From assembly GCA_026126215.1 (NCBI GenBank), contig JAHCJQ010000007.1, forward strand, positions 1-64,000: a stretch of 64,000 nucleotides of DNA. The letters run 5' to 3'. Below are positions 1-64,000 of this stretch, piece by piece. The translations under genes and the position numbers were made by a program. The stretch is from Alphaproteobacteria bacterium. GTDB taxonomy: Bacteria; Pseudomonadota; Alphaproteobacteria; Ferrovibrionales; Ferrovibrionaceae. Every line of letters begins with the position of its first letter. Within the stretch, counting starts at the first letter, position 1. The notes beneath the pieces are model-generated. The model saw only the letters and a list, made by a program, of their open reading frames with translations. It was not told the origin of the DNA and made no database searches.

Positions 1-9
1 CCACGCGCC

Positions 10-870
10 ATGCTCCTGATCGCCGGGTCCGTTATCGTCATCCTGTCCGTGCTCGGCGGCTATGCCGCAATGGGCGGCAAGCTCTATGTGCTATGGCAGC
101 CTTTCGAAGTGGTGATCATCTGCGGTGCCGCGCTGGGTGCCTTCGTCATCGCCAATCCGCTCAAGGTCGTGAAGAAAGCCGGCAAGGCCATGGGCATCGC
201 CTTCAAGGGCTCGACCTATGGCAAGGAAAGCTATCTCGAACTTTTGAGCCTGCTCTACCTCACCTTCAAGCTGGCGAAGTCCAAGGGCATGCTGGCGCTG
301 GAAAGCCATATCGAGAATCCAAAGGAAAGCAGCCTTTTCCAGCAGTTTCCGACTTTTCTGAAGCACGAGGAAAACGTCACCTTCCTTTGCGACTACCTGC
401 GGATGCTGACCCTCGGGACGGATAATCCGCACGAGGTCGAAACGCTGATGGATGCCGAGCTGGAGACGCATCATCACGAGCATCACCAGATCAGCCATGC
501 GATCCAGACCGTGGCGGACTCGATGCCCGCGCTCGGCATCGTCGCCGCGGTGCTTGGCGTGATCAAGACCATGGGCTCGATCTCAGAGCCGCCCGAGGTG
601 CTCGGCAAGCTGATCGGCGGCGCGCTGGTCGGCACCTTCCTCGGCGTCTGGCTCGCCTACGGTTTCATCGGCCCGATCGCCAATGCCGTCAAGGCGGCTC
701 ACGAGGCGGACATGAAGTATCTGCAATGCATCAAGGCCGGCATCCTTGCCCATATGCAGGGATACCCGCCGCAGGTCTCCGTCGAGTTCGCGCGCAAGGC
801 GCTGCTGTCGAATACCCGTCCGACCTTCTACGAGGTCGAGGAAGCGACCAGCCGCCTGCTGCCGGTCTAG
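10..870 (+). CDS. motA: Flagellar motor stator protein MotA
   Basis: Inner-membrane proton-channel subunit of the flagellar stator; with MotB it converts proton flow into torque. The protein has 286 residues, normal family length. Four hydrophobic segments are visible at about 2-22, 32-50, 172-190 and 202-224, with a long cytoplasmic loop between the second and third. Pro173 and Pro222 fall at the positions of the two functionally important prolines of E. coli MotA. The start lies only 9 bases into the window, so the ribosome site is barely visible, but the N-terminus matches the family. motB follows 15 bases after the stop, so the two are surely cotranscribed. Confidence 0.96.
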   Translation: MLLIAGSVIVILSVLGGYAAMGGKLYVLWQPFEVVIICGAALGAFVIANPLKVVKKAGKAMGIAFKGSTYGKESYLELLSLLYLTFKLAKSKGMLALESHIENPKESSLFQQFPTFLKHEENVTFLCDYLRMLTLGTDNPHEVETLMDAELETHHHEHHQISHAIQTVADSMPALGIVAAVLGVIKTMGSISEPPEVLGKLIGGALVGTFLGVWLAYGFIGPIANAVKAAHEADMKYLQCIKAGILAHMQGYPPQVSVEFARKALLSNTRPTFYEVEEATSRLLPV

Positions 871-885
871 AGGGCTGGGCACGTC

Positions 886-1794
886 ATGGCAGAGGAAGCC
901 GGCAGCAACCAGCCCATCATCATCATCAAGAAGATCCGCAAGGTGCAGGGCGACGGCCATCATGGCGGCGCCTGGAAAGTGGCTTACGCCGATTTCGTGA
1001 CGGCGATGATGGCGTTCTTCCTGCTGCTATGGTTGCTCAACGTGACGACCGACGTACAGAAGAAGGGCATTGCCGACTATTTCACCCCGACCTCCGCCAG
1101 CAGGAGCGAAAGCGGCGCGGGGCGGATACTGGGCGGACGCACCCTGGTGACCGAGGGCAGCCGCATCTCCGAATACGGCGTGCCGAGCGTCACGCTCGCC
1201 ATCGCACCAAATGAAACCGCGACGTCAGACGACAATCTCGGTCGCGGCCCACTGAACGAGGAAGAGCTGCGCAAGCAGATCGAGGAACGCGAACAGAAGG
1301 CTTTCGAGCAGACCGAAGCCGCCCTGCGGCAGGCCATCGAGACGTCGCCCGAACTCAACGAGCTCAGGCGCAACATTCTGGTCGACATGACGCCGGAGGG
1401 ACTGCGCATCCAGATCGTCGACCAGCAGAACCAGTCCATGTTCCCGAGTGGCAGCGCCGGAATGCATGAACGCACCCGGCTGCTTTTGCAAAAGGTCTCC
1501 CAGGTGGTCATGCAGCTTCCCAACAAGATTTCGATCAGCGGCCATACCGACGCGACGCCGTTCCGTGGCGATGCCGGCTATGGCAACTGGGAGCTTTCCG
1601 CCGACCGGGCGAATGCCAGCCGCCGGGTCCTGGTCGAGGCCGGCCTGCCGGTGCCGCGCATCCAGCAGGTGGTCGGCAAGGCGGATCAGGAGCCGCTGTT
1701 TGCCAACGACCGGATGAACCCGTCGAACCGGCGGATCGCCATCGTCCTATTGCGCGAGTCCCAGCAGGCGGTCGTGCCGGCACGTCCGAACTGA
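886..1794 (+). CDS. motB: Flagellar motor stator protein MotB
   Basis: Stator partner of MotA that anchors the complex to peptidoglycan. It has 302 residues: a short cytoplasmic N-terminus, the AYADFVTAMMAFF motif with the proton-carrying Asp36 (equivalent to Asp32 of E. coli), one membrane helix at about 38-56, a periplasmic linker and a C-terminal OmpA-type peptidoglycan-binding domain (about 170-290) containing ISGHTDATPF and NWELSADRAN. It lies 15 bases after motA. No other flagellar genes are nearby, so this is a detached stator operon. Confidence 0.96.
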   Translation: MAEEAGSNQPIIIIKKIRKVQGDGHHGGAWKVAYADFVTAMMAFFLLLWLLNVTTDVQKKGIADYFTPTSASRSESGAGRILGGRTLVTEGSRISEYGVPSVTLAIAPNETATSDDNLGRGPLNEEELRKQIEEREQKAFEQTEAALRQAIETSPELNELRRNILVDMTPEGLRIQIVDQQNQSMFPSGSAGMHERTRLLLQKVSQVVMQLPNKISISGHTDATPFRGDAGYGNWELSADRANASRRVLVEAGLPVPRIQQVVGKADQEPLFANDRMNPSNRRIAIVLLRESQQAVVPARPN

Positions 1795-1824
1795 CATCGA
1801 AGCGGGCTGGTCTGGCCAGAGCTT

Positions 1825-1842
1825 GGCAGGGCACGCCCTGCC
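1825..1842 (+). terminator. GC-rich hairpin after motB
   Basis: A perfect inverted repeat (GGCAGGGC and GCCCTGCC around 2 bases) sits 30 bases after the motB stop and just before the next gene. There is no following T-run, so it is at best a weak terminator or an mRNA 3'-end stabiliser. Confidence 0.3.
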
Positions 1843-1857
1843 CGGCATGATGCGACG

Positions 1858-2292
1858 ATGTCGACCGATTCTCCCGATCAGATGCCCGATCTGGCCAGCC
1901 CGGCCGCCTATCGCCACTGGACGGAATGCGAGATCCGTTACGCGGATCTCGACACGCTCGGCCATGTCAACAACGTGGCCTCTCTGGTGTTCTGTGAGAA
2001 TGCGGGCGTCCGCTTCTTCACCGATGCCGGCCAGCCGGTGGATGCCGATCTCGGCTGGATGACGGTCAGGGTCGAACTGGAGTATCGCGCGCAACTTCAC
2101 TATCCGGGCTCGGTCAGGGTCGGCACCCTGGCGAGGAAAGTTGGCCGGTCGAGCTGCCATACTGCGCATGGCCTGTTCCACCAGGGCACCTGCGTCGGGA
2201 CCTGCGAGCGCATCATGGTGCTGGTCGACCGGACGGCCAACCGGTCGGTCGCCATCCCGCCGGACCTGCGGGAACGCCTGCTGCAACTCTAG
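1858..2292 (+). CDS. 4HBT-fold acyl-CoA thioesterase
   Basis: Small hotdog-fold protein of 144 residues, probably hydrolysing an acyl-CoA thioester in the cytoplasm. The family-specific segment RYADLDTLGHVNNV (about residues 28-41) carries the Asp and His-Val-Asn-Asn expected in the 4-hydroxybenzoyl-CoA thioesterase/YbgC/FadM group. It reads in the same direction as motAB, 63 bases downstream, with a GC hairpin between. The acyl substrate cannot be told from the sequence; neighbours do not point to a pathway. Confidence 0.85.
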   Translation: MSTDSPDQMPDLASPAAYRHWTECEIRYADLDTLGHVNNVASLVFCENAGVRFFTDAGQPVDADLGWMTVRVELEYRAQLHYPGSVRVGTLARKVGRSSCHTAHGLFHQGTCVGTCERIMVLVDRTANRSVAIPPDLRERLLQL

Positions 2293-2417
2293 CCGGCAGC
2301 CGACCGGCGGCAGGCAGGCGAGCCGCTTGCCCGGTACGGGTTTCCGTCTACACTAATCTGCATGAATTGGGTGTTCTTGCCATGGACCGGCCCGGCCACT
2401 CCCGTGGGAGCCTTGGC

Positions 2418-3161
2418 ATGAAGCATCGCGTGCAACTTCCGCTGCGCCATTTCTTCGCGACGCCGCCGACCCCCTGCCCTTACCTACCCGGCCGGCTGGA
2501 GCGCAAGGTGGTGACCCTGCTGGCAGGCGACAGTCCCGACAGCCTGCACGATACCTTGAGCCAGGCTGGCTTCCGGCGCAGCCAGGACTTGGCCTATCGT
2601 CCGGCCTGCGACGATTGCGTGGCCTGCGTACCGGTGCGGGTCGATGTCCCGCGGTTCCGGCCCAACCGGACCCAGCGGCGCATTCTGAACCGCAATGCCG
2701 GCGTAACGGCGAGGGAAATACCGCCCATTGCCACGCGGGAACATTTTCTGCTGTTCAGGAAATACCTGCTGGACCGGCATGCGGGCGGCGGCATGGTCGA
2801 AATGGATTTCGCCGATTATCGCGCGATGGTGGAAGATACACCGGTCGATACCCACCTCGTGGAATTCCGCGAGGCCGATGGTACGCTGTTCGGGGTCAGC
2901 CTGTGCGACCGAATGGGGGATGGCATTTCCCTGGTCTACAGTTTCTTCGAGACCGACCGCTCCGGGCGCAGCCCAGGGACCTTCATCGTTTTGGCCAACG
3001 TGGAACGGGCGCGCCTTGCAAGGCTGCCCCACGTCTATCTTGGCTACTGGATCGCCGAGAGCCCGAAGATGGCCTACAAGATCAACTTCCAGCCGATCGA
3101 GCGGCTGACCCTGGAAGGATGGGTCCCGATGGCGCGCGCCGAGGTTGAGGAACGGGCATAG
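2418..3161 (+). CDS. bpt: Bpt-type aspartate/glutamate leucyltransferase
   Basis: Transfers leucine from Leu-tRNA to proteins with N-terminal Asp or Glu, marking them for ClpS/ClpAP degradation (bacterial N-end rule). Family landmarks are CPYLPGRLERK near the N-terminus, the cysteine-rich YRPACDDCVACVPVR, and YLGYWI followed by MAYKINFQP. I chose the ATG at 2418 (247 residues) because GGGAG lies 7 bases before it and the protein then begins MKHRVQLPLRHFF, close to family starts; an ATG at 2382 or TTG at 2367 would add 12 or 17 residues but has no such site. Confidence 0.92.
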   Translation: MKHRVQLPLRHFFATPPTPCPYLPGRLERKVVTLLAGDSPDSLHDTLSQAGFRRSQDLAYRPACDDCVACVPVRVDVPRFRPNRTQRRILNRNAGVTAREIPPIATREHFLLFRKYLLDRHAGGGMVEMDFADYRAMVEDTPVDTHLVEFREADGTLFGVSLCDRMGDGISLVYSFFETDRSGRSPGTFIVLANVERARLARLPHVYLGYWIAESPKMAYKINFQPIERLTLEGWVPMARAEVEERA

Positions 3162-3177
3162 CCCGTTGCGGCTCATG

Positions 3178-3205
3178 TTGTTTTCCCGCTTCGGGAAACT
3201 ATAAT
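3178..3205 (+). promoter_or_regulatory. Candidate promoter for dctP
   Basis: A perfect TATAAT at 3200-3205 is preceded, 16 bases upstream, by TTGTTT at 3178-3183 (matches only the first half of the -35 consensus). It would give a leader of about 115 bases before dctP. Judged by eye only. Confidence 0.3.
3182..3198 (+). other. Short perfect hairpin after bpt
   Basis: TTTCCCG and CGGGAAA form a perfect 7-base stem around a 3-base loop, 20 bases after the bpt stop. No T-run follows. It could stabilise the bpt transcript end, and it overlaps the candidate promoter of dctP. Confidence 0.3.
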
Positions 3206-3329
3206 GCGCGCAACTCCTTTTGCCTCACATGCGCGGCGCGACGGGGCCGGCTGGTCAGGTAATGTGGGGTTCCTTCCCGCCGGTCGATGCCGGCTTTCCA
3301 GCTAAAACGATACCAGGGAGAATCTCCAG

Positions 3330-4451
3330 ATGAAGGGTTCGATGAAACGGCGCAATTTCCTCAAGGGCGCCCTCGCCAGTAGCGCGGCGGTCGCCGCCGC
3401 CTCCTCCTTCCCGGCCCCCGCCATTTCCCAGGGGCGGATGGAATGGAAGATGGTCACGAGCTGGCCGCGCGGCCTGGGCGGCTTGCATACCGGTGCAGAG
3501 CGCTTCGCGCAGCGCATCGGCGAGATGACCGATGGCCGCCTGACGATCAAGGTGTTCGCCGGCGGCGAGTTGGTTCCGGCGCTGCAATGCTTCGACGCGG
3601 TTGCCGGCGGCACGGCCGAGATCGGCCATGACGCGCCCTACTATCACCTGAGCAAGTCGCCGGCGATGGCCTTCTATTCGACCGTGCCCTTCGGGCTCAC
3701 GGCGACCGAGATGGCCGCGTGGATGCATTTCGGCGGCGGCCAGCAGCTTTTCGAGAAGCTGATGGCCAGGTTCGGTCTCAAAGCCTATCACGGCGGCAAT
3801 ACAGGCCATCAGCTTGCCGGCTGGTTCCGCAAGGAGATCAAGTCGGTCGATGACCTGAAGGGTCTCAAGTTCCGCATGCCGGGACAGGGCGGACTTGCCA
3901 TGCAGAAGCTTGGCGTCAATGTCGTCAACCTGCCCGGCGGCGAGGTGTTCCAGGCGCTGCAGTCGGGCGCCCTCGACGGCACCGAGTGGGTCGGTCCCTA
4001 CAACGACCTCGCCCTTGGCTTCTACAAGGTGGCGCCCTTCTACTACTATCCGGGCTTCCACGAGCCGGGCACCGCGCTGCAGGTTATGTTCAACAAGGCC
4101 AAGCTCGAGGCCCTGCCGAAGGACCTCCAGGCGATTCTCAAGTATTGCTGCCATGCCGAAAATGACACGATGCTGGCCGAATTCAATGCCCGCTCCGGCC
4201 CGGCGCTGCGCGAACTGGTCACCAAGCATCAGGTCAAGCTGCGCAAGGTGCCGAACGAGGTGGTGATCGCCTTCGGCAATGCCTCGGGCGAGGTGCTGCA
4301 AGAGGTGATCGACAAGGGCGACGACATCACCAAGGAAGTCGCGCGCTCGTTCCTCGCCTTCCGTCAGGAGCAGATCAACTACAACCGCATCACCGACGAA
4401 GCCTACACGATTGCTCGCCGGCTGCGCTTCAAGTATCCGACCAAAGCCTGA
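3330..4451 (+). CDS. dctP: TRAP transporter solute-binding protein, DctP/TakP-like
   Basis: Periplasmic binding protein of a TRAP (sodium-driven) transporter, 373 residues. The N-terminus MKRRNFLKGALASS is a twin-arginine-like signal followed by an Ala-rich stretch and a likely cut near residue 35. The segments WPRGLGG, GGNTGHQLAGWFRKEI, LKGLKFRMPG and DGTEWVGPYND fit the subgroup typified by Rhodobacter TakP, which binds 2-oxoacids such as pyruvate; the ligand here is an inference from resemblance. GGGAG lies 10 bases before the start. Its membrane partners dctQ and dctM lie next door but on the opposite strand, an unusual tail-to-tail arrangement. Confidence 0.9.
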   Translation: MKGSMKRRNFLKGALASSAAVAAASSFPAPAISQGRMEWKMVTSWPRGLGGLHTGAERFAQRIGEMTDGRLTIKVFAGGELVPALQCFDAVAGGTAEIGHDAPYYHLSKSPAMAFYSTVPFGLTATEMAAWMHFGGGQQLFEKLMARFGLKAYHGGNTGHQLAGWFRKEIKSVDDLKGLKFRMPGQGGLAMQKLGVNVVNLPGGEVFQALQSGALDGTEWVGPYNDLALGFYKVAPFYYYPGFHEPGTALQVMFNKAKLEALPKDLQAILKYCCHAENDTMLAEFNARSGPALRELVTKHQVKLRKVPNEVVIAFGNASGEVLQEVIDKGDDITKEVARSFLAFRQEQINYNRITDEAYTIARRLRFKYPTKA

Positions 4452-4477
4452 CCGGCGGCGGCAACGCCGGAAAGAGG

Positions 4478-4508
4478 AACCCGCGCCGGGCAACCGGCGC
4501 GGGTTTTT
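4478..4508 (+). terminator. Rho-independent terminator of dctP
   Basis: Perfect 12-base stem (4478-4489 with 4494-4505), GCAA tetraloop at 4490-4493, and a run of five T ending at 4508. It starts 26 bases after the dctP stop. On the reverse strand the hairpin also lies 15 bases after the dctM stop, but without a good T-run there. Confidence 0.88.
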
Positions 4509-4523
4509 CATTGCGGCGAAGAA

Positions 4524-6194
4524 TTACTGCTTCTTCTCGGATTCTTCCGCCTCCGCCTCGGCTTCGTCGGTGGCGGGCTCTTCGGCATTCGTCTCGTCGG
4601 AATCTGTCTCCTCGCCTTCCTCCGAGGCGGGCGCGTCCTCGCTCTCGCTTGCCTCTTCCCCGCTCTCCTCTTCCTCGGCGTAGGGTTCCGCTTCCTGCTC
4701 CGCCGGAGTCTGCTCGTCGTCCGAGAAGAGCGGCGTGTCATCGCCAAAGGCCGGTACCCTGCCATCCTGGACGGTACCCGGCGTGCCGACCGCTGCCGGC
4801 GGCGAACCATAGACCTTCTCGGGCAACCAGGTGGCGATGCGCGGGAAGCCCCACATGATGCCCATGGCCACGATCTGCACGATGACGAAGGGGATGATCC
4901 CAGTATAGATCTGGCCAGTGGTGATCGAGCGTGGCGCGACGCCGCGCAGATAGAACAGCGCGAAACCGAAGGGCGGCGTCAGGAAGCTGGTCTGCAGGTT
5001 CATCCCAATCATCACGCCGAGCCAGACCGGATCGACACCGAGCTTGAGCAGGATGGGCGCGGTGATCGGCACGACGATGAAGATGATCTCGAAGGTATCG
5101 AGAAAGAAGCCGAGGAAGAACATCAGCGCCATGATCACCATGACCGCGCCGAAGGCCCCTCCCGGCATGGCTGCAAGCACGTCTTCCACCAGCTTCTCGC
5201 CGCCGAGGCCACGGAAGACCAGGCTGAAGACCGAGGCGCCGAACAGGATGACGAAGACCATGGAACTGATGCCGAGCGTCGAGCGCATCACCTCGCGCAG
5301 CATGGTCAGGTTGAATTCGCGGCTGAGGGCGGCAAGCAGCATGGCGCCGATGGCGCCGACAGAAGCGGATTCCGTGGGACTGGCGATGCCGGCGAGGATC
5401 GAGCCGAGCACGGCGATGATGAGGAGCAGCGGCGGGATGAGCGTGACGATGACGCGCCGGCCGAGGCCGGAACGCTCGGCCGCCGTCATGACGATGGCCG
5501 GACAGGAGGACGGCTGCACGAAGGCACGAAAAAGGACCCAGACGCAGTAGAGGCCGACCAGCATCAGGCCGGGAAAGAATGCACCCGCAAACAGATCGCC
5601 CACCGAAACCGGATCAGGAGCGAAATTGCCGAGCGCGGCCTGGGCGGTGGTGTTCGCGCCCTGCAGCATGTCGCCGATGAAGATCAGCACGGTGGATGGC
5701 GGGATGATCTGACCCAGAGTGCCGGAGGCACAGATGACGCCGGTCGCGAGCTTGGGGTCGTAGCCGGCGCGCATCATGGCCGGCAGGCTGAGCAGGCCCA
5801 TGGTGACCACGGTGGCGCCGACGATGCCGGTCGAGGCGGCGAGCAACGCCCCCACCAGGATCACCGAGATGCCGAGCCCGCCGCGCATGGTGCCGAAGAG
5901 CTGTCCCATGGTGGTCAGCAGCTTCTCGGCGATCTTCGAGCGCTCCAACGTCACGCCCATGAACACGAAGAGCGGCACCGCGACCAGGACTTCGTTGGTC
6001 ATGGTTCCGAGGTAGCGCGAGGACAGGCCGATGAAGAAGGAGAGGTCGAAGGTGCCCATCAGATGGCCGAGATAGGCGAAGATCAGCCCCGTGCCGGCCA
6101 GGGTGAAGGCCACCGGAAAGCCGAACATGACCATGCCGATGGTCGAAAGGAACATGGCGATGGCGGTGATTTCGCCGATCGTCGCGAGGGACAT
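4524..6194 (-). CDS. dctM: TRAP transporter large permease DctM with acidic C-terminal tail
   Basis: Large membrane subunit of the TRAP transporter that moves the solute with sodium. 556 residues. Residues 1 to about 465 are the usual DctM core, many hydrophobic helices with GALLAASTGIVGATVVTMG and SGTLGQIIPPSTVLIFIGD in the first half and FILTPPFGFALFYL-like sequence in the second (LQTSFLTPPFGFALFYL). The final 72 residues (about 485-556) are low-complexity and strongly acidic, 33 of them Asp or Glu with Ser, Ala and Thr; this tail is not part of the normal family. dctQ lies just upstream (18 bases). Confidence 0.93.
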   Translation of the reverse strand: MSLATIGEITAIAMFLSTIGMVMFGFPVAFTLAGTGLIFAYLGHLMGTFDLSFFIGLSSRYLGTMTNEVLVAVPLFVFMGVTLERSKIAEKLLTTMGQLFGTMRGGLGISVILVGALLAASTGIVGATVVTMGLLSLPAMMRAGYDPKLATGVICASGTLGQIIPPSTVLIFIGDMLQGANTTAQAALGNFAPDPVSVGDLFAGAFFPGLMLVGLYCVWVLFRAFVQPSSCPAIVMTAAERSGLGRRVIVTLIPPLLLIIAVLGSILAGIASPTESASVGAIGAMLLAALSREFNLTMLREVMRSTLGISSMVFVILFGASVFSLVFRGLGGEKLVEDVLAAMPGGAFGAVMVIMALMFFLGFFLDTFEIIFIVVPITAPILLKLGVDPVWLGVMIGMNLQTSFLTPPFGFALFYLRGVAPRSITTGQIYTGIIPFVIVQIVAMGIMWGFPRIATWLPEKVYGSPPAAVGTPGTVQDGRVPAFGDDTPLFSDDEQTPAEQEAEPYAEEEESGEEASESEDAPASEEGEETDSDETNAEEPATDEAEAEAEESEKKQ

Positions 6195-6212
6195 GGGGGG
6201 CCCTTTTCGTCG

Positions 6213-6749
6213 TTAGTGTCCGCTGGCCCTGGGCTGGAAATCCATCCGTCCCCCGAGTACCAGGAGTGAGCGCGCCATCACCGCGGTCCCCTGCAGACCG
6301 AGCAGAACGGCGAAAACGAGGATCTGGGTCTTGAGCAGGAACAGCCCCGGCATGCCGCCGGGCTGGCCGGAAGGTTCAAGAAGGCGCCAGGAAAGCTGCA
6401 CGAACGGCAGCGAAGTGACGAACAGGACGATCAGCCAGGGCATCAGGAAGACGATGCAGCCCAGAAGATCGACCCATGCCTTGCCCCTGGCGGACATGCG
6501 GGCATAGAAGATGTCCACCCGGACATGGCCGCCCATAAGGTAAGTGTAGCCCGCCCCGAGCACGAATACCGTGGCGTGGAGCCAGACATACAGATCCTGG
6601 ACCCAGATGAAGCCGATGCTCAGCACATAGCGCATGAAGACGCCACCGAAGCAGACCACGACGGTTGCAAGCGCAAACCACGCTATGATCCGGCCGATCC
6701 AGTCGTTGATCGGCTCGACGATTCGGACGTACTTCGCCAGTATTTCCAC
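6213..6749 (-). CDS. dctQ: TRAP transporter small permease DctQ
   Basis: Small four-helix membrane subunit of the TRAP transporter, 178 residues. Hydrophobic helices are visible near 18-40, 50-70, 95-115 and 135-160. The conserved GGHVRVDIFYARMSARGKAW segment after the second helix is diagnostic of the family. It is followed 18 bases later by dctM on the same strand and presumably forms the DctQM complex that works with the DctP encoded at 3330-4451. Confidence 0.92.
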   Translation of the reverse strand: MEILAKYVRIVEPINDWIGRIIAWFALATVVVCFGGVFMRYVLSIGFIWVQDLYVWLHATVFVLGAGYTYLMGGHVRVDIFYARMSARGKAWVDLLGCIVFLMPWLIVLFVTSLPFVQLSWRLLEPSGQPGGMPGLFLLKTQILVFAVLLGLQGTAVMARSLLVLGGRMDFQPRASGH

Positions 6750-6860
6750 CCAGAAGCTCCCTTAACGGCCTTGTCCGGACGGCGGCCGCTTCTTTCTCGC
6801 GGCGCACATTGGCACGCGCGGCGGGGCTGCTTCAAGGACTTCCGGCGCCGGCGCGCCGGA

Positions 6861-8477
6861 TCAGCGCGCCCGTTTCTTACGTGCTCGCAGATCAACCACT
6901 CCCGGTTGCGTCCTGGGGTCGGTTCCCACGGGAAAAATCAGGGTTTTCTGGAGTTTCTGCGTCCCTGTCATAGGCAAGGACGGCCGGAAAAGGATCCAGC
7001 CCGGCGCCTTGAAATAGGCCAGTTTCTCCAGGCACCAGTCCATCAGCCGTTCGGCGAGCATCGGGTCCGGCGCCACGCCGGGCATGGGCACGATGCAGGC
7101 CATCACTTCTTCCTCCCGAACCTCGTCCGGGACGGCGATCACGGCGACCTGGGCAACCGCCTCATGTGCCTGCAAGGTCGCCTCGACCTCGGCGGCGGCG
7201 ATGTTCTCCCCGGACCGGCGGATGATGTTCTTTTTCCGGTCGACGAAGACAAGCATGCCATCCGCCATCTGGCGGACGACATCCCCGGTATGGAACCAGC
7301 CGTTCCGCCAGGCCTCTTCCGTTGCCGCCTCATTCTTGAGGTAGCCTGAAAAGAAGCCGTGCCTGGGATCCGGGCCGGCACAGCGAACCAGCAGCTCACC
7401 TTCCCGGCCGCGCGGCAGTTCGTTGTCCGCCTCGTCGGCGACGCGTGCCTCCAGCTCTCGCAGCGGCGCGCGCCCGAATGCCCGCGTGTCGATCTGCCGC
7501 GGTTCGATATTGTCGGCGAAGATGCGGCCCGTCTCGGTCATGCCCCAGACCTCTACCAGGGGAAAGCCGAAGCGCTTCTCGAACAGGCCATGAAGTTCAG
7601 GCTCGACCCCGGCGCCAAGGCCGAAGCGGATCCGGTGCTTCTTCTCGAGCGGGCTTGGCGGCTGGTTGAGCAGGAGCGGCGGCACCACTCCAAGATAATG
7701 CACCACGCTCGCACGCGTGCTGACCACGTCCTGCCACCAGCGTTGCGGGCTGAACCGTTCCGGCAGGATCAGGCAGCCGGCGGTCAGGATCACCGCCGTC
7801 GCGGTCACCGCCTGATTGTTCATGTGAAAGAGCGGGAGTGGATTGTAGATGCGCTCCTTCCCCCATTCGAAGCGGGTCATCCCGCCGAGATCCCGGTACC
7901 AGGCTCCGGCATTGAGGTAATAGAAGTTGCTCAGGATGCAGCCTTTCGGCCGGCCCGTCGTGCCGGAGGTGTAGAGCAGGCTGCACTCGGTCTCCAGGCC
8001 AGGGGCATCCGGGCGGGCATGTCGGCCCGGCCGGGGCAGGCGCGCCGGCAGGCATTCCGCATCGACCACCGGCAGCCGGCGGCCGCGCACCTCGCGCGCG
8101 ACCCTCTCCAGATCGGCGATGCGGGCGGCGACACTCACGACCAGTTCGGCTTCCGAATGCTCCATCTGATAGAGCATCTCGTCATGCCGGTAATCCGGAT
8201 TGATCGGCACGATGCCGGCGCCCAGCCCGTTCAGGGCAAGGTAGTGCAGCATGAATTCCGGTCGGTTCTCCAGCAGCAGCGCCACGCGGTGGCCATGGCC
8301 GTATCCCGCATCGGTGTATTTCTGCCGAAGATAGAGAATATTGGCGCGCGCCTGGGCATAGGAGAATTCCACCCCATCCGGGTAATAGGCGCGTTGTGGC
8401 GCCGCGGCGACCGCCAAGAAATCATGCCCCGGCGCCTTCTCCGCGGTCGCCATGAAGGCATCGAACACGGTCTTCAT
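6861..8477 (-). CDS. Acyl-CoA synthetase / AMP-dependent ligase, CaiC-like
   Basis: Activates a carboxylic acid to its CoA thioester through an acyl-adenylate. 538 residues from the ATG at 8477, chosen because GGGGAGGA lies 8 bases upstream. Motifs in order: the P-loop YTSGTTGRPKG (169-179), EVWGMTETG, GWFHTGDVV, VDRKKNIIRRSGENI and the C-terminal lysine in MTGTQKLQKT. The overall pattern resembles the crotonobetaine/carnitine-CoA ligase branch (CaiC), but substrate is not determined by the sequence. It lies 111 bases before dctQ on the same strand; it could activate the acid imported by that transporter, an inference from position only. Confidence 0.87.
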   Translation of the reverse strand: MKTVFDAFMATAEKAPGHDFLAVAAAPQRAYYPDGVEFSYAQARANILYLRQKYTDAGYGHGHRVALLLENRPEFMLHYLALNGLGAGIVPINPDYRHDEMLYQMEHSEAELVVSVAARIADLERVAREVRGRRLPVVDAECLPARLPRPGRHARPDAPGLETECSLLYTSGTTGRPKGCILSNFYYLNAGAWYRDLGGMTRFEWGKERIYNPLPLFHMNNQAVTATAVILTAGCLILPERFSPQRWWQDVVSTRASVVHYLGVVPPLLLNQPPSPLEKKHRIRFGLGAGVEPELHGLFEKRFGFPLVEVWGMTETGRIFADNIEPRQIDTRAFGRAPLRELEARVADEADNELPRGREGELLVRCAGPDPRHGFFSGYLKNEAATEEAWRNGWFHTGDVVRQMADGMLVFVDRKKNIIRRSGENIAAAEVEATLQAHEAVAQVAVIAVPDEVREEEVMACIVPMPGVAPDPMLAERLMDWCLEKLAYFKAPGWILFRPSLPMTGTQKLQKTLIFPVGTDPRTQPGVVDLRARKKRAR

Positions 8478-8553
8478 CCGGCACATCCTCCCCTGCGCTT
8501 GCCCGCGCGGGAGATTACCCTCTCCGGAGCCCGGCAGCCAACCCGCCCCTGGT

Positions 8554-9111
8554 TCAGGGACGGATGACCGGTTCCGCGCGCAGATTCTCGAGCTGGCGGG
8601 CGAGCCGGTCGGCCCGTATCTCCGCCCGGACCAGCCGGGCATCGTCGTGATACTTCATGGCGCCAGCCCCCGTTACCAGTCCCGAGAGGAGCGCCACGAT
8701 GACGAGCCAGGACGACCAGCCGCGCCGTGGTGAAGCGGGTATCGGTTCAGGCCGCTCCGCCTCCCCGTCCGCGGCCAGCGGGCGCCGCCCGCCCCGCAGT
8801 TCCACGCCGAAGGGCCGGGCCCCGGCAAGCAGCGGCGGCAAGGCTGGCTGAAGCGGCGCCACTGCCTGCGCCGCCCGTGCCGCCGCCTGCGCCTTCAGTT
8901 CCTCGACCTGCTGCACGAGCTGGTTGGCAAGACGGGCGATCGCCGCCCGCTGCATGGCTTCAGCGGCGCGCTTCTGCTCGAGTTCCGCCAGACGCCGTTC
9001 CGCCTGTTCCGCGCGAGCCTGCAATTCCAAGGTCGCCGGGTCGCCGGCTTCCCCGGGCAGAAACTCGCGGTTCTCGACGATGGCGCGGAAAATGCTGTCG
9101 TTCTGGCTCAC
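8554..9111 (-). CDS. Coiled-coil protein with C-terminal membrane helix, unknown function
   Basis: Not recognised. About 185 residues from a GTG at 9111, which has GGAAGG just upstream; a longer reading from 9177 is possible but would add an atypical N-terminus. Residues about 25-95 are Ala/Glu/Gln/Arg-rich and heptad-like (RAEQAERRLAELEQKRAAEA), predicting a coiled coil; a Pro/Gly/Arg-rich linker follows; SSWLVIVALLSGLVTGAGAM is a single membrane helix, and a second charged helix ends the protein. It lies between parC and the CoA ligase on the same strand. Confidence 0.55.
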   Translation of the reverse strand: MSQNDSIFRAIVENREFLPGEAGDPATLELQARAEQAERRLAELEQKRAAEAMQRAAIARLANQLVQQVEELKAQAAARAAQAVAPLQPALPPLLAGARPFGVELRGGRRPLAADGEAERPEPIPASPRRGWSSWLVIVALLSGLVTGAGAMKYHDDARLVRAEIRADRLARQLENLRAEPVIRP

Positions 9112-9243
9112 GGTACCTTCCTGGCGCCGCCACGGGACACGGACGGCCAGGCACCATTGATAGCCGTAAACCCGCACGCCATGTGGTCACAGCCGATTGA
9201 ACGACCGGACCCGCACCTTCACGCCCTCCGGCGCTGCCCGGGC

Positions 9244-11460
9244 TCAGGCATCGAAACGGTTTACCTTGTTGAAACCTTTCGGCGGCAGGCGCCCGGCCTG
9301 GGCGCGCTGGCCGAGCCAGTCATCCATGGCGGTCTCGGTCCGTGTCCGTCCGCCGTTCGACCAGGTGAATCCCTTCTTCAGTTCGAACACCTTGATGTCG
9401 GCAAGCCCGCCATCGCGATACTTCTGCAGGGTCACGCCACGTCCCCGGTTCATTTCCGGGACCTGATCGAGCGGGAAGAGCAGCAGCCTGCGGTTTTCGC
9501 CAAGCACGGCGACCGTGTCGCCATCGACGAAAGCCAGTCGCGCCGCTTCCACGTCGCCGCTCACGTTCAGGACCTGCTTGCCGGCCCGGGTCTGTGCCAC
9601 GACCTGGTCTTCGGGCACGACGAAGCCCCTCCCGTCCGATGCTGCGACCAGCAGCCGGCGGCCGGGCCGGTGCACGAACAGCGCGGCGATCTCCTGGTCG
9701 TTGGGCAGATCCACCATCAGGCGGACCGGTTCGCCATGCCCGCGACCGCCGGGGAGCTTGTCGATGGCGAGCGTATAGAAGCGGCCGTTGGTGGCGAAGA
9801 GCAACAGCCGATCGGTGGTCTCGGCCTGCAGCAGGAACCGGCCCCGATCGCCGTCCTTGAAGGCGATCTTTGCCTCGTCCTGGACATGGCCCTTCATGGT
9901 ACGGATCCAGCCTTTTTCCGAGCAGATCACCGTCACCGGTTCGCGCTCGATCATCGCTTCCGGGACGATCTCCGGCACTTCCGGAGCATCGGCGATCTGC
10001 GTCCTGCGCCGGCCGAGCGGCGACTTCGCGCCGATGGACTTGCGCAACTCGCCCACTTCCTCGGCGATGCGCGTCCAGCGCCTGCCCTCGTCCGCGAGCA
10101 TTTCCTTGAGGCCCTTGAGTTCGGACTTGAGTTCCTTGTGCTCGCGGCGGATCTCGATTTCTTCCAGGCGGCGCAGGCTGCGCAGGCGCATGTTCAGAAT
10201 TGACTCCGCCTGAAGCTCGCTCAACCCGAAGCGCTGCATCATGGCTGGCTTGGGCTCGTCCTCCTCGCGGATAATGCGGATGACTTCGTCGATATTGAGA
10301 TATGCGATGAGGTAGCCGTCCAGCACCTCGATGCGGCGCTGGATTTCGCCCATGCGGAAGCGCGAGCGGCGGACAAGCACCACCTGCCGGTGGTCCAGCC
10401 AGGCTTGCAGCACCTCCTTGAGGTTCATCACAAGCGGCGTCCTGCCCCCGTCGAGAACATTCATGTTGAGCGGGATACGCACCTCAAGGTCGGTGGCGCG
10501 ATAGAGCGTCTCCATGAGTTGGGCCGGATCGACCGTGCGGCTGCGCGGCTCGAGCACGAGGCGGACATTCTCCGCCGATTCATCCCGCACATCTGCCAGC
10601 AGCGGCAGCTTGCGCTCCTGCAGCAACTCGGCAATGCGTTCCACCAGCTTGCTCTTCTGCACCTGGTAAGGCATTTCGGTGATGACCACGACCCAGCTTC
10701 CCCGCGCCTGTTCTTCCCGCATCCAGGCGGCGCGCAGCCGGAAACTGCCGCGTCCGGTGCGGTAGGCTTCGAGCAGGCTCTCCTGCGGTTCGACCAGCAC
10801 GCCGCCGGTGGGAAAGTCCGGCCCGCGGATCAGGTTGACCAGCGTCTCGAGGCGCGCCGTGGGCGTCTTGATGAGATGCAGGAGTGCATCGCAGATCTCG
10901 ATGACATTGTGCGGAGGAATGGACGTCGCCATACCGACGGCGATGCCGCTCGAGCCGTTGGCCAGCAAGTTTGGGAAGGCGGCCGGGAGGACCACCGGCT
11001 CCTGTTCCTCGCCGTCGTAGGTGGAGCGGAAATCCACCGTGTCCTGGTCGATATCGCGCAGCAGCAGTTCGGCGATCTCGGTCAGGCGCGCTTCGGTATA
11101 GCGCATGGCGGCGGCATTATCGCCGTCGATATTGCCGAAATTGCCCTGACCGTCCACCAGCGGATAGCGCTGCGCGAATTCCTGGGCGAGCCGCACCAGT
11201 GCCTCGTAGATCGCCCCGTCGCCATGGGGATGGAACTTGCCCATCACGTCGCCGACGATGCGTGCGCACTTCTTGAAACCCGATTTCGGATCGAGACGGA
11301 GTTGGCGCATGGCATAGAGCAGGCGGCGATGCACCGGCTTCAGCCCGTCGCGCACGTCCGGCAGCGAGCGGGAAGTAATGGTCGAAAGGGCATAGGCGAG
11401 ATAGCGCTGGGACAGCGCGTCCGCCAGCGGGATCGGGTCGATCCTGGAAAGTTCGGTCAT
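9244..11460 (-). CDS. parC: DNA topoisomerase IV subunit A
   Basis: Breakage-reunion subunit of topoisomerase IV, which decatenates daughter chromosomes with ParE (encoded at 59754). 738 residues. The catalytic tyrosine is Tyr121 in [11 protein letters not shown]; the [15 protein letters not shown] region (76-90) is the quinolone-resistance-determining region, with Gly82 at the position of the usual Ser and Glu86 retained. The IHPH start region [20 protein letters not shown] is typical. The ParC rather than GyrA assignment rests on the short C-terminal part with [20 protein letters not shown]. The start overlaps the recO stop by 4 bases (ATGA), so translation is coupled. Confidence 0.95.
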
Positions 11461-12221
11461 GACGCGGCTTTTACACCAGATTTTGTGGCGGATCGAGACA
11501 TTCGCTCCACCAGTCGATGTCGTGCGAGGGGCATGCGCCGACCGTCTGGCGCCAGGACATGGCGCTCCAGGAAGAACCCGGTAAGCGCCAGCCCATCGAG
11601 GAAATCGCGAACCGGGTCGGGATCCGTCGAAACGCCCCGGCCGGCGGCGAGAAAGGCTGGCAGGCGCATCAGGCGGCCGGCATAGGGAGCCGCCGCCGCC
11701 GCCGACACCGCCCGCCCCGTGCGAGGCGAGACGTGGCTGAGATCGCTGGTCGCGCCCGTCGCGGCGCAGGCCGCGAGATCGAGACCGAAGCCCAGTTCCG
11801 CCAGCAGGCCGAGCTCCCAGCGCACATAGACTGCGGGCCAATCCTGCCCCGCCGCCATCGCGTCGAGCAGGGCAATGAAACCGTGATAGACCGGCCCATG
11901 CGCCTCGCGCTCTGGCAAGACCAACTCGGCCATGGCGGCAGCCGCGGCAAGGCCGGCAAGCGCCAGCGGGTCCTCGAGCAGGAAGGCCGCCCGCGCCGAT
12001 TTCAGCTCCACCGCGAAGGTGCCGAGCTGATCGGGCAGCCGCCCGCGCCATTCCACGCCAAGTTCATTACCGGGCTGCAACACGCCTTTCAGTCGCCGGC
12101 CGGCTCCGCCACGCACCAGTCCTGCATGGCGGCCGTTCCGGCAGGTCAGCACATGCACGACCGCCGAGGTTTCGCCATGCCGGCGGGTCGAAAGAACGAT
12201 GGCCTCATCCTGCCAATGCAT
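11457..12221 (-). CDS. recO: DNA repair protein RecO
   Basis: Mediator of the RecFOR recombination pathway that helps load RecA on SSB-coated DNA. 254 residues. N-terminal OB fold begins [20 protein letters not shown], with [19 protein letters not shown] after it; the helical C-terminal domain holds [16 protein letters not shown], a RecO hallmark. The zinc-finger cysteines of some RecO proteins are absent, as is common in proteobacteria. It overlaps parC by 4 bases. In many alphaproteobacteria recO and parC follow era, as here. Confidence 0.93.
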
Positions 12222-12230
12222 CGCGCCCCG

Positions 12231-12425
12231 TCAGGCGCCCGGCCGCGCCGCCGAGTTTATCTTGCGGTCGGTCTCCCACTGGCTCAACGCGTAAACAGCC
12301 CAGAGGGCGGCCGGAATCCAGCCAATCAGCGTGATCTGCAGAATCAGGCAGATTACGCCTGCGAGCGGCCGGCCAATGGTGAAGAACAGCAGGAACGGTA
12401 GAAAGATAGCGATCAGCAGACGCAT
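12231..12425 (-). CDS. YqaE/Pmp3 family small membrane protein (UPF0057)
   Basis: 64-residue, two-helix inner-membrane protein of the Pmp3/YqaE family, linked in other organisms to membrane potential and salt or stress response. The whole sequence is family-typical: MRLLIAIFLPFLLFFTIGRP, then a second helix LILQITLIGWIPAALWAVYA and a charged tail with DRKI. It sits 9 bases before recO on the same strand, between era and recO, and is separated from era by an inverted-repeat element. Confidence 0.9.
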   Translation of the reverse strand: MRLLIAIFLPFLLFFTIGRPLAGVICLILQITLIGWIPAALWAVYALSQWETDRKINSAARPGA

Positions 12426-12465
12426 TGTCGGAAACTCCGCGGCTCATGCTCAAATCGTTCGGCGC

Positions 12466-12545
12466 CCCTCACCCCACCCCTCTCCCGCACGCGGGAGAGG
12501 GCGATATATAAAGCCCTCTCTCTCCGGGAGAGGGTCGGGGTGAGG
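12466..12545. repeat. Large palindromic intergenic repeat (REP/MITE-like)
   Basis: Outer arms 12466-12487 (CCCTCACCCCACCCCTCTCC plus two bases) and 12525-12545 are imperfect inverted copies. Inside the left arm lies a perfect 10-base stem (12478-12487 with 12492-12501). The CCCTCACCCC...GGGGTGAGG style resembles the dispersed repeat units common between genes in proteobacteria. It fills most of the 171-base gap between era and the Pmp3 gene. Copy number in the genome cannot be judged here. Confidence 0.75.
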
Positions 12546-12596
12546 ATAACTCCGAATCATGCCAAGATTCGTGGCGCGACGATAGCCGTCCCGGTT

Positions 12597-13514
12597 TCAG
12601 GATTTCGGGAAATCAAGGCCCATCTCGCGATAGCGCTCCGGATCGTCGAGCCAGCGTTCCCGCACCTTGACGAACAGGAACAGATGGACCCGCCGCCCCA
12701 GGATCGTTTCCAGTTCGCGGCGGCTGTCCTGCCCGATCGCCTTGACGGTGCGCCCGCCGCGACCGAGTACGATCGGCTTCTGGCTCTCCTTGGCGACATA
12801 AATGACCTGCTCGATCCGGACAGATCCGTCGTCCTGCTCGCGCCAGCCCTCCGTTTCCACGGTCGAGGCATAGGGAAGCTCGTCGTGCAGCCGATGGAAC
12901 AGTTTCTCCCGGGTGATCTCCGCCGCCAGCATCCGTTCGGGCATGTCGGCGAGTTGGTCGGGCGGATAGAGCCACGGGCCTTCCGGTAGCCCGGCGGCAA
13001 TCCGGCGGCGCATTTCGGCCACGCCATCGCCGGTCAGCGCGGAGATCATGAAGGTCTCCTCGAACGGGAACAGGGCGTTGAATTCCGCCGCCAGGCCGAG
13101 CAGCCGGTCGCGGCGTACCAGGTCGATCTTGTTGATGACCAGGGAGGCACGCCGTCCGCTGCCAGCCAGACTAGCCATGATCCGCCTGGTCTCCGCATCG
13201 AGCCCCCGTTCGGCATCGGCCAGCAGCAGGATGCGGTCAGCATCGTCCGCGCCACTCCAGGCCGCCTGCACCATGGCTCGCTCAAGCCGTCGTTTGGGCT
13301 GAAATATGCCGGGTGTATCGAGAAAGACGATCTGTGCATCCCCTTCCATGGCGATGGCGGTGATGCGGGTCCGTGTCGTCTGCACCTTCGGCGAGACAAT
13401 GGCCACCTTGGCGCCGACAAGCTGGTTGAGCAGCGTGGACTTGCCGGCATTCGGCTCGCCCACGATCGCGACGTAGCCGCAGCGCTTCGTTGCTGGCATG
13501 GTCGCCCCGCTCAT
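12597..13514 (-). CDS. era: GTPase Era
   Basis: Essential GTPase that binds 16S rRNA and helps mature the 30S subunit. 305 residues. G1 P-loop GEPNAGKST at about 19-27, G3 LDTPG near 73, G4 NKID near 139, and a C-terminal KH RNA-binding domain with LGRGGRTVKAIGQDSRRELE and the FVKVRERW ending. The start at 13514 overlaps the rnc stop by 4 bases; an internal ATG five codons later would also work. The rnc-era pair is a classic conserved operon. Confidence 0.96.
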   Translation of the reverse strand: MSGATMPATKRCGYVAIVGEPNAGKSTLLNQLVGAKVAIVSPKVQTTRTRITAIAMEGDAQIVFLDTPGIFQPKRRLERAMVQAAWSGADDADRILLLADAERGLDAETRRIMASLAGSGRRASLVINKIDLVRRDRLLGLAAEFNALFPFEETFMISALTGDGVAEMRRRIAAGLPEGPWLYPPDQLADMPERMLAAEITREKLFHRLHDELPYASTVETEGWREQDDGSVRIEQVIYVAKESQKPIVLGRGGRTVKAIGQDSRRELETILGRRVHLFLFVKVRERWLDDPERYREMGLDFPKS

Positions 13515-14200
13515 GGTGCCTCGCCCCGCAGGCGGCCAAGCAGCGCCAGCGCTGCCGCCTGCTCCGCCTCGCGCTTGGACCGGCCCGATCCCTCCGCCGC
13601 CCCCTGCCCTTCGACTTCGACCCGGACCTGGAAACAGGGTTCGTGCGCCGGCCCGGTCTGGCGCAAGGTGCTGTAGCTTGGCATCGCGAAGCCCTGCGCG
13701 TGGGTCAGTTCCTGCAACGCGGTCTTGGCGTCCTTGCGCCCGCCGCCAGTGCTGGCTAGCTGGGCGCCGACCAGTTCGGCGACCAGCCGGTGCGCCTGCT
13801 CCAATCCGCCATCGATATAGATCGCGCCCACCAGGGCTTCCAGCGCATCTGCGAGCACGGCCGGCTTCTCCGCGCCGCCGGCACCCCGCTCGGCCCGCGA
13901 GAGGCGGACATGCTCCCCGAGACCGATGCGAGCAGCCGCCTCGGCCAGACTCTCGCGGCGGACGATGGCATTGTAACGCAGCGCCAGTTCGCCGGCGCGT
14001 GCATCCTCGTGCCGGCGCCAAAGTTCCGTGGCCACGACGAGGCCGATGACGCGGTCACCAAGAAACTCCAGCCGGTCGTAATCGCCGCCTTCGCGCTGGT
14101 TGGCCTCGATACTGGGATGCGTCAACGCTTCTTCGAGCAAAGTCCTGTCGCGGAAACGGTATCCGATTCGGGCTTCCAGTTCGGACAGTTCCCCACTCAT
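13511..14200 (-). CDS. rnc: Ribonuclease III
   Basis: Double-strand-specific endoribonuclease that processes rRNA precursors and some mRNAs. 229 residues. The signature DYDRLEFLGDRV (40-51) and LADALEALVGAIYIDGG (116-132) give catalytic Glu45, Asp49, Asp118 and Glu121. The double-stranded RNA binding domain occupies about 155-225, ending GSGRSKREAEQAAALALL. It overlaps both lepB (4 bases at its start) and era (4 bases at its end), so lepB-rnc-era is translationally coupled. Confidence 0.97.
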   Translation of the reverse strand: MSGELSELEARIGYRFRDRTLLEEALTHPSIEANQREGGDYDRLEFLGDRVIGLVVATELWRRHEDARAGELALRYNAIVRRESLAEAAARIGLGEHVRLSRAERGAGGAEKPAVLADALEALVGAIYIDGGLEQAHRLVAELVGAQLASTGGGRKDAKTALQELTHAQGFAMPSYSTLRQTGPAHEPCFQVRVEVEGQGAAEGSGRSKREAEQAAALALLGRLRGEAP

Positions 14201-14979
14201 GCCCGGTCGACGGCGCGGAAAAGGCGCTCGAACCGCGTCGCGCCGAACCAGTTCCAGACTTCCCAGAGCTGGGCCGACCCGTCGGTCGAGAAGAAGAGGA
14301 ACTCGGCGCGGCCCACCAGATTGACCAGCGGCACGAAGCCGACGCCGCCATCCTGCATCGGGATGCGGCTGTCCACCGAGTTGTCGCGGTTGTCGCCCAT
14401 GGCGAAGTAATGCCCGGCAGGTACCACCAGTTCACGCGTGTCGTCGGTGTCCGACCCGGTGCGCAGGTCGAGCGTGCGATACCGCTTGCCATTGGGCAGC
14501 GTCTCCTCGAACTGCGGAATGCGCTCGACCTGGCCAAACCGGCCGCGGCGCACGAAATCCTCCACCCGCTGGCGGCGCACCGGCTGGCCGTTCAGATAGA
14601 GCACGCCGCCCCGCATCTGGATGCGGTCTCCCGGCAGGCCGATGATGCGCTTGATGTAGTCCGTGGAGTTATCGCGCGGCAGCTTGAACACCGCGACATC
14701 GCCCCGTTCCGGTTCCCGCGCCAGGATGCGGCCGGAAAAGACCGGCAGGCTGAGCGGCAGGGCATGCCGGCTATAGCCATAGGAAAACTTGGCGACGAAG
14801 AGATAATCGCCGACCAGCAACGTCGGCAGCATGGATTCCGACGGTATGTTGAAGGGTTCATAGGCCACGGTCCGGATGCCAAGCGCGATCAGGACGGCAT
14901 AGATGACCGTGCGGACCGTTTCCGCCCATCCGCCGGACTGTGCTTTCGCCTTCTTCTTGCTGTCGGACTCTATGACCAT
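14197..14979 (-). CDS. lepB: Signal peptidase I
   Basis: Inner-membrane serine protease that removes signal peptides from exported proteins. 260 residues. One N-terminal membrane helix (about 22-40), then the nucleophile Ser49 in NIPSESMLPTL, and the general base Lys110 in DYIKRIIGLPGD; the box GDNRDNSVDSR near 195 is also present. Overlaps rnc by 4 bases. The acpS stop lies 58 bases upstream of its start on the same strand. Confidence 0.96.
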   Translation of the reverse strand: MVIESDSKKKAKAQSGGWAETVRTVIYAVLIALGIRTVAYEPFNIPSESMLPTLLVGDYLFVAKFSYGYSRHALPLSLPVFSGRILAREPERGDVAVFKLPRDNSTDYIKRIIGLPGDRIQMRGGVLYLNGQPVRRQRVEDFVRRGRFGQVERIPQFEETLPNGKRYRTLDLRTGSDTDDTRELVVPAGHYFAMGDNRDNSVDSRIPMQDGGVGFVPLVNLVGRAEFLFFSTDGSAQLWEVWNWFGATRFERLFRAVDRA

Positions 14980-15037
14980 GTCCCCTTCTTCGCCGCATCC
15001 GCGGGCCGGCGCATGAAGCCAAGTGTCTCCGGGCCTG

Positions 15038-15451
15038 TCAAGCGGAAGCCTTCCCGTCCGGGACCGCGGATATCAGCACGATGACCTGGGCCTGCGGATA
15101 ATCGTCGGTAATGCTCACGTCGATCTGCGCCCGCATGCCGGGCGGCGTGATCTCACGCAGGCGCTCCAGCGCGCCGCCGGTCAGGACCATCGTCGGCTTG
15201 CCCGATGGCAGGTTCTCCACCCCCATGTCGCGCCAGAAGACGCCCCGCCGCAGGCCGGTGCCGAGCGCCTTGGCGCAGGCTTCCTTGGCCGCAAACCGCT
15301 TGGCGTAGGAGGCGGCGCGGTGGCGGCGACGCTCCGAGCGGCGCTTCTCCGTAGCGGTGAAAACCCGGTCGATGAATCGCGCACCGAACCGTTCAAGGGT
15401 CTGCTCGACGCGCCGGATATCTATGATGTCGCTGCCCAGGCCGAGAATCAT
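15038..15451 (-). CDS. acpS: Holo-[acyl-carrier-protein] synthase
   Basis: Transfers 4'-phosphopantetheine from CoA to acyl carrier protein, enabling fatty acid synthesis. 137 residues. Magnesium ligands Asp8 ([13 protein letters not shown]) and Glu57 ([14 protein letters not shown]) are both present, and the C-terminal [14 protein letters not shown] is typical. It lies 12 bases after pdxJ on the same strand, the usual pdxJ-acpS-lepB order. Confidence 0.96.
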
Positions 15452-15463
15452 TGCCGACGGTTC

Positions 15464-16216
15464 TCAGGCACTGCGCACGCCAAGCGCGCCGCTGCGCGCC
15501 TGATCCATGAGGGCGCGCATACGCTTGATGGCGCTGTCCAGCCCGCCAAAGATCGCCTCGCCCACGAGGAAGTGACCGATATTGAGCTCCATCACCTCTG
15601 GAATGGCCGCGACGGCGCCCACCGTATCGAACGTGAGACCATGCCCGGCATGGCATTCGAGCCCGAGCCGCGCCGCCTCCGAGGCGGCCTTGCGCAGCCG
15701 GTCCAGATGGGCGCGGCGCTCCTCCCCCTCCGCCTCGCAATAGGCGCCGGTATGCAGTTCGACCACCGGGGCGCCGAGCGACTTCGCCGCCTCGAGTTGG
15801 CGCGGATCCGCTTCGACAAAGAGCGACACGCGCATCCCAGCCTTGTCCAGCGCGCGCACATAGGGCGCGAGCATGTTGTGCTGGCCGGCCACGTCCAGAC
15901 CGCCTTCCGTGGTGCGCTCCTCGCGCTTTTCAGGCACGAGGCAGGCGGCATGCGGGCGGTGGCGGAGCGCGATCTCCAGCATCTCCTCGGTTGCTGCCAT
16001 CTCGAAATTCAACGGCAGGTCGATCTCCTCGATCAGGCGGCGGATATCGTCGTCGGAGATATGGCGGCGGTCCTCACGCAGATGCGCCGTGATGCCGTCC
16101 GCGCCGGCCTGCGCCGCCAGGCGCGCAGCGCGCACCGGGTCCGGATGCCGCCCGCCACGGGCATTGCGGATCGTCGCCACGTGATCGATGTTCACGCCCA
16201 GTCTCAGCTTGCCCAT
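15464..16216 (-). CDS. pdxJ: Pyridoxine 5'-phosphate synthase
   Basis: Condenses deoxyxylulose 5-phosphate with 3-amino-2-oxopropyl phosphate to pyridoxine 5'-phosphate, the ring-closing step of vitamin B6 synthesis. 250 residues from the ATG at 16216. Recognised from [16 protein letters not shown] at the N-terminus, [24 protein letters not shown] and the C-terminal [15 protein letters not shown] longer in-frame extension upstream falls in the DUF2062 gene and is not coding. Confidence 0.96.
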
Positions 16217-16227
16217 GGTCGACTTCC

Positions 16228-16770
16228 TCACTCTGCCGGTCCGGCGCGGGGCAACCGCCGGCCAATGCGCCGACGATGCTGTTTCCGCACCAATGCACGC
16301 ATCGGATAATATACCAGAACACCCACGGTCGGCGCGACCGGAAGGCTCGCCACGAGCATCGGCACGAAGATCTCCCAGGCATGCGCCAGCAGGTAGGAGA
16401 TGCTCATTTCGGCATCCGCGAGGTCGGCCCCGTTGCCGCCCAGGATCCAGCTTCCCGTCTCGTACAGGCCAACCCAGATCAGGGGATAGGTCCAGGGATT
16501 GGCGACCAGCGTGCCCACGGTGGCGGCGATCAGGCTTGCCCGGGCGAGCCACGACAGGATGAGCGCGATGCCCCATTGCAGGCCGACGAACGGCGTGAAG
16601 CAGACCGCCGCGCCGATCGCCACGCCGGCTGCTATGCTGTAGGGCGTGCCGGGCAGCCGGAGCAGGCGCAGCCACCAGTAGCGGATGGCGCGGCTCAGCC
16701 CGATCCGCGGCCAGAACATGTCGCGTGCATGCTCGCGGATCCGTTTCGGCCTGGCGCGTCTGAACATCAT
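16228..16770 (-). CDS. DUF2062 membrane protein
   Basis: 180-residue inner-membrane protein of the DUF2062 family, function unknown. A basic N-terminus is followed by [20 protein letters not shown], then [31 protein letters not shown] and a fourth hydrophobic stretch near 135-155; FxPFVGLQ and NPWT are family motifs. It is 11 bases ahead of pdxJ and 34 bases after pyrE on the same strand, a position this family often holds in alphaproteobacteria. Confidence 0.85.
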
Positions 16771-16804
16771 CGAATGGCTGCAGTCCTGGCAGAGTGCCTG
16801 GTCG

Positions 16805-17392
16805 TTACTTGAGGCCGCGACTGCCCGGTTTCACCGCCGGAATCTGGGCAAGCTCCGGCGGCAGCGCGTCCGGGGAGTAGGCGGGAACCTTGTAACCGGC
16901 AAGGGCGAAGAATGGCCGGCCCAGATCGACTTCGCCGTCGGTCCGGTCGATCAGGCAGGCGGCGGCGACAACCTTGCCGCCGGCAGCCTCGGCACAGTCG
17001 ATGCATTCACGCGAGGACTTGCCGGTCGTCACCACGTCCTCGACCATGATCAGTCGCGCGCCCTTCGGTACATCGAAGCCGCGACGGAGCTGGAAGATAC
17101 CCTCCACGCGTTCGGTGAAGATCGAGGGGATGCCAAGCTGGCGGGCAAGTTCATAGCCGACGACGACGCCGCCCATGGCCGGCGAGACCGCAAGATCGAA
17201 GGCATCCGCGCCCATCTTCGCCACGATGCGGTGGGCGAGCGCCTGGCAGAGCAGTTCGGCCCGGCGCGGGTGCATCAGGACTTTCGCGCACTGCATGTAG
17301 ACCGGCGAATGCAGTCCCGAGGAGAGCAGGAAATGCCCCTCCAGCAACGCGCCGGTCTCGCGGAAATGGCGCAGCACTTCGTCCCTGTTCAT
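16805..17392 (-). CDS. pyrE: Orotate phosphoribosyltransferase
   Basis: Joins orotate to PRPP to make OMP in pyrimidine synthesis. 195 residues. The PRPP-binding motif MVEDVVTTGKS lies at about 116-126, and FLLSSGLHSPVYMQCAK near the N-terminus and PAMGGVVVGYELAR near 71-84 fit the family. It follows the rsh gene by 9 bases on the same strand. Confidence 0.96.
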   Translation of the reverse strand: MNRDEVLRHFRETGALLEGHFLLSSGLHSPVYMQCAKVLMHPRRAELLCQALAHRIVAKMGADAFDLAVSPAMGGVVVGYELARQLGIPSIFTERVEGIFQLRRGFDVPKGARLIMVEDVVTTGKSSRECIDCAEAAGGKVVAAACLIDRTDGEVDLGRPFFALAGYKVPAYSPDALPPELAQIPAVKPGSRGLK

Positions 17393-17401
17393 GGCGATCG
17401 G

Positions 17402-19552
17402 TTATCCCCTGGCGCGTTCGACGGAATTGATCGCCGGGTCCGCGCGCAACGCGGCGATGATGTTGCTCAGGTGCTTCACGTCCCGCACCTCGATATCCAC
17501 GATCATCTCGAAGAACTCAGGGGAACGGTTGGTGATCTTCAGGTTGGTGATATTGCCTAGGTTCTTGGCGATCACGGTGGAAAGTGCCGATAGCGAACCC
17601 GGCTCGTTGGTGACGACGACGCTGACGCGTCCGACATGGCGTTGATCGCCATCGCCGTCCTGGTCCCAGGCGACGTCGAGCCAGCGTTCCGGCGTGCTGG
17701 CGAACTGCTCCAGGGCCTCGCAGTCGATGGTGTGTATGGTGACACCCTTGCCGGTCGTGACGATGCCGACGATGCGGTCGCCGGGCAAGGGATGGCAGCA
17801 GCCGGCGAAATGCATGGCCATGCCGGGAATCAGGCCGCGGATCGGAATGCCGCCAGCCCCTTTCTGCTGCTGCCTGCCGCGCGCGCGCGCCAGCGGCACG
17901 ACCTTCTCGTCCTCCTCGCGCTTCTCGCCGGGATAGACCGCCTCCAGCACCTGCCGCCCGGTCAGCGTGCCATCACCGAGCGCGACGTAAAGATCTTCGG
18001 TCGTCTTGACCTTGAGCACCTTGAGCGCGGAACCGAGTGCCTTCTCCGTTACGCTGTGGCCCGCCTCGCGAAACGTCTTCTGCAGGATCGCCCGGCCGAG
18101 ATCGAGATACTGCTGGCGCTGCTGGTGGCGGATGAAGCGGTTGATGCAGGAGCGCGCCTTGCCGGTGACGACGAAATGCAGCCAGGTCGGCGATGGCGTC
18201 TGCGTCTTGGAGCGCAGCACCTCGACCTGGTCGCCGTTCTGCAGCGCGGTGCGCAGCGGCACCAGCCGGCCGTTCACCTTCGCGCCGACGCAGGTGTCGC
18301 CCACATCCGTGTGCACGGCATAGGCGAAGTCGACCGGCGTGGCGCCACGGGGCAGCGCGTGCAGGTCGCCCTTGGGCGAGAAGACGAAAACCTGGTCCTG
18401 AAACATGTTGAGCTTGGTATGTTCCAGGAACTCCTCGGGGTCGGACGCCTGCTCGAGGATTTCCAGCAGTTCCCGCAGCCAGCGGTACTGGACGCTGTCG
18501 CGCGTATCCGCCAGCGCTCCCTGTTTGTACCGCCAGTGCGCCGCGACGCCGAGTTCGGCCTGTTCATGCATCTCGCGGGTGCGGATCTGGATTTCGATGC
18601 GCTGCTGCTCCGGACCGATGACGCTGGTATGCAGGGAGCGGTAGCCATTGGGCTTCGGGGTCGAAATGAAATCCTTGAAACGGCCCGGAACCATAGGATA
18701 CGTCGCGTGCATGATGCCGAGCGCCCGGTAGCAGTCGCCCACATCGGCGACCACGACGCGAAAGGCCATGATGTCGGAAAGCTGCTCGAACGACACGTTC
18801 TTGCGCTGCATCTTGCGCCAGATTGAAAATGGCCGTTTCTGCCGTCCCGAAACCCAGGCCTCGACGCCCGCCTCGGCGAGCGTGCGCTTGAGCTGGTCGG
18901 TGATGCGCTCGATCAGGTTGCCACCCTTCTCGCGCAGGAACTTCAGACGGGCGGTGATCGAGGAGCGGGCGTCGGTATTGAGTTCGGCGAAGGCCAGGTC
19001 TTCCAGCTCGTCCTTAAGTTCCTGCATGCCGATCCGCTCGGCGAGCGGCGCATAGATCTCCATCGTCTCGGCCGCGATGCGCCGCCGCTTTTCCGGGTTC
19101 TTGATGAAATGCAAGGTGCGCATGTTGTGCAGGCGATCGGCCAGCTTGACCAGCAGCACCCGGATGTCGGTCGACATGGCCAGCAAGAGCTTGCGGAAAT
19201 TTTCCGCCTGCCTGGTGCGGTCCGACAGGTGCTCGAGCCGGGATAGCTTGGTTACGCCATCGACCAGCTTGGCGATCTGCGGCCCAAACAGGCGATCGAT
19301 ATCCTCGTAGCTGGCGACCGTGTCTTCGATCGTGTCGTGCAATAGCGCCGTCACGATGGTCGATGTATCCAGTTTCATGCCGGTCAGGATGCCGGCGACT
19401 TCGAGGGGATGCGAAAAATAGGGATCTCCGGAGGCCCGGGTCTGGGTGCCATGGGCCTTCATGGAGAAGACGTAGGCGCGGTTCAGCATGTCCTCGTCGG
19501 CATCTGGGTCGTAGGACAGGACCCGTTCGACGAGTTCGAACTGACGCATCAT
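17402..19552 (-). CDS. rsh: Bifunctional (p)ppGpp synthetase/hydrolase, RelA/SpoT family
   Basis: Makes and degrades the stringent-response alarmone (p)ppGpp; alphaproteobacteria normally carry one such bifunctional enzyme. 716 residues. The HD hydrolase domain is intact (His48, His72-Asp73 in TALLHDTIEDT, Glu77-Asp78). The synthetase domain (about 230-350) includes FKDFISTPKPNGYRSLHTSV and IQIRTREMHEQAELG. A TGS domain (about 385-450, VFSPKGDLHALPRGATPVDF) and a C-terminal ACT domain (about 640-716) follow. rpoZ, which encodes a subunit contributing to the ppGpp site on RNA polymerase, lies 96 bases upstream. Confidence 0.96.
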   Translation of the reverse strand: MMRQFELVERVLSYDPDADEDMLNRAYVFSMKAHGTQTRASGDPYFSHPLEVAGILTGMKLDTSTIVTALLHDTIEDTVASYEDIDRLFGPQIAKLVDGVTKLSRLEHLSDRTRQAENFRKLLLAMSTDIRVLLVKLADRLHNMRTLHFIKNPEKRRRIAAETMEIYAPLAERIGMQELKDELEDLAFAELNTDARSSITARLKFLREKGGNLIERITDQLKRTLAEAGVEAWVSGRQKRPFSIWRKMQRKNVSFEQLSDIMAFRVVVADVGDCYRALGIMHATYPMVPGRFKDFISTPKPNGYRSLHTSVIGPEQQRIEIQIRTREMHEQAELGVAAHWRYKQGALADTRDSVQYRWLRELLEILEQASDPEEFLEHTKLNMFQDQVFVFSPKGDLHALPRGATPVDFAYAVHTDVGDTCVGAKVNGRLVPLRTALQNGDQVEVLRSKTQTPSPTWLHFVVTGKARSCINRFIRHQQRQQYLDLGRAILQKTFREAGHSVTEKALGSALKVLKVKTTEDLYVALGDGTLTGRQVLEAVYPGEKREEDEKVVPLARARGRQQQKGAGGIPIRGLIPGMAMHFAGCCHPLPGDRIVGIVTTGKGVTIHTIDCEALEQFASTPERWLDVAWDQDGDGDQRHVGRVSVVVTNEPGSLSALSTVIAKNLGNITNLKITNRSPEFFEMIVDIEVRDVKHLSNIIAALRADPAINSVERARG

Positions 19553-19563
19553 CGTTTCAGGAA

Positions 19564-19583
19564 GCGGCCCGTTGCCGGGCCGC
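19564..19583 (-). other. GC-rich hairpin between rpoZ and rsh
   Basis: GCGGCCCG and CGGGCCGC form a perfect 8-base stem around TTGC in the 96-base gap between rpoZ and rsh. No T-run follows on the reverse strand; it could be an attenuator, a processing signal or a stabiliser that sets different levels of the two proteins. Confidence 0.3.
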
Positions 19584-19648
19584 GCCTCGCACTAACGGAC
19601 GGAAGCGGCCGATTCGGCGCCGGAGCCAGGTCCGCGCCGGATGCGGTG

Positions 19649-20041
19649 TCAGACCTCGTCGCCATCCGCGGCGGCGTCGCCGTCGCCCTCTTCCGCCTCG
19701 TCCGCGCCGGTGACCGACATCCCCTCGCGCATCTTGGTCTCGCCCTGCTGCACTGCCGCCCATTCGCTGGAGGTCATCAGCATGGCCATGTTGTCCTCGA
19801 CCGGCTCGTCCACCTCGACATGCTTCTGCAGACCGGACACGAGCCCCTGGCGAAGCTGGTCGAGATCGATGGTGCCATCGGCGATTTCGCGCAGCGCCAC
19901 GACCGGGTTCTTGTCGTTGTCACGATCGACCGTGAGCGGGCCGCCCGAAGAAATGGCGCGGGCCCGCTGCGCGGCGAGCGCCACCAACTCGAAGCGATTG
20001 GGAATCTTCAGGACACAGTCTTCAACGGTTACGCGGGCCAT
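19649..20041 (-). CDS. rpoZ: RNA polymerase omega subunit
   Basis: Small RNA polymerase subunit that promotes assembly and forms part of a ppGpp site. 130 residues from the ATG at 20041, which has GGGAG upstream. Conserved [20 protein letters not shown] and [16 protein letters not shown]. The C-terminal tail is long and very acidic ([17 protein letters not shown]), as in several alphaproteobacterial omegas. rsh follows on the same strand. Confidence 0.95.
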
Positions 20042-20167
20042 CGGCGAGAACTCCCGGCGGAGATGGGGGGAAGAAAGCTTTCGTAAGGATACAGAACTAA
20101 TGGCCAATTGGCTGATTTGCAAGGTTTTCATCGAAATTGCCGGTCTGCTCACCGGTAGGCGTGCCAT

Positions 20168-20701
20168 CTATTCCGTGCATGGCTCGATGGCGTCCTCGGG
20201 GTCGAGGGCCGCCAGATGCTCCCGTGCCGGCCGTCCGGACAGCGGATGGCGCCAGTCGGCCGCGATGTCGCAGAGCGGCTTCAGGACGAAACCCCGCTCC
20301 AGCATGCGCGGGTGCGGCAGGATCGGCGCCGGCCCCTCCGCGCTCCGCACCAGCGCCCCCTGCGCGAGGAGGTCGAGATCCACGGTGCGGGGCGCATTGC
20401 GTTCGCCCCGGGCACGGCCGAGGTCGAGCTCAACCCGATGGAGAAGAGCCAGCAGCCGTTCCGGATCGAGCGCCGTGCGCAGCAGCGCGACGCCATTCAC
20501 AAAATCGGGCTGGCCGGAGGGTGGGACCGGCGCACTGCGATACCAGCGCGACCTTGCCAGCATCTGGCAACCGGCCGCTTCGAGCCTCCGCAGGGCCTCT
20601 TCCAGCGTATTGCGGGGCGGACCGAAGCGCGGATGCGGCAGGTTGCCGCCGAGGGCGATGAGCGCCATGTCCGGAAGCAGCTTGTCAGGCGCGCTGGACA
20701 T
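20168..20701 (-). CDS. folK: 2-amino-4-hydroxy-6-hydroxymethyldihydropteridine pyrophosphokinase
   Basis: Pyrophosphorylates hydroxymethyldihydropterin in folate synthesis. 177 residues. The HPPK signature is clear: GGNLP near 19, RSRWYRSAPV, QPDFVNGVALL, ERNAPRTVDLDLL with the two magnesium-binding Asp residues, and LPHPRMLERGFVL. It is the first gene of the reverse-strand block, 126 bases ahead of rpoZ and divergent from the NYN gene 72 bases away. folB and folP are not adjacent. Confidence 0.93.
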   Translation of the reverse strand: MSSAPDKLLPDMALIALGGNLPHPRFGPPRNTLEEALRRLEAAGCQMLARSRWYRSAPVPPSGQPDFVNGVALLRTALDPERLLALLHRVELDLGRARGERNAPRTVDLDLLAQGALVRSAEGPAPILPHPRMLERGFVLKPLCDIAADWRHPLSGRPAREHLAALDPEDAIEPCTE

Positions 20702-20773
20702 GGTATGTCACGGTCGTTTTCCGGGAAGCGAGTCGTTCGGGCAAATTGCTAATCGTAAAAAGGGATAATTGAT

Positions 20774-21460
20774 ATGGCATTTTTCTATCCTGCCGAGAGA
20801 ATCGGAATCTTCATTGATGGCGCCAACCTGTATTCTGCGGCCCGCGCCCTCGGATTTGAGATCGACTACAAGCGCCTGCTGGAGGAATTTGCCGCCAAGG
20901 GGCGACTGATCCGCGCTTTTTATTATACGGCCCTCATGGAGAGCGAGGAATATTCGCCGCTGCGTCCGCTGATCGATTGGCTGGACTACAACGGCTACAC
21001 CATGGTGACCAAGCCGGCGAAGGAATTCACAGATGCCAGCGGCCGGCGCAAGGTCAAGGGCAACATGGATATCGAGCTGGCCATCGACCTGATGGAGATG
21101 GCGGCGCATCTCGACCATGTGGTTCTCTTCTCCGGCGACGGCGACTTCCGCCGCCTGGTCGAGGCGGTACAGCGCAAGGGCGTGCGCGTGAGCGTCGTCT
21201 CCACCACCCGTTCCCAGCCGCCGATGGTCGCTGACGAACTGCGCAGACAGGCCGATAATTTTATTGAACTACAAACACTTGCACCGCGTATTGCACGCGA
21301 TCCGTCAACTCGGGAGAACGCCGCACAGCATCGCCAGCAGGCCCAGTCGGCGCAACAGCAGCAGCAGTCGCATGTGGTGGAATTCGACCTGGATGAGATC
21401 GACACGGCGAACTACACCACGCCGCCGCCAGGTCCGCGTCCGCCTCGGCGCGGCTACTGA
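20774..21460 (+). CDS. NYN domain protein, LabA/DUF88-like
   Basis: 228 residues with an N-terminal PIN-like NYN nuclease fold (about 8-165). Acidic residues expected at the metal site are present: Asp15 in IGIFIDGANLY, Asp in KGNMDIELAIDLM and the pair in LFSGDGDFRRL. Proteins of this family are predicted or shown RNases in other bacteria. A Gln-rich stretch (about 185-200, AQQQQQ) and a Pro-rich end GPRPPRRGY form a disordered tail. It is divergent from folK and 20 bases ahead of the UDG gene. Confidence 0.85.
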   Translation: MAFFYPAERIGIFIDGANLYSAARALGFEIDYKRLLEEFAAKGRLIRAFYYTALMESEEYSPLRPLIDWLDYNGYTMVTKPAKEFTDASGRRKVKGNMDIELAIDLMEMAAHLDHVVLFSGDGDFRRLVEAVQRKGVRVSVVSTTRSQPPMVADELRRQADNFIELQTLAPRIARDPSTRENAAQHRQQAQSAQQQQQSHVVEFDLDEIDTANYTTPPPGPRPPRRGY

Positions 21461-21480
21461 AACGACGGGGCGGATTTCCC

Positions 21481-22119
21481 GTGAAGCGGCCGGAGTCCGA
21501 CTGCCCGCTCTGCCCGCGGCTGGCATCCTTCCGGGCCGAGAACCGCCGCCGCTTCCCGGACTTCCACAATGCACCCGTGCCCTCGTTCGGGCCGGCGGAC
21601 GCGCGCCTCCTGGTGCTTGGCCTCGCCCCGGGACTCAAGGGGGCAAACCGCACCGGGCGGCCGTTCACCGGCGACTATGCCGGCGACCTGCTCTACTCCA
21701 CCCTGCTGAAGTTTGGTTTTGCCCAAGGGAGTTTCGCGGCGCGCCCCGATGATGGCCTTCGGCTCGTCGATTGCCGGGTCAGCAATGCCGTGCGCTGCGT
21801 GCCGCCGGGCAACAAGCCGGAGACGGCGGAAATCGCCGCCTGCAACGAATTCCTGAAAGACGAGATCGCCGGACTGCCGAAACTTCGCGCGGTCTTCGCG
21901 CTGGGCTCGATCGCCCATCAAGCCCTGCTGCGGGCCTGTGGCTTGCGGACTTCCCGCTTTCCCTTTGCCCACGGCGCCCGCCACGAGCTGCCGGGCGGAC
22001 TGGTGCTGATCGACAGCTATCACTGCTCCCGGCTGAACACCAACACCGGCCGCCTCACCGAAAGCATGTTCCACGACGCCTTCGGCCGCGCCGCCGAAGC
22101 GACCACAGCTCAGCCGTAA
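21481..22119 (+). CDS. Uracil-DNA glycosylase, family 5 (UdgB-like)
   Basis: Removes uracil and other deaminated bases from DNA. 212 residues, GTG start at 21481. Motif A is GLAPGLKGANRTGRPFTGD (47-65) and motif B includes SRLNTNTGRLT near the C-terminus, both as in type V enzymes. Cys8, Cys11, Cys106 and Cys121 fit the iron-sulfur ligands of the type IV/V group. It is 20 bases after the NYN gene, and its last 10 bases overlap tail to tail with the sulfite-oxidase-like gene. Confidence 0.9.
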   Translation: MKRPESDCPLCPRLASFRAENRRRFPDFHNAPVPSFGPADARLLVLGLAPGLKGANRTGRPFTGDYAGDLLYSTLLKFGFAQGSFAARPDDGLRLVDCRVSNAVRCVPPGNKPETAEIAACNEFLKDEIAGLPKLRAVFALGSIAHQALLRACGLRTSRFPFAHGARHELPGGLVLIDSYHCSRLNTNTGRLTESMFHDAFGRAAEATTAQP

Positions 22120-22772
22120 CGCTCTTCCTTCCAGGGGTCGCCGGTATTGTGGTAGCCGCGCACTTCCCAGAAGCCGGGCTTGTCGGCGCTGCTGAACTCG
22201 ATCCGCCTTACCCATTTGGCGGATTTCCAGAAATAGTACTGCGGCATGACGATCCGCACCGGCGCGCCATGCTGACGGGTCAGCGGGCGCCCTTCCCAGG
22301 AATGGGCCAGCAGGACATCTGGCGCCGAGAACATCTCCAGCGTGACGTTGGTGGTATAGCCGTCATGGGAATGAAAGATGACGTGCTTCGCCTCCGGCAG
22401 CGGCTTCACCAGATCCAGCAGATGGCGTGCGCTGACCCCCTGCCAGCGATTGTCATAACGCGACCAGGCGGTGACGCAGTGAATGTCGGAAACGGACTCG
22501 ACTTGCGGCGCCGCCATGAAGGCGCGCCAGTCCCAGTTCAGCGGATTGGCGACCGCACCGTCCACGGCGAGTTGCCAGTCCGCTGGCGCCACGTGCGGCT
22601 GGATGCCGAGATCGAGCACCGGCCAGTCACGCACCAGCCGCTGGCCGGGCGGCAGGCGTTCCGCCCCGGCGCGCTCGCCGGTGAGAAGGCGCCCTTCCCG
22701 CGCCCACTTCTCCTTGGAGGCGACCAGTTTCTCCCGGATCTGTCCCAGAATACCAGGCTTGTCCTCGCTCAT
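22110..22772 (-). CDS. Sulfite-oxidase-like molybdopterin oxidoreductase
   Basis: 220-residue soluble protein with a sulfite-oxidase-type molybdopterin domain. The molybdenum-binding cysteine is Cys99 in SDIHCVTAWSRYDNRW; HSHDGYTTN, LLAHSWEGRPL and GAPVRIVMPQYYFWKSAKW are typical of this small single-domain group. No signal peptide and no haem domain are visible, so it is probably cytoplasmic. The physiological substrate of this subgroup is not known. Confidence 0.88.
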   Translation of the reverse strand: MSEDKPGILGQIREKLVASKEKWAREGRLLTGERAGAERLPPGQRLVRDWPVLDLGIQPHVAPADWQLAVDGAVANPLNWDWRAFMAAPQVESVSDIHCVTAWSRYDNRWQGVSARHLLDLVKPLPEAKHVIFHSHDGYTTNVTLEMFSAPDVLLAHSWEGRPLTRQHGAPVRIVMPQYYFWKSAKWVRRIEFSSADKPGFWEVRGYHNTGDPWKEERYG

Positions 22773-22806
22773 GCACCCTCGCTTCGGATGGTAGGCGCCG
22801 GCGCGG

Positions 22807-23274
22807 CTAGCCGCGATCGCGCATCACCCGTTCCTTTTGCCGCTTCCAATCCCGATCCTTCTCCGAGGCACGCTTGTCGTACTGCTTCTTGCCGCGTGCC
22901 AACGCCAGTTCGACCTTCGCCATGCCCCGCTCATTGAAATAGATCGAGAGTGGCACGAGGGTAACCCCGCCCTTGTGCACGGTGCCAATCAACTTTCCTA
23001 TCTCGCGCTTGCGCAGCAGCAGCTTGCGCGGCCGGCGGGTCTCGTGGTTGAAGCGGTTGCCCCCCGAATACTCGGGGATATAGGCATTGAGCAGATACAA
23101 CTCGCCGGCCTGGGGCGCGGCATAGGCGTCCTGGATGTTGGCGCGGCCGTTGCGCAGGCTCTTCACCTCGGTCCCGACCAGCACGATGCCGGCCTCGACC
23201 GTGTCGTCGATGAAATAGTTATGCCGGGCTTTCCGGTTGTCCGCCGCGATCCGCCGGGTCTGGGGTGCCGCCAT
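22807..23274 (-). CDS. smpB: SsrA-binding protein SmpB
   Basis: Partner of tmRNA in rescuing stalled ribosomes. 155 residues. Conserved [59 protein letters not shown] and the basic C-terminal tail [19 protein letters not shown] that enters the decoding site. The start immediately follows the dapA stop with no gap; the dapA-smpB pairing is common in alphaproteobacteria. tmRNA itself was not seen in the window. Confidence 0.97.
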
Positions 23275-24150
23275 CTAATTCAGGAGGCCGGCAGACTTCA
23301 TGGCGTCCTGCACCCGCTGCCGGCTGCTCTCGGCGATCTCGGTCAGCGGCAGCCGCGTATCGGCGGTGCAGCGTCCGAGCAGGCTCGCCGCATACTTGAC
23401 CGGACCCGGGCTCGATTCGCAGAAGAGTGCCTCGTGCAACGGCTGCAGGCGGTCGTGGCGTTCGCGCGCCGCGGCGAAATTGCCGGCCAGGGCCAGTTCC
23501 TGCATTTCCGAGAGCTGCCGGGGTGCAACGTTGGCCGTGACCGAGATGCAGCCGACCGCCCCGTGCGCCATCTGGCCGAGCGCCAGGGCATCGTCGCCGG
23601 AGAGCTGGCAGAACTTCTCGCCACAGGCAAGGCGCTGACGGGTGATGCGGGAGATATCGCCGGTCGCATCCTTGACGCCGATCACGTTCGGCAGCGCGGC
23701 CAGCCGGGCCATGGTCTCCACCGACATGTCGATGACGCAGCGCGGCGGGATGTTGTAGATCACGATCGGCAGGTCGACGGCGTCGTGGATCGCCTTGTAA
23801 TGGGCATAGAGGCCGGCCTGGGTCGGCTTGTTGTAATAGGGCGTCACCACCAGCGCGGCCTGGGCGCCCGCCTTCTTGGCATGGCGCGTCAGTTCGATCG
23901 CCTCGTCGGTCGAATTGGAACCGGTGCCGGCGATGACCGGCCGCCGGCCGGCCGCCGCCTCGATGCAGAGTTCCACCACGCGCTTGTGCTCCGCATGGCT
24001 CATCGTCGGCGACTCGCCGGTCGTCCCGCAGGGGACGAGGCCGTGCGTGCCTTCCGCTACCTGCCATTCCACAAGGGATTGAAAAGCCTTCTCGTCCACC
24101 TTCCCGTCGCGAAACGGCGTGATCAGCGCAACGATGGAACCGCGGAACAT
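23275..24150 (-). CDS. dapA: 4-hydroxy-tetrahydrodipicolinate synthase
   Basis: First committed enzyme of lysine and diaminopimelate synthesis; condenses pyruvate with aspartate semialdehyde. 291 residues from the ATG at 24150. Catalytic residues are in place: Thr43-Thr44 in CGTTGESPT, Tyr132 in VIYNIPPR, Arg137 and the Schiff-base Lys160 in [11 protein letters not shown]. An in-frame ATG nine codons upstream is unlikely, because [13 protein letters not shown] is the usual family N-terminus. smpB follows directly. Confidence 0.96.
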
Positions 24151-24245
24151 GCAAACCCTCCCTGGGGCAGAGGCCAACCGAACCCGGCGAAATTAGCGCA
24201 AGCCACGGGAATAGCAACCGCCAGAGCGGTAGCGCGCGGCGCCAT

Positions 24246-25208
24246 TCAGGGCGTGCGCACGAGCTTCACGGTCTGATGTTCCAGATTGTCCTGCAGCGAC
24301 ACCCGCCGCTCATATTCGACCGACTGGGCGAAGCCGGTCCCGGTGGCGATCTCGGCGATGCCCTGATCGGTCACGTCAAGGGTGGGCAGGCGGGCATTTT
24401 CCGGCAGTTCCTTGCCCGATTGGCGCAGCACGCCCTCGGCCATGCGGCGGACGGCCTCGGCGGCAGCCGAGGGGTCGAGTTCCTGGGACCACTTCATCCG
24501 GGCGAGGCCGGTGGATGGTTCGTGGGAAAGCAGCGTGATGGTGAGCACCGCCGGAATCGGCTCACGGTCGAAGGGCGTGCGCACGGCAAGTTTCTGCACT
24601 TCCGGCTTACCGCCCTGCAGCGTGCGGCCGAACGGATAGAGATAGACCATCGCCTCGCGTAACGCCGTCTGTTCGAGGGCCTGCCGCGTGGCAAACAGCC
24701 GGCTCACGCCGTCGCGCAGGCGATTGCGCTGGGCCTCGTCCTGCACCGTTTCGAGCACCACGGACAGCGCCCGTTCAAGTTGCGCCTTCGCCTGTTCATA
24801 GTTGCGGAGCTGGCGGAAGCGACCGGACCCGTCGAGCTGGATTTCAAATGGAACACCCTGCGCCAGATCGATCATCTGCTGCGACACCGGGTCCACCATC
24901 TCGGTCGTGCTCAGGATCCGCGTGCCGCCCGCCATCCAGCGAATGACATAGCCATCGCTTCTCGCCTCGAGCACGGTGATAGTGATCGGCGTCTCGCTCG
25001 ACCCGTCCACTCGCGGCTGGTTGGGCCGTTCCCGCTTCAGGGTCTTGGTGAGGGTCAGGTTGATCGTATCCCCGGCCTTGACGTTCGGCCGCACGGTGAT
25101 GGTCTGCGCCTCGGCGGCAAGCGCCAGCATCCAGAAGGCGAGCATCGCCGCGAGCAGTACCGTACCGCGCCGGGCCGGGCCTCCGAGCATGCCGTGGTTT
25201 TTCATCAT
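24246..25208 (-). CDS. Secreted protein of unknown function
   Basis: Not recognised. About 320 residues from the ATG at 25208. The N-terminus has a clear signal peptide (GTVLLAAMLAFWMLALAAEA, cut near residue 34). The mature part begins with a beta-rich segment (TITVRPNVKAGDTINLTLTK) and contains a helix-rich middle (about 140-190). Its style, a signal peptide followed by a module describing effects of heat-like GDTINL and SDGYVIRW strands, suggests a periplasmic protein, but no catalytic motif is visible. It is divergent from the lytic transglycosylase gene. Confidence 0.65.
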   Translation of the reverse strand: MMKNHGMLGGPARRGTVLLAAMLAFWMLALAAEAQTITVRPNVKAGDTINLTLTKTLKRERPNQPRVDGSSETPITITVLEARSDGYVIRWMAGGTRILSTTEMVDPVSQQMIDLAQGVPFEIQLDGSGRFRQLRNYEQAKAQLERALSVVLETVQDEAQRNRLRDGVSRLFATRQALEQTALREAMVYLYPFGRTLQGGKPEVQKLAVRTPFDREPIPAVLTITLLSHEPSTGLARMKWSQELDPSAAAEAVRRMAEGVLRQSGKELPENARLPTLDVTDQGIAEIATGTGFAQSVEYERRVSLQDNLEHQTVKLVRTP

Positions 25209-25336
25209 ATTGCCCCCGGGGCTATACGCCGCAACTGGCAGTATTATTGTCGAAGTTGGCCATAAAGCCGAAAGGGAAAATTCGGCTGTCCCAGGATGTA
25301 ACCCCACATTAAGCACGTTGAACGAGAATTGGCTGG

Positions 25337-27487
25337 ATGCAATGCCTTTCCAGCCAGTTGAGCGCGGGTTATTCTCGCAGTCCGATTCGCGCTCAAGCCG
25401 TGGGGAAAATATTGCCGCGTCGCTGGCCCGGCATGGTGCTGATACTTGCCCTTGGGCAGGCCGTGCTGGGGTGGCAGGCCGCCGCCGGTTCCGTGCCGGA
25501 ACCGAAGGCGAAGCCCGCCGCCGGCGCCCAGGCGGCGAGCACGCGGCCCTCTACCATCGAGGCTGCGCCTCCCCCGGCGGCGCGGCTGGTCCCGCCGGCC
25601 GAACTTGCGATCTGGCAGGCGGCGATCTCTGCTGCCGAGAGCGGCAACCTGGACCAGGCTCTCATTGCGGCCGGGCCGAGCCGTAACGAGCAGCTTCGCA
25701 ATCTGGTCGAGTATCTGTGGATCGTCCGTTCCGGATCGACCGCGTCGATCGACGATATCCGCTCCTTCCTCGAACGCCATCCCGACTGGCCCGGACGGGA
25801 ACTGATGACCCGGCGGGCCGAAATCCTGTTGGCGGAAGAGCCGAGCGATGCACGGGTCCTTGGCTGGTACGGCCAGCGGACGCCCGTCCTCGGGGAGGCG
25901 CGACTGCGTCTCGGTGAAGCACTGATTCGGACCGGCCGGCGGCAGGATGGCGAGCGCCTCTTGCGCGAAGGCTGGATCGCCGGGAATTTCGGTCCGCGCC
26001 AGGAAAGCGACATCCTTCAGCGTCACGCAGGCATCATCGGCCAGGCGCATCATATCGCCCGCCTTGACCGGCTGCTGTGGAACGGCGAGCGCGCCGCCGC
26101 CCGGCGCATGCTGGCGCGTGTCGGGGCCGACTGGCGCGCACTCGCTGAGGCGCGCCTCGCCCTGCAGGAGCAGGCGGGGAACGTCGACCGTCTGATCGCC
26201 CGCGTGCCCACCCGCCTCAAGGACCATCCCGGCCTGGTCTATGAGCGGGTGCGCTGGCGCCGCCTCAAGGGACTGGACGAGGACAGCGCCAGTCTCCTGC
26301 TGGCGCAGGACAAGGCCGCCGAGCATGCGGAGCGCTGGTGGATCGAGCGCCAATACCATACGCGCCGGGCGCTGGCCGCTGGCGCCATGTCGGATGCCTA
26401 TCGCCTCGCCTCGCGCCACGGCCTCGAAAGCCCTCGCCTGCTGGCCGAAGCGGAATGGCTGGCCGGCTGGATCGCGCTGCGCTTTCTCAACGAACCGGCG
26501 ACCGCATTGCGCCATTTCAATCGGCTGAGCGACACTGCGCGCTCGACCATCAGCAATGCCCGCGGCGCCTACTGGGCTGGCCGCGCCGCCGAGGCGCTGG
26601 GCGACAAGGCTATGGCCGCGCGCCTCTATGCCGAGGCCGCACAGCATCAAACTGCTTTCTACGGACAGCTCGCCACGGCGCGGCTTGGTCGCAGCCAGCA
26701 TCTGGACCTTCGGCCCGACCCGAAGCCCGGCGCGGCCGAGATCGACGCTTTCGAGCGCCGCCCGGTGCCGCGCGCGGCACAGATACTGGCCGCCGTCGGA
26801 CAGCGCGACCGGCTGCGCGCATTTCTCATGCACCTCACGGACCGGGCAAACACTCAATCCGAGCATGTCCTGACCGCGCTTTTCGCCGAGCGCATGGGGC
26901 AGGTCGACCTGATGGTCGCTTCGGCTCGGCGCTCCGCGCAGAACGGCGTCACCCTGGTGGAGCGTGCCTTTCCCCTCCTCGAAGGCGTCGAAGGCGGCGA
27001 CTTCGCGGAAAAGGCGCTGGTCTTTGCCCTGGTGCGCCAGGAAAGCAACTTCCGCGTCGATGCGGTTTCATCGGCCGGGGCGCTGGGCCTCATGCAGCTC
27101 ATGCCGACCACCGCCCGCGCCGTGGCGAGAACCCTCGGAATGCAGTACTCCGCCGACAAGCTGGTGGTCGATCCCGGCTACAATACCCGCCTTGGCCGTC
27201 ACTACCTCAATTCGCTGATCGAATCCTACGACGGCAGTTACGTGCTGGCGCTGGCAGCCTACAATGCCGGTCCGAGTCGGGTGCAGCGGTGGATGCGCGA
27301 ATGGGGCGATCCGCGCCGCCCCGACGTGGACGTGGTTGACTGGATCGAATTGATCCCGTTCTCGGAAACGCGCAATTATGTGCAGCGCGTGATCGAGGGA
27401 TTGCAGGTCTATCGTCAATTACTGAGCCCCAATGCGACGGTGCGGCTTGGGATTGAATCCGACCTTCGGGGCAACAATCCGCGCTGA
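25337..27487 (+). CDS. slt: Soluble lytic murein transglycosylase
   Basis: Periplasmic enzyme that cleaves the MurNAc-GlcNAc bond of peptidoglycan to the 1,6-anhydro product. 716 residues as read. A signal peptide is visible (MVLILALGQAVLGWQ, about 33-47); a GTG at 25400 could be the true start. A long alpha-helical, Ala/Arg-rich ring-like region fills residues 90-540. The catalytic domain has Glu569 in VRQESNFRVDAVSSAGALG, then LMQLMPTTA and AAYNAGPSRVQRW. Confidence 0.93.
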   Translation: MQCLSSQLSAGYSRSPIRAQAVGKILPRRWPGMVLILALGQAVLGWQAAAGSVPEPKAKPAAGAQAASTRPSTIEAAPPPAARLVPPAELAIWQAAISAAESGNLDQALIAAGPSRNEQLRNLVEYLWIVRSGSTASIDDIRSFLERHPDWPGRELMTRRAEILLAEEPSDARVLGWYGQRTPVLGEARLRLGEALIRTGRRQDGERLLREGWIAGNFGPRQESDILQRHAGIIGQAHHIARLDRLLWNGERAAARRMLARVGADWRALAEARLALQEQAGNVDRLIARVPTRLKDHPGLVYERVRWRRLKGLDEDSASLLLAQDKAAEHAERWWIERQYHTRRALAAGAMSDAYRLASRHGLESPRLLAEAEWLAGWIALRFLNEPATALRHFNRLSDTARSTISNARGAYWAGRAAEALGDKAMAARLYAEAAQHQTAFYGQLATARLGRSQHLDLRPDPKPGAAEIDAFERRPVPRAAQILAAVGQRDRLRAFLMHLTDRANTQSEHVLTALFAERMGQVDLMVASARRSAQNGVTLVERAFPLLEGVEGGDFAEKALVFALVRQESNFRVDAVSSAGALGLMQLMPTTARAVARTLGMQYSADKLVVDPGYNTRLGRHYLNSLIESYDGSYVLALAAYNAGPSRVQRWMREWGDPRRPDVDVVDWIELIPFSETRNYVQRVIEGLQVYRQLLSPNATVRLGIESDLRGNNPR

Positions 27488-27534
27488 CCACGCCGGGCGG
27501 CCCGTGCGCACCTGAAGGAGGATAAGTACCCCGA

Positions 27535-28230
27535 ATGACCGGACCCAGCCCCAGGCGGGTACAGGCCTGCGTGTTCGATGCCTATGGCACGCTTTTCGAC
27601 GTGGCGGCAGCGGCCAAGCATTGCAGCGCGGAACTTGGCGATATCTGGCAACCCTTCGCCGCGCTCTGGCGGCAGAAGCAGCTACAATATACCTGGCTGC
27701 GCGGGCTGATGGGGCGACATGTCGATTTCTGGCAGGTGACCGGCGATGCACTGGATTTCACCATGGCGAGTTTCCGGCTGAACGCGCCGGACATGCGCCA
27801 GCGCCTGATGGAACTCTATCTGCGGCTTGATGCCTACGCCGAAGTCGGCCCGGTGCTGCGCGCGCTGAAGGACGCGGGACTGCGGCTCGCGATCCTTTCC
27901 AATGGTTCGCCGGAAATGCTCGACGCGGCCGTTCGCAACGCCGGGATAGGCGAACTGCTGGACGGCATCTATTCGGTTGAGTCGGTCGGCGTTTACAAGC
28001 CGCATCCAAGCGTCTATGGCCATGCCAGCCGCGAGCTGGGTCTGCCCGCCGCCGCCATCAGCTTCCAGAGTTCCAATGCCTGGGATGCCTATGCGGCCAA
28101 GGCCTTCGGCTTCCACACCGTCTGGATCAACCGCTTCGAGCAGGCCCGCGAGCGCCTGCCGGGCGAGCCCGATTACGAGGTCCGTTCGCTGGGCGAGCTT
28201 CCTGGCGTGCTGGGAGTGGCCGGAACATGA
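27535..28230 (+). CDS. Haloacid dehalogenase type II
   Basis: HAD-superfamily hydrolase of the L-2-haloacid dehalogenase group, 231 residues. The nucleophile is Asp15 in VFDAYGTLFDV; LAILSNGSPEMLDAAV, YKPHPSVYGHA and FQSSNAWDAYAAKAFG carry the Ser, Lys, Ser, Asn and Asp that define this branch. It would replace the halogen of a 2-haloacid by hydroxyl; whether a haloacid is the natural substrate is unknown. It overlaps the following hydrolase gene by 4 bases. Confidence 0.88.
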   Translation: MTGPSPRRVQACVFDAYGTLFDVAAAAKHCSAELGDIWQPFAALWRQKQLQYTWLRGLMGRHVDFWQVTGDALDFTMASFRLNAPDMRQRLMELYLRLDAYAEVGPVLRALKDAGLRLAILSNGSPEMLDAAVRNAGIGELLDGIYSVESVGVYKPHPSVYGHASRELGLPAAAISFQSSNAWDAYAAKAFGFHTVWINRFEQARERLPGEPDYEVRSLGELPGVLGVAGT

Positions 28231-29099
28231 ATGTGTCGAATGCGGATCATGCCGAAGGGTTCATTGCGGCCAAGGACGGCGTGCAGCTCTACTACAGGGA
28301 CTATGGCCAGCCATCCGCGCGCACGGCGCCGCTGTTCTGCCTGAGCGGGCTGACGCGCAACAGCGCCGATTTCCACCCGCTCGCCCGGCGTCTTGCCTCC
28401 CGGCGCAGGGTCGTCGCGATGGATTACCGCGGCCGGGGCCGCTCGGGTTACGATCCGAATCCGCAGAACTACAACCCGCTCGTCTATGTCAACGACGCGC
28501 TGACCCTGATGGATCATCTGGCCCTGCCAAGGGTGGTGGTGTTCGGAACCTCGCTCGGCGGCATCTGCGCAATGTCCCTTGCTGCCATGGTCCCCGAGCG
28601 GCTGGCCGGTGTCGTCCTCAACGATGTCGGCCCGACGATCTCGGAAGTCGGCCGGGCGCGGATCGGTTCCTATGTCGGCGCCGACATCCGTTTCCCGAGC
28701 ATCGAAGCAGCGGCGACGGCCATGGAAGTGCAGTTCCGCCATGCCTACCCGGACATGCCGCCAGGCTTCTGGCGGCAGAATGCCGAGGACTCCTTCGTCT
28801 TCGATCCGGCGGCCGGAAATTATCGGCCGAACTACGATCTGGCCCTGGCCATTCCGCTGCGCGCCCAGGCGGCGCTGGAAGCTCCGGATCTCTGGCCGCT
28901 CTTTGCCGCCCTGAAACCGATTCCGACCCTTGCGGTTCGAGGCGCCCTGTCCGATCTTCTCGATGTCGAAACCTTCGATCGGATGGCGGCCGAAAAACCG
29001 GACTTGCGGCGGGTCGTCGTCCCCAATCGCGGGCATGTCCCCTTGCCCCATGAGGAACCCCTTGTCAGCGCCCTCGAAGATTTCCTCGAAAGCCTCTGA
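28227..29099 (+). CDS. Alpha/beta hydrolase
   Basis: 290-residue alpha/beta-fold hydrolase without signal peptide. The oxyanion region CLSGLTRNSADFH, the DYRGRGRSGYDP loop and the nucleophile elbow GTSLGG (Ser109) are clear; the late His is in PNRGHVPLPHEE. Substrate is not recognisable. It is translationally coupled to the HAD gene (4-base overlap), and its 3' end overlaps the predicted start of the dehydratase gene. Confidence 0.88.
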   Translation: MNVSNADHAEGFIAAKDGVQLYYRDYGQPSARTAPLFCLSGLTRNSADFHPLARRLASRRRVVAMDYRGRGRSGYDPNPQNYNPLVYVNDALTLMDHLALPRVVVFGTSLGGICAMSLAAMVPERLAGVVLNDVGPTISEVGRARIGSYVGADIRFPSIEAAATAMEVQFRHAYPDMPPGFWRQNAEDSFVFDPAAGNYRPNYDLALAIPLRAQAALEAPDLWPLFAALKPIPTLAVRGALSDLLDVETFDRMAAEKPDLRRVVVPNRGHVPLPHEEPLVSALEDFLESL

Positions 29100-30075
29100 T
29101 CTTCCCGGCATTTCGCAGATCGAAGCCGCGGCTGGGCGGATCGCCGGCGTTGCCGTGCAGACGCCGCTGCTCGAATCGCCCCTGCTGAACCGGCGATTGG
29201 GCGGGCGGATTTTCATCAAGCCGGAAATGCTGCAACGTACCGGTTCGTTCAAATTTCGTGGCGCCTATAACCGGATCAGCCAGCTCTCCGCCGATGAGCG
29301 CCGGCGCGGCGTCGTCGCCTTCTCCTCGGGCAACCATGCCCAGGGCGTGGCGCATGCGGCTGAGTTGCTTGGCGTGCCGGCGGTCATCGTGATGCCCAAG
29401 GACGCGCCGGCGATCAAGGTGGCGAACACCCGCAGCTACGGCGCCGAAGTGGTGCTCTATGACCGGGAGAAGGAAGACAGGGAGGCGATCGGCCGTGCGA
29501 TCGCCGAAGAGCGCGGCTCAATCCTGGTTCCACCCTACGACGACCCGCATATCATCGCCGGACAAGGCACCGTCGGCCTGGAAATCGCGCAGCAGATGCA
29601 GTCGCTTGGCCTTGTGCCGGATCAGGTTGCGACCGGCGCCAGCGGCGGCGGCCTGATTGCCGGGGTTTCCACGGCGATCAAGGCGTATTTCGCCGGCTGC
29701 CGGGTTTATGTCGCTGAACCGGAGGGTTTTACCGATCACGGCCTGTCGCTCGCCCGGGGCGAGCGGACTGCAAACCCCGCACCCGCCCGTTCCTTCTGTG
29801 ACGCCCTGCTGGCACCCATGCCGGGCGAGATCACCTTCGCCATCAACAGCCGGACCCTGGCCGGCGCGGTCTCGGCCACGGATCTGGAGGTCGAGGAGGC
29901 GATCCGCGTCTGCTTCTCTGATCTCAAGCTGGTGGCTGAGCCGGGCGGCGCAGTCGCGCTGGCCGCTGCCCTGAACGGGACCCTTGACTGCCGCGAGCGG
30001 ATCAGCGTCCTGATCCTCTCCGGAGGCAATGTGGATCCGGAGCTGTTCCGCGACATATTGGACCGCAGGGCGTGA
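29050..30075 (+). CDS. Threonine/serine dehydratase (PLP fold type II)
   Basis: Pyridoxal-phosphate enzyme deaminating threonine or serine to the 2-oxoacid. 341 residues from the ATG at 29050; Lys68 in TGSFKFRGAYN forms the PLP Schiff base, SSGNHAQGVAHAA binds the PLP ring side, and ASGGGLIAG is the phosphate loop. No C-terminal ACT domain, so it resembles the catabolic TdcB or serine-racemase-like type rather than IlvA. The start is not certain: it overlaps the hydrolase by 50 bases and lacks an obvious ribosome site; TTG at 29062 is an alternative. Confidence 0.88.
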   Translation: MRNPLSAPSKISSKASDLPGISQIEAAAGRIAGVAVQTPLLESPLLNRRLGGRIFIKPEMLQRTGSFKFRGAYNRISQLSADERRRGVVAFSSGNHAQGVAHAAELLGVPAVIVMPKDAPAIKVANTRSYGAEVVLYDREKEDREAIGRAIAEERGSILVPPYDDPHIIAGQGTVGLEIAQQMQSLGLVPDQVATGASGGGLIAGVSTAIKAYFAGCRVYVAEPEGFTDHGLSLARGERTANPAPARSFCDALLAPMPGEITFAINSRTLAGAVSATDLEVEEAIRVCFSDLKLVAEPGGAVALAAALNGTLDCRERISVLILSGGNVDPELFRDILDRRA

Positions 30076-30161
30076 GACATTCGGCGCTCGACGGACAGCG
30101 GCGCTGCTTCTATTGTGCGCCTCCGGCAGGCATCGAGGCGCGCGACACGGGACCGTAGACG

Positions 30162-30803
30162 GTGATCGAGTTTTTCGGGCAAATCCTTAGTTGGTTCTCC
30201 AGTCTGTTCGATCACAGCCTCATCGAACTGATTGGCGAGTACGGCAGCTACTTCTACATCATCACCTTCGTCTGGACTTTCCTCGAAGGCGAAACGTTCG
30301 TCATCTTCGCCGGCTACGCCGCGCATCAGGGATTGCTGGATTACTGGGTTCTCGTCGCCGCGGCCTGGAGCGGCAGTTTCGCCGGCGACCAGCTCTGGTT
30401 CTATCTCGGGCGGCGATATGGTCAGCGCATCCTCGCGCGCTTCCCGAAAATGCAGGGTGGTGTCGAAACCGCGCTGTTCCTCGCGCGCAAATACAACACG
30501 GTTTTCATTCTGTCCTTCCGCTTCATTTACGGCATTCGCAATGTCAGCTCCTTCGCGCTGGGCATGAGTGGTCTGTCCTGGCCGCGGTATCTGGTGCTGA
30601 ACTTCATCGCCGCCGGGATTTGGGCCAATTCCTTCGCGGGCGCGGGCTATCTTTTCGGCGAGCTTTCGGAAGCGGTGCTGGGCGACATGGCAAAGCGTTT
30701 CGGACTGGCCATGCTGGTGGTATTCCTCGTGGTGGCCTGGCTCGCGGTCAGGATGCACAAGCGTCAGAAGGCGAAGGCGGAAGCCGAGGGGGCGGCGAAA
30801 TGA
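30162..30803 (+). CDS. DedA family membrane protein
   Basis: 213-residue inner-membrane protein of the DedA family, whose members are implicated as polyprenyl-phosphate or lipid transporters. GTG start at 30162. Family motifs FVWTFLEGETFVIFAGYAA, GSFAGDQLWFYLGRRYG and the helix pair RFIYGIRNVSSFALGMSGLS are present; three or four helices follow, ending in a basic tail (KRQKAKAEAEGAAK). It overlaps the aldolase gene by 4 bases. Confidence 0.9.
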   Translation: MIEFFGQILSWFSSLFDHSLIELIGEYGSYFYIITFVWTFLEGETFVIFAGYAAHQGLLDYWVLVAAAWSGSFAGDQLWFYLGRRYGQRILARFPKMQGGVETALFLARKYNTVFILSFRFIYGIRNVSSFALGMSGLSWPRYLVLNFIAAGIWANSFAGAGYLFGELSEAVLGDMAKRFGLAMLVVFLVVAWLAVRMHKRQKAKAEAEGAAK

Positions 30804-31546
30804 CCGGCATGAAGCTTCGCAATGATCCCGTATGGGAGGCGCGGGTCGATCTTGCGGCAGCGCTCCGCTGGGCGGTGCGCTATGGCCTGCACGAGGGTAT
30901 CTGCAATCATTTCTCGCTGCAGAGCCCGAACGACCCCGGGCATTTCCTGATCAATCCCCAAGGCCTGCACTGGTCCGAGGTAAAGGCATCCGACATCCTC
31001 GTGGTGGATGCCGGTGGCAAGGTCGTCGACGGGCCGCACCAGGTCGAGCCCACAGCCTTCTTCATCCATTCGCGCGTGCATCTGGGCAAGCCAGGCGCGC
31101 GCTGCGTCCTGCACACCCATATGCCCTATGCGACCGCGCTGACGTTGCTCGAGGGTGGCCGGCTCGAGGCGGCGAGCCAGAACTCGCTCAAGTTCTACGG
31201 CCGCATCGTCTATGACGACGAATATAACGGCCTCGCGCTCGATGCCACCGAGGGCGATCGCATGTGCGCAAAGCTCAAGGATGCGGACATTCTTTTTCTC
31301 GCCAGCCATGGCGTGATCGTCACCGGTCCGGACGTTGCTACGGCGCTCGACGATCTCTACTACCTCGAGCGCGCCTGCATGAACCAGGTGATGGCGAGCA
31401 TGACCGGCGGCAGGCTGCGGCGCATCGCGCCGGACATCGCCGCCATGACGCGCCGGCAAATGGATGGCGAAGATGCTCAGGCGCGGCTGCATTTCCAGGC
31501 GCTCAAGCGGATGCTCGACCGCGAGGAGCCGGATTACCGGGACTGA
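30800..31546 (+). CDS. Class II aldolase/adducin family protein
   Basis: 248 residues of the class II aldolase (fuculose-phosphate aldolase/adducin) fold. Zinc-binding histidines are likely those of CVLHTHMPYATAL and the later ASHGVIV, with Glu in the HQVEPTAFFIHSRVH region. Reads from an ATG overlapping the DedA stop by 4 bases; an ATG three codons on is also possible. The real reaction (aldol cleavage, decarboxylation or epimerisation) cannot be deduced. It converges with dnaE2, 9 bases away. Confidence 0.87.
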   Translation: MTGMKLRNDPVWEARVDLAAALRWAVRYGLHEGICNHFSLQSPNDPGHFLINPQGLHWSEVKASDILVVDAGGKVVDGPHQVEPTAFFIHSRVHLGKPGARCVLHTHMPYATALTLLEGGRLEAASQNSLKFYGRIVYDDEYNGLALDATEGDRMCAKLKDADILFLASHGVIVTGPDVATALDDLYYLERACMNQVMASMTGGRLRRIAPDIAAMTRRQMDGEDAQARLHFQALKRMLDREEPDYRD

Positions 31547-31555
31547 GCCGGCCTA

Positions 31556-34500
31556 TCAGCGGAAGTTCCGACCTGAGGGGAGTACGGCCGCGATCTCGGC
31601 GGAGCGGACGTCGTTGCCCGGCCGGCGCACCTCATCGGCGCGGGCCAGCGCCTGACCGAAGGCGTCCGCCGCATCAGTCGCATCCGCCGCCGCCAGGCGC
31701 GGCAGCAGGCCGGAAAGATCGTGCAGCCGGTCGGCGATCAGGTGAATGACGAGGCCTTCCCGCTGCAAGCGGCCGCTGGCGCCAAGCAGGCGGCTGCCGA
31801 GCAGTTCCTGACGGAAGCGCTGAAAGACCGACGGCCAGATCATCAGGTTGGCGATGCCACTTTCATCCTCGAGCGTGGCGAAGATGACGCCGCTTGCCGT
31901 GCCCGGCCGCTGACGGACCAGCACCAGGCCGGCCACCGCCAGCCGCCGCCCGTCCCTGGCCGACGCGAGGCGGGCACAGGGCATGAAGCCATCCCGGGCC
32001 AGCTCCGCCCGTAGCAGGCCGGCCGGATGGGCGCGCAGCGAGAGGCCGAGCTGGCGATAATCCTGCACCACCTGTTCGCCGAGCGTCATCGGTGGCAGCG
32101 ACACGTCCGGTTCCGTGCCGCCATCGACCGGCGGCAGGTTGCCCCCCGCCCCGCCCGCTTCCTCCATGGCGGCGAAGAGCGGCAGCGGCCGGTCGCCGAG
32201 CGCCTTGATCTGCCAGAGCGCCTGCCGCCGGTCGAGGCCGAGACCGGCGAAGGCATCGGCGCGCGCCATCGTCTCCAGGCTCGCCGGGGAAAGCCCGGTG
32301 CGCCTCCAGACTTCGCGCAGGGTGCGGAACTCGCCGTCGGCACGGGCGGCGAGCAGGCGCGCCACTTCCATCTCGCGCAGGCCCCTGGCCTGGCGGAAGC
32401 CCAGGCGCAGCGCCGGCCCACCGCCGGCGCGGGCACTGTTCTCCAGGCTGCAGTCCCAGTCGCTGCGATTGACATCGAGGGGGCGCAGCTCCACGCCATG
32501 CTCGCGCGCATCGCGCAGGATCTGCGCCGGTGCGTAAAACCCCATCGGCTGGCTGTTGAGCAGGGCGCAGGCGAAGGCCGCCGGATAATGCCGCTTCAAC
32601 CAGGCCGAGACATAGACCAGCAGCGCGAAGGAAGCGGCATGGCTTTCCGGAAAACCGTACTCGCCGAAACCCTCGATCTGGCGGAAGCAGCGCTCGGCGA
32701 ACTCCCGCTCGTAGCCGCGCGCCACCATGCCCTCGATCAGCTTGCGCTGGAAGGTATGGATGGTGCCGACCTTGCGGAAGGTTGCCATGGCCCGGCGAAG
32801 CTGGTCGGCTTCCTCCGGCGAGAATCCGGCGGCGACGATGGCGATGCGCATGGCCTGTTCCTGGAACAGCGGCACGCCGAGGGTCTTGCCCAGCACCTCG
32901 CGCAGTTCCGGCGAAGGCAGGTCCGGCTTCTCCTCGCCGCGGCGCCGGCGCAGATAGGGATGCACCATGTCGCCCTGGATCGGGCCGGGGCGCACGATCG
33001 CCACCTCGATCACGAGGTCGTAGAAATTGCGCGGCCTGAGGCGCGGCAGCATGGTCATCTGCGCCCGGCTTTCCACCTGGAAGACGCCGATGGAATCCGC
33101 CTGGCAGAGCATGTCGTAGACGCAAGGGTCTTCCGGCGGCACGTCCGCCAGCAACAGGGGGCGGCCGTGATGGATGCCGACCAGTTCGAGACCCTTGCGG
33201 ATGCAGGTCAGCATGCCGAGCGAGAGCACGTCCACCTTCAGCATGCCAAGCGCGTCGAGATCGTCCTTGTCCCATTCGATGACGGTGCGCTCCTCCATCG
33301 CCGCGTTCTCGATCGGCACCAGGCTCGAAAGCGGGCCGCGCGTCATGACGAAGCCGCCCACATGCTGGGAGAGGTGGCGCGGAAATCCCTGAATCTCTCC
33401 CACCAGGTCGAGCAGCCGGGCGATGGTCGGATCGTCGGGATCGAGGCCGGCGGCACGCACATGGCGGGCATCTATTCCCTCTCGCCCCCAGCCCCATATG
33501 CCGCGGGCGAGGCGGTCCACCGCGTCGAGGGAAAGGCCGAGCGCCTTGCCGACATCGCGGATGGCGCTGCGCGGTCGATAGCTGATCACCGTCGCCGCGA
33601 GGCCGGCCCGGTCGCGACCATATTTGGCGTAGATGTACTGGATCACCTCCTCGCGCCGCTCATGCTCGAAATCGACGTCGATGTCCGGCGGCTCGTTGCG
33701 CGAGGCGGAAATGAAACGCTCGAACAGCAGGTCGATGCGCGCCGGATCGACGGCGGTGATGCCGAGGCAGAAGCAGACCGCCGAATTGGCGGCGGAGCCG
33801 CGGCCCTGGCAGAGGATGCCGCGGGCGCGTGCGAAGCGGACGAGATCGTGCACGGTCAGGAAATACGGCGCGTAACCAAGCTGGCCGATCAGTGCCAGTT
33901 CGTGCGCCAGCGCGGCGCGCACCTTGGGCGGCAGGCCCTCGGGGTAGCGCTCGGCTGCATGCTGGCGGACAAGGCGTTCGAGTTCCTGCTGTGGCGTGGC
34001 GCCATCCGTCGTCGTCTCGAGCGGGTATTCGTAACGCAGTTCGTCGAGCGAGAAGCGGCAGGCATCGGCGACCTCCCCCGCCCGGGCGAGCGCCTCCGGC
34101 CAGCGGTGGAACAATCGCCCCATCGCCGCCGGCGCCTTGAGATGCCGTTCGGCGTTGGCGAATAATCGCCGGCCGGCCTCGTGGATGCTGACGCCTTCGC
34201 GGATGCAGGCCAGGATGTCGAGCAGCGGGCGGCGTTCCGCGACATGGGCATGCACGTCGTTGCTGGCGAGAAGCGGCAGGCCGGCTTCGGTGGCGAGCGC
34301 GACCAGCCGCGCGATGCGTCGCAGGTCGTCGCCGCGATAGAGATGCCGCGCGGCGAGCGAGGCCCGCCGGCCGGCCATGGCCTTGAGGCGGGCGAGATGC
34401 TGGCGGAAGGCGTCGTCGAGGCGGCCTTCCGGCAGGGCCACCAGCCACTGGCCTTCGGCGAATGCCTGGAGATCGGCGAAATAGAGGGCGCACTTGCCCT

Positions 34501-34801
34501 TCTCCGTCCGCCGCTTGCCCATGGTGAGCAGTTCGCAGAGCCGGCCATAGGCGGCACGGTCCTCGGGGAAGCAGAGCAGGCTCGGCGCATCGAGGAAATC
34601 GAGGCGGGCGCCGACCACGAGGCGGATGCCGGCGCGTTTCGCCGCGACATGGGCGCGCACCACGCCGGCCAGGCTGTTGCGGTCGGCGATGCCGATGGCG
34701 GAATAACCGAGTGCCGCCGCCGCCAGCGCCAGTTCGTCCGGATGGGAGGCGCCGCGCAGGAAGCTGAAGTTGCTGGTGACCTCCAGCTCCACGTAGTTCA
34801 T
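31556..34801 (-). CDS. dnaE2: Error-prone DNA polymerase DnaE2
   Basis: Damage-inducible C-family polymerase responsible for SOS mutagenesis in bacteria with ImuA and ImuB. 1081 residues. The N-terminal PHP domain begins YVELEVTSNFSFLRGASHPD. The catalytic core has PDIDVDFEHERREEVIQYIY, diagnostic of DnaE2, plus CQGRGSAANSAVC and the later QVESRAQMTMLPRLRPRNFY. A C-terminal OB-type domain (SGVIFATLEDESGIANLMIW) is present. Start overlaps the imuB stop by 4 bases; together imuA-imuB-dnaE2 form one LexA-controlled operon. Confidence 0.96.
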   Translation of the reverse strand: MNYVELEVTSNFSFLRGASHPDELALAAAALGYSAIGIADRNSLAGVVRAHVAAKRAGIRLVVGARLDFLDAPSLLCFPEDRAAYGRLCELLTMGKRRTEKGKCALYFADLQAFAEGQWLVALPEGRLDDAFRQHLARLKAMAGRRASLAARHLYRGDDLRRIARLVALATEAGLPLLASNDVHAHVAERRPLLDILACIREGVSIHEAGRRLFANAERHLKAPAAMGRLFHRWPEALARAGEVADACRFSLDELRYEYPLETTTDGATPQQELERLVRQHAAERYPEGLPPKVRAALAHELALIGQLGYAPYFLTVHDLVRFARARGILCQGRGSAANSAVCFCLGITAVDPARIDLLFERFISASRNEPPDIDVDFEHERREEVIQYIYAKYGRDRAGLAATVISYRPRSAIRDVGKALGLSLDAVDRLARGIWGWGREGIDARHVRAAGLDPDDPTIARLLDLVGEIQGFPRHLSQHVGGFVMTRGPLSSLVPIENAAMEERTVIEWDKDDLDALGMLKVDVLSLGMLTCIRKGLELVGIHHGRPLLLADVPPEDPCVYDMLCQADSIGVFQVESRAQMTMLPRLRPRNFYDLVIEVAIVRPGPIQGDMVHPYLRRRRGEEKPDLPSPELREVLGKTLGVPLFQEQAMRIAIVAAGFSPEEADQLRRAMATFRKVGTIHTFQRKLIEGMVARGYEREFAERCFRQIEGFGEYGFPESHAASFALLVYVSAWLKRHYPAAFACALLNSQPMGFYAPAQILRDAREHGVELRPLDVNRSDWDCSLENSARAGGGPALRLGFRQARGLREMEVARLLAARADGEFRTLREVWRRTGLSPASLETMARADAFAGLGLDRRQALWQIKALGDRPLPLFAAMEEAGGAGGNLPPVDGGTEPDVSLPPMTLGEQVVQDYRQLGLSLRAHPAGLLRAELARDGFMPCARLASARDGRRLAVAGLVLVRQRPGTASGVIFATLEDESGIANLMIWPSVFQRFRQELLGSRLLGASGRLQREGLVIHLIADRLHDLSGLLPRLAAADATDAADAFGQALARADEVRRPGNDVRSAEIAAVLPSGRNFR

Positions 34802-36282
34802 GCGAATAGCCCGTGCAGGTACCAGCGCGCGCCCTCGCGGTAGATCCAGTAACGCCGCCCCGTCACATCCTCGATCCGGTAATAGTCGCGCGCGCGGGCA
34901 CCCGCCCCCTGCCGCCACCATTCCGGCTCGATCCGTTCCGGTCCTTCGCTGCCGCCCAGCAGGCGGCGGACGCGCCGCCAGCGGAAGGCGCGCGGAGATT
35001 CCTCCTCGCCATCCGCCATTTCCATTTCGATCGGCTCGGGCGCGGGCAGCAGGCAGAGCGGACGCAGCCTTTCTTCCTCTTCCCATGCGCCCGGCTGGCG
35101 GCCGGAATGGGGCGCCGGCCCCAGTCGCATGGCCCGTTCCGGCCAGTGGCTGTCGCCGGGCAGAAGCCGCAGCACGCGGGCCGGGCTCAGGCGGTTGACC
35201 AGGCGGTCGAGAAGTTGCGCGAGATCGCGCGTGGCTCCGGCATCCGGGGCCAGGCCAGCCTGCGCCGGCGGCAGCGGATTGGATTCGACCGCTTCCAGAA
35301 TCATTGCCTCGATGCCAAACCCGGGATCGATGCACTCCACATGGGCCGCGAACAGGCGGTGGATATGGCCGGCCTCGCGGCTCGGCTGCGCCAGGCCGAG
35401 GGCAAGGCGCTGCGTCGCGCCATCGACACGGTAGCAGACCAGTTCGAGCCGGCTCAGCCCCAGCCCGCTCCGTTCCATCAGCCGGCAGAGTTCGGCGATC
35501 AGCCGTTCCAGCGCGACGTCCAGATCCTCCGCCCGGCCGATGGGTTCGGCGAAAGCGATACGACAGCGCCGCTCCGCCGGTGGATGGCGTGGCGAGATCG
35601 GCTCCATGGCTTCACCCAACAGCAGATCGAGGCGCTGGCCGGGCTGCAGGCCGAAGCGGCGGGTGAGCGGCGCGCGTGGCAGGCGCGCCAGATCGCCGAC
35701 GCGGCGCAGGCCAAGGCGGGCCAGATCCGCCACCATCTCCGCCGGCAGGCGCAGCGCCGCCGCCGGCAGCGCCAGGAGCGGCGCGAGACCGGCCGAGGGA
35801 TCGAGGCGGCCGCCATCGCCATGGCGCGCCCAGGCCCAGGCGGCGGCCGGACTGCCGGCCAGCGCCAGCCGGTGATGCAGGCCGAGACGCGCAAGATGCC
35901 GCCCGATCTCCTGCAACAGCGCCGCCTCGCCGCCGAACAGATGGGCAAGGCCCGAAACATCGAGGATCAGCCCGTCCGCGCCATCCACCGCGATCCAGGG
36001 GGAGAAGCGGCCGCACCAGTCGGCGAGCGCGGCCAGTCCTTCCGCATCGCCGGTCGGATCGGCCGGGGCGCTGGACAGGCCGGGCAGCAGCGCCCGCGCC
36101 TCGGCGAGCGGCATGCCGATACCAAGCCCCCCAGCCGCCGCCAGGGGATCAAGTGCTGCCAGCCGCAGCCCGCCCGGCCCCGCCGTCACCAGTGCGAGCG
36201 GCTGTCCCGCCTCATCGGGATGCTGCCGGCACCAACGATCGGTCGGCCAGTGGGGCAGCCAGACGGAAACGAAACGCCGCAT
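34798..36282 (-). CDS. imuB: DNA polymerase Y-family protein ImuB
   Basis: Catalytically inactive Y-family polymerase relative that bridges DnaE2 and the sliding clamp in translesion synthesis. 494 residues. Begins MRRFVSVWLPHWPTDRW, lacking the catalytic Asp found in active polymerases; a single Asp remains in LILDVSGLAHLFGGE. Helix-hairpin-like LRRVGDLARLPRAPLTRRFG follows near 190. The gene overlaps dnaE2 by 4 bases; its 5' end overlaps imuA by 71 bases. Confidence 0.94.
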   Translation of the reverse strand: MRRFVSVWLPHWPTDRWCRQHPDEAGQPLALVTAGPGGLRLAALDPLAAAGGLGIGMPLAEARALLPGLSSAPADPTGDAEGLAALADWCGRFSPWIAVDGADGLILDVSGLAHLFGGEAALLQEIGRHLARLGLHHRLALAGSPAAAWAWARHGDGGRLDPSAGLAPLLALPAAALRLPAEMVADLARLGLRRVGDLARLPRAPLTRRFGLQPGQRLDLLLGEAMEPISPRHPPAERRCRIAFAEPIGRAEDLDVALERLIAELCRLMERSGLGLSRLELVCYRVDGATQRLALGLAQPSREAGHIHRLFAAHVECIDPGFGIEAMILEAVESNPLPPAQAGLAPDAGATRDLAQLLDRLVNRLSPARVLRLLPGDSHWPERAMRLGPAPHSGRQPGAWEEEERLRPLCLLPAPEPIEMEMADGEEESPRAFRWRRVRRLLGGSEGPERIEPEWWRQGAGARARDYYRIEDVTGRRYWIYREGARWYLHGLFA

Positions 36283-36961
36283 CCTCCCACTCCACTATCC
36301 AGTCTCCGGGCCGACCGCCACCCCGCGCCCGCCGCAATTCGACCCGCCAGCATGGCACCGCCCGGCCCGGCATCGCGACGACATGCCAGCGGGTGGCGGC
36401 CGCCGAAGCGCTGGCTCTTCCACCAGGCGGCGGCAACAGGAAAGCGGCGACGCCACTGGTGCCGGCCGCGAGCTGAAGCCGTCGCGAGGCGGACAGGCCA
36501 CTCGCAACCCCCTCGCCGATCACCGCCGCCAGATGGCGGCAGCGCAAGCCCTCCTCCATGGCCCAGAGCAGTTCTGCCGGCCGCTCCGCCAGCACCAGCA
36601 GCAGCCGGTCCGGCCGCAGGCCGAAGCGGACCAGGCCGGGACCATACAGGGCGCCATCCTCCTGCCCCGCGCCGCGCAGCCGGCACCACAGCACTGGCGC
36701 CTCGCCCCGCGCCCCGGCGAAGCGGCCGGCCAGCGCGGCTACGAAACCGCGCGCCGCCGCATCGCCCGCCGCCCCGCTTACCTCGTGCAGCAGGCCCGCG
36801 CCCAGGCCGCCATCCGGCAGTGCCGCGTCGAGCGGGGCGATGCCAAACGACAGGATCTGCGGGCGAGTGGCGGCTGGGCCAGCCTCGATCGCCCGGGTGC
36901 GGGTTTTCAGGATGGAGATATCTGTTTTTTTACAGTCCTCTATCACGAATATCTGAGACAT
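36212..36961 (-). CDS. imuA: SOS cell-division-inhibitor-like/RecA-fold protein ImuA
   Basis: ImuA, the RecA-related accessory protein of the ImuA-ImuB-DnaE2 mutasome. 249 residues from the ATG at 36961 (MSQIFVIED). An ATG ten codons further upstream, at 36991, lies inside the LexA operator, so the shorter form is preferred. SFGIAPLDAALPDGGLGAGLLHE is a typical ImuA segment; the Walker A loop of RecA is not conserved. The C-terminal part is Arg- and Gly-rich. Confidence 0.88.
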   Translation of the reverse strand: MSQIFVIEDCKKTDISILKTRTRAIEAGPAATRPQILSFGIAPLDAALPDGGLGAGLLHEVSGAAGDAAARGFVAALAGRFAGARGEAPVLWCRLRGAGQEDGALYGPGLVRFGLRPDRLLLVLAERPAELLWAMEEGLRCRHLAAVIGEGVASGLSASRRLQLAAGTSGVAAFLLPPPGGRASASAAATRWHVVAMPGRAVPCWRVELRRARGGGRPGDWIVEWEDAAFRFRLAAPLADRSLVPAASR

Positions 36962-36985
36962 GGTCTGAATAGGACAGTCGATTAT

Positions 36986-37000
36986 GTTCATGTAATGTTC
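36986..37000 (-). promoter_or_regulatory. LexA-binding SOS box of imuA-imuB-dnaE2
   Basis: Exact match to the alphaproteobacterial SOS box GTTC-N7-GTTC: GTTC at 36986-36989, seven bases, GTTC at 36997-37000; on the reverse strand GAAC-N7-GAAC. It ends 25 bases upstream of the preferred imuA start. CATAAT directly follows it on the reverse strand and may act as a -10 element. Confidence 0.85.
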
Positions 37001-37096
37001 TAGTTTTTCCGTGCCTGCAAGTCAAGGCGGCGCCGGATTGACAGAAAGCATCGGCCCATGCGCCACTTGCGCCGAACAGATTCAGGGGAGACGCGC

Positions 37097-37918
37097 GTGA
37101 GCGAAGCCAGGGAAACCGCCGCCGGCAGCGCGGAAATCGAAACCTTCGCGCGCGATGGCGCAATCATCCTGCGCGGCGTCATCGGCCCCGACTGGCTGCA
37201 CCGCCTCGCCGCCGCCATCGAGCGGGATATCGCCAACCCCGGCCCGTTCCACCATGGCTATGGCGCGCCCGGTGGCGGCCGATTCCACGGCAACATGCGC
37301 CTCTGGGAGAACGATCCCGACTTCCGCGATTACTGCCTCCATTCCCCGCTGCCGGCACTGGCGGCCCGACTGCTCCGCACCGACAAGGTCAATCTCTTCT
37401 ACGACCAGCTCTTCGTGAAGGAACCAGGGACGAGCCAACCGACACGCTGGCACAACGACCAGCCCTACTGGCCGGTCCGGGGCTGGCCGGTCATGTCCTT
37501 CTGGCTCGCCCTCGATCCGGTGACGAAGGAAAGCGGCGCGGTGGAGTTCGTGCGCGGATCGCACCGCTGGAACCGCTGGTTCCAGGCCGAGCCCTTCGCC
37601 CCGGGCGGCAACATCTACGAACGCAATCCCGATTATGAGCCCATGCCCGATCTCGAGGCCGAGCGGGCGCGCCTCGACATCGTTTCCTGGGACATGGCGC
37701 CGGGCGACGTTCTCGCCTTCCATGCGCTGTGCGTGCATGGTGCCGGCGGCAACCTCACCACCGACCGCCGCCGGCGCGGCTACACGGTGCGCTATTGCGG
37801 GCGCGATGCCGTCTATTATGCCGGCCCCGGCTCCCATCCGGGCCTGCGCAACCCCCGCCTCAAGGACGGCGAGCCGCTGGATAGCGAGCAGTATCCCGTG
37901 GTCTGGCGCACAGCCTGA
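37097..37918 (+). CDS. Phytanoyl-CoA dioxygenase family protein
   Basis: Fe(II)/2-oxoglutarate-dependent dioxygenase of the PhyH family, 273 residues. The GTG at 37097 is chosen for the GGGGAG six bases upstream; a reading from 37058 has no such site. The iron-binding triad is visible: RWHNDQPYW supplies His and Asp, and the late VHGAGG the second His; RRGYTVRY supplies the Arg for 2-oxoglutarate. Substrate unknown. DUF427 follows after 29 bases. Confidence 0.88.
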   Translation: MSEARETAAGSAEIETFARDGAIILRGVIGPDWLHRLAAAIERDIANPGPFHHGYGAPGGGRFHGNMRLWENDPDFRDYCLHSPLPALAARLLRTDKVNLFYDQLFVKEPGTSQPTRWHNDQPYWPVRGWPVMSFWLALDPVTKESGAVEFVRGSHRWNRWFQAEPFAPGGNIYERNPDYEPMPDLEAERARLDIVSWDMAPGDVLAFHALCVHGAGGNLTTDRRRRGYTVRYCGRDAVYYAGPGSHPGLRNPRLKDGEPLDSEQYPVVWRTA

Positions 37919-37947
37919 ACAACCGGAAACGCCCAGGGAGAAACCCC

Positions 37948-38232
37948 ATGCCGCGCGCCATATGGAACGGAAAGGTGATCGCCGAAAGTGCCCGGTTCGA
38001 GCTGGTGGAAGGGAATGTCTATTTTCCGCCGGAGACCATCCGCCAGGAGTATTTCCGCCCGAGCCCCACCCACACCGTTTGCCCATGGAAGGGGACGGCG
38101 AGCTACTACACCCTGATCGTGGACGGCAAGGAGAACCCGGATGCGGCCTGGTTCTATCCGGAGCCGAAGCAAGCCGCGGCCAACATCCGCGATCACGTCG
38201 CCTTCTGGCGCGGCGTCAGCGTCGAGAGATAG
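37948..38232 (+). CDS. DUF427 domain protein
   Basis: 94-residue protein of the DUF427 family, function unknown. Family features seen are AIWNGKVIAES near the start, NVYFPPETI, HTVCPWKGTASYY with a conserved Cys, and WFYPEPKQAAANIRDHVAFW. It is preceded by a GGGAGAAA site and is in the same operon as the PhyH protein. Confidence 0.87.
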   Translation: MPRAIWNGKVIAESARFELVEGNVYFPPETIRQEYFRPSPTHTVCPWKGTASYYTLIVDGKENPDAAWFYPEPKQAAANIRDHVAFWRGVSVER

Positions 38233-38245
38233 CACCAGCGCCGCG

Positions 38246-38776
38246 TCAGCCGACCACGCTGTATTTTTCGATGGCCTTGTTGAGCGTCTCGCCGAGCTGG
38301 TGGCCGATGTCGCCACCATCGCCCTTTACCCGCCCCTTGATGACGGCATTGATGGCGTCGATATGCGCCTTGATGATCGCCATGTGATTGTCGCTCGTCC
38401 CGGCGCCGCTGGTGGTGAAGGAATAGAGCGATTCCGCGAAGGTCGTGATGAGCGGATAACCAAACGTGCCGCCCTGCCCCTTCAGTTCATGGGCGAGCTG
38501 GTTGATGCTGCGGAAGCTGGCCATGCGATGCGCCGTGTCGCGACCTTCGGCGGCGCTGAACTCCGCATAGAGCTGGGTCGTGTAGCCGCCGACCCAGTCC
38601 GGATAATCCTCCGCCATTTTCGCGAACTCGGCTTCCGCCTTCTCCAGCGCCTCGCGGCTGAAGCCGCCCAGTTGCCCGCTGCCGCCAAGCCCCATCGCCT
38701 TCTCCTTGAGGCGGTTGCGGAAACGGTAGAAGCGGACGCGGACCTGCCCCTTGCCGCGCGGCGTCGTGCTAGTCAT
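38246..38776 (-). CDS. HPt-domain phosphotransfer protein
   Basis: 176 residues. The C-terminal half is a histidine phosphotransfer four-helix domain: His96 in NQLAHELKGQGGTFG is the phosphorylatable residue in the expected HxxKG context. The N-terminal 30 residues are basic. Its ATG at 38776 overlaps the end of the upstream receiver gene by 8 bases, so the two are made together. It would normally relay phosphate between a histidine kinase and a response regulator; no kinase is nearby. Confidence 0.82.
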   Translation of the reverse strand: MTSTTPRGKGQVRVRFYRFRNRLKEKAMGLGGSGQLGGFSREALEKAEAEFAKMAEDYPDWVGGYTTQLYAEFSAAEGRDTAHRMASFRSINQLAHELKGQGGTFGYPLITTFAESLYSFTTSGAGTSDNHMAIIKAHIDAINAVIKGRVKGDGGDIGHQLGETLNKAIEKYSVVG

Positions 38777-39320
38777 GAACGATCTCCACTTCCGGATCGG
38801 CATCGGTGAGCAGGCGCCGGTCATCGTCCATGAAGACCTGCTGGCGCCGCCTGCGGTCCGGACCGAAATAGGTCATGGTATGGACGAACTGGCGCGGCCG
38901 CTCGATCACCTGCTGCAGGCGTCCCGCCACGCCCTGCACGGAAAAGGGCTTCGCCAGGATCTCGGTCACTCCCATGTCCCGGGCCTCGGCGACGCGCTTC
39001 GGGTCGGCATAACCCGTGACCATGACGAAAGGAATGAAGCGGTTCGGGCTTTCCTTGGCGCGACGCACCCAGCGCAGAAGCATCAGCCCGTCCACCGGCG
39101 ACATCTGCCAGTTGGAGAAAATGACATCGACCGACATCATGCCGGCCTTCATCGGATCCTGCGCCATCAGCTTGAGAATCTCGATGGCCTCACCGCCATG
39201 CTCGGCCTGCCGCACCTGGCCGACGCTGAGCGCCTTCAGCGCCATGGTCAGGAGCTGGCGCATGTAGCGGTTGTCGTCGACGACCAGGACCGTGAAACGT
39301 TCGAGGTTGTAATTCGTCAT
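38769..39320 (-). CDS. CheY-like receiver protein lacking the phosphoacceptor Asp
   Basis: 183 residues with an N-terminal receiver domain. The acidic pair Asp15-Asp16 (VLVVDDNRYM), Thr102 (VMVTGYA) and Lys124 (ILAKPF) are conserved, but the phosphoacceptor position is Asn70 in DVIFSNWQMSP, where CheY-type proteins have Asp (SDWNMP). The codon is AAC. A C-terminal extension with YFGPDRRRR follows. It is probably a pseudo-receiver working by protein contact, or one whose Asn is not functional; see findings. Confidence 0.85.
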   Translation of the reverse strand: MTNYNLERFTVLVVDDNRYMRQLLTMALKALSVGQVRQAEHGGEAIEILKLMAQDPMKAGMMSVDVIFSNWQMSPVDGLMLLRWVRRAKESPNRFIPFVMVTGYADPKRVAEARDMGVTEILAKPFSVQGVAGRLQQVIERPRQFVHTMTYFGPDRRRRQQVFMDDDRRLLTDADPEVEIVHD

Positions 39321-39468
39321 CGGAGCGGGACTGGACTGGTTCGGTGCGGAGATCCATTGCTAGGGCGCCAAGGTTAATGCGGGCCTAACCGGCGGCCCGG
39401 GGCACTATTCCTGTTCCCTCCCGGTAGGATAACATCAAGCCGTCGCGTGACCATACGGGGGCTTCCGC

Positions 39469-39879
39469 ATGTCACAGTCCATCCGGGCGGCGCTCGCCGC
39501 CTGCCTCGCGTTCCTGTTCCTTGCCGGCTGCGACCGCACCCAGCCGGTCTACAACGTGCAGGATCAGGCGCTGCCGATCCATGCCCAGGGCCTGTCCCTG
39601 GCGGAGATCGAGCGACAGATTGTTGCCGCCGGCTCGCGGCGCGGCTGGCGCTTCGAGAAGCAGGCAGCCGGGCAATTGCAGGGGGTGCTACGCGAGCGCG
39701 GACATTACGCGCGCATCGACGTGCGCTTCAGCACCCGCAGCTATTCGATCACGCTGGTGGAGAGCGACAACCTGCTGCAGTCGGGCGGCGAGATCCACCG
39801 CAATTACAACCGCTGGATCCACAACCTGGAACGCGATATCGACGCGGCGCTGACCCGCGCCGGCACCACGAGGACCTGA
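39469..39879 (+). CDS. Small lipoprotein, unknown function
   Basis: 136 residues. A lipoprotein signal peptide with lipobox LFLAGC (Cys21) is clear. The rest is a mixed helix/strand domain (LAEIERQIVAAGSRRGW, then a beta-rich half YSITLVESDNL) with no catalytic motif. It is 2 bases ahead of a second lipoprotein gene on the same strand. Confidence 0.75.
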   Translation: MSQSIRAALAACLAFLFLAGCDRTQPVYNVQDQALPIHAQGLSLAEIERQIVAAGSRRGWRFEKQAAGQLQGVLRERGHYARIDVRFSTRSYSITLVESDNLLQSGGEIHRNYNRWIHNLERDIDAALTRAGTTRT

Positions 39880-39881
39880 GC

Positions 39882-40301
39882 ATGAAGCATTTGCCGATCC
39901 TTTTTGCGGCCGTCCTGCTCGCCGGCTGCGTGCTGCGGCCGGCACCTGTCGTCGACGCCTCGGCGATCAGCCGCCCGGCGGCAAATGTCCCGGCGCGGCA
40001 AGCCGCCTTCTCCGGCATCTGGTTCGGCACCTGGCTGCCGGCGCTCGACAGCAATATCGCCATCGAGACGGTGGCGGCCGATGGCCGGATTACCGGCACC
40101 TATGCCTGGGGCGACCATCCGGAAGGGCGCTTCGTCCGCGGCAGCGCGCCGGTCACCGGGCGCATCGAGGGCAACCGGCTCACCCTCGCTCCGTTCGAGA
40201 ATGGCGCAGTGGTCAGCTATGTCATGCGCGCGGACGGGGCGCTCGACGGCGAGTTCAACATCAACGGCAATATCTCGCGCGGGGAGTTCCGGAAGAAATA
40301 G
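39882..40301 (+). CDS. Small lipoprotein, beta-rich, unknown function
   Basis: 139 residues, starting 2 bases after the preceding lipoprotein stop. Lipobox VLLAGC (Cys16). After a Pro/Ala-rich linker the domain is beta-rich, FSGIWFGTWLPALDSNIAIE then DGRITGTYAWGDHPEGRFV and RLTLAPFENGAVVSYVM, as in small barrel proteins that measure 'the effect of substrate on mobility' type folds. I do not recognise a family. Confidence 0.7.
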   Translation: MKHLPILFAAVLLAGCVLRPAPVVDASAISRPAANVPARQAAFSGIWFGTWLPALDSNIAIETVAADGRITGTYAWGDHPEGRFVRGSAPVTGRIEGNRLTLAPFENGAVVSYVMRADGALDGEFNINGNISRGEFRKK

Positions 40302-40314
40302 CGCAGGCATCCCG

Positions 40315-40635
40315 TCATGATGTGGCGGTGCGCCGACCGCGATAGCGTGTGACCCTGATTTCCCCCTCCCGCCTTCGCGCGGCAGCAATGTCATAGCTTC
40401 CCTGCATGCGCAGAAGCGTATCCATCGATACGCCGAAAGCCTTCTCGATTCGCAAGGCCATTTCAGGCGACAGGCTCGCGCGGCCGTTCAGCAATGTCGA
40501 CAGCGCGGGGCGGGTAACCCCCAGCACCCGCGCAGCCTCCGTTACCGTCAATCCGAGCGGATCGACTATTTCCAACCTGATGAACGCGCCCGGATGAATC
40601 GGGCTACGCATCCGAACTCCCTGCCCCTTAGCCAT
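40315..40635 (-). CDS. higA: HigA-family antitoxin
   Basis: 106-residue helix-turn-helix protein of the HigA/VapI group. HPGAFIRLEIVDPLGLTVTE and LGVTRPALSTLLNGRASLSPEMALRIEKAFG are the family hallmarks. ATG at 40635 chosen, with GAGGA 6 bases upstream, rather than TTG at 40641. In the usual higB-higA order the toxin lies upstream; here only the C-terminal half of higB is left, and its stop codon overlaps the higA ribosome site. Confidence 0.88.
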   Translation of the reverse strand: MAKGQGVRMRSPIHPGAFIRLEIVDPLGLTVTEAARVLGVTRPALSTLLNGRASLSPEMALRIEKAFGVSMDTLLRMQGSYDIAAARRREGEIRVTRYRGRRTATS

Positions 40636-40644
40636 GATCAATCC

Positions 40645-40812
40645 TCAGTGATGGTCCTCGAAGTCAAGGTTCACGATCTCTCTTGTCTGCTGGTCGATGC
40701 TGAAGATTATTCGCCAGTACCGCGTCACTGACAGGCTCCATTCATCGGACCGGTCCCCGGAGAGGCGGTGAACCCTCCATGCCGGAATGCATGTTCTGTG
40801 TAAAGTAACACG
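40645..40812 (-). pseudogene. higB: Truncated HigB toxin remnant
   Basis: Reverse-strand reading of the 55 codons before the TGA at 40645-40647 gives WRVHRLSG, WSLSVTRYWRIIFSID and LDFEDHH, matching the C-terminal half of HigB/RelE-type toxins. It has no in-frame ATG/GTG and is blocked by TAA at 40813-40815; the first ~45 residues of a normal ~92-residue toxin are missing. Adjacent is a GTAAC-AC-GTTAC inverted repeat (40805-40816) that may be the old higBA operator. Confidence 0.72.
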
Positions 40813-40815
40813 TTA

Positions 40816-41491
40816 CACTCAAAATAATTGATGCCCTGTTGATTCCTAGGTCTTTCGGCGTACACTCGATTTCTTGACGTCAATCCGGATTGGTCGCAGG
40901 CTGACGGCGGCGCTGAAAACACCTCACGTACCGGCCGCCGCCCCGTCAGACTGCGGCACTCTTTTTGCCCGGATCCCTAAGTCCGGTGCTGCGACCTGTG
41001 GTCGGGAGTGCGGCGGATAGAAGACCCGCGAGGGGAAGAAGACCGCAGGTGTACGTGCCTGTTTTCAGCTCCCCGCGCCAGCGCAGCCCGCTGGCCTGGG
41101 CGAATGCCGCCCATGACAGGGACCGGCGCGAATGAAACAGACCGAACGGCGGCAGAAGCCGAGAGGCGACGTGAGCGAGGAGGTGCGCGAGGCCGTCTTC
41201 GCGCTGGAGGACCACATAACCTGGCTCAAGGTCGCGCTCCACAACTTCCAGGCGCTCGCCCAGTGTCGCGAGCATGTCCATCCCTCGGCCATCGCCGCGC
41301 CCGCCGAAATTGCGGAGCGCGAACTAGAACAGATTCACCAGCGCTATCGCGCCCTGTTCGGGCGCGTCATGAACGGGCGCGAAGGTACGCTGGCCACCGG
41401 CTCGGGAAACAGGCCCGGCATCCTGCGTGGAGCGAGGGCGGCCGGGAAAGCGAGCCGCAGCGGCGACAGGGCGCGGCGCGGCCGGCCGCGA
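40816..41491. other. 676-base gap: possible coding remnant and structured region
   Basis: No certain gene. On the forward strand from the ATG at 41132 a reading frame begins MKQTERRQKPRGDVSEEVRE and for about 85 residues has helical protein-like composition (ALEDHITWLKVALHNFQALA), with AGGGA nine bases before the start; it then runs into Arg/Gly-rich sequence and on into the antisense of hyuB, so no normal end exists. Around 40951-40993 nested inverted repeats (GCGGCAC/GTGCTGC and CCGGA/TCCGG) could fold. Probably an accessory scar next to the broken higBA. Confidence 0.35.
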
Positions 41492-43240
41492 TCAGGCTTG
41501 ATTGGGACCTCTGGCCCCCTCCCGCGCCGCCCGCGTCGCCGTGCCATCGACCTCGCCGGTTTCGTTCAGCACCACGCCGAAACGCTCGCGCACCTCGGCC
41601 TGCGTGTAGTAGCCGCGCCGCACGTCGCGGGCGACCAGCGCCGGATCGCGCTCGAGGGGATCGCCATAGCCGCCGCCGCCCGGTGTCGAGACATGGACGC
41701 GGTCGCCGGGCGCAATGCGGATATCCTGATCCTTGGAGAGATGCGGCGGCACATAGACTTTCCCATTCCGCTCGACACGCACGCGGTTGGTGCCGCCATC
41801 GCGCCCGCCCAGCGCACCCTGAGGACCGAAGCGCCCATGATCCATCACCATGGAGGCCCGCGCCTCGCCGCGACGCAGCCGGATCGTATAGTTGACGCCG
41901 AACCCGCCGCGCCAGCGCCCAGCCCCGCCGGAGCCTTCGTGCAGCGAATATTCCTCGAACAGGACCGGGTAATATTGCTCCATCACCTCGATCGGCGTGG
42001 TCTTGGAGATGCCGATGGTGGAGCAGCCGTTGGAGATTCCATCGCCACCGCGGAAGCCGCCATAGCCACCGCCGGAGATCACGTACATGACGTAGGAGCG
42101 GCCGCGTTTGGGATCGTGGCCGCCGAGCGCGAAATTGCCCGAGGTTCCGGCCGGGGCGGCGAAGAGCCGGTCGGGAATCGCCTTGACCATGGCGTTGAAG
42201 ACCGCCTCTGCGATGCGCTGCGATACTTCCGCCGCGCAGCCGGACACGGGCCGCGGATACTTCGCATAGAGGAAGGTGTCCTCCGGTTCCAGCACTTCGA
42301 GCGGGGCGAAGGTCCCGGCGTTGATCGGCACCTCCGGGAAGATGTGCTTCATCGCCAGGTAGATCGATGACTTCGTGGTGGCGATGACCGAGTTCATCGG
42401 CCCCTGGCAAGGCGGGCTGGACCCGCTCATGTCGAAACTCAGCCCATCGTCCTTCTTCGTGATTTTCATGGCGATGCGCAGCGGCGCGTCCACAACGCCA
42501 TCGGAATCGACGAAGGCTTCACCCTCGTACACGCCATCCGGGATGGTGGCGATGCGGGCGCGCATCTGCTGCTCCGCCCGCTCCTTCAGCTCGGCGATAC
42601 AGGCCTCGACCGTTTCCTCGCCATAGCGCTCGATCAGCGCCGCGAGCCGCTTCTCGCCGATGGCCAGCGCCGCCGCCTGCGCCTTGATATCGCCGATGCG
42701 CTGGTCGGCGATGCGGATGTTGGAGAGGATGATGGAAAGTATCTCCTCGTCGATCTCGCCCCGCTTGTAGAGCTTCACCGGTGGCAGGCGCAGCCCCTCC
42801 TGCTCCACTTCGGTCGCATTGGCGGAGAATCCGCCCGGCACCATGCCCCCGGTATCGGGCCAATGGCCGGTATTGGCGAGCCAGGCAAACAGCCTGCCGC
42901 GAAAGAAGAACGGCTTCACGAATTTCACGTCCATGAGGTGCGTGCCGCCGAGATAGGGGTCGTTGACGATGAAGATGTCGCCGGGCTGCACGTCGCGGGC
43001 GCGCTGGATCACCGCCTGGGTGGAGAATTGCATGGTGCCGACGAAGACCGGCAGGCCCAGTTCACCCTGGGCGATCAGTTCGCCCGTCTCGCGATGATAG
43101 ATGCCGTCCGAGCGGTCCAGCGCTTCCGAGATTACTGGCGAAAATGCTGCCCGGACGAAGGCGAGGTCCATTTCATTGCAGACCTGCTGCAATCCGTTCT
43201 GCACCACCGCGAGCGTCACCGGATCGATGTTACGTGTCAT
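41492..43240 (-). CDS. hyuB: Hydantoinase B/oxoprolinase family protein
   Basis: 582 residues of the HyuB (oxoprolinase beta) family, the partner of HyuA in ATP-dependent opening of cyclic amides such as N-methylhydantoin or 5-oxoproline. ATG at 43240 chosen for GGGGAGCG just upstream. Family motifs: NIDPVTLAVVQNGLQQVCNEM, IFIVNDPYLGGTHLMDV, SAPAGTSGNFAL-like FAAPAGTSGNFAL, and the C-terminal HVSTPGGGGYGDPLERDP. Last gene of the operon, 23 bases after hyuA. Confidence 0.93.
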   Translation of the reverse strand: MTRNIDPVTLAVVQNGLQQVCNEMDLAFVRAAFSPVISEALDRSDGIYHRETGELIAQGELGLPVFVGTMQFSTQAVIQRARDVQPGDIFIVNDPYLGGTHLMDVKFVKPFFFRGRLFAWLANTGHWPDTGGMVPGGFSANATEVEQEGLRLPPVKLYKRGEIDEEILSIILSNIRIADQRIGDIKAQAAALAIGEKRLAALIERYGEETVEACIAELKERAEQQMRARIATIPDGVYEGEAFVDSDGVVDAPLRIAMKITKKDDGLSFDMSGSSPPCQGPMNSVIATTKSSIYLAMKHIFPEVPINAGTFAPLEVLEPEDTFLYAKYPRPVSGCAAEVSQRIAEAVFNAMVKAIPDRLFAAPAGTSGNFALGGHDPKRGRSYVMYVISGGGYGGFRGGDGISNGCSTIGISKTTPIEVMEQYYPVLFEEYSLHEGSGGAGRWRGGFGVNYTIRLRRGEARASMVMDHGRFGPQGALGGRDGGTNRVRVERNGKVYVPPHLSKDQDIRIAPGDRVHVSTPGGGGYGDPLERDPALVARDVRRGYYTQAEVRERFGVVLNETGEVDGTATRAAREGARGPNQA

Positions 43241-43263
43241 GTTTCGCTCCCCACCCCATCCTT

Positions 43264-45315
43264 TCACCCAGCCCCTTTCATGGGCAAGATGGCGAGGATC
43301 AGGTTGCCATATTCATCCATCTCCACCCGGTTGTCCGGCTCGATGACGATGGTCGTGTCAAGTTGCTCGACGATCGCCGGGCCTTCGAAGCGGGCCCGCT
43401 CCGGCAGAAGCTCGCGCCGATAGATCGGCGTCGCGCGCGAGCCCCCCTCGAACCAGACCTGACGCTCCGCCACCTGGGCGCCGGCCAGAGTGTCGCTGCG
43501 TTCGGCGCGCGCCAGCGCCTTGAGATCCACCGCGCTGCGGCGCCCGATCACGGCGGTATGCAGGTTGACCAGAATGGGCCGGATCTCTTTCAGCTCCACC
43601 TCGAAACGCTGCCAATAGGCGCTCGCAAAGGCGGCATGGAGTTCCTCGCGCGTCACATCGAGCCGTGGCAGCGGCACGGAAAGGATATGACTCTGCCCCT
43701 GGAACTGCATGTCGGCGGAATGCAGCAGCGTGATGCCCTCCACCTCCACGCCCTCGCGCGCAATGGTCGCCTTGCCCTCGTCGATCTGCGCCCGGATGGT
43801 TTCGAGAAGCAGCCTGGGGTCGAGGTCGGTGAGCGGCCGGTTCACGGTCTTAACATAGTCATGCCGGATATCTGCGACGACGCAGCCGAGCGCGTTGGTA
43901 ATGCCCGGGCGCGCCGGGATCAGAACCCTCGGAATGGCAAGCTCGCGTGCCAGCGCCGCTGCATGCAGCGGGCCGGCGCCGCCGAAGGCGAACAGCGCGA
44001 AGTCGCGCGGATCGTGCCCGCGACTCAGGCTTACCATGCGAATGGCGCCCGCCATTCGGTCGTTGGCGATGCGGAGGATCGCCGCGGCGGCCTCCGTCGC
44101 ATCGAGGCCGAGTGCCCGGCCGACCGCGCGTTTGATCAGTTCGCCGACCTTCTCAAGGCTTACCGGACTGTCCACCGCCAGCAACTTTTCGGGGTTGAGC
44201 CGCCCAAGCAGAAGATTGGCGTCGGTAATGGTCGGCCGCTCGCCACCGCGCCCATAACAGATCGGGCCCGGGCTGGCACCGGCGCTTTCCGGCCCGACCT
44301 GCAACATGCCGGATTCGTTGACCTGCGCGATGGACCCGCCACCGGCGCCGATCGTATGCACGTCCACCATCGGTACATGCACGGGCATCGCATACTCGAT
44401 CTCCAGCTCCGAGGAGACCTGCGGCACGGAGTTCTGGATCAGGCCGACATCGGAAGAAGTGCCGCCCATGTCGTAAGTGATCACATTGGGAAATCCGGCG
44501 GCGCGCGCGGTAAAGGCGGCCGCGATGACGCCGGACGCCGGCCCGGACATCACCGTATTGACGGCCGCCTCGGCGACGATGGATGCGGCCACCGTGCCGC
44601 CATTGCCCTGCATCACCAGCAGATCGCGGCTGAATCCCTGCGCCTTCAGTTCCGTCTCGAGCCGCCGGATGTAGCGGTGCAGGATCGGTTGCACCGCCGC
44701 ATTGACCGCCGCCGTCACGCCGCGCTCATACTCGCGGTACTCGGACATGATGGCATGACCCGCCGTCACATGTCCGTTCGGCCAATGGCGGGCGGCGACG
44801 TCGCGGGCACGCCGCTCATGCTCCGGGTTGAGATAGGAATGGAGGAAATGCACCACCAGCGCCTCCGCGCCGGCCTCAAGGAGTTCGCGCGCCGCCACCG
44901 CGACGGCGGCCTCGTCAAGCGCTACCACCACCTCGCCATCGGCATCGATGCGTTCCGGCACCTCGCGGCGCAATTCGCGCGGGATCAGCGGCTCGAACCC
45001 GCCGATCAGGCCATAGGGTTTCGGTCGGGTGCGCCGGCCAAGCTCCAGCACGTCGCGGAATCCCTGCGTGGTGATCAGCCCGACGCGGGCGATCTTGCGC
45101 TCGAGCAGGGCATTGGTCGTCGTCGTCGTGCCATGCACGATGGCCGAAAGGCTCGCCAGATCCGCGTTCACGGCCCTGAGCGCGGCAATGACGCCAAAGG
45201 CCTGATTGTCCACCGTGGTCGGGACCTTGGCGATCTCCACCTGACCGCTCTCGTCATCGATCAGGATCAGGTCGGTGAAGGTGCCTCCGACATCGATGCC
45301 CGCAATACTGCCCAT
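43264..45315 (-). CDS. hyuA: Hydantoinase/oxoprolinase A family protein
   Basis: 683 residues of the HyuA (oxoprolinase alpha) family, the ATP-binding partner of HyuB. The N-terminal sugar-kinase-like fold starts MGSIAGIDVGGTFTDLILID; NALLERKIARVGLITTQGF, YDMGGTSSDVGLI and the later FALFAFGGAGPLHAAALA are typical. It acts in the cytoplasm. It lies 6 bases after livF, strongly suggesting that the imported compound or a product of it is its substrate. Confidence 0.94.
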   Translation of the reverse strand: MGSIAGIDVGGTFTDLILIDDESGQVEIAKVPTTVDNQAFGVIAALRAVNADLASLSAIVHGTTTTTNALLERKIARVGLITTQGFRDVLELGRRTRPKPYGLIGGFEPLIPRELRREVPERIDADGEVVVALDEAAVAVAARELLEAGAEALVVHFLHSYLNPEHERRARDVAARHWPNGHVTAGHAIMSEYREYERGVTAAVNAAVQPILHRYIRRLETELKAQGFSRDLLVMQGNGGTVAASIVAEAAVNTVMSGPASGVIAAAFTARAAGFPNVITYDMGGTSSDVGLIQNSVPQVSSELEIEYAMPVHVPMVDVHTIGAGGGSIAQVNESGMLQVGPESAGASPGPICYGRGGERPTITDANLLLGRLNPEKLLAVDSPVSLEKVGELIKRAVGRALGLDATEAAAAILRIANDRMAGAIRMVSLSRGHDPRDFALFAFGGAGPLHAAALARELAIPRVLIPARPGITNALGCVVADIRHDYVKTVNRPLTDLDPRLLLETIRAQIDEGKATIAREGVEVEGITLLHSADMQFQGQSHILSVPLPRLDVTREELHAAFASAYWQRFEVELKEIRPILVNLHTAVIGRRSAVDLKALARAERSDTLAGAQVAERQVWFEGGSRATPIYRRELLPERARFEGPAIVEQLDTTIVIEPDNRVEMDEYGNLILAILPMKGAG

Positions 45316-45321
45316 GTGCCC

Positions 45322-46023
45322 TCAGACTGTAAGATATTGCGCGCGAATGGCGTCGTTGGCCTGCAGTTCCGCCATACTGCCGGTATAGCGGATTCGGCCT
45401 TTCTCGATGATGGTGGCGCGATCGGCGACCGAGGCGGCGAAATGCAGGTTTTGCTCCGAGAGAACGACCGACAGTCCTTCCTGCTTGAGTTCGCGGATCG
45501 TTGCCGCCATCTGCTCGACGATCACCGGGGCCAGGCCCTCGGACGGCTCGTCGAGCAGGATGCAGCGCGGATTGCCCATCAGGGTGCGGGCGATGGTGAG
45601 CATCTGCTGCTCGCCGCCTGACATCCGCCCGCCCGGTCGGTTGCGCATCTCGCCCAGATTGGGAAACAGGCGGAACAGCCGATCCGGGCTCCAGGCCGGC
45701 GCGCCGGCGCGGGACGGCTGGCGGCCGACCTCGAGATTCTCCATCACCGTCAGGTCAGTGAAGATGCGCCGCTCCTCGGGAACATAGCCGAGGCCAAGCC
45801 GCGCAATGCGGTGCGCGGAGAGGCCGTCTATGCGCCGGCCCTCGAAGGTGATCTCGCCCTGGGCCGGCCGCACGAGTCCGATGATGCTTTTCAGCGTCGT
45901 CGACTTGCCGGCGCCGTTGCGCCCCAGCAGCACCACGACTTCACCGGCGTTCCCCTCCAGCGACACGTCCGACAGGATATGCGCCTGTCCGTAATAGGCA
46001 TGCAGGCCTGCGACGCGCAGCAT
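45322..46023 (-). CDS. livF: Branched-chain-type ABC transporter ATP-binding protein LivF
   Basis: 233-residue ATPase of a HAAT-family importer. Walker A LLGRNGAGKSTTLK (34-47), signature MSGGEQQML, Walker B CILLDEPSEGL and the H-loop-like region ending SEQNL are present. Its start shares one base with the livG stop. It powers the LivHM permease with LivG. Confidence 0.95.
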   Translation of the reverse strand: MLRVAGLHAYYGQAHILSDVSLEGNAGEVVVLLGRNGAGKSTTLKSIIGLVRPAQGEITFEGRRIDGLSAHRIARLGLGYVPEERRIFTDLTVMENLEVGRQPSRAGAPAWSPDRLFRLFPNLGEMRNRPGGRMSGGEQQMLTIARTLMGNPRCILLDEPSEGLAPVIVEQMAATIRELKQEGLSVVLSEQNLHFAASVADRATIIEKGRIRYTGSMAELQANDAIRAQYLTV

Positions 46024-46772
46024 CAGTGATGTCCCCCGGAACCGAGATAGACCTGCTGGACGCGCGCATTGGCGCGCACCGCCTCGGGCGCGCCCTCGGC
46101 AATCAGTTCGCCGCGGTTGAGGACGATGATTCGGTCGGCATGGGCGAAAACCACGTCCATGTCATGCTCGGTGAAGAGGACGGCAATGTTGCGCGCGCGC
46201 ACGATCTCGGCGGTGAGCGCCATCAGCGCGATGCGCTCCTGCGGTGCCATGCCTGCAGTTGGCTCGTCCATCAACAGCAGGCGCGGACCATTGGCGAGCG
46301 CCACCGCCAGTTCGACCCGCTTCAGATCGCCATAGGCCAGCACGCCGCAGGGTCGCTCCGACTGGTCGGCCATGCCGACCAGGTCGAGAAGCGAAAGCGC
46401 TTCCTTCCGATAAAGCCCGGCCGTCCGGGCGAAGAGGCCCAGCGTGCGGCGGTCGTGCGAGACGAGCGCCATCTGCACGTTCTCGATGACGGTCATCGAA
46501 GCAAAGGTGGCGGTGATCTGGAACGTCCGGCCGACGCCCTTGCGCCAGATCTCGCGCGGCGCGAGGCCACGAATGCTTTCGCCGCCCAGTTCAACCTCGC
46601 CCTGGTCGGGCCGAAGCTGGCCATTGAGCATGTTGAAGCAGGTCGTCTTGCCGGCGCCATTGGGCCCGATCAGGGCGAGAAGCTCTCCCGCCTCGACCGT
46701 GAAGCTGACGCCCTGGACGGCGCGCACGCCGCCAAAACTCTTGGCGAGGTCCTGGACCTTAAGAACACTCAC
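46023..46772 (-). CDS. livG: Branched-chain-type ABC transporter ATP-binding protein LivG
   Basis: 249-residue ATPase. Starts at a GTG (46772) overlapping the LivHM stop by 4 bases (GTGA). Walker A LIGPNGAGKTTCFNM, a LivG-type signature LAYGDLKRVELAVAL and Walker B LLLMDEPTAGM; the C-terminal RVQQVYLGSG tail is typical of LivG. Longer readings upstream are antisense to the permease. Confidence 0.94.
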   Translation of the reverse strand: MSVLKVQDLAKSFGGVRAVQGVSFTVEAGELLALIGPNGAGKTTCFNMLNGQLRPDQGEVELGGESIRGLAPREIWRKGVGRTFQITATFASMTVIENVQMALVSHDRRTLGLFARTAGLYRKEALSLLDLVGMADQSERPCGVLAYGDLKRVELAVALANGPRLLLMDEPTAGMAPQERIALMALTAEIVRARNIAVLFTEHDMDVVFAHADRIIVLNRGELIAEGAPEAVRANARVQQVYLGSGGHH

Positions 46773-48658
46773 AGGCCACCTCCAAGCCGTGCCGGCAGCC
46801 GCGCCTTGACGAAACCGACAATGCCTTGCGGGAAGGCAAGAACCAGCCCGATGATGGTGAGCCCGAGCAGCGCTCGCCAATATTCCGTCTGGCGCGCCAC
46901 CTCGTCCTGGAGCCAGGTGAAAACCGCGGCGCCGACGACCGGCCCGGTAAGCGTCTGCACGCCGCCCAGCAGCACCATCACCAGCCCGTCCACCGAACGC
47001 GGGATGGCCAGGCCTTCCGGCGAGATCGAGCCCTTGGAGAAGGCGAAGATGCCGCCGGCGAGGCCGGCGAAGGCGCCCACGATGGTGAAGGCGATCCATT
47101 GATGACGGCGCAGGTCGATACCGATGGAATCAGCGCGTAGTGGACTGTCGCGGCCGGCGCGGAGGGTATAGCCGAACGGCGCGTGAATTATGCGCCGGAT
47201 CAGCCACAAGCTGGCGCCGCACAGAAGCAGGGTCATGAAATAGAAGACCGTCTTGGACGTCAGCCATTCCGCCGGCCAGACGCCGACGATGCCGTTGGAG
47301 CCGCCCGTGAACTCGTCCCATTGATAAACCGAGGCCCAGGTGATCTGCGCGAAGGCGAGGGTCAGCATGGCGAGATAGACGCCCGAAAGCCGCACCACGA
47401 ACCAGCCGAAGATCAGGGCCCCCAACGCGCCGACCAGCGGCGAAAGCGCCAGCGCCAGCTCCATCGGCAGGCCGGCCTTCAGCAGCAGCAGGCCGGCGCC
47501 ATAGGCGCCGAGGCCGAAATAGGCGGCATGACCGAAGGAGACCATGCCGCCCGGCCCCATCATCAGATGCAGGCTGGCCGCGAACAGGGCGAAGACGAAG
47601 ATATCGACCAGCAGCACCAGGGTGTAGGTGTCGGCGGTTGCCGGCAGCACGATAAGAATCGCGAGAACCGCGAATGCCGCCATGGAGAGCGGTCGCGAGG
47701 CCAGCGAGATGCGCTCTTCCGCCGCGCCGGCATGACGTGGCATGGCTTGTGGCCGGCCAAGCAATCCCCAGGGGCGGACCACGAGAACGATGGCCATGAC
47801 GACGAACTCGGCGACGAGGGTGAACTTCGACATGGCGAAGCTCGCGCCGAACACTTCCACCGTGCCGATACCGATGCAGAACGCCTTGATCTGGCTGATG
47901 ATGAAGGCCGCAAGGAAGGCGCCCGGGATCGATCCCATGCCGCCAACCACCACCACCACGAATGCATCGCCGATCACCGTCACATCAAGCAGCAGGTTGG
48001 CCGGCTCGCGCGGGATCTGCAGCGCGCCGCCGAGACCGGCGAGAAAGGCGCCCAGCGCAAAGACAGAGGTAAATAGCCATGCCTGGTTCACGCCGAGCGC
48101 ACCGACCATCTCCCGATCCTGGGTAGCCGCCCGCACCAGCGTGCCCCACCGGGTGCGTGTCAGCAGCAGCCAGAGCAGACCGAGAATGACCGGTCCGATG
48201 ACAATCAGGATTGCGTCATATTCCGGCAGGGTCCGTCCCATGATTTCGATCCCGCCGCGCAGGCCGGGCGCGCGTGGCCCGAACAGCTCTTCCGCGCCCC
48301 AGATCCACAGCGCCACGTCCTTGATGACGAGCACCAGGCCGAAAGTGGCGAGGAGCTGGAAGAGTTCCGGCGCCTGGTAGATGCGCCGCAACAGCACCAG
48401 CTCGACGACGATGCCGATCAGCCCGACACCGAGACCGGCGAGCAGGATCGCGCCCCAGAATCCCAGCGCGGAGCCGCGCCCGAAATATTCGATCAGGCTG
48501 TAGGCGAGATAGATGCCCACCATGTAGAAGGAGCCGTGCGCGAAATTCACGATGCGCGACACGCCGAAAATCAGCGAAAGCCCGGCGGCCACCAGGAACA
48601 GCGAGGATGTTCCCGCGAGGCCGTTCAGAAACTGGATTACGATGGCGGAGAAAGACAT
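46769..48658 (-). CDS. Fused LivH-LivM branched-chain-type ABC permease
   Basis: 629 residues with both permease halves in one chain. Residues 1 to about 300 are LivH-like (IVIQFLNGLAGTSSLFLVAA, IYQAPELFQLLATFGLVLVI, GGMGSIPGAFLAAFI), and about 325-629 LivM-like (LHLMMGPGGMVSFGHAAYFG, LRAGRDSPLRADSIGID, SVDGLVMVLLGGVQTLTGP). The junction is a short hydrophilic linker (PRHAGAAEERISLASRP). The ATG at 48658 is preferred to a TTG three codons before. Such fusions are known but less usual than separate livH and livM. Confidence 0.92.
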   Translation of the reverse strand: MSFSAIVIQFLNGLAGTSSLFLVAAGLSLIFGVSRIVNFAHGSFYMVGIYLAYSLIEYFGRGSALGFWGAILLAGLGVGLIGIVVELVLLRRIYQAPELFQLLATFGLVLVIKDVALWIWGAEELFGPRAPGLRGGIEIMGRTLPEYDAILIVIGPVILGLLWLLLTRTRWGTLVRAATQDREMVGALGVNQAWLFTSVFALGAFLAGLGGALQIPREPANLLLDVTVIGDAFVVVVVGGMGSIPGAFLAAFIISQIKAFCIGIGTVEVFGASFAMSKFTLVAEFVVMAIVLVVRPWGLLGRPQAMPRHAGAAEERISLASRPLSMAAFAVLAILIVLPATADTYTLVLLVDIFVFALFAASLHLMMGPGGMVSFGHAAYFGLGAYGAGLLLLKAGLPMELALALSPLVGALGALIFGWFVVRLSGVYLAMLTLAFAQITWASVYQWDEFTGGSNGIVGVWPAEWLTSKTVFYFMTLLLCGASLWLIRRIIHAPFGYTLRAGRDSPLRADSIGIDLRRHQWIAFTIVGAFAGLAGGIFAFSKGSISPEGLAIPRSVDGLVMVLLGGVQTLTGPVVGAAVFTWLQDEVARQTEYWRALLGLTIIGLVLAFPQGIVGFVKARLPARLGGGL

Positions 48659-48741
48659 TCTGGCCAATATCTTGCGCGAGTCCGCAGCGCAACGCGCGGC
48701 GGGATCGTCGAAACCTCGATCACGTGCCAGACCCGCTCCGC

Positions 48742-48770
48742 CCGTCCCTCTTCATGATCGAGAGGAACGG
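48742..48770 (-). other. Intercistronic hairpin between binding-protein and permease genes
   Basis: CCGTCCCTCT (48742-48751) and AGAGGAACGG (48761-48770) pair with one mismatch around a 9-base loop in the 151-base gap between the binding-protein gene and the permease gene, the only long gap inside the operon. Such hairpins often keep binding-protein mRNA abundant relative to the permease. Confidence 0.4.
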
Positions 48771-48809
48771 ACGGAGAAAGTCCGAGATTGCGTCAGGACA
48801 TGCGCCGGG

Positions 48810-50012
48810 CTAGTTCGCCGGGCGCATCTTGCGCACCTCTTCGTCGGACGGCAGGAACTTCGCCCCATCGGCGAAATACCAGTCGACCATGGTGCCTTTG
48901 CCGTTCTTGACCGCGATGCGCCCGACATAGGCACCCATCGTCGACTGGTGGTCGAGCGCGCGATAGGTAATGTTGCCAAAGGGCGTCTCGTGCGAAAGGC
49001 CCTTCATCGCCTCGACCAGCTTCTCTTGATCCAGCGAACCTGCCTTCTTCATCGCGGCGACGGCACTCTGCACCACGGCGTAGCCCACGACCGATCCGAG
49101 GCGCGGATAGTCCTTGAACTTGGCCTGATAGGCCGCCACGAACTTCGCATGCTCGGGCGTCTTGATCTGATCCCAGGGATAGCCGGTCACGTACCAGCCT
49201 TCCGGCGCCTCGTCGCGCAGCGGATCGAGATATTCCGGCTCGCCGGCAAGCAGGTTGAACACCGCCACGTTCCTGAACAGGCCACGGGTGTTGCCTTCGC
49301 GGACGAACTTCTGCAGATCCGGCCCGAACAGCGAGGAGAAGATCGCATCGGGCTTGGCATCGGCAATCGCCTGCACCACGGCGCCCGCCTCGATCTTGCC
49401 AAGCGGTGGCGCCTGCTCGGTGACGAACTCGATATCGGGCTGCTGCTTCTTCATCAGTTCCTTGAACGCCGCAGTCGCGGACTGCCCGTATTCGTAGTTT
49501 GGATAAACCACGGCCCAGCGCTTCTTCTTCAGCTTGACGGCGTCAGGGACCAGCATCGCCGTCTGCATGAAAGTCGAAGTGCGCAGACGGAACGTGTAGC
49601 GATTTCCGTTCTGCCAGACGATCTTGTCGGTCAAGGGCTCGGCCGCGATGAACAGCACCTTGTTCTGCTTGGCGAAATCGCTGACTGCCAGCCCCACATG
49701 GGACGGGAAGGTGCCGATCAGGAAGGCGACCTTTTCCCGGTTGAGCAGTTCCTCGGCCACGCGCACCGCATCGCCGGGATTGCCATTGTCGTCGCGCGAG
49801 ACGATCTCGATCTTGCGACCAAGCACCCCGCCGGCCTTGTTCGCCTCCTCCAGCGCCAGTTCCCAGCCCTTCTTGTAGGGCTCAAGAAACGCCGGAAAGA
49901 CCTTGTAACTGTTCAACTCACCGATCTTGATCGTATCCTGGGCATGCGCCCCGGTCGCAAGACCGCCCGCGAGGATCGCGACGAGCCCCAGTGCAAGCTT
50001 CCTGTCATTCAT
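48810..50012 (-). CDS. Branched-chain-type ABC transporter solute-binding protein
   Basis: 400-residue periplasmic binding protein of the LivK/HAAT class. Signal peptide at 1-24 ending GAHA before QDTIKIGELN; GELNSYKVFPAFLEPYKKGW, LLNREKVAFLIGTFPSHVGL and YEYGQSATAAFKELM are typical. Well-placed GGAG upstream of the ATG. Ligand unknown; together with LivHMFG it should import the substrate of the enzymes encoded in this operon. Confidence 0.92.
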   Translation of the reverse strand: MNDRKLALGLVAILAGGLATGAHAQDTIKIGELNSYKVFPAFLEPYKKGWELALEEANKAGGVLGRKIEIVSRDDNGNPGDAVRVAEELLNREKVAFLIGTFPSHVGLAVSDFAKQNKVLFIAAEPLTDKIVWQNGNRYTFRLRTSTFMQTAMLVPDAVKLKKKRWAVVYPNYEYGQSATAAFKELMKKQQPDIEFVTEQAPPLGKIEAGAVVQAIADAKPDAIFSSLFGPDLQKFVREGNTRGLFRNVAVFNLLAGEPEYLDPLRDEAPEGWYVTGYPWDQIKTPEHAKFVAAYQAKFKDYPRLGSVVGYAVVQSAVAAMKKAGSLDQEKLVEAMKGLSHETPFGNITYRALDHQSTMGAYVGRIAVKNGKGTMVDWYFADGAKFLPSDEEVRKMRPAN

Positions 50013-50072
50013 TGCAAATCTCCTCTCCGTCCGTGATTTCCCTGTCGTTCCCCACTCAAGGACGCGGGCCTT

Positions 50073-50681
50073 TCAGCGCTGCCCGTCGCCCACCTTTATG
50101 TCGGACACCTTGAGCCCGCCCGATCGGGCATGGATGCGCGGGCCGGTGGTCATTGCCAGAATGTAGACGATCTCGTCGGGTCGCGGCGCATCGGGCACGC
50201 CGATCTCGAAGGCATCGAAATGGCTGCGCACGTAGGCGGCCTCGCGATGATGGATCGGGATGTCGATGCGCCCGCCGGTCTGCGCCACCTTCTTCGTCGA
50301 AGGCACGATGGCCTTGGCGCCACCAAGAACCTTGCGCATGGCATACCCGCCCGGCGCATGCCAGAGCGCGCCGTGCTCCAGCTCACCATTCACGCCGACG
50401 ATGGCGCCCTTGCCATAGGCTTCGATCCTTGACGGATCGCCACCCAGCGAAGCGACGAGGCGTTCTGACATCTCGACGCCAAGGCCGTTGAGCGACTCCA
50501 TGAAGTGCTCGATATCCTTGACGAAGCGGCCGGCGAAAGGATTGGCCAGCACCGCCGCGATGGCGCCGCGCAGATGTGGCTTGCGCGCCTGGGGGCCACC
50601 TTCGTGCCAGATCTCCTCGACGATGGTAACGAACTTGCGGACCTGGACCTTGGGCGGCTTGACCACCCCGCTCTTTCTCAT
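50073..50681 (-). CDS. Amino acid synthesis family protein (DUF1185)
   Basis: 202 residues of the DUF1185 (PF06684) family, named for suspected amino-acid metabolism but without a proven reaction. ATG at 50681 chosen for GGGGAG upstream. Features: FVTIVEEIWHEGGPQARKPH, AAVLANPFAGRF, RIEAYGKGAIVGVNGELEHGA and DIPIHHREAAYVRSHFDAF. It overlaps the UPF0280 gene by 4 bases and precedes the transporter genes. In this setting it is a candidate for a ring- or lactam-processing enzyme, an inference from context. Confidence 0.85.
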   Translation of the reverse strand: MRKSGVVKPPKVQVRKFVTIVEEIWHEGGPQARKPHLRGAIAAVLANPFAGRFVKDIEHFMESLNGLGVEMSERLVASLGGDPSRIEAYGKGAIVGVNGELEHGALWHAPGGYAMRKVLGGAKAIVPSTKKVAQTGGRIDIPIHHREAAYVRSHFDAFEIGVPDAPRPDEIVYILAMTTGPRIHARSGGLKVSDIKVGDGQR

Positions 50682-51547
50682 GTTTCGGCTCCCCTGGCGA
50701 TCTGGCATGGCGCCGCCTCCGTGGTGAGGGTGCGCCCCTGAAGACTAAGGTATGCGGCATGGATGAGGCCAGCCCCGCGCATGGCGCGCGCCCGCTCCAG
50801 TCCGGCGGCCAGGGCAGCGCCGACCGCCTGGTCTGGCAACGCACCCACCTGGACGGTCACGGGCAGTTCGCCAAGGTCGCTGTCCTCGCGAATCTGGCGC
50901 GCAGGCCGCCGGACAATTGCCGGATGGTCGAAATCGACGGCATTGGCGATGAGTGTGGCAGCGGCATCCGCCATGGCCGCATTCGCGGCAAGAACGCTGA
51001 CCGCATCGGCGATGCCCAGCGATTGCGACCGGCCGCGCCAGCCGGAGGTGGCGACGCCACCCACGCCGTCGCCTGACTCGATGGTGACGGTGGCATCGAT
51101 GCCAGGAAGGTCCTGGTTGTCGACGACGCCCGCGGTGAAGCGCTTTCCGGCGCCGAGATGGATGGCGATATCTCCACCGTTGTTGACATAGGCGCGTTCG
51201 AGTTCACGCCCCTGCACCATCGCCGCCAGGATCTCGTCCGCGACCGCGCCGGCCACCGCCGCCATCGGCGTGATGAATGTCTGCCGATGCGGCCAGCAGG
51301 CACTGACCATGCGCCGCGCCACCGTGCCGCGCGGCAGCGGATAGACAGTGCCGAGCGGCGCGCGCAGGATGGAAAGTTCCTCGACAAGCCGTGCCAGCAC
51401 GCTTTGAAATGCATCGCAGGCTTGTGTATAGGCGCGCCCGATCTCGCGTGCATCGGCGGTGAATGCCTCGATGACCAGGTCGATGGGCCCATGCTGGAGA
51501 TGGAGGCGCCGCCCGTCGGCAAGCAGGCGCGCGACCGGGCCGCTCAC
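50678..51547 (-). CDS. UPF0280 family protein
   Basis: 289 residues, GTG start at 51547 overlapping the upstream stop by 4 bases (GTGA). UPF0280 proteins are ApbE-like in fold; function unproven. Seen are LLADGRRLHLQHGPIDLVIE, TFITPMAAVAGAVADEILAA, YVNNGGDIAIHL and GWRGRSQSLGIADAVSVLA, with Asn-Gly-Gly-Asp as in flavin-transferase relatives. It lies between the reductase-like gene and DUF1185; both neighbours overlap it. Confidence 0.85.
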   Translation of the reverse strand: MSGPVARLLADGRRLHLQHGPIDLVIEAFTADAREIGRAYTQACDAFQSVLARLVEELSILRAPLGTVYPLPRGTVARRMVSACWPHRQTFITPMAAVAGAVADEILAAMVQGRELERAYVNNGGDIAIHLGAGKRFTAGVVDNQDLPGIDATVTIESGDGVGGVATSGWRGRSQSLGIADAVSVLAANAAMADAAATLIANAVDFDHPAIVRRPARQIREDSDLGELPVTVQVGALPDQAVGAALAAGLERARAMRGAGLIHAAYLSLQGRTLTTEAAPCQIARGAET

Positions 51548-52998
51548 CGTCTCTCTCCCGCCATGGGCCAGGGATTGTCCGGGTGGCCTTTGGCCGCCGT
51601 CAGTCGTTCGCCGCCCAGCACACGCTCCAGCGGCACGATACTGTCCACGTGTCCGCCCAGCGCCGCATAATGCTCGCGCGGCATCGTGAACTCGATGGGC
51701 GCCACCAGCGCCGGTGTCGGCACATAGCCGAAGGCACGGTCTGGCGTGCGCGCCACGTCGATCATCAGGGTGATGCCGCCGCCGGGCCAGACATAGGCCG
51801 GCGCGCCACCAACGGTGACCCGGGTCAATGCCTCCTTCACCGAGAGGGTGAGGCGCACCGGATTCTCGGTGACCCCGGCGCGCAGCGAGCCGCCGGCGCC
51901 CGCCATGAACAGCACCGAACAGAGCGCCGGCTCGCAATTCTCGGCGATGCGCTCGACCACCTTGACGATCGGACCCGGCATCGCCTCCGGCACCGGGCGC
52001 AGCTTCTCGTCCAGCACATACCAGGCGCTGTCTTCGCCGGTGGTGGAAACCATGAGCAGCCGCAACCCCGGCCAGGCGGCCTTGGGGTCGATCCTCTCGA
52101 TGATCTCCAGCGGATTCTCGACATCGGTGCCGCCCCAGCCCTGCCCCGGCTCCGCGACCTGGAAGTACCGGCCGGGCGTGGACCGCCGGCCCCGGACCCG
52201 GATGCCGGCCGGCTTCATGTCCAGATAGCGGCCCGCCTGATGTTCGGTGAGAACGCCAGTGATGTGATCGTCGACGACGATCACCTCGTCCGCCAATCCG
52301 TGCCATTGCTTGGCGAACATGCCGATCGTCGCCGAACCGCAGCCGACCCGCATGCGTTCCTCGAGTTCGCCGTTCACGACCGGCGGTCTTGCCGACTGGA
52401 TCAGGACCCGGGCGCCGCCATCGATGCTGACTTCGACCGCCTCCTTGTTGCAGAGACGCAGCATGGCGTCACAGGTGGCATTGCCTTCCTTCTTGCTGCC
52501 GCCGGTGAGATGCCGCACGCCACCCAGCGCCAGCATCTGCGAGCCGTACTCGGCGGTGGTTACATGGCCGATCTGCTCGCCATCCACGCGTACCGCTGCC
52601 TGCTCCGGCCCGAGATAGCGGTCGGTGTCGATCTTCACCTTGACGCCGCAATAGCTGAAGATCCCTTCAGAGACCACCGTGACTAAATCGACATTGTCGT
52701 GTCGGCTCGCGACGATGAACGGTGCCGGCTTGTAATCCGGGTAGGTCGTGCCGGAGCCAATTCCGGTGACGAAAGTCGGCACCCCGGAGACGACAGATCC
52801 ATCCCAATCGCGCGCACCTTCCAGGAACGGCACGACGCCCGCGCCCTCGCGGGCGGCCTGAAGCACCAGCAATGGGTCCATCCGCGTCAGACGGCCATCG
52901 AAGTTGCCATAGCGGTCGCAGGCCCCGGTCTTGCCCGGCCGTATGCGGCAGAGAACCGGGCAGGCATCGCACTTCACGATGCCATCATCCTCGCTCAA
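51544..52998 (-). CDS. 6-hydroxynicotinate reductase-like protein
   Basis: 484 residues. I recognise it as the family annotated 6-hydroxynicotinate reductase, the enzyme that reduces the ring to 1,4,5,6-tetrahydro-6-oxonicotinate in reductive nicotinate degradation. The N-terminus has cysteines 10, 13, 17 and 27 (CDACPVLCRIRPGKTGACDR), an iron-sulfur ligand set. Other landmarks: GIGSGTTYPDYKPAPFIVAS, IFSYCGVKVKIDTDRYLGPE, SKKEGNATCDAML. Family assignment is from memory, and the actual substrate may be another N-heterocycle. Overlaps both neighbours by 4 bases. Confidence 0.75.
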   Translation of the reverse strand: MSEDDGIVKCDACPVLCRIRPGKTGACDRYGNFDGRLTRMDPLLVLQAAREGAGVVPFLEGARDWDGSVVSGVPTFVTGIGSGTTYPDYKPAPFIVASRHDNVDLVTVVSEGIFSYCGVKVKIDTDRYLGPEQAAVRVDGEQIGHVTTAEYGSQMLALGGVRHLTGGSKKEGNATCDAMLRLCNKEAVEVSIDGGARVLIQSARPPVVNGELEERMRVGCGSATIGMFAKQWHGLADEVIVVDDHITGVLTEHQAGRYLDMKPAGIRVRGRRSTPGRYFQVAEPGQGWGGTDVENPLEIIERIDPKAAWPGLRLLMVSTTGEDSAWYVLDEKLRPVPEAMPGPIVKVVERIAENCEPALCSVLFMAGAGGSLRAGVTENPVRLTLSVKEALTRVTVGGAPAYVWPGGGITLMIDVARTPDRAFGYVPTPALVAPIEFTMPREHYAALGGHVDSIVPLERVLGGERLTAAKGHPDNPWPMAGERR

Positions 52999-55748
52999 GC
53001 GCCCCTCCTCTCGCGAATGGCGGCACGCAGCCGGTCCGGGGTGACCGGTACGAAGACCGGACGAACCCCGGTTGCGTGGTGAATGGCCCCAAGGATTGCG
53101 GGCGCCGTCGGCACGAGCCCAGGTTCGCCGACGCCCTTGGCGCCCGAGGGTCCGAGCGGCTCGCGCTCCTCGATCATCAGCACCTCGATCGGCGGAACGT
53201 CGCCGATGGTCGGAATGAGGTAATCGTGCAGGTTCTCCGTCCGACCTGGGAGATACTCTTCCATCAGCGCGAGACCGAGCCCCTGCGCAATGCCGCCCTG
53301 GATCTGTCCCTCGACCTGGACCGGATTGATGGCGCGGCCGACATCATGCGCTGCGAGGATCGAAAGGACCCGCGTTGTGCCGAGATCCATGTCCACCTCG
53401 ACCACCGCCATCTGTGCGGCAAAGGCGTAGGTCGCATAGGGAATGCCCTGCCCATCACCATCGAGCGGCGTCGTCGGCGGATCGAAACGCCCTTCCCCGC
53501 GCACCACGTCGCCGTTCGCGTCCGGTTCGAGCATGCCGAGATCGATTTCCCGGCGATGTCCCGCTTCCTCCACCAGGATGCGGCCTTCGCCGATTTCGAT
53601 ACGCGCTTCTTCCCCCGCATTGGCGAAGCGCAAGATGGCCGCGCGCAGGCTGAGGCCAGCCGCCTCGGCCGCACGGCCCGAGACGAAGGTCTGGCGCGAG
53701 GCGGAGGTCTTGCCCGCATCGGCCGTGCGGTCGGTATCGCCCATCACGAGGCGGATCCGCGAGATCGGAATGCCGATGGCGTCGGCGAGAATCTGGGACA
53801 GGATCGTGTTCGAGCCCTGCCCGATATCGACCGCGCCATTGTAAAACGTGACCGCGCCGTTCCGGTCGATGCCGACCCGCATGGTCGAAGGGTTCGACAT
53901 CGAGGTATTGCCGATCCCATACCACATGCAGCCAATGCCTACCCCGCGCCGCAACGCGCCCTGCGCACGTTGATTGAAGGCCGCGACCTCCCGGCAGGCC
54001 GCCTGCCAGCGTGGCGCCAGGGCGTCGAGGCAGGCAACCAGGCCCGCGCTTGCTTCCAGCCGCTGGCCCGTGGCCGTGACATCGCCGACGCGGAGGGCAT
54101 TGATACGGCGGAACTCCAGCCGGTCGATGGCCAGTTCATCGGCCAGGCTGTCCATCATCGCTTCGTGCGCGATGGCCGCCTGTGGCACCCCGAACCCACG
54201 GAATGCGCCGGCGGGAGGCGCATTGGTGAAATAGGCCCGGCCCGTCGTGCGCACGTTCGGCACCGCATAGGGACCGGTCGCATGCACCGGCACGCGGTTC
54301 GCGACCGTGGGCCCCCAACTCGCATAGGCACCGGTATCGAACAGCGCATCGGATTCCGCAGTGAGCAGCCTGCCCGACGCGTCGCAGGCAAAGCGGACGA
54401 TAACCCGCGCCGGATGGCGCTTGGTCGAAGCCATCATGCTTTCGGGCCGGGTATAGACCCAGGCCACCGGCCGCCCGGTGACCCACGCCGCAAGCGCGAG
54501 CAGCGGCTGAACCGAGACGTCGAGCTTGCCTCCGAAACCGCCGCCGCATGCGGTCGGCACTATCCGGACCTGATCGCGGGCGATGCGCAGCACGTTGGCG
54601 ACTTCTTCCAGATCCATCGCCGGTGCCTGCGTCGTTGCGTGAACCTCAATCCGGTCGCCGACGCGGCGGGCCCAACCGGCCTCCGGCTCGATATAGGCAT
54701 GTTCCACAAAACTCGTATCGAACACACCTTCCGCCACGGCCACCGCCGAGGCGACCGCCTGCTCCACATCGCCGCGGCGGACCTTGCCGCTGATCAGCAG
54801 GTTGTCCGGCCGCGCGGCCTGGACGGCGCGCCCCGCCCGCATCGCGGCATCGATACCCGTGACCGGCTCTTCAGGTTCGTAATGGATCGGCAGTTCCGCC
54901 TCGCGGACCGCCTCCACCGCATCGCGCGTGCCGACTAGGGCCAGAACCGCCTCGCCGCGATAGCGCACTTCGCCATCTGCAAGCACCGGCTGGTCCTTGA
55001 GATCGGGATATATGCCAAAGCCGTTGAAGGGAATATCGGAGGCAACGATGATACGTTCGATCCGCGGGTGGCGCGCCCGGAAGTCCGCCAGGTCCCCGAT
55101 GGTGAACCGCGCCCGCGCATGCGGCGAGCGGATGGCCCGCAGCCAGAGCGCATCTTTCGGAATGCCGTCGGCGCCGAATACTTCCGCGCCGGTGATCTTG
55201 GCGATGCCATCGACCTTTGGTACGCGTGCACCGACCGCCGCGCCGGCTTCGGGAAGCGCCGGGAGATTCACCTCGCTCGCGGCATCGAGCACCGCCTCGA
55301 CGATCTTGCGATAACCGGTGCAGCGGCACAGCACGCCACCCAGCGCATCAAGCGTCTCGCTCTCCGTCGGATGCTCCCGGTGACCGAGCAATTCCACCGC
55401 CGCCATCAGCATGCCAGGCGTGCAGATTCCGCACTGGGCCGCGCCATGCTTCTGGAATGCACGCTGGACCCTGGTCAATGTGCCATGCGCCATCAGTCCT
55501 TCGACCGTAACTACGACCTTGCCGGCGGCCTGGCCGAGCGGCGTCAGGCAGGCACAGATCTGCTTCCCGTCGAGCAGGATGGTGCAGGCTCCGCAATCGC
55601 CGGCATTGCAGCCGATCTTCACGCCGGTGAAGCCGAACTCATCGCGCAGCACGTCGGCGAGCCGCGTGTGTCCCGGCATATGGCTGGTGGAAAGCTTGCC
55701 GTTGAGAATGAAGCGCACCGCCGGTGCCTCTGGCCGCTGCAGGTTCAT
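52995..55748 (-). CDS. Fused 2Fe-2S/molybdopterin hydroxylase of the xanthine dehydrogenase family
   Basis: 917 residues. Residues 1-160 are a two-cluster ferredoxin-like subunit: Cys47, 52, 55 and 67 for the plant-type 2Fe-2S cluster and Cys106, 109, 141 and 143 for the second. Residues 170-917 are the molybdopterin domain with GGGFGGK (402-408), FRGFGVPQ and the active-site Glu875 in GVGEPG. The residue after GGGFGGK is Leu409, where bovine xanthine oxidase has Glu802, so xanthine is unlikely. It hydroxylates an N-heterocycle using water, probably passing electrons to the FAD subunit encoded upstream. Confidence 0.92.
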   Translation of the reverse strand: MNLQRPEAPAVRFILNGKLSTSHMPGHTRLADVLRDEFGFTGVKIGCNAGDCGACTILLDGKQICACLTPLGQAAGKVVVTVEGLMAHGTLTRVQRAFQKHGAAQCGICTPGMLMAAVELLGHREHPTESETLDALGGVLCRCTGYRKIVEAVLDAASEVNLPALPEAGAAVGARVPKVDGIAKITGAEVFGADGIPKDALWLRAIRSPHARARFTIGDLADFRARHPRIERIIVASDIPFNGFGIYPDLKDQPVLADGEVRYRGEAVLALVGTRDAVEAVREAELPIHYEPEEPVTGIDAAMRAGRAVQAARPDNLLISGKVRRGDVEQAVASAVAVAEGVFDTSFVEHAYIEPEAGWARRVGDRIEVHATTQAPAMDLEEVANVLRIARDQVRIVPTACGGGFGGKLDVSVQPLLALAAWVTGRPVAWVYTRPESMMASTKRHPARVIVRFACDASGRLLTAESDALFDTGAYASWGPTVANRVPVHATGPYAVPNVRTTGRAYFTNAPPAGAFRGFGVPQAAIAHEAMMDSLADELAIDRLEFRRINALRVGDVTATGQRLEASAGLVACLDALAPRWQAACREVAAFNQRAQGALRRGVGIGCMWYGIGNTSMSNPSTMRVGIDRNGAVTFYNGAVDIGQGSNTILSQILADAIGIPISRIRLVMGDTDRTADAGKTSASRQTFVSGRAAEAAGLSLRAAILRFANAGEEARIEIGEGRILVEEAGHRREIDLGMLEPDANGDVVRGEGRFDPPTTPLDGDGQGIPYATYAFAAQMAVVEVDMDLGTTRVLSILAAHDVGRAINPVQVEGQIQGGIAQGLGLALMEEYLPGRTENLHDYLIPTIGDVPPIEVLMIEEREPLGPSGAKGVGEPGLVPTAPAILGAIHHATGVRPVFVPVTPDRLRAAIRERRGA

Positions 55749-56620
55749 GTCCTGCTCCCGAGCGTGGCGAGACTGCGCCGGATCAGGGTCAGTGCCGCGT
55801 CACGGCGATAGGCCGCGCTGCCGCGCACATCGTCGATGGGCGAAAGCGGCTCCAGGTGCTCCTCACGCACGAGATCGGCGAGCGAGGCATCGGCCTTTCG
55901 TCCGATCATCGCGGCCTCCAACCCGCCCAGGCGCCTGGCGGTCGCGGCGCTGGCGCCGACCGCGACGCCGGCACGGAGCACATGGCCGGACGTGTCGAGA
56001 TCGAGCAGCGTGCCGACCATGACGATGGAGATGACGAGGTAGCGGCGCGCGCCGAGCTTCAGGAAATGTCCCGATGCCCGGCCCTGCGGCTTGGGCACGA
56101 GGATGGCGGTGAGCAGCTCATCCGGCGCGCGCGCGGTTCGCCGGTTCCCGACCACGAATTCCGCGAGCGGCAGCCTGCGCCGGCTGCCGCTGCTCGCACA
56201 AAGCTCCACATCCGCATCCAGCGCCAGCAATGGCGGCACACCATCGGCGGCCGGCGACGCATTGCAGAGATTGCCGCCCAGGGTGCCGGCATTCTGTATC
56301 TGCATTCCGCCCACCTCGCGCGCAGCCAGACGCACCCCATCGAACAGCGGTGGCAAGTCCGTGGCGATGAGCTCGCTCCATGTCGTCGTGGCGCCGATGC
56401 GCCAATGTGTCTCTTCCTCGGCGATGCCGCGCAACTCGGCAAGGGCGGTGATGTCCACCAGCTCGTCATCCAGTGCGCGGCCAACGCGCGCGGGGTAATA
56501 GTCGGTTCCGCCGGCGAGGATCGTGCAGCCCGACGCCAGCGCCGCCAGAGCCTGGTCCAGTGTGGAGACCCGTTGATAACTCCCCGACGACACGGCGCCC
56601 CCCAAGCGCTTCGCGATCAT
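55745..56620 (-). CDS. FAD-binding subunit of molybdenum hydroxylase
   Basis: 291 residues of the CoxM/XdhB family, the flavin subunit that takes electrons from the 2Fe-2S clusters. TILAGGTDYYPARVG (34-48) and AGTLGGNLCNASPAADG (113-129) bind FAD. First gene of the eleven-gene operon; overlaps the molybdenum-subunit gene by 4 bases. The 5' leader is short, and a candidate promoter and inverted repeats lie immediately upstream. Confidence 0.92.
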   Translation of the reverse strand: MIAKRLGGAVSSGSYQRVSTLDQALAALASGCTILAGGTDYYPARVGRALDDELVDITALAELRGIAEEETHWRIGATTTWSELIATDLPPLFDGVRLAAREVGGMQIQNAGTLGGNLCNASPAADGVPPLLALDADVELCASSGSRRRLPLAEFVVGNRRTARAPDELLTAILVPKPQGRASGHFLKLGARRYLVISIVMVGTLLDLDTSGHVLRAGVAVGASAATARRLGGLEAAMIGRKADASLADLVREEHLEPLSPIDDVRGSAAYRRDAALTLIRRSLATLGSRT

Positions 56621-56663
56621 TCGTATGCGAACAAGTTTGCGCAGCAGCCCCGCAGCCTGTCAA
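56621..56663 (-). promoter_or_regulatory. Candidate promoter/operator of the heterocycle operon
   Basis: On the reverse strand a perfect TTGACA (56658-56663) is followed 18 bases later by CAAACT (56634-56639), a weak -10. Two short inverted repeats overlap it, TTCG-TATG-CGAA (56621-56632) and TGCGAAC..GTTTGCGCA (56627-56644), which could bind a regulator. No regulator gene is adjacent. Confidence 0.3.
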
Positions 56664-56736
56664 CTCCCTTCGTGCCGAAGCGGAGCCGATCGCCTAGGCT
56701 TGCGCGCATTCCCATTCTAGTCGGAGTTCGGCCCCG

Positions 56737-58350
56737 ATGTCCGTGCGATTGCTGCGCCTGACCGCGTCATGGTTCCTGCTCGCCGCGCTGGCCGCATGCG
56801 TCGCGCCGGTCTCACTCGACCGCCTCACCGTCCTGCATGTCAACGACGTGCATTCCCGCCTGCAGCCGGTCAACGAATTCGGCTCTGCCTGTACGCCCCA
56901 GGACTTGGAGAAAGGCGCCTGCGTCGGTGGCGCCGCGCGGCTTGCCGCAATCGTCGCCGCACTCAGGGACGAAGCACGCCGGCGGGGAGAGGCACTGCTC
57001 CTGCTCGATGCCGGCGACCAGTTCCAGGGCTCGCTCTTCTACACCTACCATCGCGGCGCGGCCGAGCTAGCGGTGATGAACCAGATCGGTTTCGACGCCA
57101 TGGCCATTGGCAACCATGAATTCGACAATGGTCCGCCAGTGCTCGCCAGTTTCATCAGCGGCGCCGGATTTCCCGTGCTCTCCGCCAATATCGACGCGCG
57201 GGGCGAGCCGCATCTGGCCGGACTCATTCGCTCCCATGCCGTGCTCCAGACCCTGGCTGGCCGCATCGCCGTGATCGGGCTCACCGCGGAGGACACGCCA
57301 ACCATATCCTCGAGCGGCCCGCGCCTTGTCTTCCGCCGCGCGGAAGAGGTGCTGCCGCCCCTCATCTCCGTGCTGGAATCGGAGAGTATCGGGCGCATCG
57401 TCGTGCTGAGCCATCTCGGCCTGGCGCGTGACCGCGAGGTGGCAAGGCGCATCAAGGGCATTGACCTGATCGTGGGCGGCCACAGCCATTCCCTGCTCTC
57501 CAACTCCCTCGCGGGTGCGGTTGGCCCCTATCCCATCGTGGAGACGGCGCCGGACGGCACCAGTGTGCCAATCGTGCAGGCCGGTGCCCATGGGCGGTAT
57601 CTGGGTCGCATCGAGATCGTGTTCGGGCCCGGGGAGCGTGTTGCGTCCTGGTCGGGCGATACCATGATCCTCGCACAGGCATTGCCGGAGGATCCGACAG
57701 TGGCTGCCATCGTCGCCCGGTTCGCCGAACCACTGGAGGCCCTGCGCTTGCGTGCCGTAGGCAGGACCGACATCGACCTGGAACAGCGCGGCTGCCGGGC
57801 AGGCGAATGCGCCATCGGCAATCTCGTGGCGGACGCCATGCTTGCCGCGACGGTGAATCAGGGAGTGCAGGCGGCGATCACCAATGGCGGCGGTCTGCGC
57901 GCGGGCTTGCGCGCCGGGACGATCACCTATGGCGACCTGCTGACGGTCCTGCCATTCCAGAATACCATCGCCACCCTGGCACTGACCGGGGCGGACCTGC
58001 GATCGGCGCTGGAGCATGGTTTGTCGGGCCTCGAAGAAGGCCGCGGACGTTTTCCGCAGGTGGCTGGATTGCGTTTCGCCTTCGATCCGGCGCGCCCGAC
58101 CGGAGCGCGCATCCTCGCCATCGAGATCCGTGAGGCGGATGGGCGGTTCGCCCCGCTGGAGCCCGCGCGGCGCTACCGGATCGCGACCAACGACTTCCTG
58201 CGCCGCGGGGGCGATGGCTACGCGATCTTCCGCGAGCGCGCGATAGAGCCTTATGACTTCGGGCCGAATGTCGAAGAGGTGATGGTGGAACACCTGGCGC
58301 GTCATTCCCCGGTCCGGCCGACGCTCGACGGCAGGATCAGCCGGCGATGA
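56737..58350 (+). CDS. 5'-nucleotidase/metallophosphatase lipoprotein
   Basis: 537 residues of the UshA family: an N-terminal binuclear metal phosphatase and a C-terminal nucleotidase domain. A lipobox LAAC near residue 21 makes it a lipoprotein rather than a soluble periplasmic protein. Metal and active-site motifs: LHVNDVHSRLQP, LDAGDQFQGS, GNHEFDNGPP, SHLGLARDREVA, GGHSHS; the C-terminal domain has ITNGGGLRAGLRAG and LPFQNTIATLALTG. Divergent from the heterocycle operon. Confidence 0.9.
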   Translation: MSVRLLRLTASWFLLAALAACVAPVSLDRLTVLHVNDVHSRLQPVNEFGSACTPQDLEKGACVGGAARLAAIVAALRDEARRRGEALLLLDAGDQFQGSLFYTYHRGAAELAVMNQIGFDAMAIGNHEFDNGPPVLASFISGAGFPVLSANIDARGEPHLAGLIRSHAVLQTLAGRIAVIGLTAEDTPTISSSGPRLVFRRAEEVLPPLISVLESESIGRIVVLSHLGLARDREVARRIKGIDLIVGGHSHSLLSNSLAGAVGPYPIVETAPDGTSVPIVQAGAHGRYLGRIEIVFGPGERVASWSGDTMILAQALPEDPTVAAIVARFAEPLEALRLRAVGRTDIDLEQRGCRAGECAIGNLVADAMLAATVNQGVQAAITNGGGLRAGLRAGTITYGDLLTVLPFQNTIATLALTGADLRSALEHGLSGLEEGRGRFPQVAGLRFAFDPARPTGARILAIEIREADGRFAPLEPARRYRIATNDFLRRGGDGYAIFRERAIEPYDFGPNVEEVMVEHLARHSPVRPTLDGRISRR

Positions 58351-58419
58351 TGTCCTTTCCCTGCCCCCCGCAGCATGTCACAGTGCGTTTCAGTCGTTCT
58401 GACATGGGGGCATTCCGGA

Positions 58420-58854
58420 ATGATCCAGTGGTGTCGCTATGCCATTGTTTCCCTCGCGCTGCTGCTTGCGGCCTGCGCCGGCGAACGGGGCACATCGAGC
58501 GTTCCGGTACCCGGCCAGCCAAGTGCCGGCGATGGGGCCGCGCTCTATCTGATCTTCTTTGCCTTTGACAGCGTCGATATCTCGCCGCTCGGCCAGAGCA
58601 TCGTGCGCAAGGTGGTGGAGGATGCGCAGGCCAATCCGCCGATCCGCGTCACGGTCAACGGCTATGCCGATCGCGTCGGGCCGGCCGGTTACAACCAGGC
58701 GCTCTCCGAGGACCGCGCCGAGGTCGTGGTCCAGGCCCTTGTACGCAACGGCCTGCGCAACGTGAATATCCGCAAGCTCGGCATGGGCGAGGAGCAGGAC
58801 GCGGAAGTGCCGGTGGGCGGCCGGCACGTATCCGTCAAGCTTCACCGGCAATAG
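58420..58854 (+). CDS. OmpA-domain lipoprotein
   Basis: 144 residues from the ATG at 58420: lipoprotein signal with LLLAAC, then a C-terminal OmpA-type peptidoglycan-associated domain (YLIFFAFDSVDISP, TVNGYADRVGPAGYNQALSEDRA, GMGEEQD). Resembles Pal-like proteins but is short. It is 69 bases after the nucleotidase gene; relation to it unknown. Confidence 0.82.
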   Translation: MIQWCRYAIVSLALLLAACAGERGTSSVPVPGQPSAGDGAALYLIFFAFDSVDISPLGQSIVRKVVEDAQANPPIRVTVNGYADRVGPAGYNQALSEDRAEVVVQALVRNGLRNVNIRKLGMGEEQDAEVPVGGRHVSVKLHRQ

Positions 58855-58857
58855 AGA

Positions 58858-59277
58858 TCAGCGTCGCTCGCCAAGCGGCTGTCCGAAGCTGAACTCGACG
58901 AGATTTCCGTCCGGATCGGCGATGCCGCAGTAATAGCCGACCGGTGGCGGCTCCTGTCGCGCCGGCCACACCAGCCGATCTTCGTCGGCGGCACGGGCAG
59001 CCACCCGGTCTACCTCCGCCCGGCTGTCGCAGGCGAAGCCCAGATGGCTGAAATCGCCATCCCCCTGGGCCGGACGGGTGCCACCGCCGATCAGGACGAT
59101 GGCAAAGTCCTCTTCCTTGCCCGGTTCCGACAGCCAGATCACGGGCTGGACCTTGTCCTGGTCGCGGGCATGAGTGGGCACCAGCCCGCAATATGACTGA
59201 TAGAAGGCCGCCGACGCGGCAACGTCCCGCACATGCAGGGCCACATGGGTCAGCCGCGCAAATCCCGCTTGCATCAC
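58858..59277 (-). CDS. VOC (glyoxalase/dioxygenase fold) protein
   Basis: 139 residues of the vicinal-oxygen-chelate fold. RLTHVALHVRDVAASAAFYQ, then SHLGFACDSRAEVDR and the metal-facing IADPDGNLVEFSFGQP. His and Glu typical of VOC metal sites are present, but the reaction is not identifiable. Its start overlaps the end of the YciA gene by 4 bases. Confidence 0.85.
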   Translation of the reverse strand: MMQAGFARLTHVALHVRDVAASAAFYQSYCGLVPTHARDQDKVQPVIWLSEPGKEEDFAIVLIGGGTRPAQGDGDFSHLGFACDSRAEVDRVAARAADEDRLVWPARQEPPPVGYYCGIADPDGNLVEFSFGQPLGERR

Positions 59278-59672
59278 CCTACCTTGCGTTTGCGTCCATG
59301 TTCGTCGATGGCAACATAGACGAACGTGCCCTCGGTGACCTTGATTTCGCCCGGATCGAGCCGACGCTGGACTATGGTCTCCATGAAGACGCTGATCGAG
59401 GTCTGCCCGATCCTTGTCACTCGACCATAGATTGAGACCAGGTCTCCGACCCGGATCGGCTGATGGAAGCGCATGGCGTCCACCGCGACGGTCGCCACCC
59501 GCCCATGGGCCCGCCGCGCCGCCACGATACCTCCGGCAATATCCATTTGCGAGAGTACCCAGCCGCCGAAAATGTCCCCATTGCCGTTCATGTCCGCCGG
59601 CATCGGGGCCGTGCGGATGATCGGTTCGCCGCGGGGATTCTCCTGCCTGTTCTCCTGCAATCGCGCCTCCAC
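59274..59672 (-). CDS. YciA-type acyl-CoA thioesterase
   Basis: Hexameric hotdog-fold thioesterase of the YciA family with broad acyl-CoA range in E. coli. Reading from the GTG at 59672 gives 132 residues, the length of E. coli YciA; a GTG at 59750 would add 26 residues but would leave only 3 bases to parE, which is divergent. MNGNGDIFGGWVLSQMDIAG and VAVDAMRFHQPIRVGDLVSI are hallmarks. Start choice is uncertain. Confidence 0.85.
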   Translation of the reverse strand: MEARLQENRQENPRGEPIIRTAPMPADMNGNGDIFGGWVLSQMDIAGGIVAARRAHGRVATVAVDAMRFHQPIRVGDLVSIYGRVTRIGQTSISVFMETIVQRRLDPGEIKVTEGTFVYVAIDEHGRKRKVG

Positions 59673-59753
59673 CAGATATGGTTGTTCCACGACTCCTGCC
59701 CCACTATACTCCGTCGGGTACTCCTGAACATCAGAGCAACATCCCGTCACCTC

Positions 59754-61718
59754 ATGAATGACCTGTTCAGCGCCCAGAAACTACGGGCCTCCTCCGACTA
59801 TACGGCGAAGGACATCGAGGTCCTCGAAGGACTCGAGCCGGTCCGGCGCAGGCCGGGCATGTATGTCGGCGGCACCGACGAGCGCGCCTTGCACCACCTG
59901 GTGGCGGAGATTCTCGACAATGCCATGGACGAGGCGGTGGCCGGTCATGCCGACCGGATCGAGATCGAGCTGAACGCCGACGGTTCGGTGCGCATCGACG
60001 ACAACGGGCGGGGCATACCGATCGACCGGCATCACCGTTTCAAGGACAAGTCGGCGCTTGAGGTCATCCTCACCACGCTGCATTCGGGCGGCAAGTTTTC
60101 CAACAAGTCCTATGCGACGGCGGGCGGCCTGCATGGCGTCGGCCTGTCGGTCGTCAACGCCCTTTCCGATCGGCTTCGCGTCGAGGTTGCCCGCGAGCGC
60201 GAACTCTGGGCGCAGGACTATGCACGCGGGCTTCCGGTATCGAAACTGAAGAAGGTCGGCGCAGCACCGAACCGGCGCGGCACCAGTATCGTCTTTCACC
60301 CGGATCCGGAGATATTCGGCAAGGGCGCGCATTTCCGCCCCTCGCGCATGTTCCGCATGGCGCGCTCGAAAGCCTATCTGTTTCGTGGCGTCGAGATACG
60401 CTGGAAATGCGCCGGCGCGCTGATCTCCGACGACACGCCGGAAGCCGCCATCCTGCATTTCCCGGGCGGGCTGGACGACTTTCTGACCGCGCAGCTCGAA
60501 GGGCGTCCGAGCGTGACGCCGCGCAGCTTCTCCGGCCGTGCCCCGATCGCGGACGGCCGTGGCCGGGTGGAATGGGCTATCGCCTGGCCGGTCGAGGGCG
60601 AAGGCCATATCAGCTCCTACTGCAACACCATCCCGACGCCCGAAGGCGGCACGCACGAACAGGGCTTTCGTTCCGGCTTGCTGCGCGCGCTCAAGGGCTA
60701 CGGCGAGCTGGTCAACAATCGCCGCGCGGCGCAGGTCACCGCCGAGGATCTGCTGGGCGGCGCGCTGGCGCTGCTTTCCATTTTCATTCCCGAGCCGCAG
60801 TTTCAGGGTCAGACGAAGGAGAAACTCGCGTCTGCCGATGCGACCCGCTGGGTCGAAGCGGCGATCAAGGATCATTTCGACCACTGGCTGACCGCGGCGC
60901 CGGAGTTCGCCAACGCGCTTCTCGGCCATGCCATCGATCGTGCCGAGGAGCGGCTGCGCCGGCGTCAGGAGAAGGAAGTCGGGCGCAAGAGCGCCACCCG
61001 GAAACTGCGCCTGCCCGGCAAGCTGGCGGACTGTTCCAAGGATGCTTCGGCCGGCACGGAGATCTTCCTGGTGGAGGGCGATTCGGCTGGCGGTTCGGCA
61101 AAGCAGGCACGCAACCGGGAAACGCAGGCCGTTCTGCCGCTGCGCGGCAAGATCCTGAACGTCGCCTCGGCCGCTGCCGGAAAACTGATGGCGAACCAGG
61201 AACTGGCCGATCTCATGCAAGCCCTCGGATGCGGTGCCGGCGAGCGCTTCAGCGAGGACGACCTGCGCTACGACAAGGTCATTATCATGACCGACGCCGA
61301 CGTGGACGGCGCGCATATCGCGTCCCTGCTGATGACCTTCTTCTATCGGGAAATGCCGAAGCTCATCGAGGGCGGACATCTCTATCTCGCCCAGCCGCCG
61401 CTCTACCGCCTCTCGCAGGGCGGCAAGGTGTTCTACGCCCGCGACGACCGGCACAAGGACGAGCTTCTGAAGACCGAGTTCACCGGAAAAGGCAAGGTCG
61501 AGATCAATCGGTTCAAGGGTCTGGGCGAGATGTCGCAGCAGCAGCTTCGCGAGACGACCATGGATCCACGGAAGCGGAATCTGTTGCGCGTCGTCCTGCC
61601 GGAGGACGACCAGGAATTCACCGCCGAGCGGGTCGAGCACCTGATGGGGCGCAAGCCGGAACTGCGGTTCGCCTTCATTCAGGAGAACGCCGCACTGGCG
61701 GTCGAGGTCGACGTGTAG
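59754..61718 (+). CDS. parE: DNA topoisomerase IV subunit B
   Basis: ATPase subunit of topoisomerase IV, partner of ParC (encoded at 9244-11460). 654 residues. ATP site: EILDNAMDEAV (Asn56), DDNGRGIPID, GGLHGVGLSVVNALS. TOPRIM domain: PGKLADCSK, FLVEGDSAGGSAKQ and IMTDADVDGAHI. The start at 59754 (MNDLFSAQKL) is chosen over a longer in-frame extension lying in the YciA antisense region. Divergent from the thioesterase gene. Confidence 0.96.
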   Translation: MNDLFSAQKLRASSDYTAKDIEVLEGLEPVRRRPGMYVGGTDERALHHLVAEILDNAMDEAVAGHADRIEIELNADGSVRIDDNGRGIPIDRHHRFKDKSALEVILTTLHSGGKFSNKSYATAGGLHGVGLSVVNALSDRLRVEVARERELWAQDYARGLPVSKLKKVGAAPNRRGTSIVFHPDPEIFGKGAHFRPSRMFRMARSKAYLFRGVEIRWKCAGALISDDTPEAAILHFPGGLDDFLTAQLEGRPSVTPRSFSGRAPIADGRGRVEWAIAWPVEGEGHISSYCNTIPTPEGGTHEQGFRSGLLRALKGYGELVNNRRAAQVTAEDLLGGALALLSIFIPEPQFQGQTKEKLASADATRWVEAAIKDHFDHWLTAAPEFANALLGHAIDRAEERLRRRQEKEVGRKSATRKLRLPGKLADCSKDASAGTEIFLVEGDSAGGSAKQARNRETQAVLPLRGKILNVASAAAGKLMANQELADLMQALGCGAGERFSEDDLRYDKVIIMTDADVDGAHIASLLMTFFYREMPKLIEGGHLYLAQPPLYRLSQGGKVFYARDDRHKDELLKTEFTGKGKVEINRFKGLGEMSQQQLRETTMDPRKRNLLRVVLPEDDQEFTAERVEHLMGRKPELRFAFIQENAALAVEVDV

Positions 61719-61834
61719 CGGCTTTGCCCTCCGGCCAGTCTACTTCCGCATTTGGCAGGAAGGGGACGGCGAGACGGGGACGGAGCCGAAAAACAGATAT
61801 CAATGGGCGCAAACGTGGCTGACGGCCGGGTGGC

Positions 61835-62542
61835 TCAACCGCTGCACAGGAGCCAGCGACGCATTGCTGCATTGACCTCCGCGGGCATCTCCATGGTCGA
61901 AAGATGTCCGCAGCGGGGCAGCAGCACGAGTTCGGCACCCGCAATGCCCGCCGCGATCTCGCGCGACAGCTCCGGCGGCGTCACCAGATCCTGATCACCG
62001 CACAGAACCAGGGTCGGACAGGCGATCCGCTGCAGCATCGGGCGACTGTCCGGCCGCGCGATGATGGCGGCCTGCTGACGCAGGAAGCCATCACGGCCAA
62101 CCTCTTCCGCCATGGCGGAGACGCGGCTGGTCAGCCCAACTTCCCCGAGCCGGTCCGGATGCAGGAAAAGCGGCAGAAGGCGTGGCGTCACACCCTTGAA
62201 TTTACCCTTTTCCGCTAATGACATAAGGTCTTTTCTTCGAGTCGTTTGTTCAATCGTGTCGGGACGTGCTGATGTGTCGAGCAGCGCCAGCGCCCGGACC
62301 CGGACGGCGGCCTGACGCATGATCTCGAAGGCCACATACCCGCCCATCGAAAGGCCCGCCAGGGCGAAGCGGTCCGGTGCTTCGGCCAGGATCGAACGTG
62401 CCATATCGGACAAGTTGTCGAACTGCCGCTGCGCGCGCGTGATGCGGATCTCGGCAATATCACCTAGATTTGCCACCTGGTCGCGCCAGAGATCATCGGT
62501 GCAGAGAAGTCCTGGAACAAGAAGCAGCGGGATCTTCGCCAT
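61835..62542 (-). CDS. Alpha/beta hydrolase
   Basis: 235-residue alpha/beta-fold hydrolase. LLLVPGLLCTDDLWRDQ, the nucleophile elbow GLSMGGYVAFE with Ser near 72, CGDQDLVTPP and the late RCGHLSTMEMPAEV (His). It is divergent from the RNA helicase gene. Substrate unknown; resembles small MenH-like or esterase enzymes. Confidence 0.87.
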   Translation of the reverse strand: MAKIPLLLVPGLLCTDDLWRDQVANLGDIAEIRITRAQRQFDNLSDMARSILAEAPDRFALAGLSMGGYVAFEIMRQAAVRVRALALLDTSARPDTIEQTTRRKDLMSLAEKGKFKGVTPRLLPLFLHPDRLGEVGLTSRVSAMAEEVGRDGFLRQQAAIIARPDSRPMLQRIACPTLVLCGDQDLVTPPELSREIAAGIAGAELVLLPRCGHLSTMEMPAEVNAAMRRWLLCSG

Positions 62543-62694
62543 GCCATACCTGACCGGCCGCGCTCCGATTGCTATATCGCAGTCGCGGACATTGCCTTAA
62601 AACATTGACAAGGGCCGCATTTTCACTAGATTTCGCCTCGAAAGTCCATGCCCCGCCCCTGCATGAGGGGCCACAAACTAGCGACAGGAACTGA

Positions 62695-64000
62695 ATGCGT
62701 TTCGCAGATCTCGGCCTCGGGCCGGAGGTCCTCAAGGCTGTTGAGGAAGCCGGATACCTGGAGCCCACGCCCATCCAGGCACAGGCCATCCCCCATATTC
62801 TCATGGGGCGCGACGTGCTGGGAACGGCGCAGACGGGCACCGGCAAAACGGCCGGCTTCACCCTGCCGATGATCGAGATCCTGGCCGCCGGGCGGGCGAA
62901 GGCGCGCATGCCCCGCTCGCTGATCATTGAGCCGACGCGCGAGCTGGCCGACCAAGTGGCGCGAAATTTCGAGACCTACGGAAAGTTCCATAAGCTTTCC
63001 ATGGCTCTCCTCATCGGCGGCGTCGGCATGGCCGAGCAGGAGAAGCGGCTCGATCGCGGCGTGGACGTTCTGATCGTGACGCCGGGTCGCCTGCTCGACA
63101 TGATCGAGCGCGGCAAGGTCATGCTCACGGGCGTCAAGATTCTGGTGATCGACGAGGCGGACCGCATGATGGACATGGGCTTCATGCCCGACGTCCAGAA
63201 GATCGTGAGCTACCTGCCGCCGATCCGCCAAACGCTGTTCTTCTCCGCCACCATGCCGCCAGAGATGCGCAGGCTGGCCGACTCCTTCCTCACTAACCCG
63301 AAAGAGGTGGCGGTGGCACCGCAGGCGACCGCGGCGGCGACCGTGGAGCAGGCGATCCTATACATCTCCGCGGGCGACAAGCGCGAGGCTCTGCGCCAGC
63401 TCCTGCGCGCGGAGAACGTGCGCAATGCCATCGTATTCTGCAATCGCAAGCGCGACGTCAACCTGCTGCACAAATCGTTGCTCAAGCACGGACTGAACAC
63501 CGCCGAGCTGCATGGCGACATGGCGCAGTCGGCACGCATGGCGACGCTCGAGAAATTCAAGAACGGCGAAATCAGCATGCTGGTCGCCTCGGACGTGGCG
63601 GCGCGCGGCCTCGACGTGCAGGGCTTGAGCCACGTCTTCAATTTCGACGTGCCCATTCATGCGGAAGACTACGTGCACCGGATCGGACGGACGGGACGGG
63701 CCGGACAGTCGGGCCATGCATTCACGCTCGCGACGCCGGCGGAACGCAAGTACGTGACCGCCATCGAGGAGATGCTGGGAAAACCCATTCCTACCATCCA
63801 GCTCGACGCCATCGCACCACCGGCACCGGAAGAGGAGGAGGCGGCAGAGGCCCGTGGCGGACGCCGCAAGCGGCCGGCTCGTGCCAAAAGCGAGAAGGCG
63901 GAAACGGAAAAGGCTGCCCGTCCGCGCCGTGGCCGCCGCGAGAAAGCCGCGCAACCCGTTATGGCGGCTTTGCCCGAGCAGACTGTGCCGGTTGAGCCAC
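62695..64000 (+). CDS. rhlE: DEAD-box RNA helicase RhlE, cut by the window end
   Basis: ATP-dependent RNA helicase; about 435 residues visible and still open at the last base. ATG at 62695 with AGGAA just upstream. Motifs: Q-motif PTPIQ, I AQTGTGKT (45-52), Ia PTRELADQV, TPGRLLDM, II VIDEADRMMDMGF, III SATMPPE, V SDVAARGLDV and VI HRIGRTGRAG. A long tail after about 375 mixes acidic (PAPEEEEAAEARG) and basic stretches (GRRKRPARAKSEK), as in RhlE relatives. Acts in RNA turnover or ribosome assembly. Confidence 0.94.
   Translation, partial: MRFADLGLGPEVLKAVEEAGYLEPTPIQAQAIPHILMGRDVLGTAQTGTGKTAGFTLPMIEILAAGRAKARMPRSLIIEPTRELADQVARNFETYGKFHKLSMALLIGGVGMAEQEKRLDRGVDVLIVTPGRLLDMIERGKVMLTGVKILVIDEADRMMDMGFMPDVQKIVSYLPPIRQTLFFSATMPPEMRRLADSFLTNPKEVAVAPQATAAATVEQAILYISAGDKREALRQLLRAENVRNAIVFCNRKRDVNLLHKSLLKHGLNTAELHGDMAQSARMATLEKFKNGEISMLVASDVAARGLDVQGLSHVFNFDVPIHAEDYVHRIGRTGRAGQSGHAFTLATPAERKYVTAIEEMLGKPIPTIQLDAIAPPAPEEEEAAEARGGRRKRPARAKSEKAETEKAARPRRGRREKAAQPVMAALPEQTVPVEP

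Follow-up and report, generated by a model that had tools for sequence, protein, structure and literature searches.

A probable Cle-type receiver with asparagine at the phosphoacceptor position and its HPt neighbour in Alphaproteobacteria

We describe a CheY-like receiver that carries asparagine where CheY has its phosphoacceptor aspartate, ends in an arginine-rich tail resembling that of the Cle proteins, and is encoded beside an HPt protein (Table 1). The two genes lie in a stretch of 64,000 nucleotides (the window) of an alphaproteobacterial genome (assembly GCA_026126215.1, contig JAHCJQ010000007.1). We propose that this Cle-type receiver no longer takes phosphate, is set by c-di-GMP, and works with, and probably gates, the HPt protein; taken as a whole, the mechanism stands, in our judgement, at an even chance of being right.

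Table 1. Features of the receiver and HPt genes, in window positions
Feature	Position	Strand	Detail
CheY-like receiver (REC) ending in an arginine-rich tail of Cle type	38769..39320	-	183 aa; Pfam Response_reg PF00072, E=4.2e-17
Asp15-Asp16, acidic pair of receiver pocket	39273..39278	-	Asn clade: D/E15 in 37/37 rows, D16 in 36/37
Asn70, phosphoacceptor (CheY Asp57) position	39111..39113	-	codon AAC; codon reading and CheY alignment
Gln72, two residues past Asn70	39105..39107	-	Q in 35/37 Asn-clade rows
Thr102, switch Thr/Ser	39015..39017	-	T or S in 36/37 Asn-clade rows
Arg114, alpha4 region	38979..38981	-	candidate counterpart of CleA R111 / CleD R113; placed by spacing, without Cle alignment
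Lys124, pocket Lys	38949..38951	-	37/37 Asn-clade rows
Arginine-rich region, residues 143-170	38811..38894	-	R143, YFGPDRR(RR), degenerate second repeat FMDDDRR with R169
HPt protein, CheA-P1-like	38246..38776	-	176 aa; shares 8 bases (38769-38776) with receiver gene
His96, predicted HPt phosphorylation site	38489..38491	-	aligns with CheA P1 phospho-His
His138, second conserved His in 'KAHID..GRVxGDGGxIG'	38363..38365	-	34/34 readable Asn-group rows

The receiver and its arginine-rich tail

The receiver matched CheY in the PDB with E=6.4e-12. In this alignment Asn70 sits on the D of 'SDW', and D15/D16, Thr102 and Lys124 sit on their CheY equivalents. An earlier sequence-only reading of the window had claimed both the asparagine at the CheY Asp57 position and the retention of the acid pair, the threonine and the lysine; codon reading and the CheY alignment confirmed it on each point. 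Having no Asp at the phosphoacceptor position, the protein counts as an aspartate-less receiver (ALR). Pfam at curated scores detected no domain in it besides the receiver domain. AlphaFold models of the HPt protein and of the receiver, for which the input held the window and L031-L035 only, had mean pLDDT of 44 and 46, too low to serve as a test of any point.

In the Cle proteins, a tandem [YF]xGP[DE][RK]R forms the core of the c-di-GMP-binding region, as reported by Nesper et al. (PMC5677366); the arginine-rich peptide can be grafted and still binds c-di-GMP, and the R156A substitution in CleD strongly reduces or abolishes binding (PMC5677366). The first repeat of the window receiver's tail matches this pattern, at the only such site in the window's reading frames of at least 60 codons. 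The first repeat and flanking Arg fit the Cle motif, whereas the second repeat is just FMDDDRR, with R169 kept. Since this second repeat lacks Gly-Pro, affinity to c-di-GMP may be lower. The distances from N70 to R156 (86 residues) and to R169 (99) are those of E70-R156 and E70-R169 in CleD by the published residue numbers (PMC5677366). The distance from N70 to R114 (44) equals that of CleA D67-R111, but E70-R113 of CleD is 43 (PMC5677366), one residue shorter, so the assignment of Arg114 is uncertain.

Among the relatives described below, the first-repeat pattern matched 35/37 Asn rows, 26/26 Asp rows in which the receiver is fused to HPt (fused-Asp), 46/52 separate-Asp rows, 10/10 Glu rows and the single Ala row (1/1). 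R143 is present in 37/37 Asn-clade rows. R156 is kept in 36/37 Asn, 26/26 fused-Asp, 50/52 separate-Asp and 10/10 Glu rows; for R169 the counts are 37/37, 26/26, 48/52 and 10/10, and for R114 they are 36/37, 26/26, 52/52 and 10/10 (88/88 for Asp and Glu rows together). L057, odd in both tail and pocket, has an altered tail, and in L084 the tail is out of frame.

Nesper et al. found Caulobacter CleA D67A and CleD E70A to be functional and tail mutants not to be; c-di-GMP switches CleA and CleD, and phosphorylation is not needed (PMC5677366). A Cle-type tail could thus explain how the phosphoacceptor was lost. The window protein is very probably a Cle-type receiver, an identity well supported by its sequence. 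We infer that it binds c-di-GMP, which we take as its input because the tail points that way.

Distribution and history of the asparagine

The search for relatives covered 41 genomes close to the window's own, 18 of its order, 385 drawn from the class, and a genome contig collection; five further orders (25, 9, 15, 15 and 10 genomes) were also searched, and the sets overlap. Loci were fetched for part of the matches: about 100 of the listed class-search places had no locus, and 40 of these regions, picked down the list of class-search matches, were then fetched. The 135 receiver rows gave 127 distinct ones, the window counting as one row (L001), after we dropped L031 (identical to L002), two L042 rows (same place as L011) and the exact duplicates L081, L044, L082, L083 and L018.

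Of the 127 distinct receivers, 78 carry Asp at residue 70, 38 carry Asn, 10 Glu and 1 Ala; because the relatives were gathered by their likeness to the window protein, shares of residue types or of HPt neighbours are no census. Across the class sample the Asn form is patchy, occurring in at least 14 of 385 genomes (the Ala form in 1). The 39 genomes with either form span 19 genera. Plasmid searches returned a single record, from Niveispirillum cyanobacteriorum.

The sequence-only reading had called for an alignment of orthologues to see if Asn is fixed, and had named Asp-bearing orthologues, which would point to a strain-specific mutation or a sequencing error, as evidence against it. Asn proved fixed in near orthologues and in moderately distant ones (38 distinct), and no Asp was found at this position within the Asn clade. 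Sequencing error or strain-specific change is ruled out, because Asn also stands in another genome of the genus (99% identical) and in 36 more distinct sequences. Besides the window, 25 clade sequences encode the residue by AAC and 12 by AAT, and none by GAC or GAT. Gln72 is absent from the fused-Asp, separate-Asp and Glu groups (0 in each), and by these alignments it changed together with Asn70. In addition, 33 of the 183 receiver positions are kept in at least 36/37 Asn-clade rows. Synonymous codon variation without Asp, the coupling to Gln72 and the conserved positions together indicate that the loss of the phosphoacceptor is old and maintained. The asparagine is judged derived, not ancestral, because more distant relatives carry Asp.

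Trees were built with FastTree, and one quick tree with treekit. In a FastTree tree of the receiver alone, the 38 Asn sequences and the Ala sequence formed one clade with support 0.865, which was 0.982 when receiver and HPt were joined (110 rows). The clade was recovered with column 70 left out (support 0.979 and SH-aLRT 95), and an interim IQ-TREE tree, which is without support values, also placed the 39 together. On the tree built without column 70, residue 70 changed at least 4 times, which fits one change from Asp to Asn, one to Ala and two to Glu. L043 (genome G382), the one with Ala, lies inside the Asn clade and has an altered pocket (D16E, N70A, K124M) with tail and HPt His intact. Glu stands at the phosphoacceptor position, with Ser/Thr at that of Asp16, in two further Cle-type lineages (L019, L020 and L022-L024; L037-L039 and L041), the second of which has an HPt-like neighbour with Phe for His.

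The HPt partner and its linkage to the receiver

The window HPt protein matched Pfam Hpt (PF01627) with E=0.0012 and 19.5 bits, below the curated cut-off of 24.6; of the 67 family members in the alignment, the same model matched 61 at E<=0.1, the best of them at 3.1e-10. A profile of the 67-row family, compared with the PDB, gave 6ff6, named BRIC1, as top match (E=1.6e-9) and also CheA P1 domains (2ld6, E=2e-5; 1tqg, 5e-5; 8c5v, 6e-5), and in its alignment His96 falls on the CheA P1 phospho-His. His96 stands in 'AHELKGQGGTFGY', where the AHELKG context agrees with HxxKG, as expected of a predicted phosphorylation site. HPt domains are four-helix bundles; the AlphaFold model is all-helical, but its mean pLDDT is just 44. 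We file the protein as HPt-like, of the CheA-P1 type.

His96 is present in every readable Asn-group row (37/37, made up of 35 Asn relatives, the window and the Ala relative L043), a count that leaves out L057 (gap) and L087 (too short). This conservation and the CheA P1 alignment bear out the earlier claim of an HPt gene with an intact His96. Elsewhere it is kept in 20/26 fused-Asp, 29/41 separate-Asp and 0/5 Glu rows (49/67 over the Asp rows). The difference in loss, 0/37 versus 18/67, has a Fisher p of 2e-4, suggestive only, as the rows are related. Because 18/67 Asp rows lack His96, phosphotransfer is not what every HPt-like partner does. His138 is more widely conserved than the predicted phospho-His, being found in 26/26 fused-Asp, 36/41 separate-Asp and 5/5 Glu rows.

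The 8-base overlap of the two ORFs, also claimed from sequence earlier, was confirmed, and it recurs in L002, L031, L003, L033, L034, L043 and L044. An HPt match adjoins all 38 Asn sequences, partial or short in L054, L057, L072, L084 and L087. For the 78 Asp sequences, HPt is adjacent in 41, fused in the same ORF in 26 and undetected in 11, 2 of which border the end of a contig or stretch. Just outside the Asn clade, the nearest relatives carry Asp in 27/28 and are mostly REC-tail-HPt in a single ORF. In the receiver tree the sister clade holds 26 Asp fused, 1 Glu fused and 1 Asp separate sequence (support 0.785), whereas in the joined trees the Asn clade is nested among the fusions, the inner node there having low support (0.516; 17 on the tree without column 70). 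The Asn pair would thus be either the sister of the fusions or the descendant of a fused ancestor.

The window's genome (L175, contig C157) and the sister genome (L176) each encode another REC-tail protein, one that has Asp (IAIVDFLMPG) and in both adjoins an HPt-like gene (AHDLRGQGATFGYPLV); this Asp-bearing receiver and its HPt-like neighbour could belong to the same network. GGDEF proteins occur in 39/39 Asn/Ala-clade genomes, a weak point in favour of c-di-GMP as input, GGDEF being common.

In the wider neighbourhood, a gene for a metallo-beta-lactamase-fold hydrolase (PF12706 in one member tested) was seen in 13/25 Asn-clade stretches (L134, L136, L138-L143, L145-L147, L151 and L152), and 2-oxoacid:ferredoxin oxidoreductase genes in 10/25; L033 and L137 are one place in this count. 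Neither cluster was found in window positions 28001-50000 or in 20 Asp-relative stretches, some of them short, and we therefore set conserved neighbours aside as a clue to function. Positions 31556-36991 (minus strand) of the window hold what by eye is an ImuA-ImuB-DnaE2 mutagenic repair cassette.

A possible c-di-GMP-set gate and its relation to known systems

In the mechanism that we propose, c-di-GMP would bind the arginine-rich tail, with Arg114 helping, and change the face of the receiver, which in one of its two states would dock on the HPt protein. His96 of the latter would be phosphorylated by a kinase or a receiver, and the docked receiver would permit or block phosphoryl traffic through His96 without accepting phosphate, so being no sink. 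Physical contact between receiver and HPt is something we infer from gene order and fusion only, and the direction of control between them is likewise presumed. Gating is the simplest account of a pocket that in nearly all members is intact except for its phosphoacceptor, an HPt His that is strictly kept, and fusions in the nearest relatives. The sequence-only reading had already suggested a sink-free regulator of HPt. That part stands: with both domains fused in the nearest non-Asn relatives, it offers the most economical link. The Cle-type tail was overlooked.

It is unlikely that the receiver targets FliM, like CleA and CleD, with HPt co-transcribed and serving another pathway. The tail and its spacing are as in these proteins, and FliM is present in 26/39 clade genomes, the window's own included. 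However, it was not found in 13/39 genomes that keep the module (9/28 of those of good quality; draft genomes can miss genes), which makes the flagellar switch unlikely as sole target. Moreover, HPt lies beside every Asn sequence and is fused in the nearest relatives, and the window's genome encodes a separate Asp-bearing CheY-like receiver near FliM. Phosphorylation of the receiver on Ser69, which precedes Asn70, we consider very unlikely. Appleby and Bourret are said to have found, in 1999, that the CheY D57N mutant is phosphorylated at Ser56; 'SNW' mirrors that context, the pocket residues are kept, and Ser is found in 32/37 clade rows versus 25/78 Asp rows. Yet 5/37 rows (L048, L050, L051, L078 and L092) have Ala there, so that Ser69 is not needed generally.

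Deamidation of Asn70 to Asp in the folded protein, followed by phosphorylation by HPt, was the other suggestion of the sequence-only reading, and we regard it as highly improbable. Reversion of a receiver Asn to Asp has been reported (PMC4395418), and the DD, T and K of the pocket are kept. Nevertheless, Asp is one transition away and is encoded by no clade member examined (38 Asn, 1 Ala); AAC and AAT both occur as the codon, Gln72 is fixed alongside Asn70, and the Ala relative has lost K124. The asparagine of that reading proved fixed and its HPt neighbour constant; its working, deamidated Asp finds poor support, and it had passed over the Cle-type tail. Decay of the receiver lineage to a non-functional state is most improbable: the pocket lost in L043, the odd tail and pocket of L057 and the out-of-frame tail of L084 would fit decay, but the many positions kept in nearly all Asn-clade rows and an Asn codon that varies only synonymously do not.

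If a c-di-GMP-set receiver does gate its HPt partner, two signalling currencies, c-di-GMP and phosphohistidine, would be joined in one small module. More tentatively, and with less confidence than in the mechanism above, we suggest that Alphaproteobacteria may have second-messenger-operated phosphorelay gates, in which c-di-GMP would open or close phosphoryl flow through a P1-like HPt. Such gates would consist of a receiver, an arginine-rich tail and a P1-like HPt, encoded by paired genes or joined in a single REC-tail-HPt protein, and the receiver of the Asn branch would be a pure c-di-GMP-driven shutter that recognizes HPt and cannot take phosphate. The clade would then be a natural experiment, the phosphoacceptor lost once and tail, pocket and HPt kept, and HPt suggests itself as partner for many Cle-type receivers of unassigned wiring.

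Asn receivers (as ALR) and the Cle tail are already known; the pairing or fusion of a Cle-type receiver with HPt was not found in the literature searched, and 'hpt' has 0 occurrences in the main text of Nesper et al. (PMC5677366). The pairing may have been overlooked because members of this HPt family often score close to the Pfam threshold or under it. The window receiver has in common with the Cle proteins a CheY-like REC, a C-terminal [YF]xGP[DE][RK]R tail and a candidate Arg in alpha4 (PMC5677366). A further likeness is that the phosphoacceptor of the Cle proteins is dispensable (CleA) or Glu (CleD E70) (PMC5677366). The window receiver has Asn in place of their Asp or Glu, and differs also in its degenerate second repeat and in its constant HPt neighbour, or fusion in relatives. 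Receivers without Asp make up 2.0% of receivers (PMC12632262), and Asn accounts for 16% of ALR substitutions (PMC4395418). The ALR RitR likewise has Asn (Asn53) at the phosphoacceptor position (PMC4395418, PMC12632262), with several further pocket substitutions (PMC4395418); the window receiver, in contrast, keeps the rest of the pocket, has a tail of second-messenger type and is encoded beside an HPt.

VieB of Vibrio cholerae, likened here to the window receiver by description, is an auxiliary receiver that binds an Hpt-containing sensor kinase and blocks its autophosphorylation and phosphotransfer (PMC4352251). By analogy it offers a precedent for a receiver blocking phosphotransfer, although VieB keeps its Asp and is regulated by its own phosphorylation (PMC4352251). 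With CheA the module has a P1-like HPt in common, which in the window is a separate protein and in relatives is fused to REC. Caulobacter HmrX, also compared by description, is a P1-like HPt that acts on the motile-sessile switch (PMC11481889).
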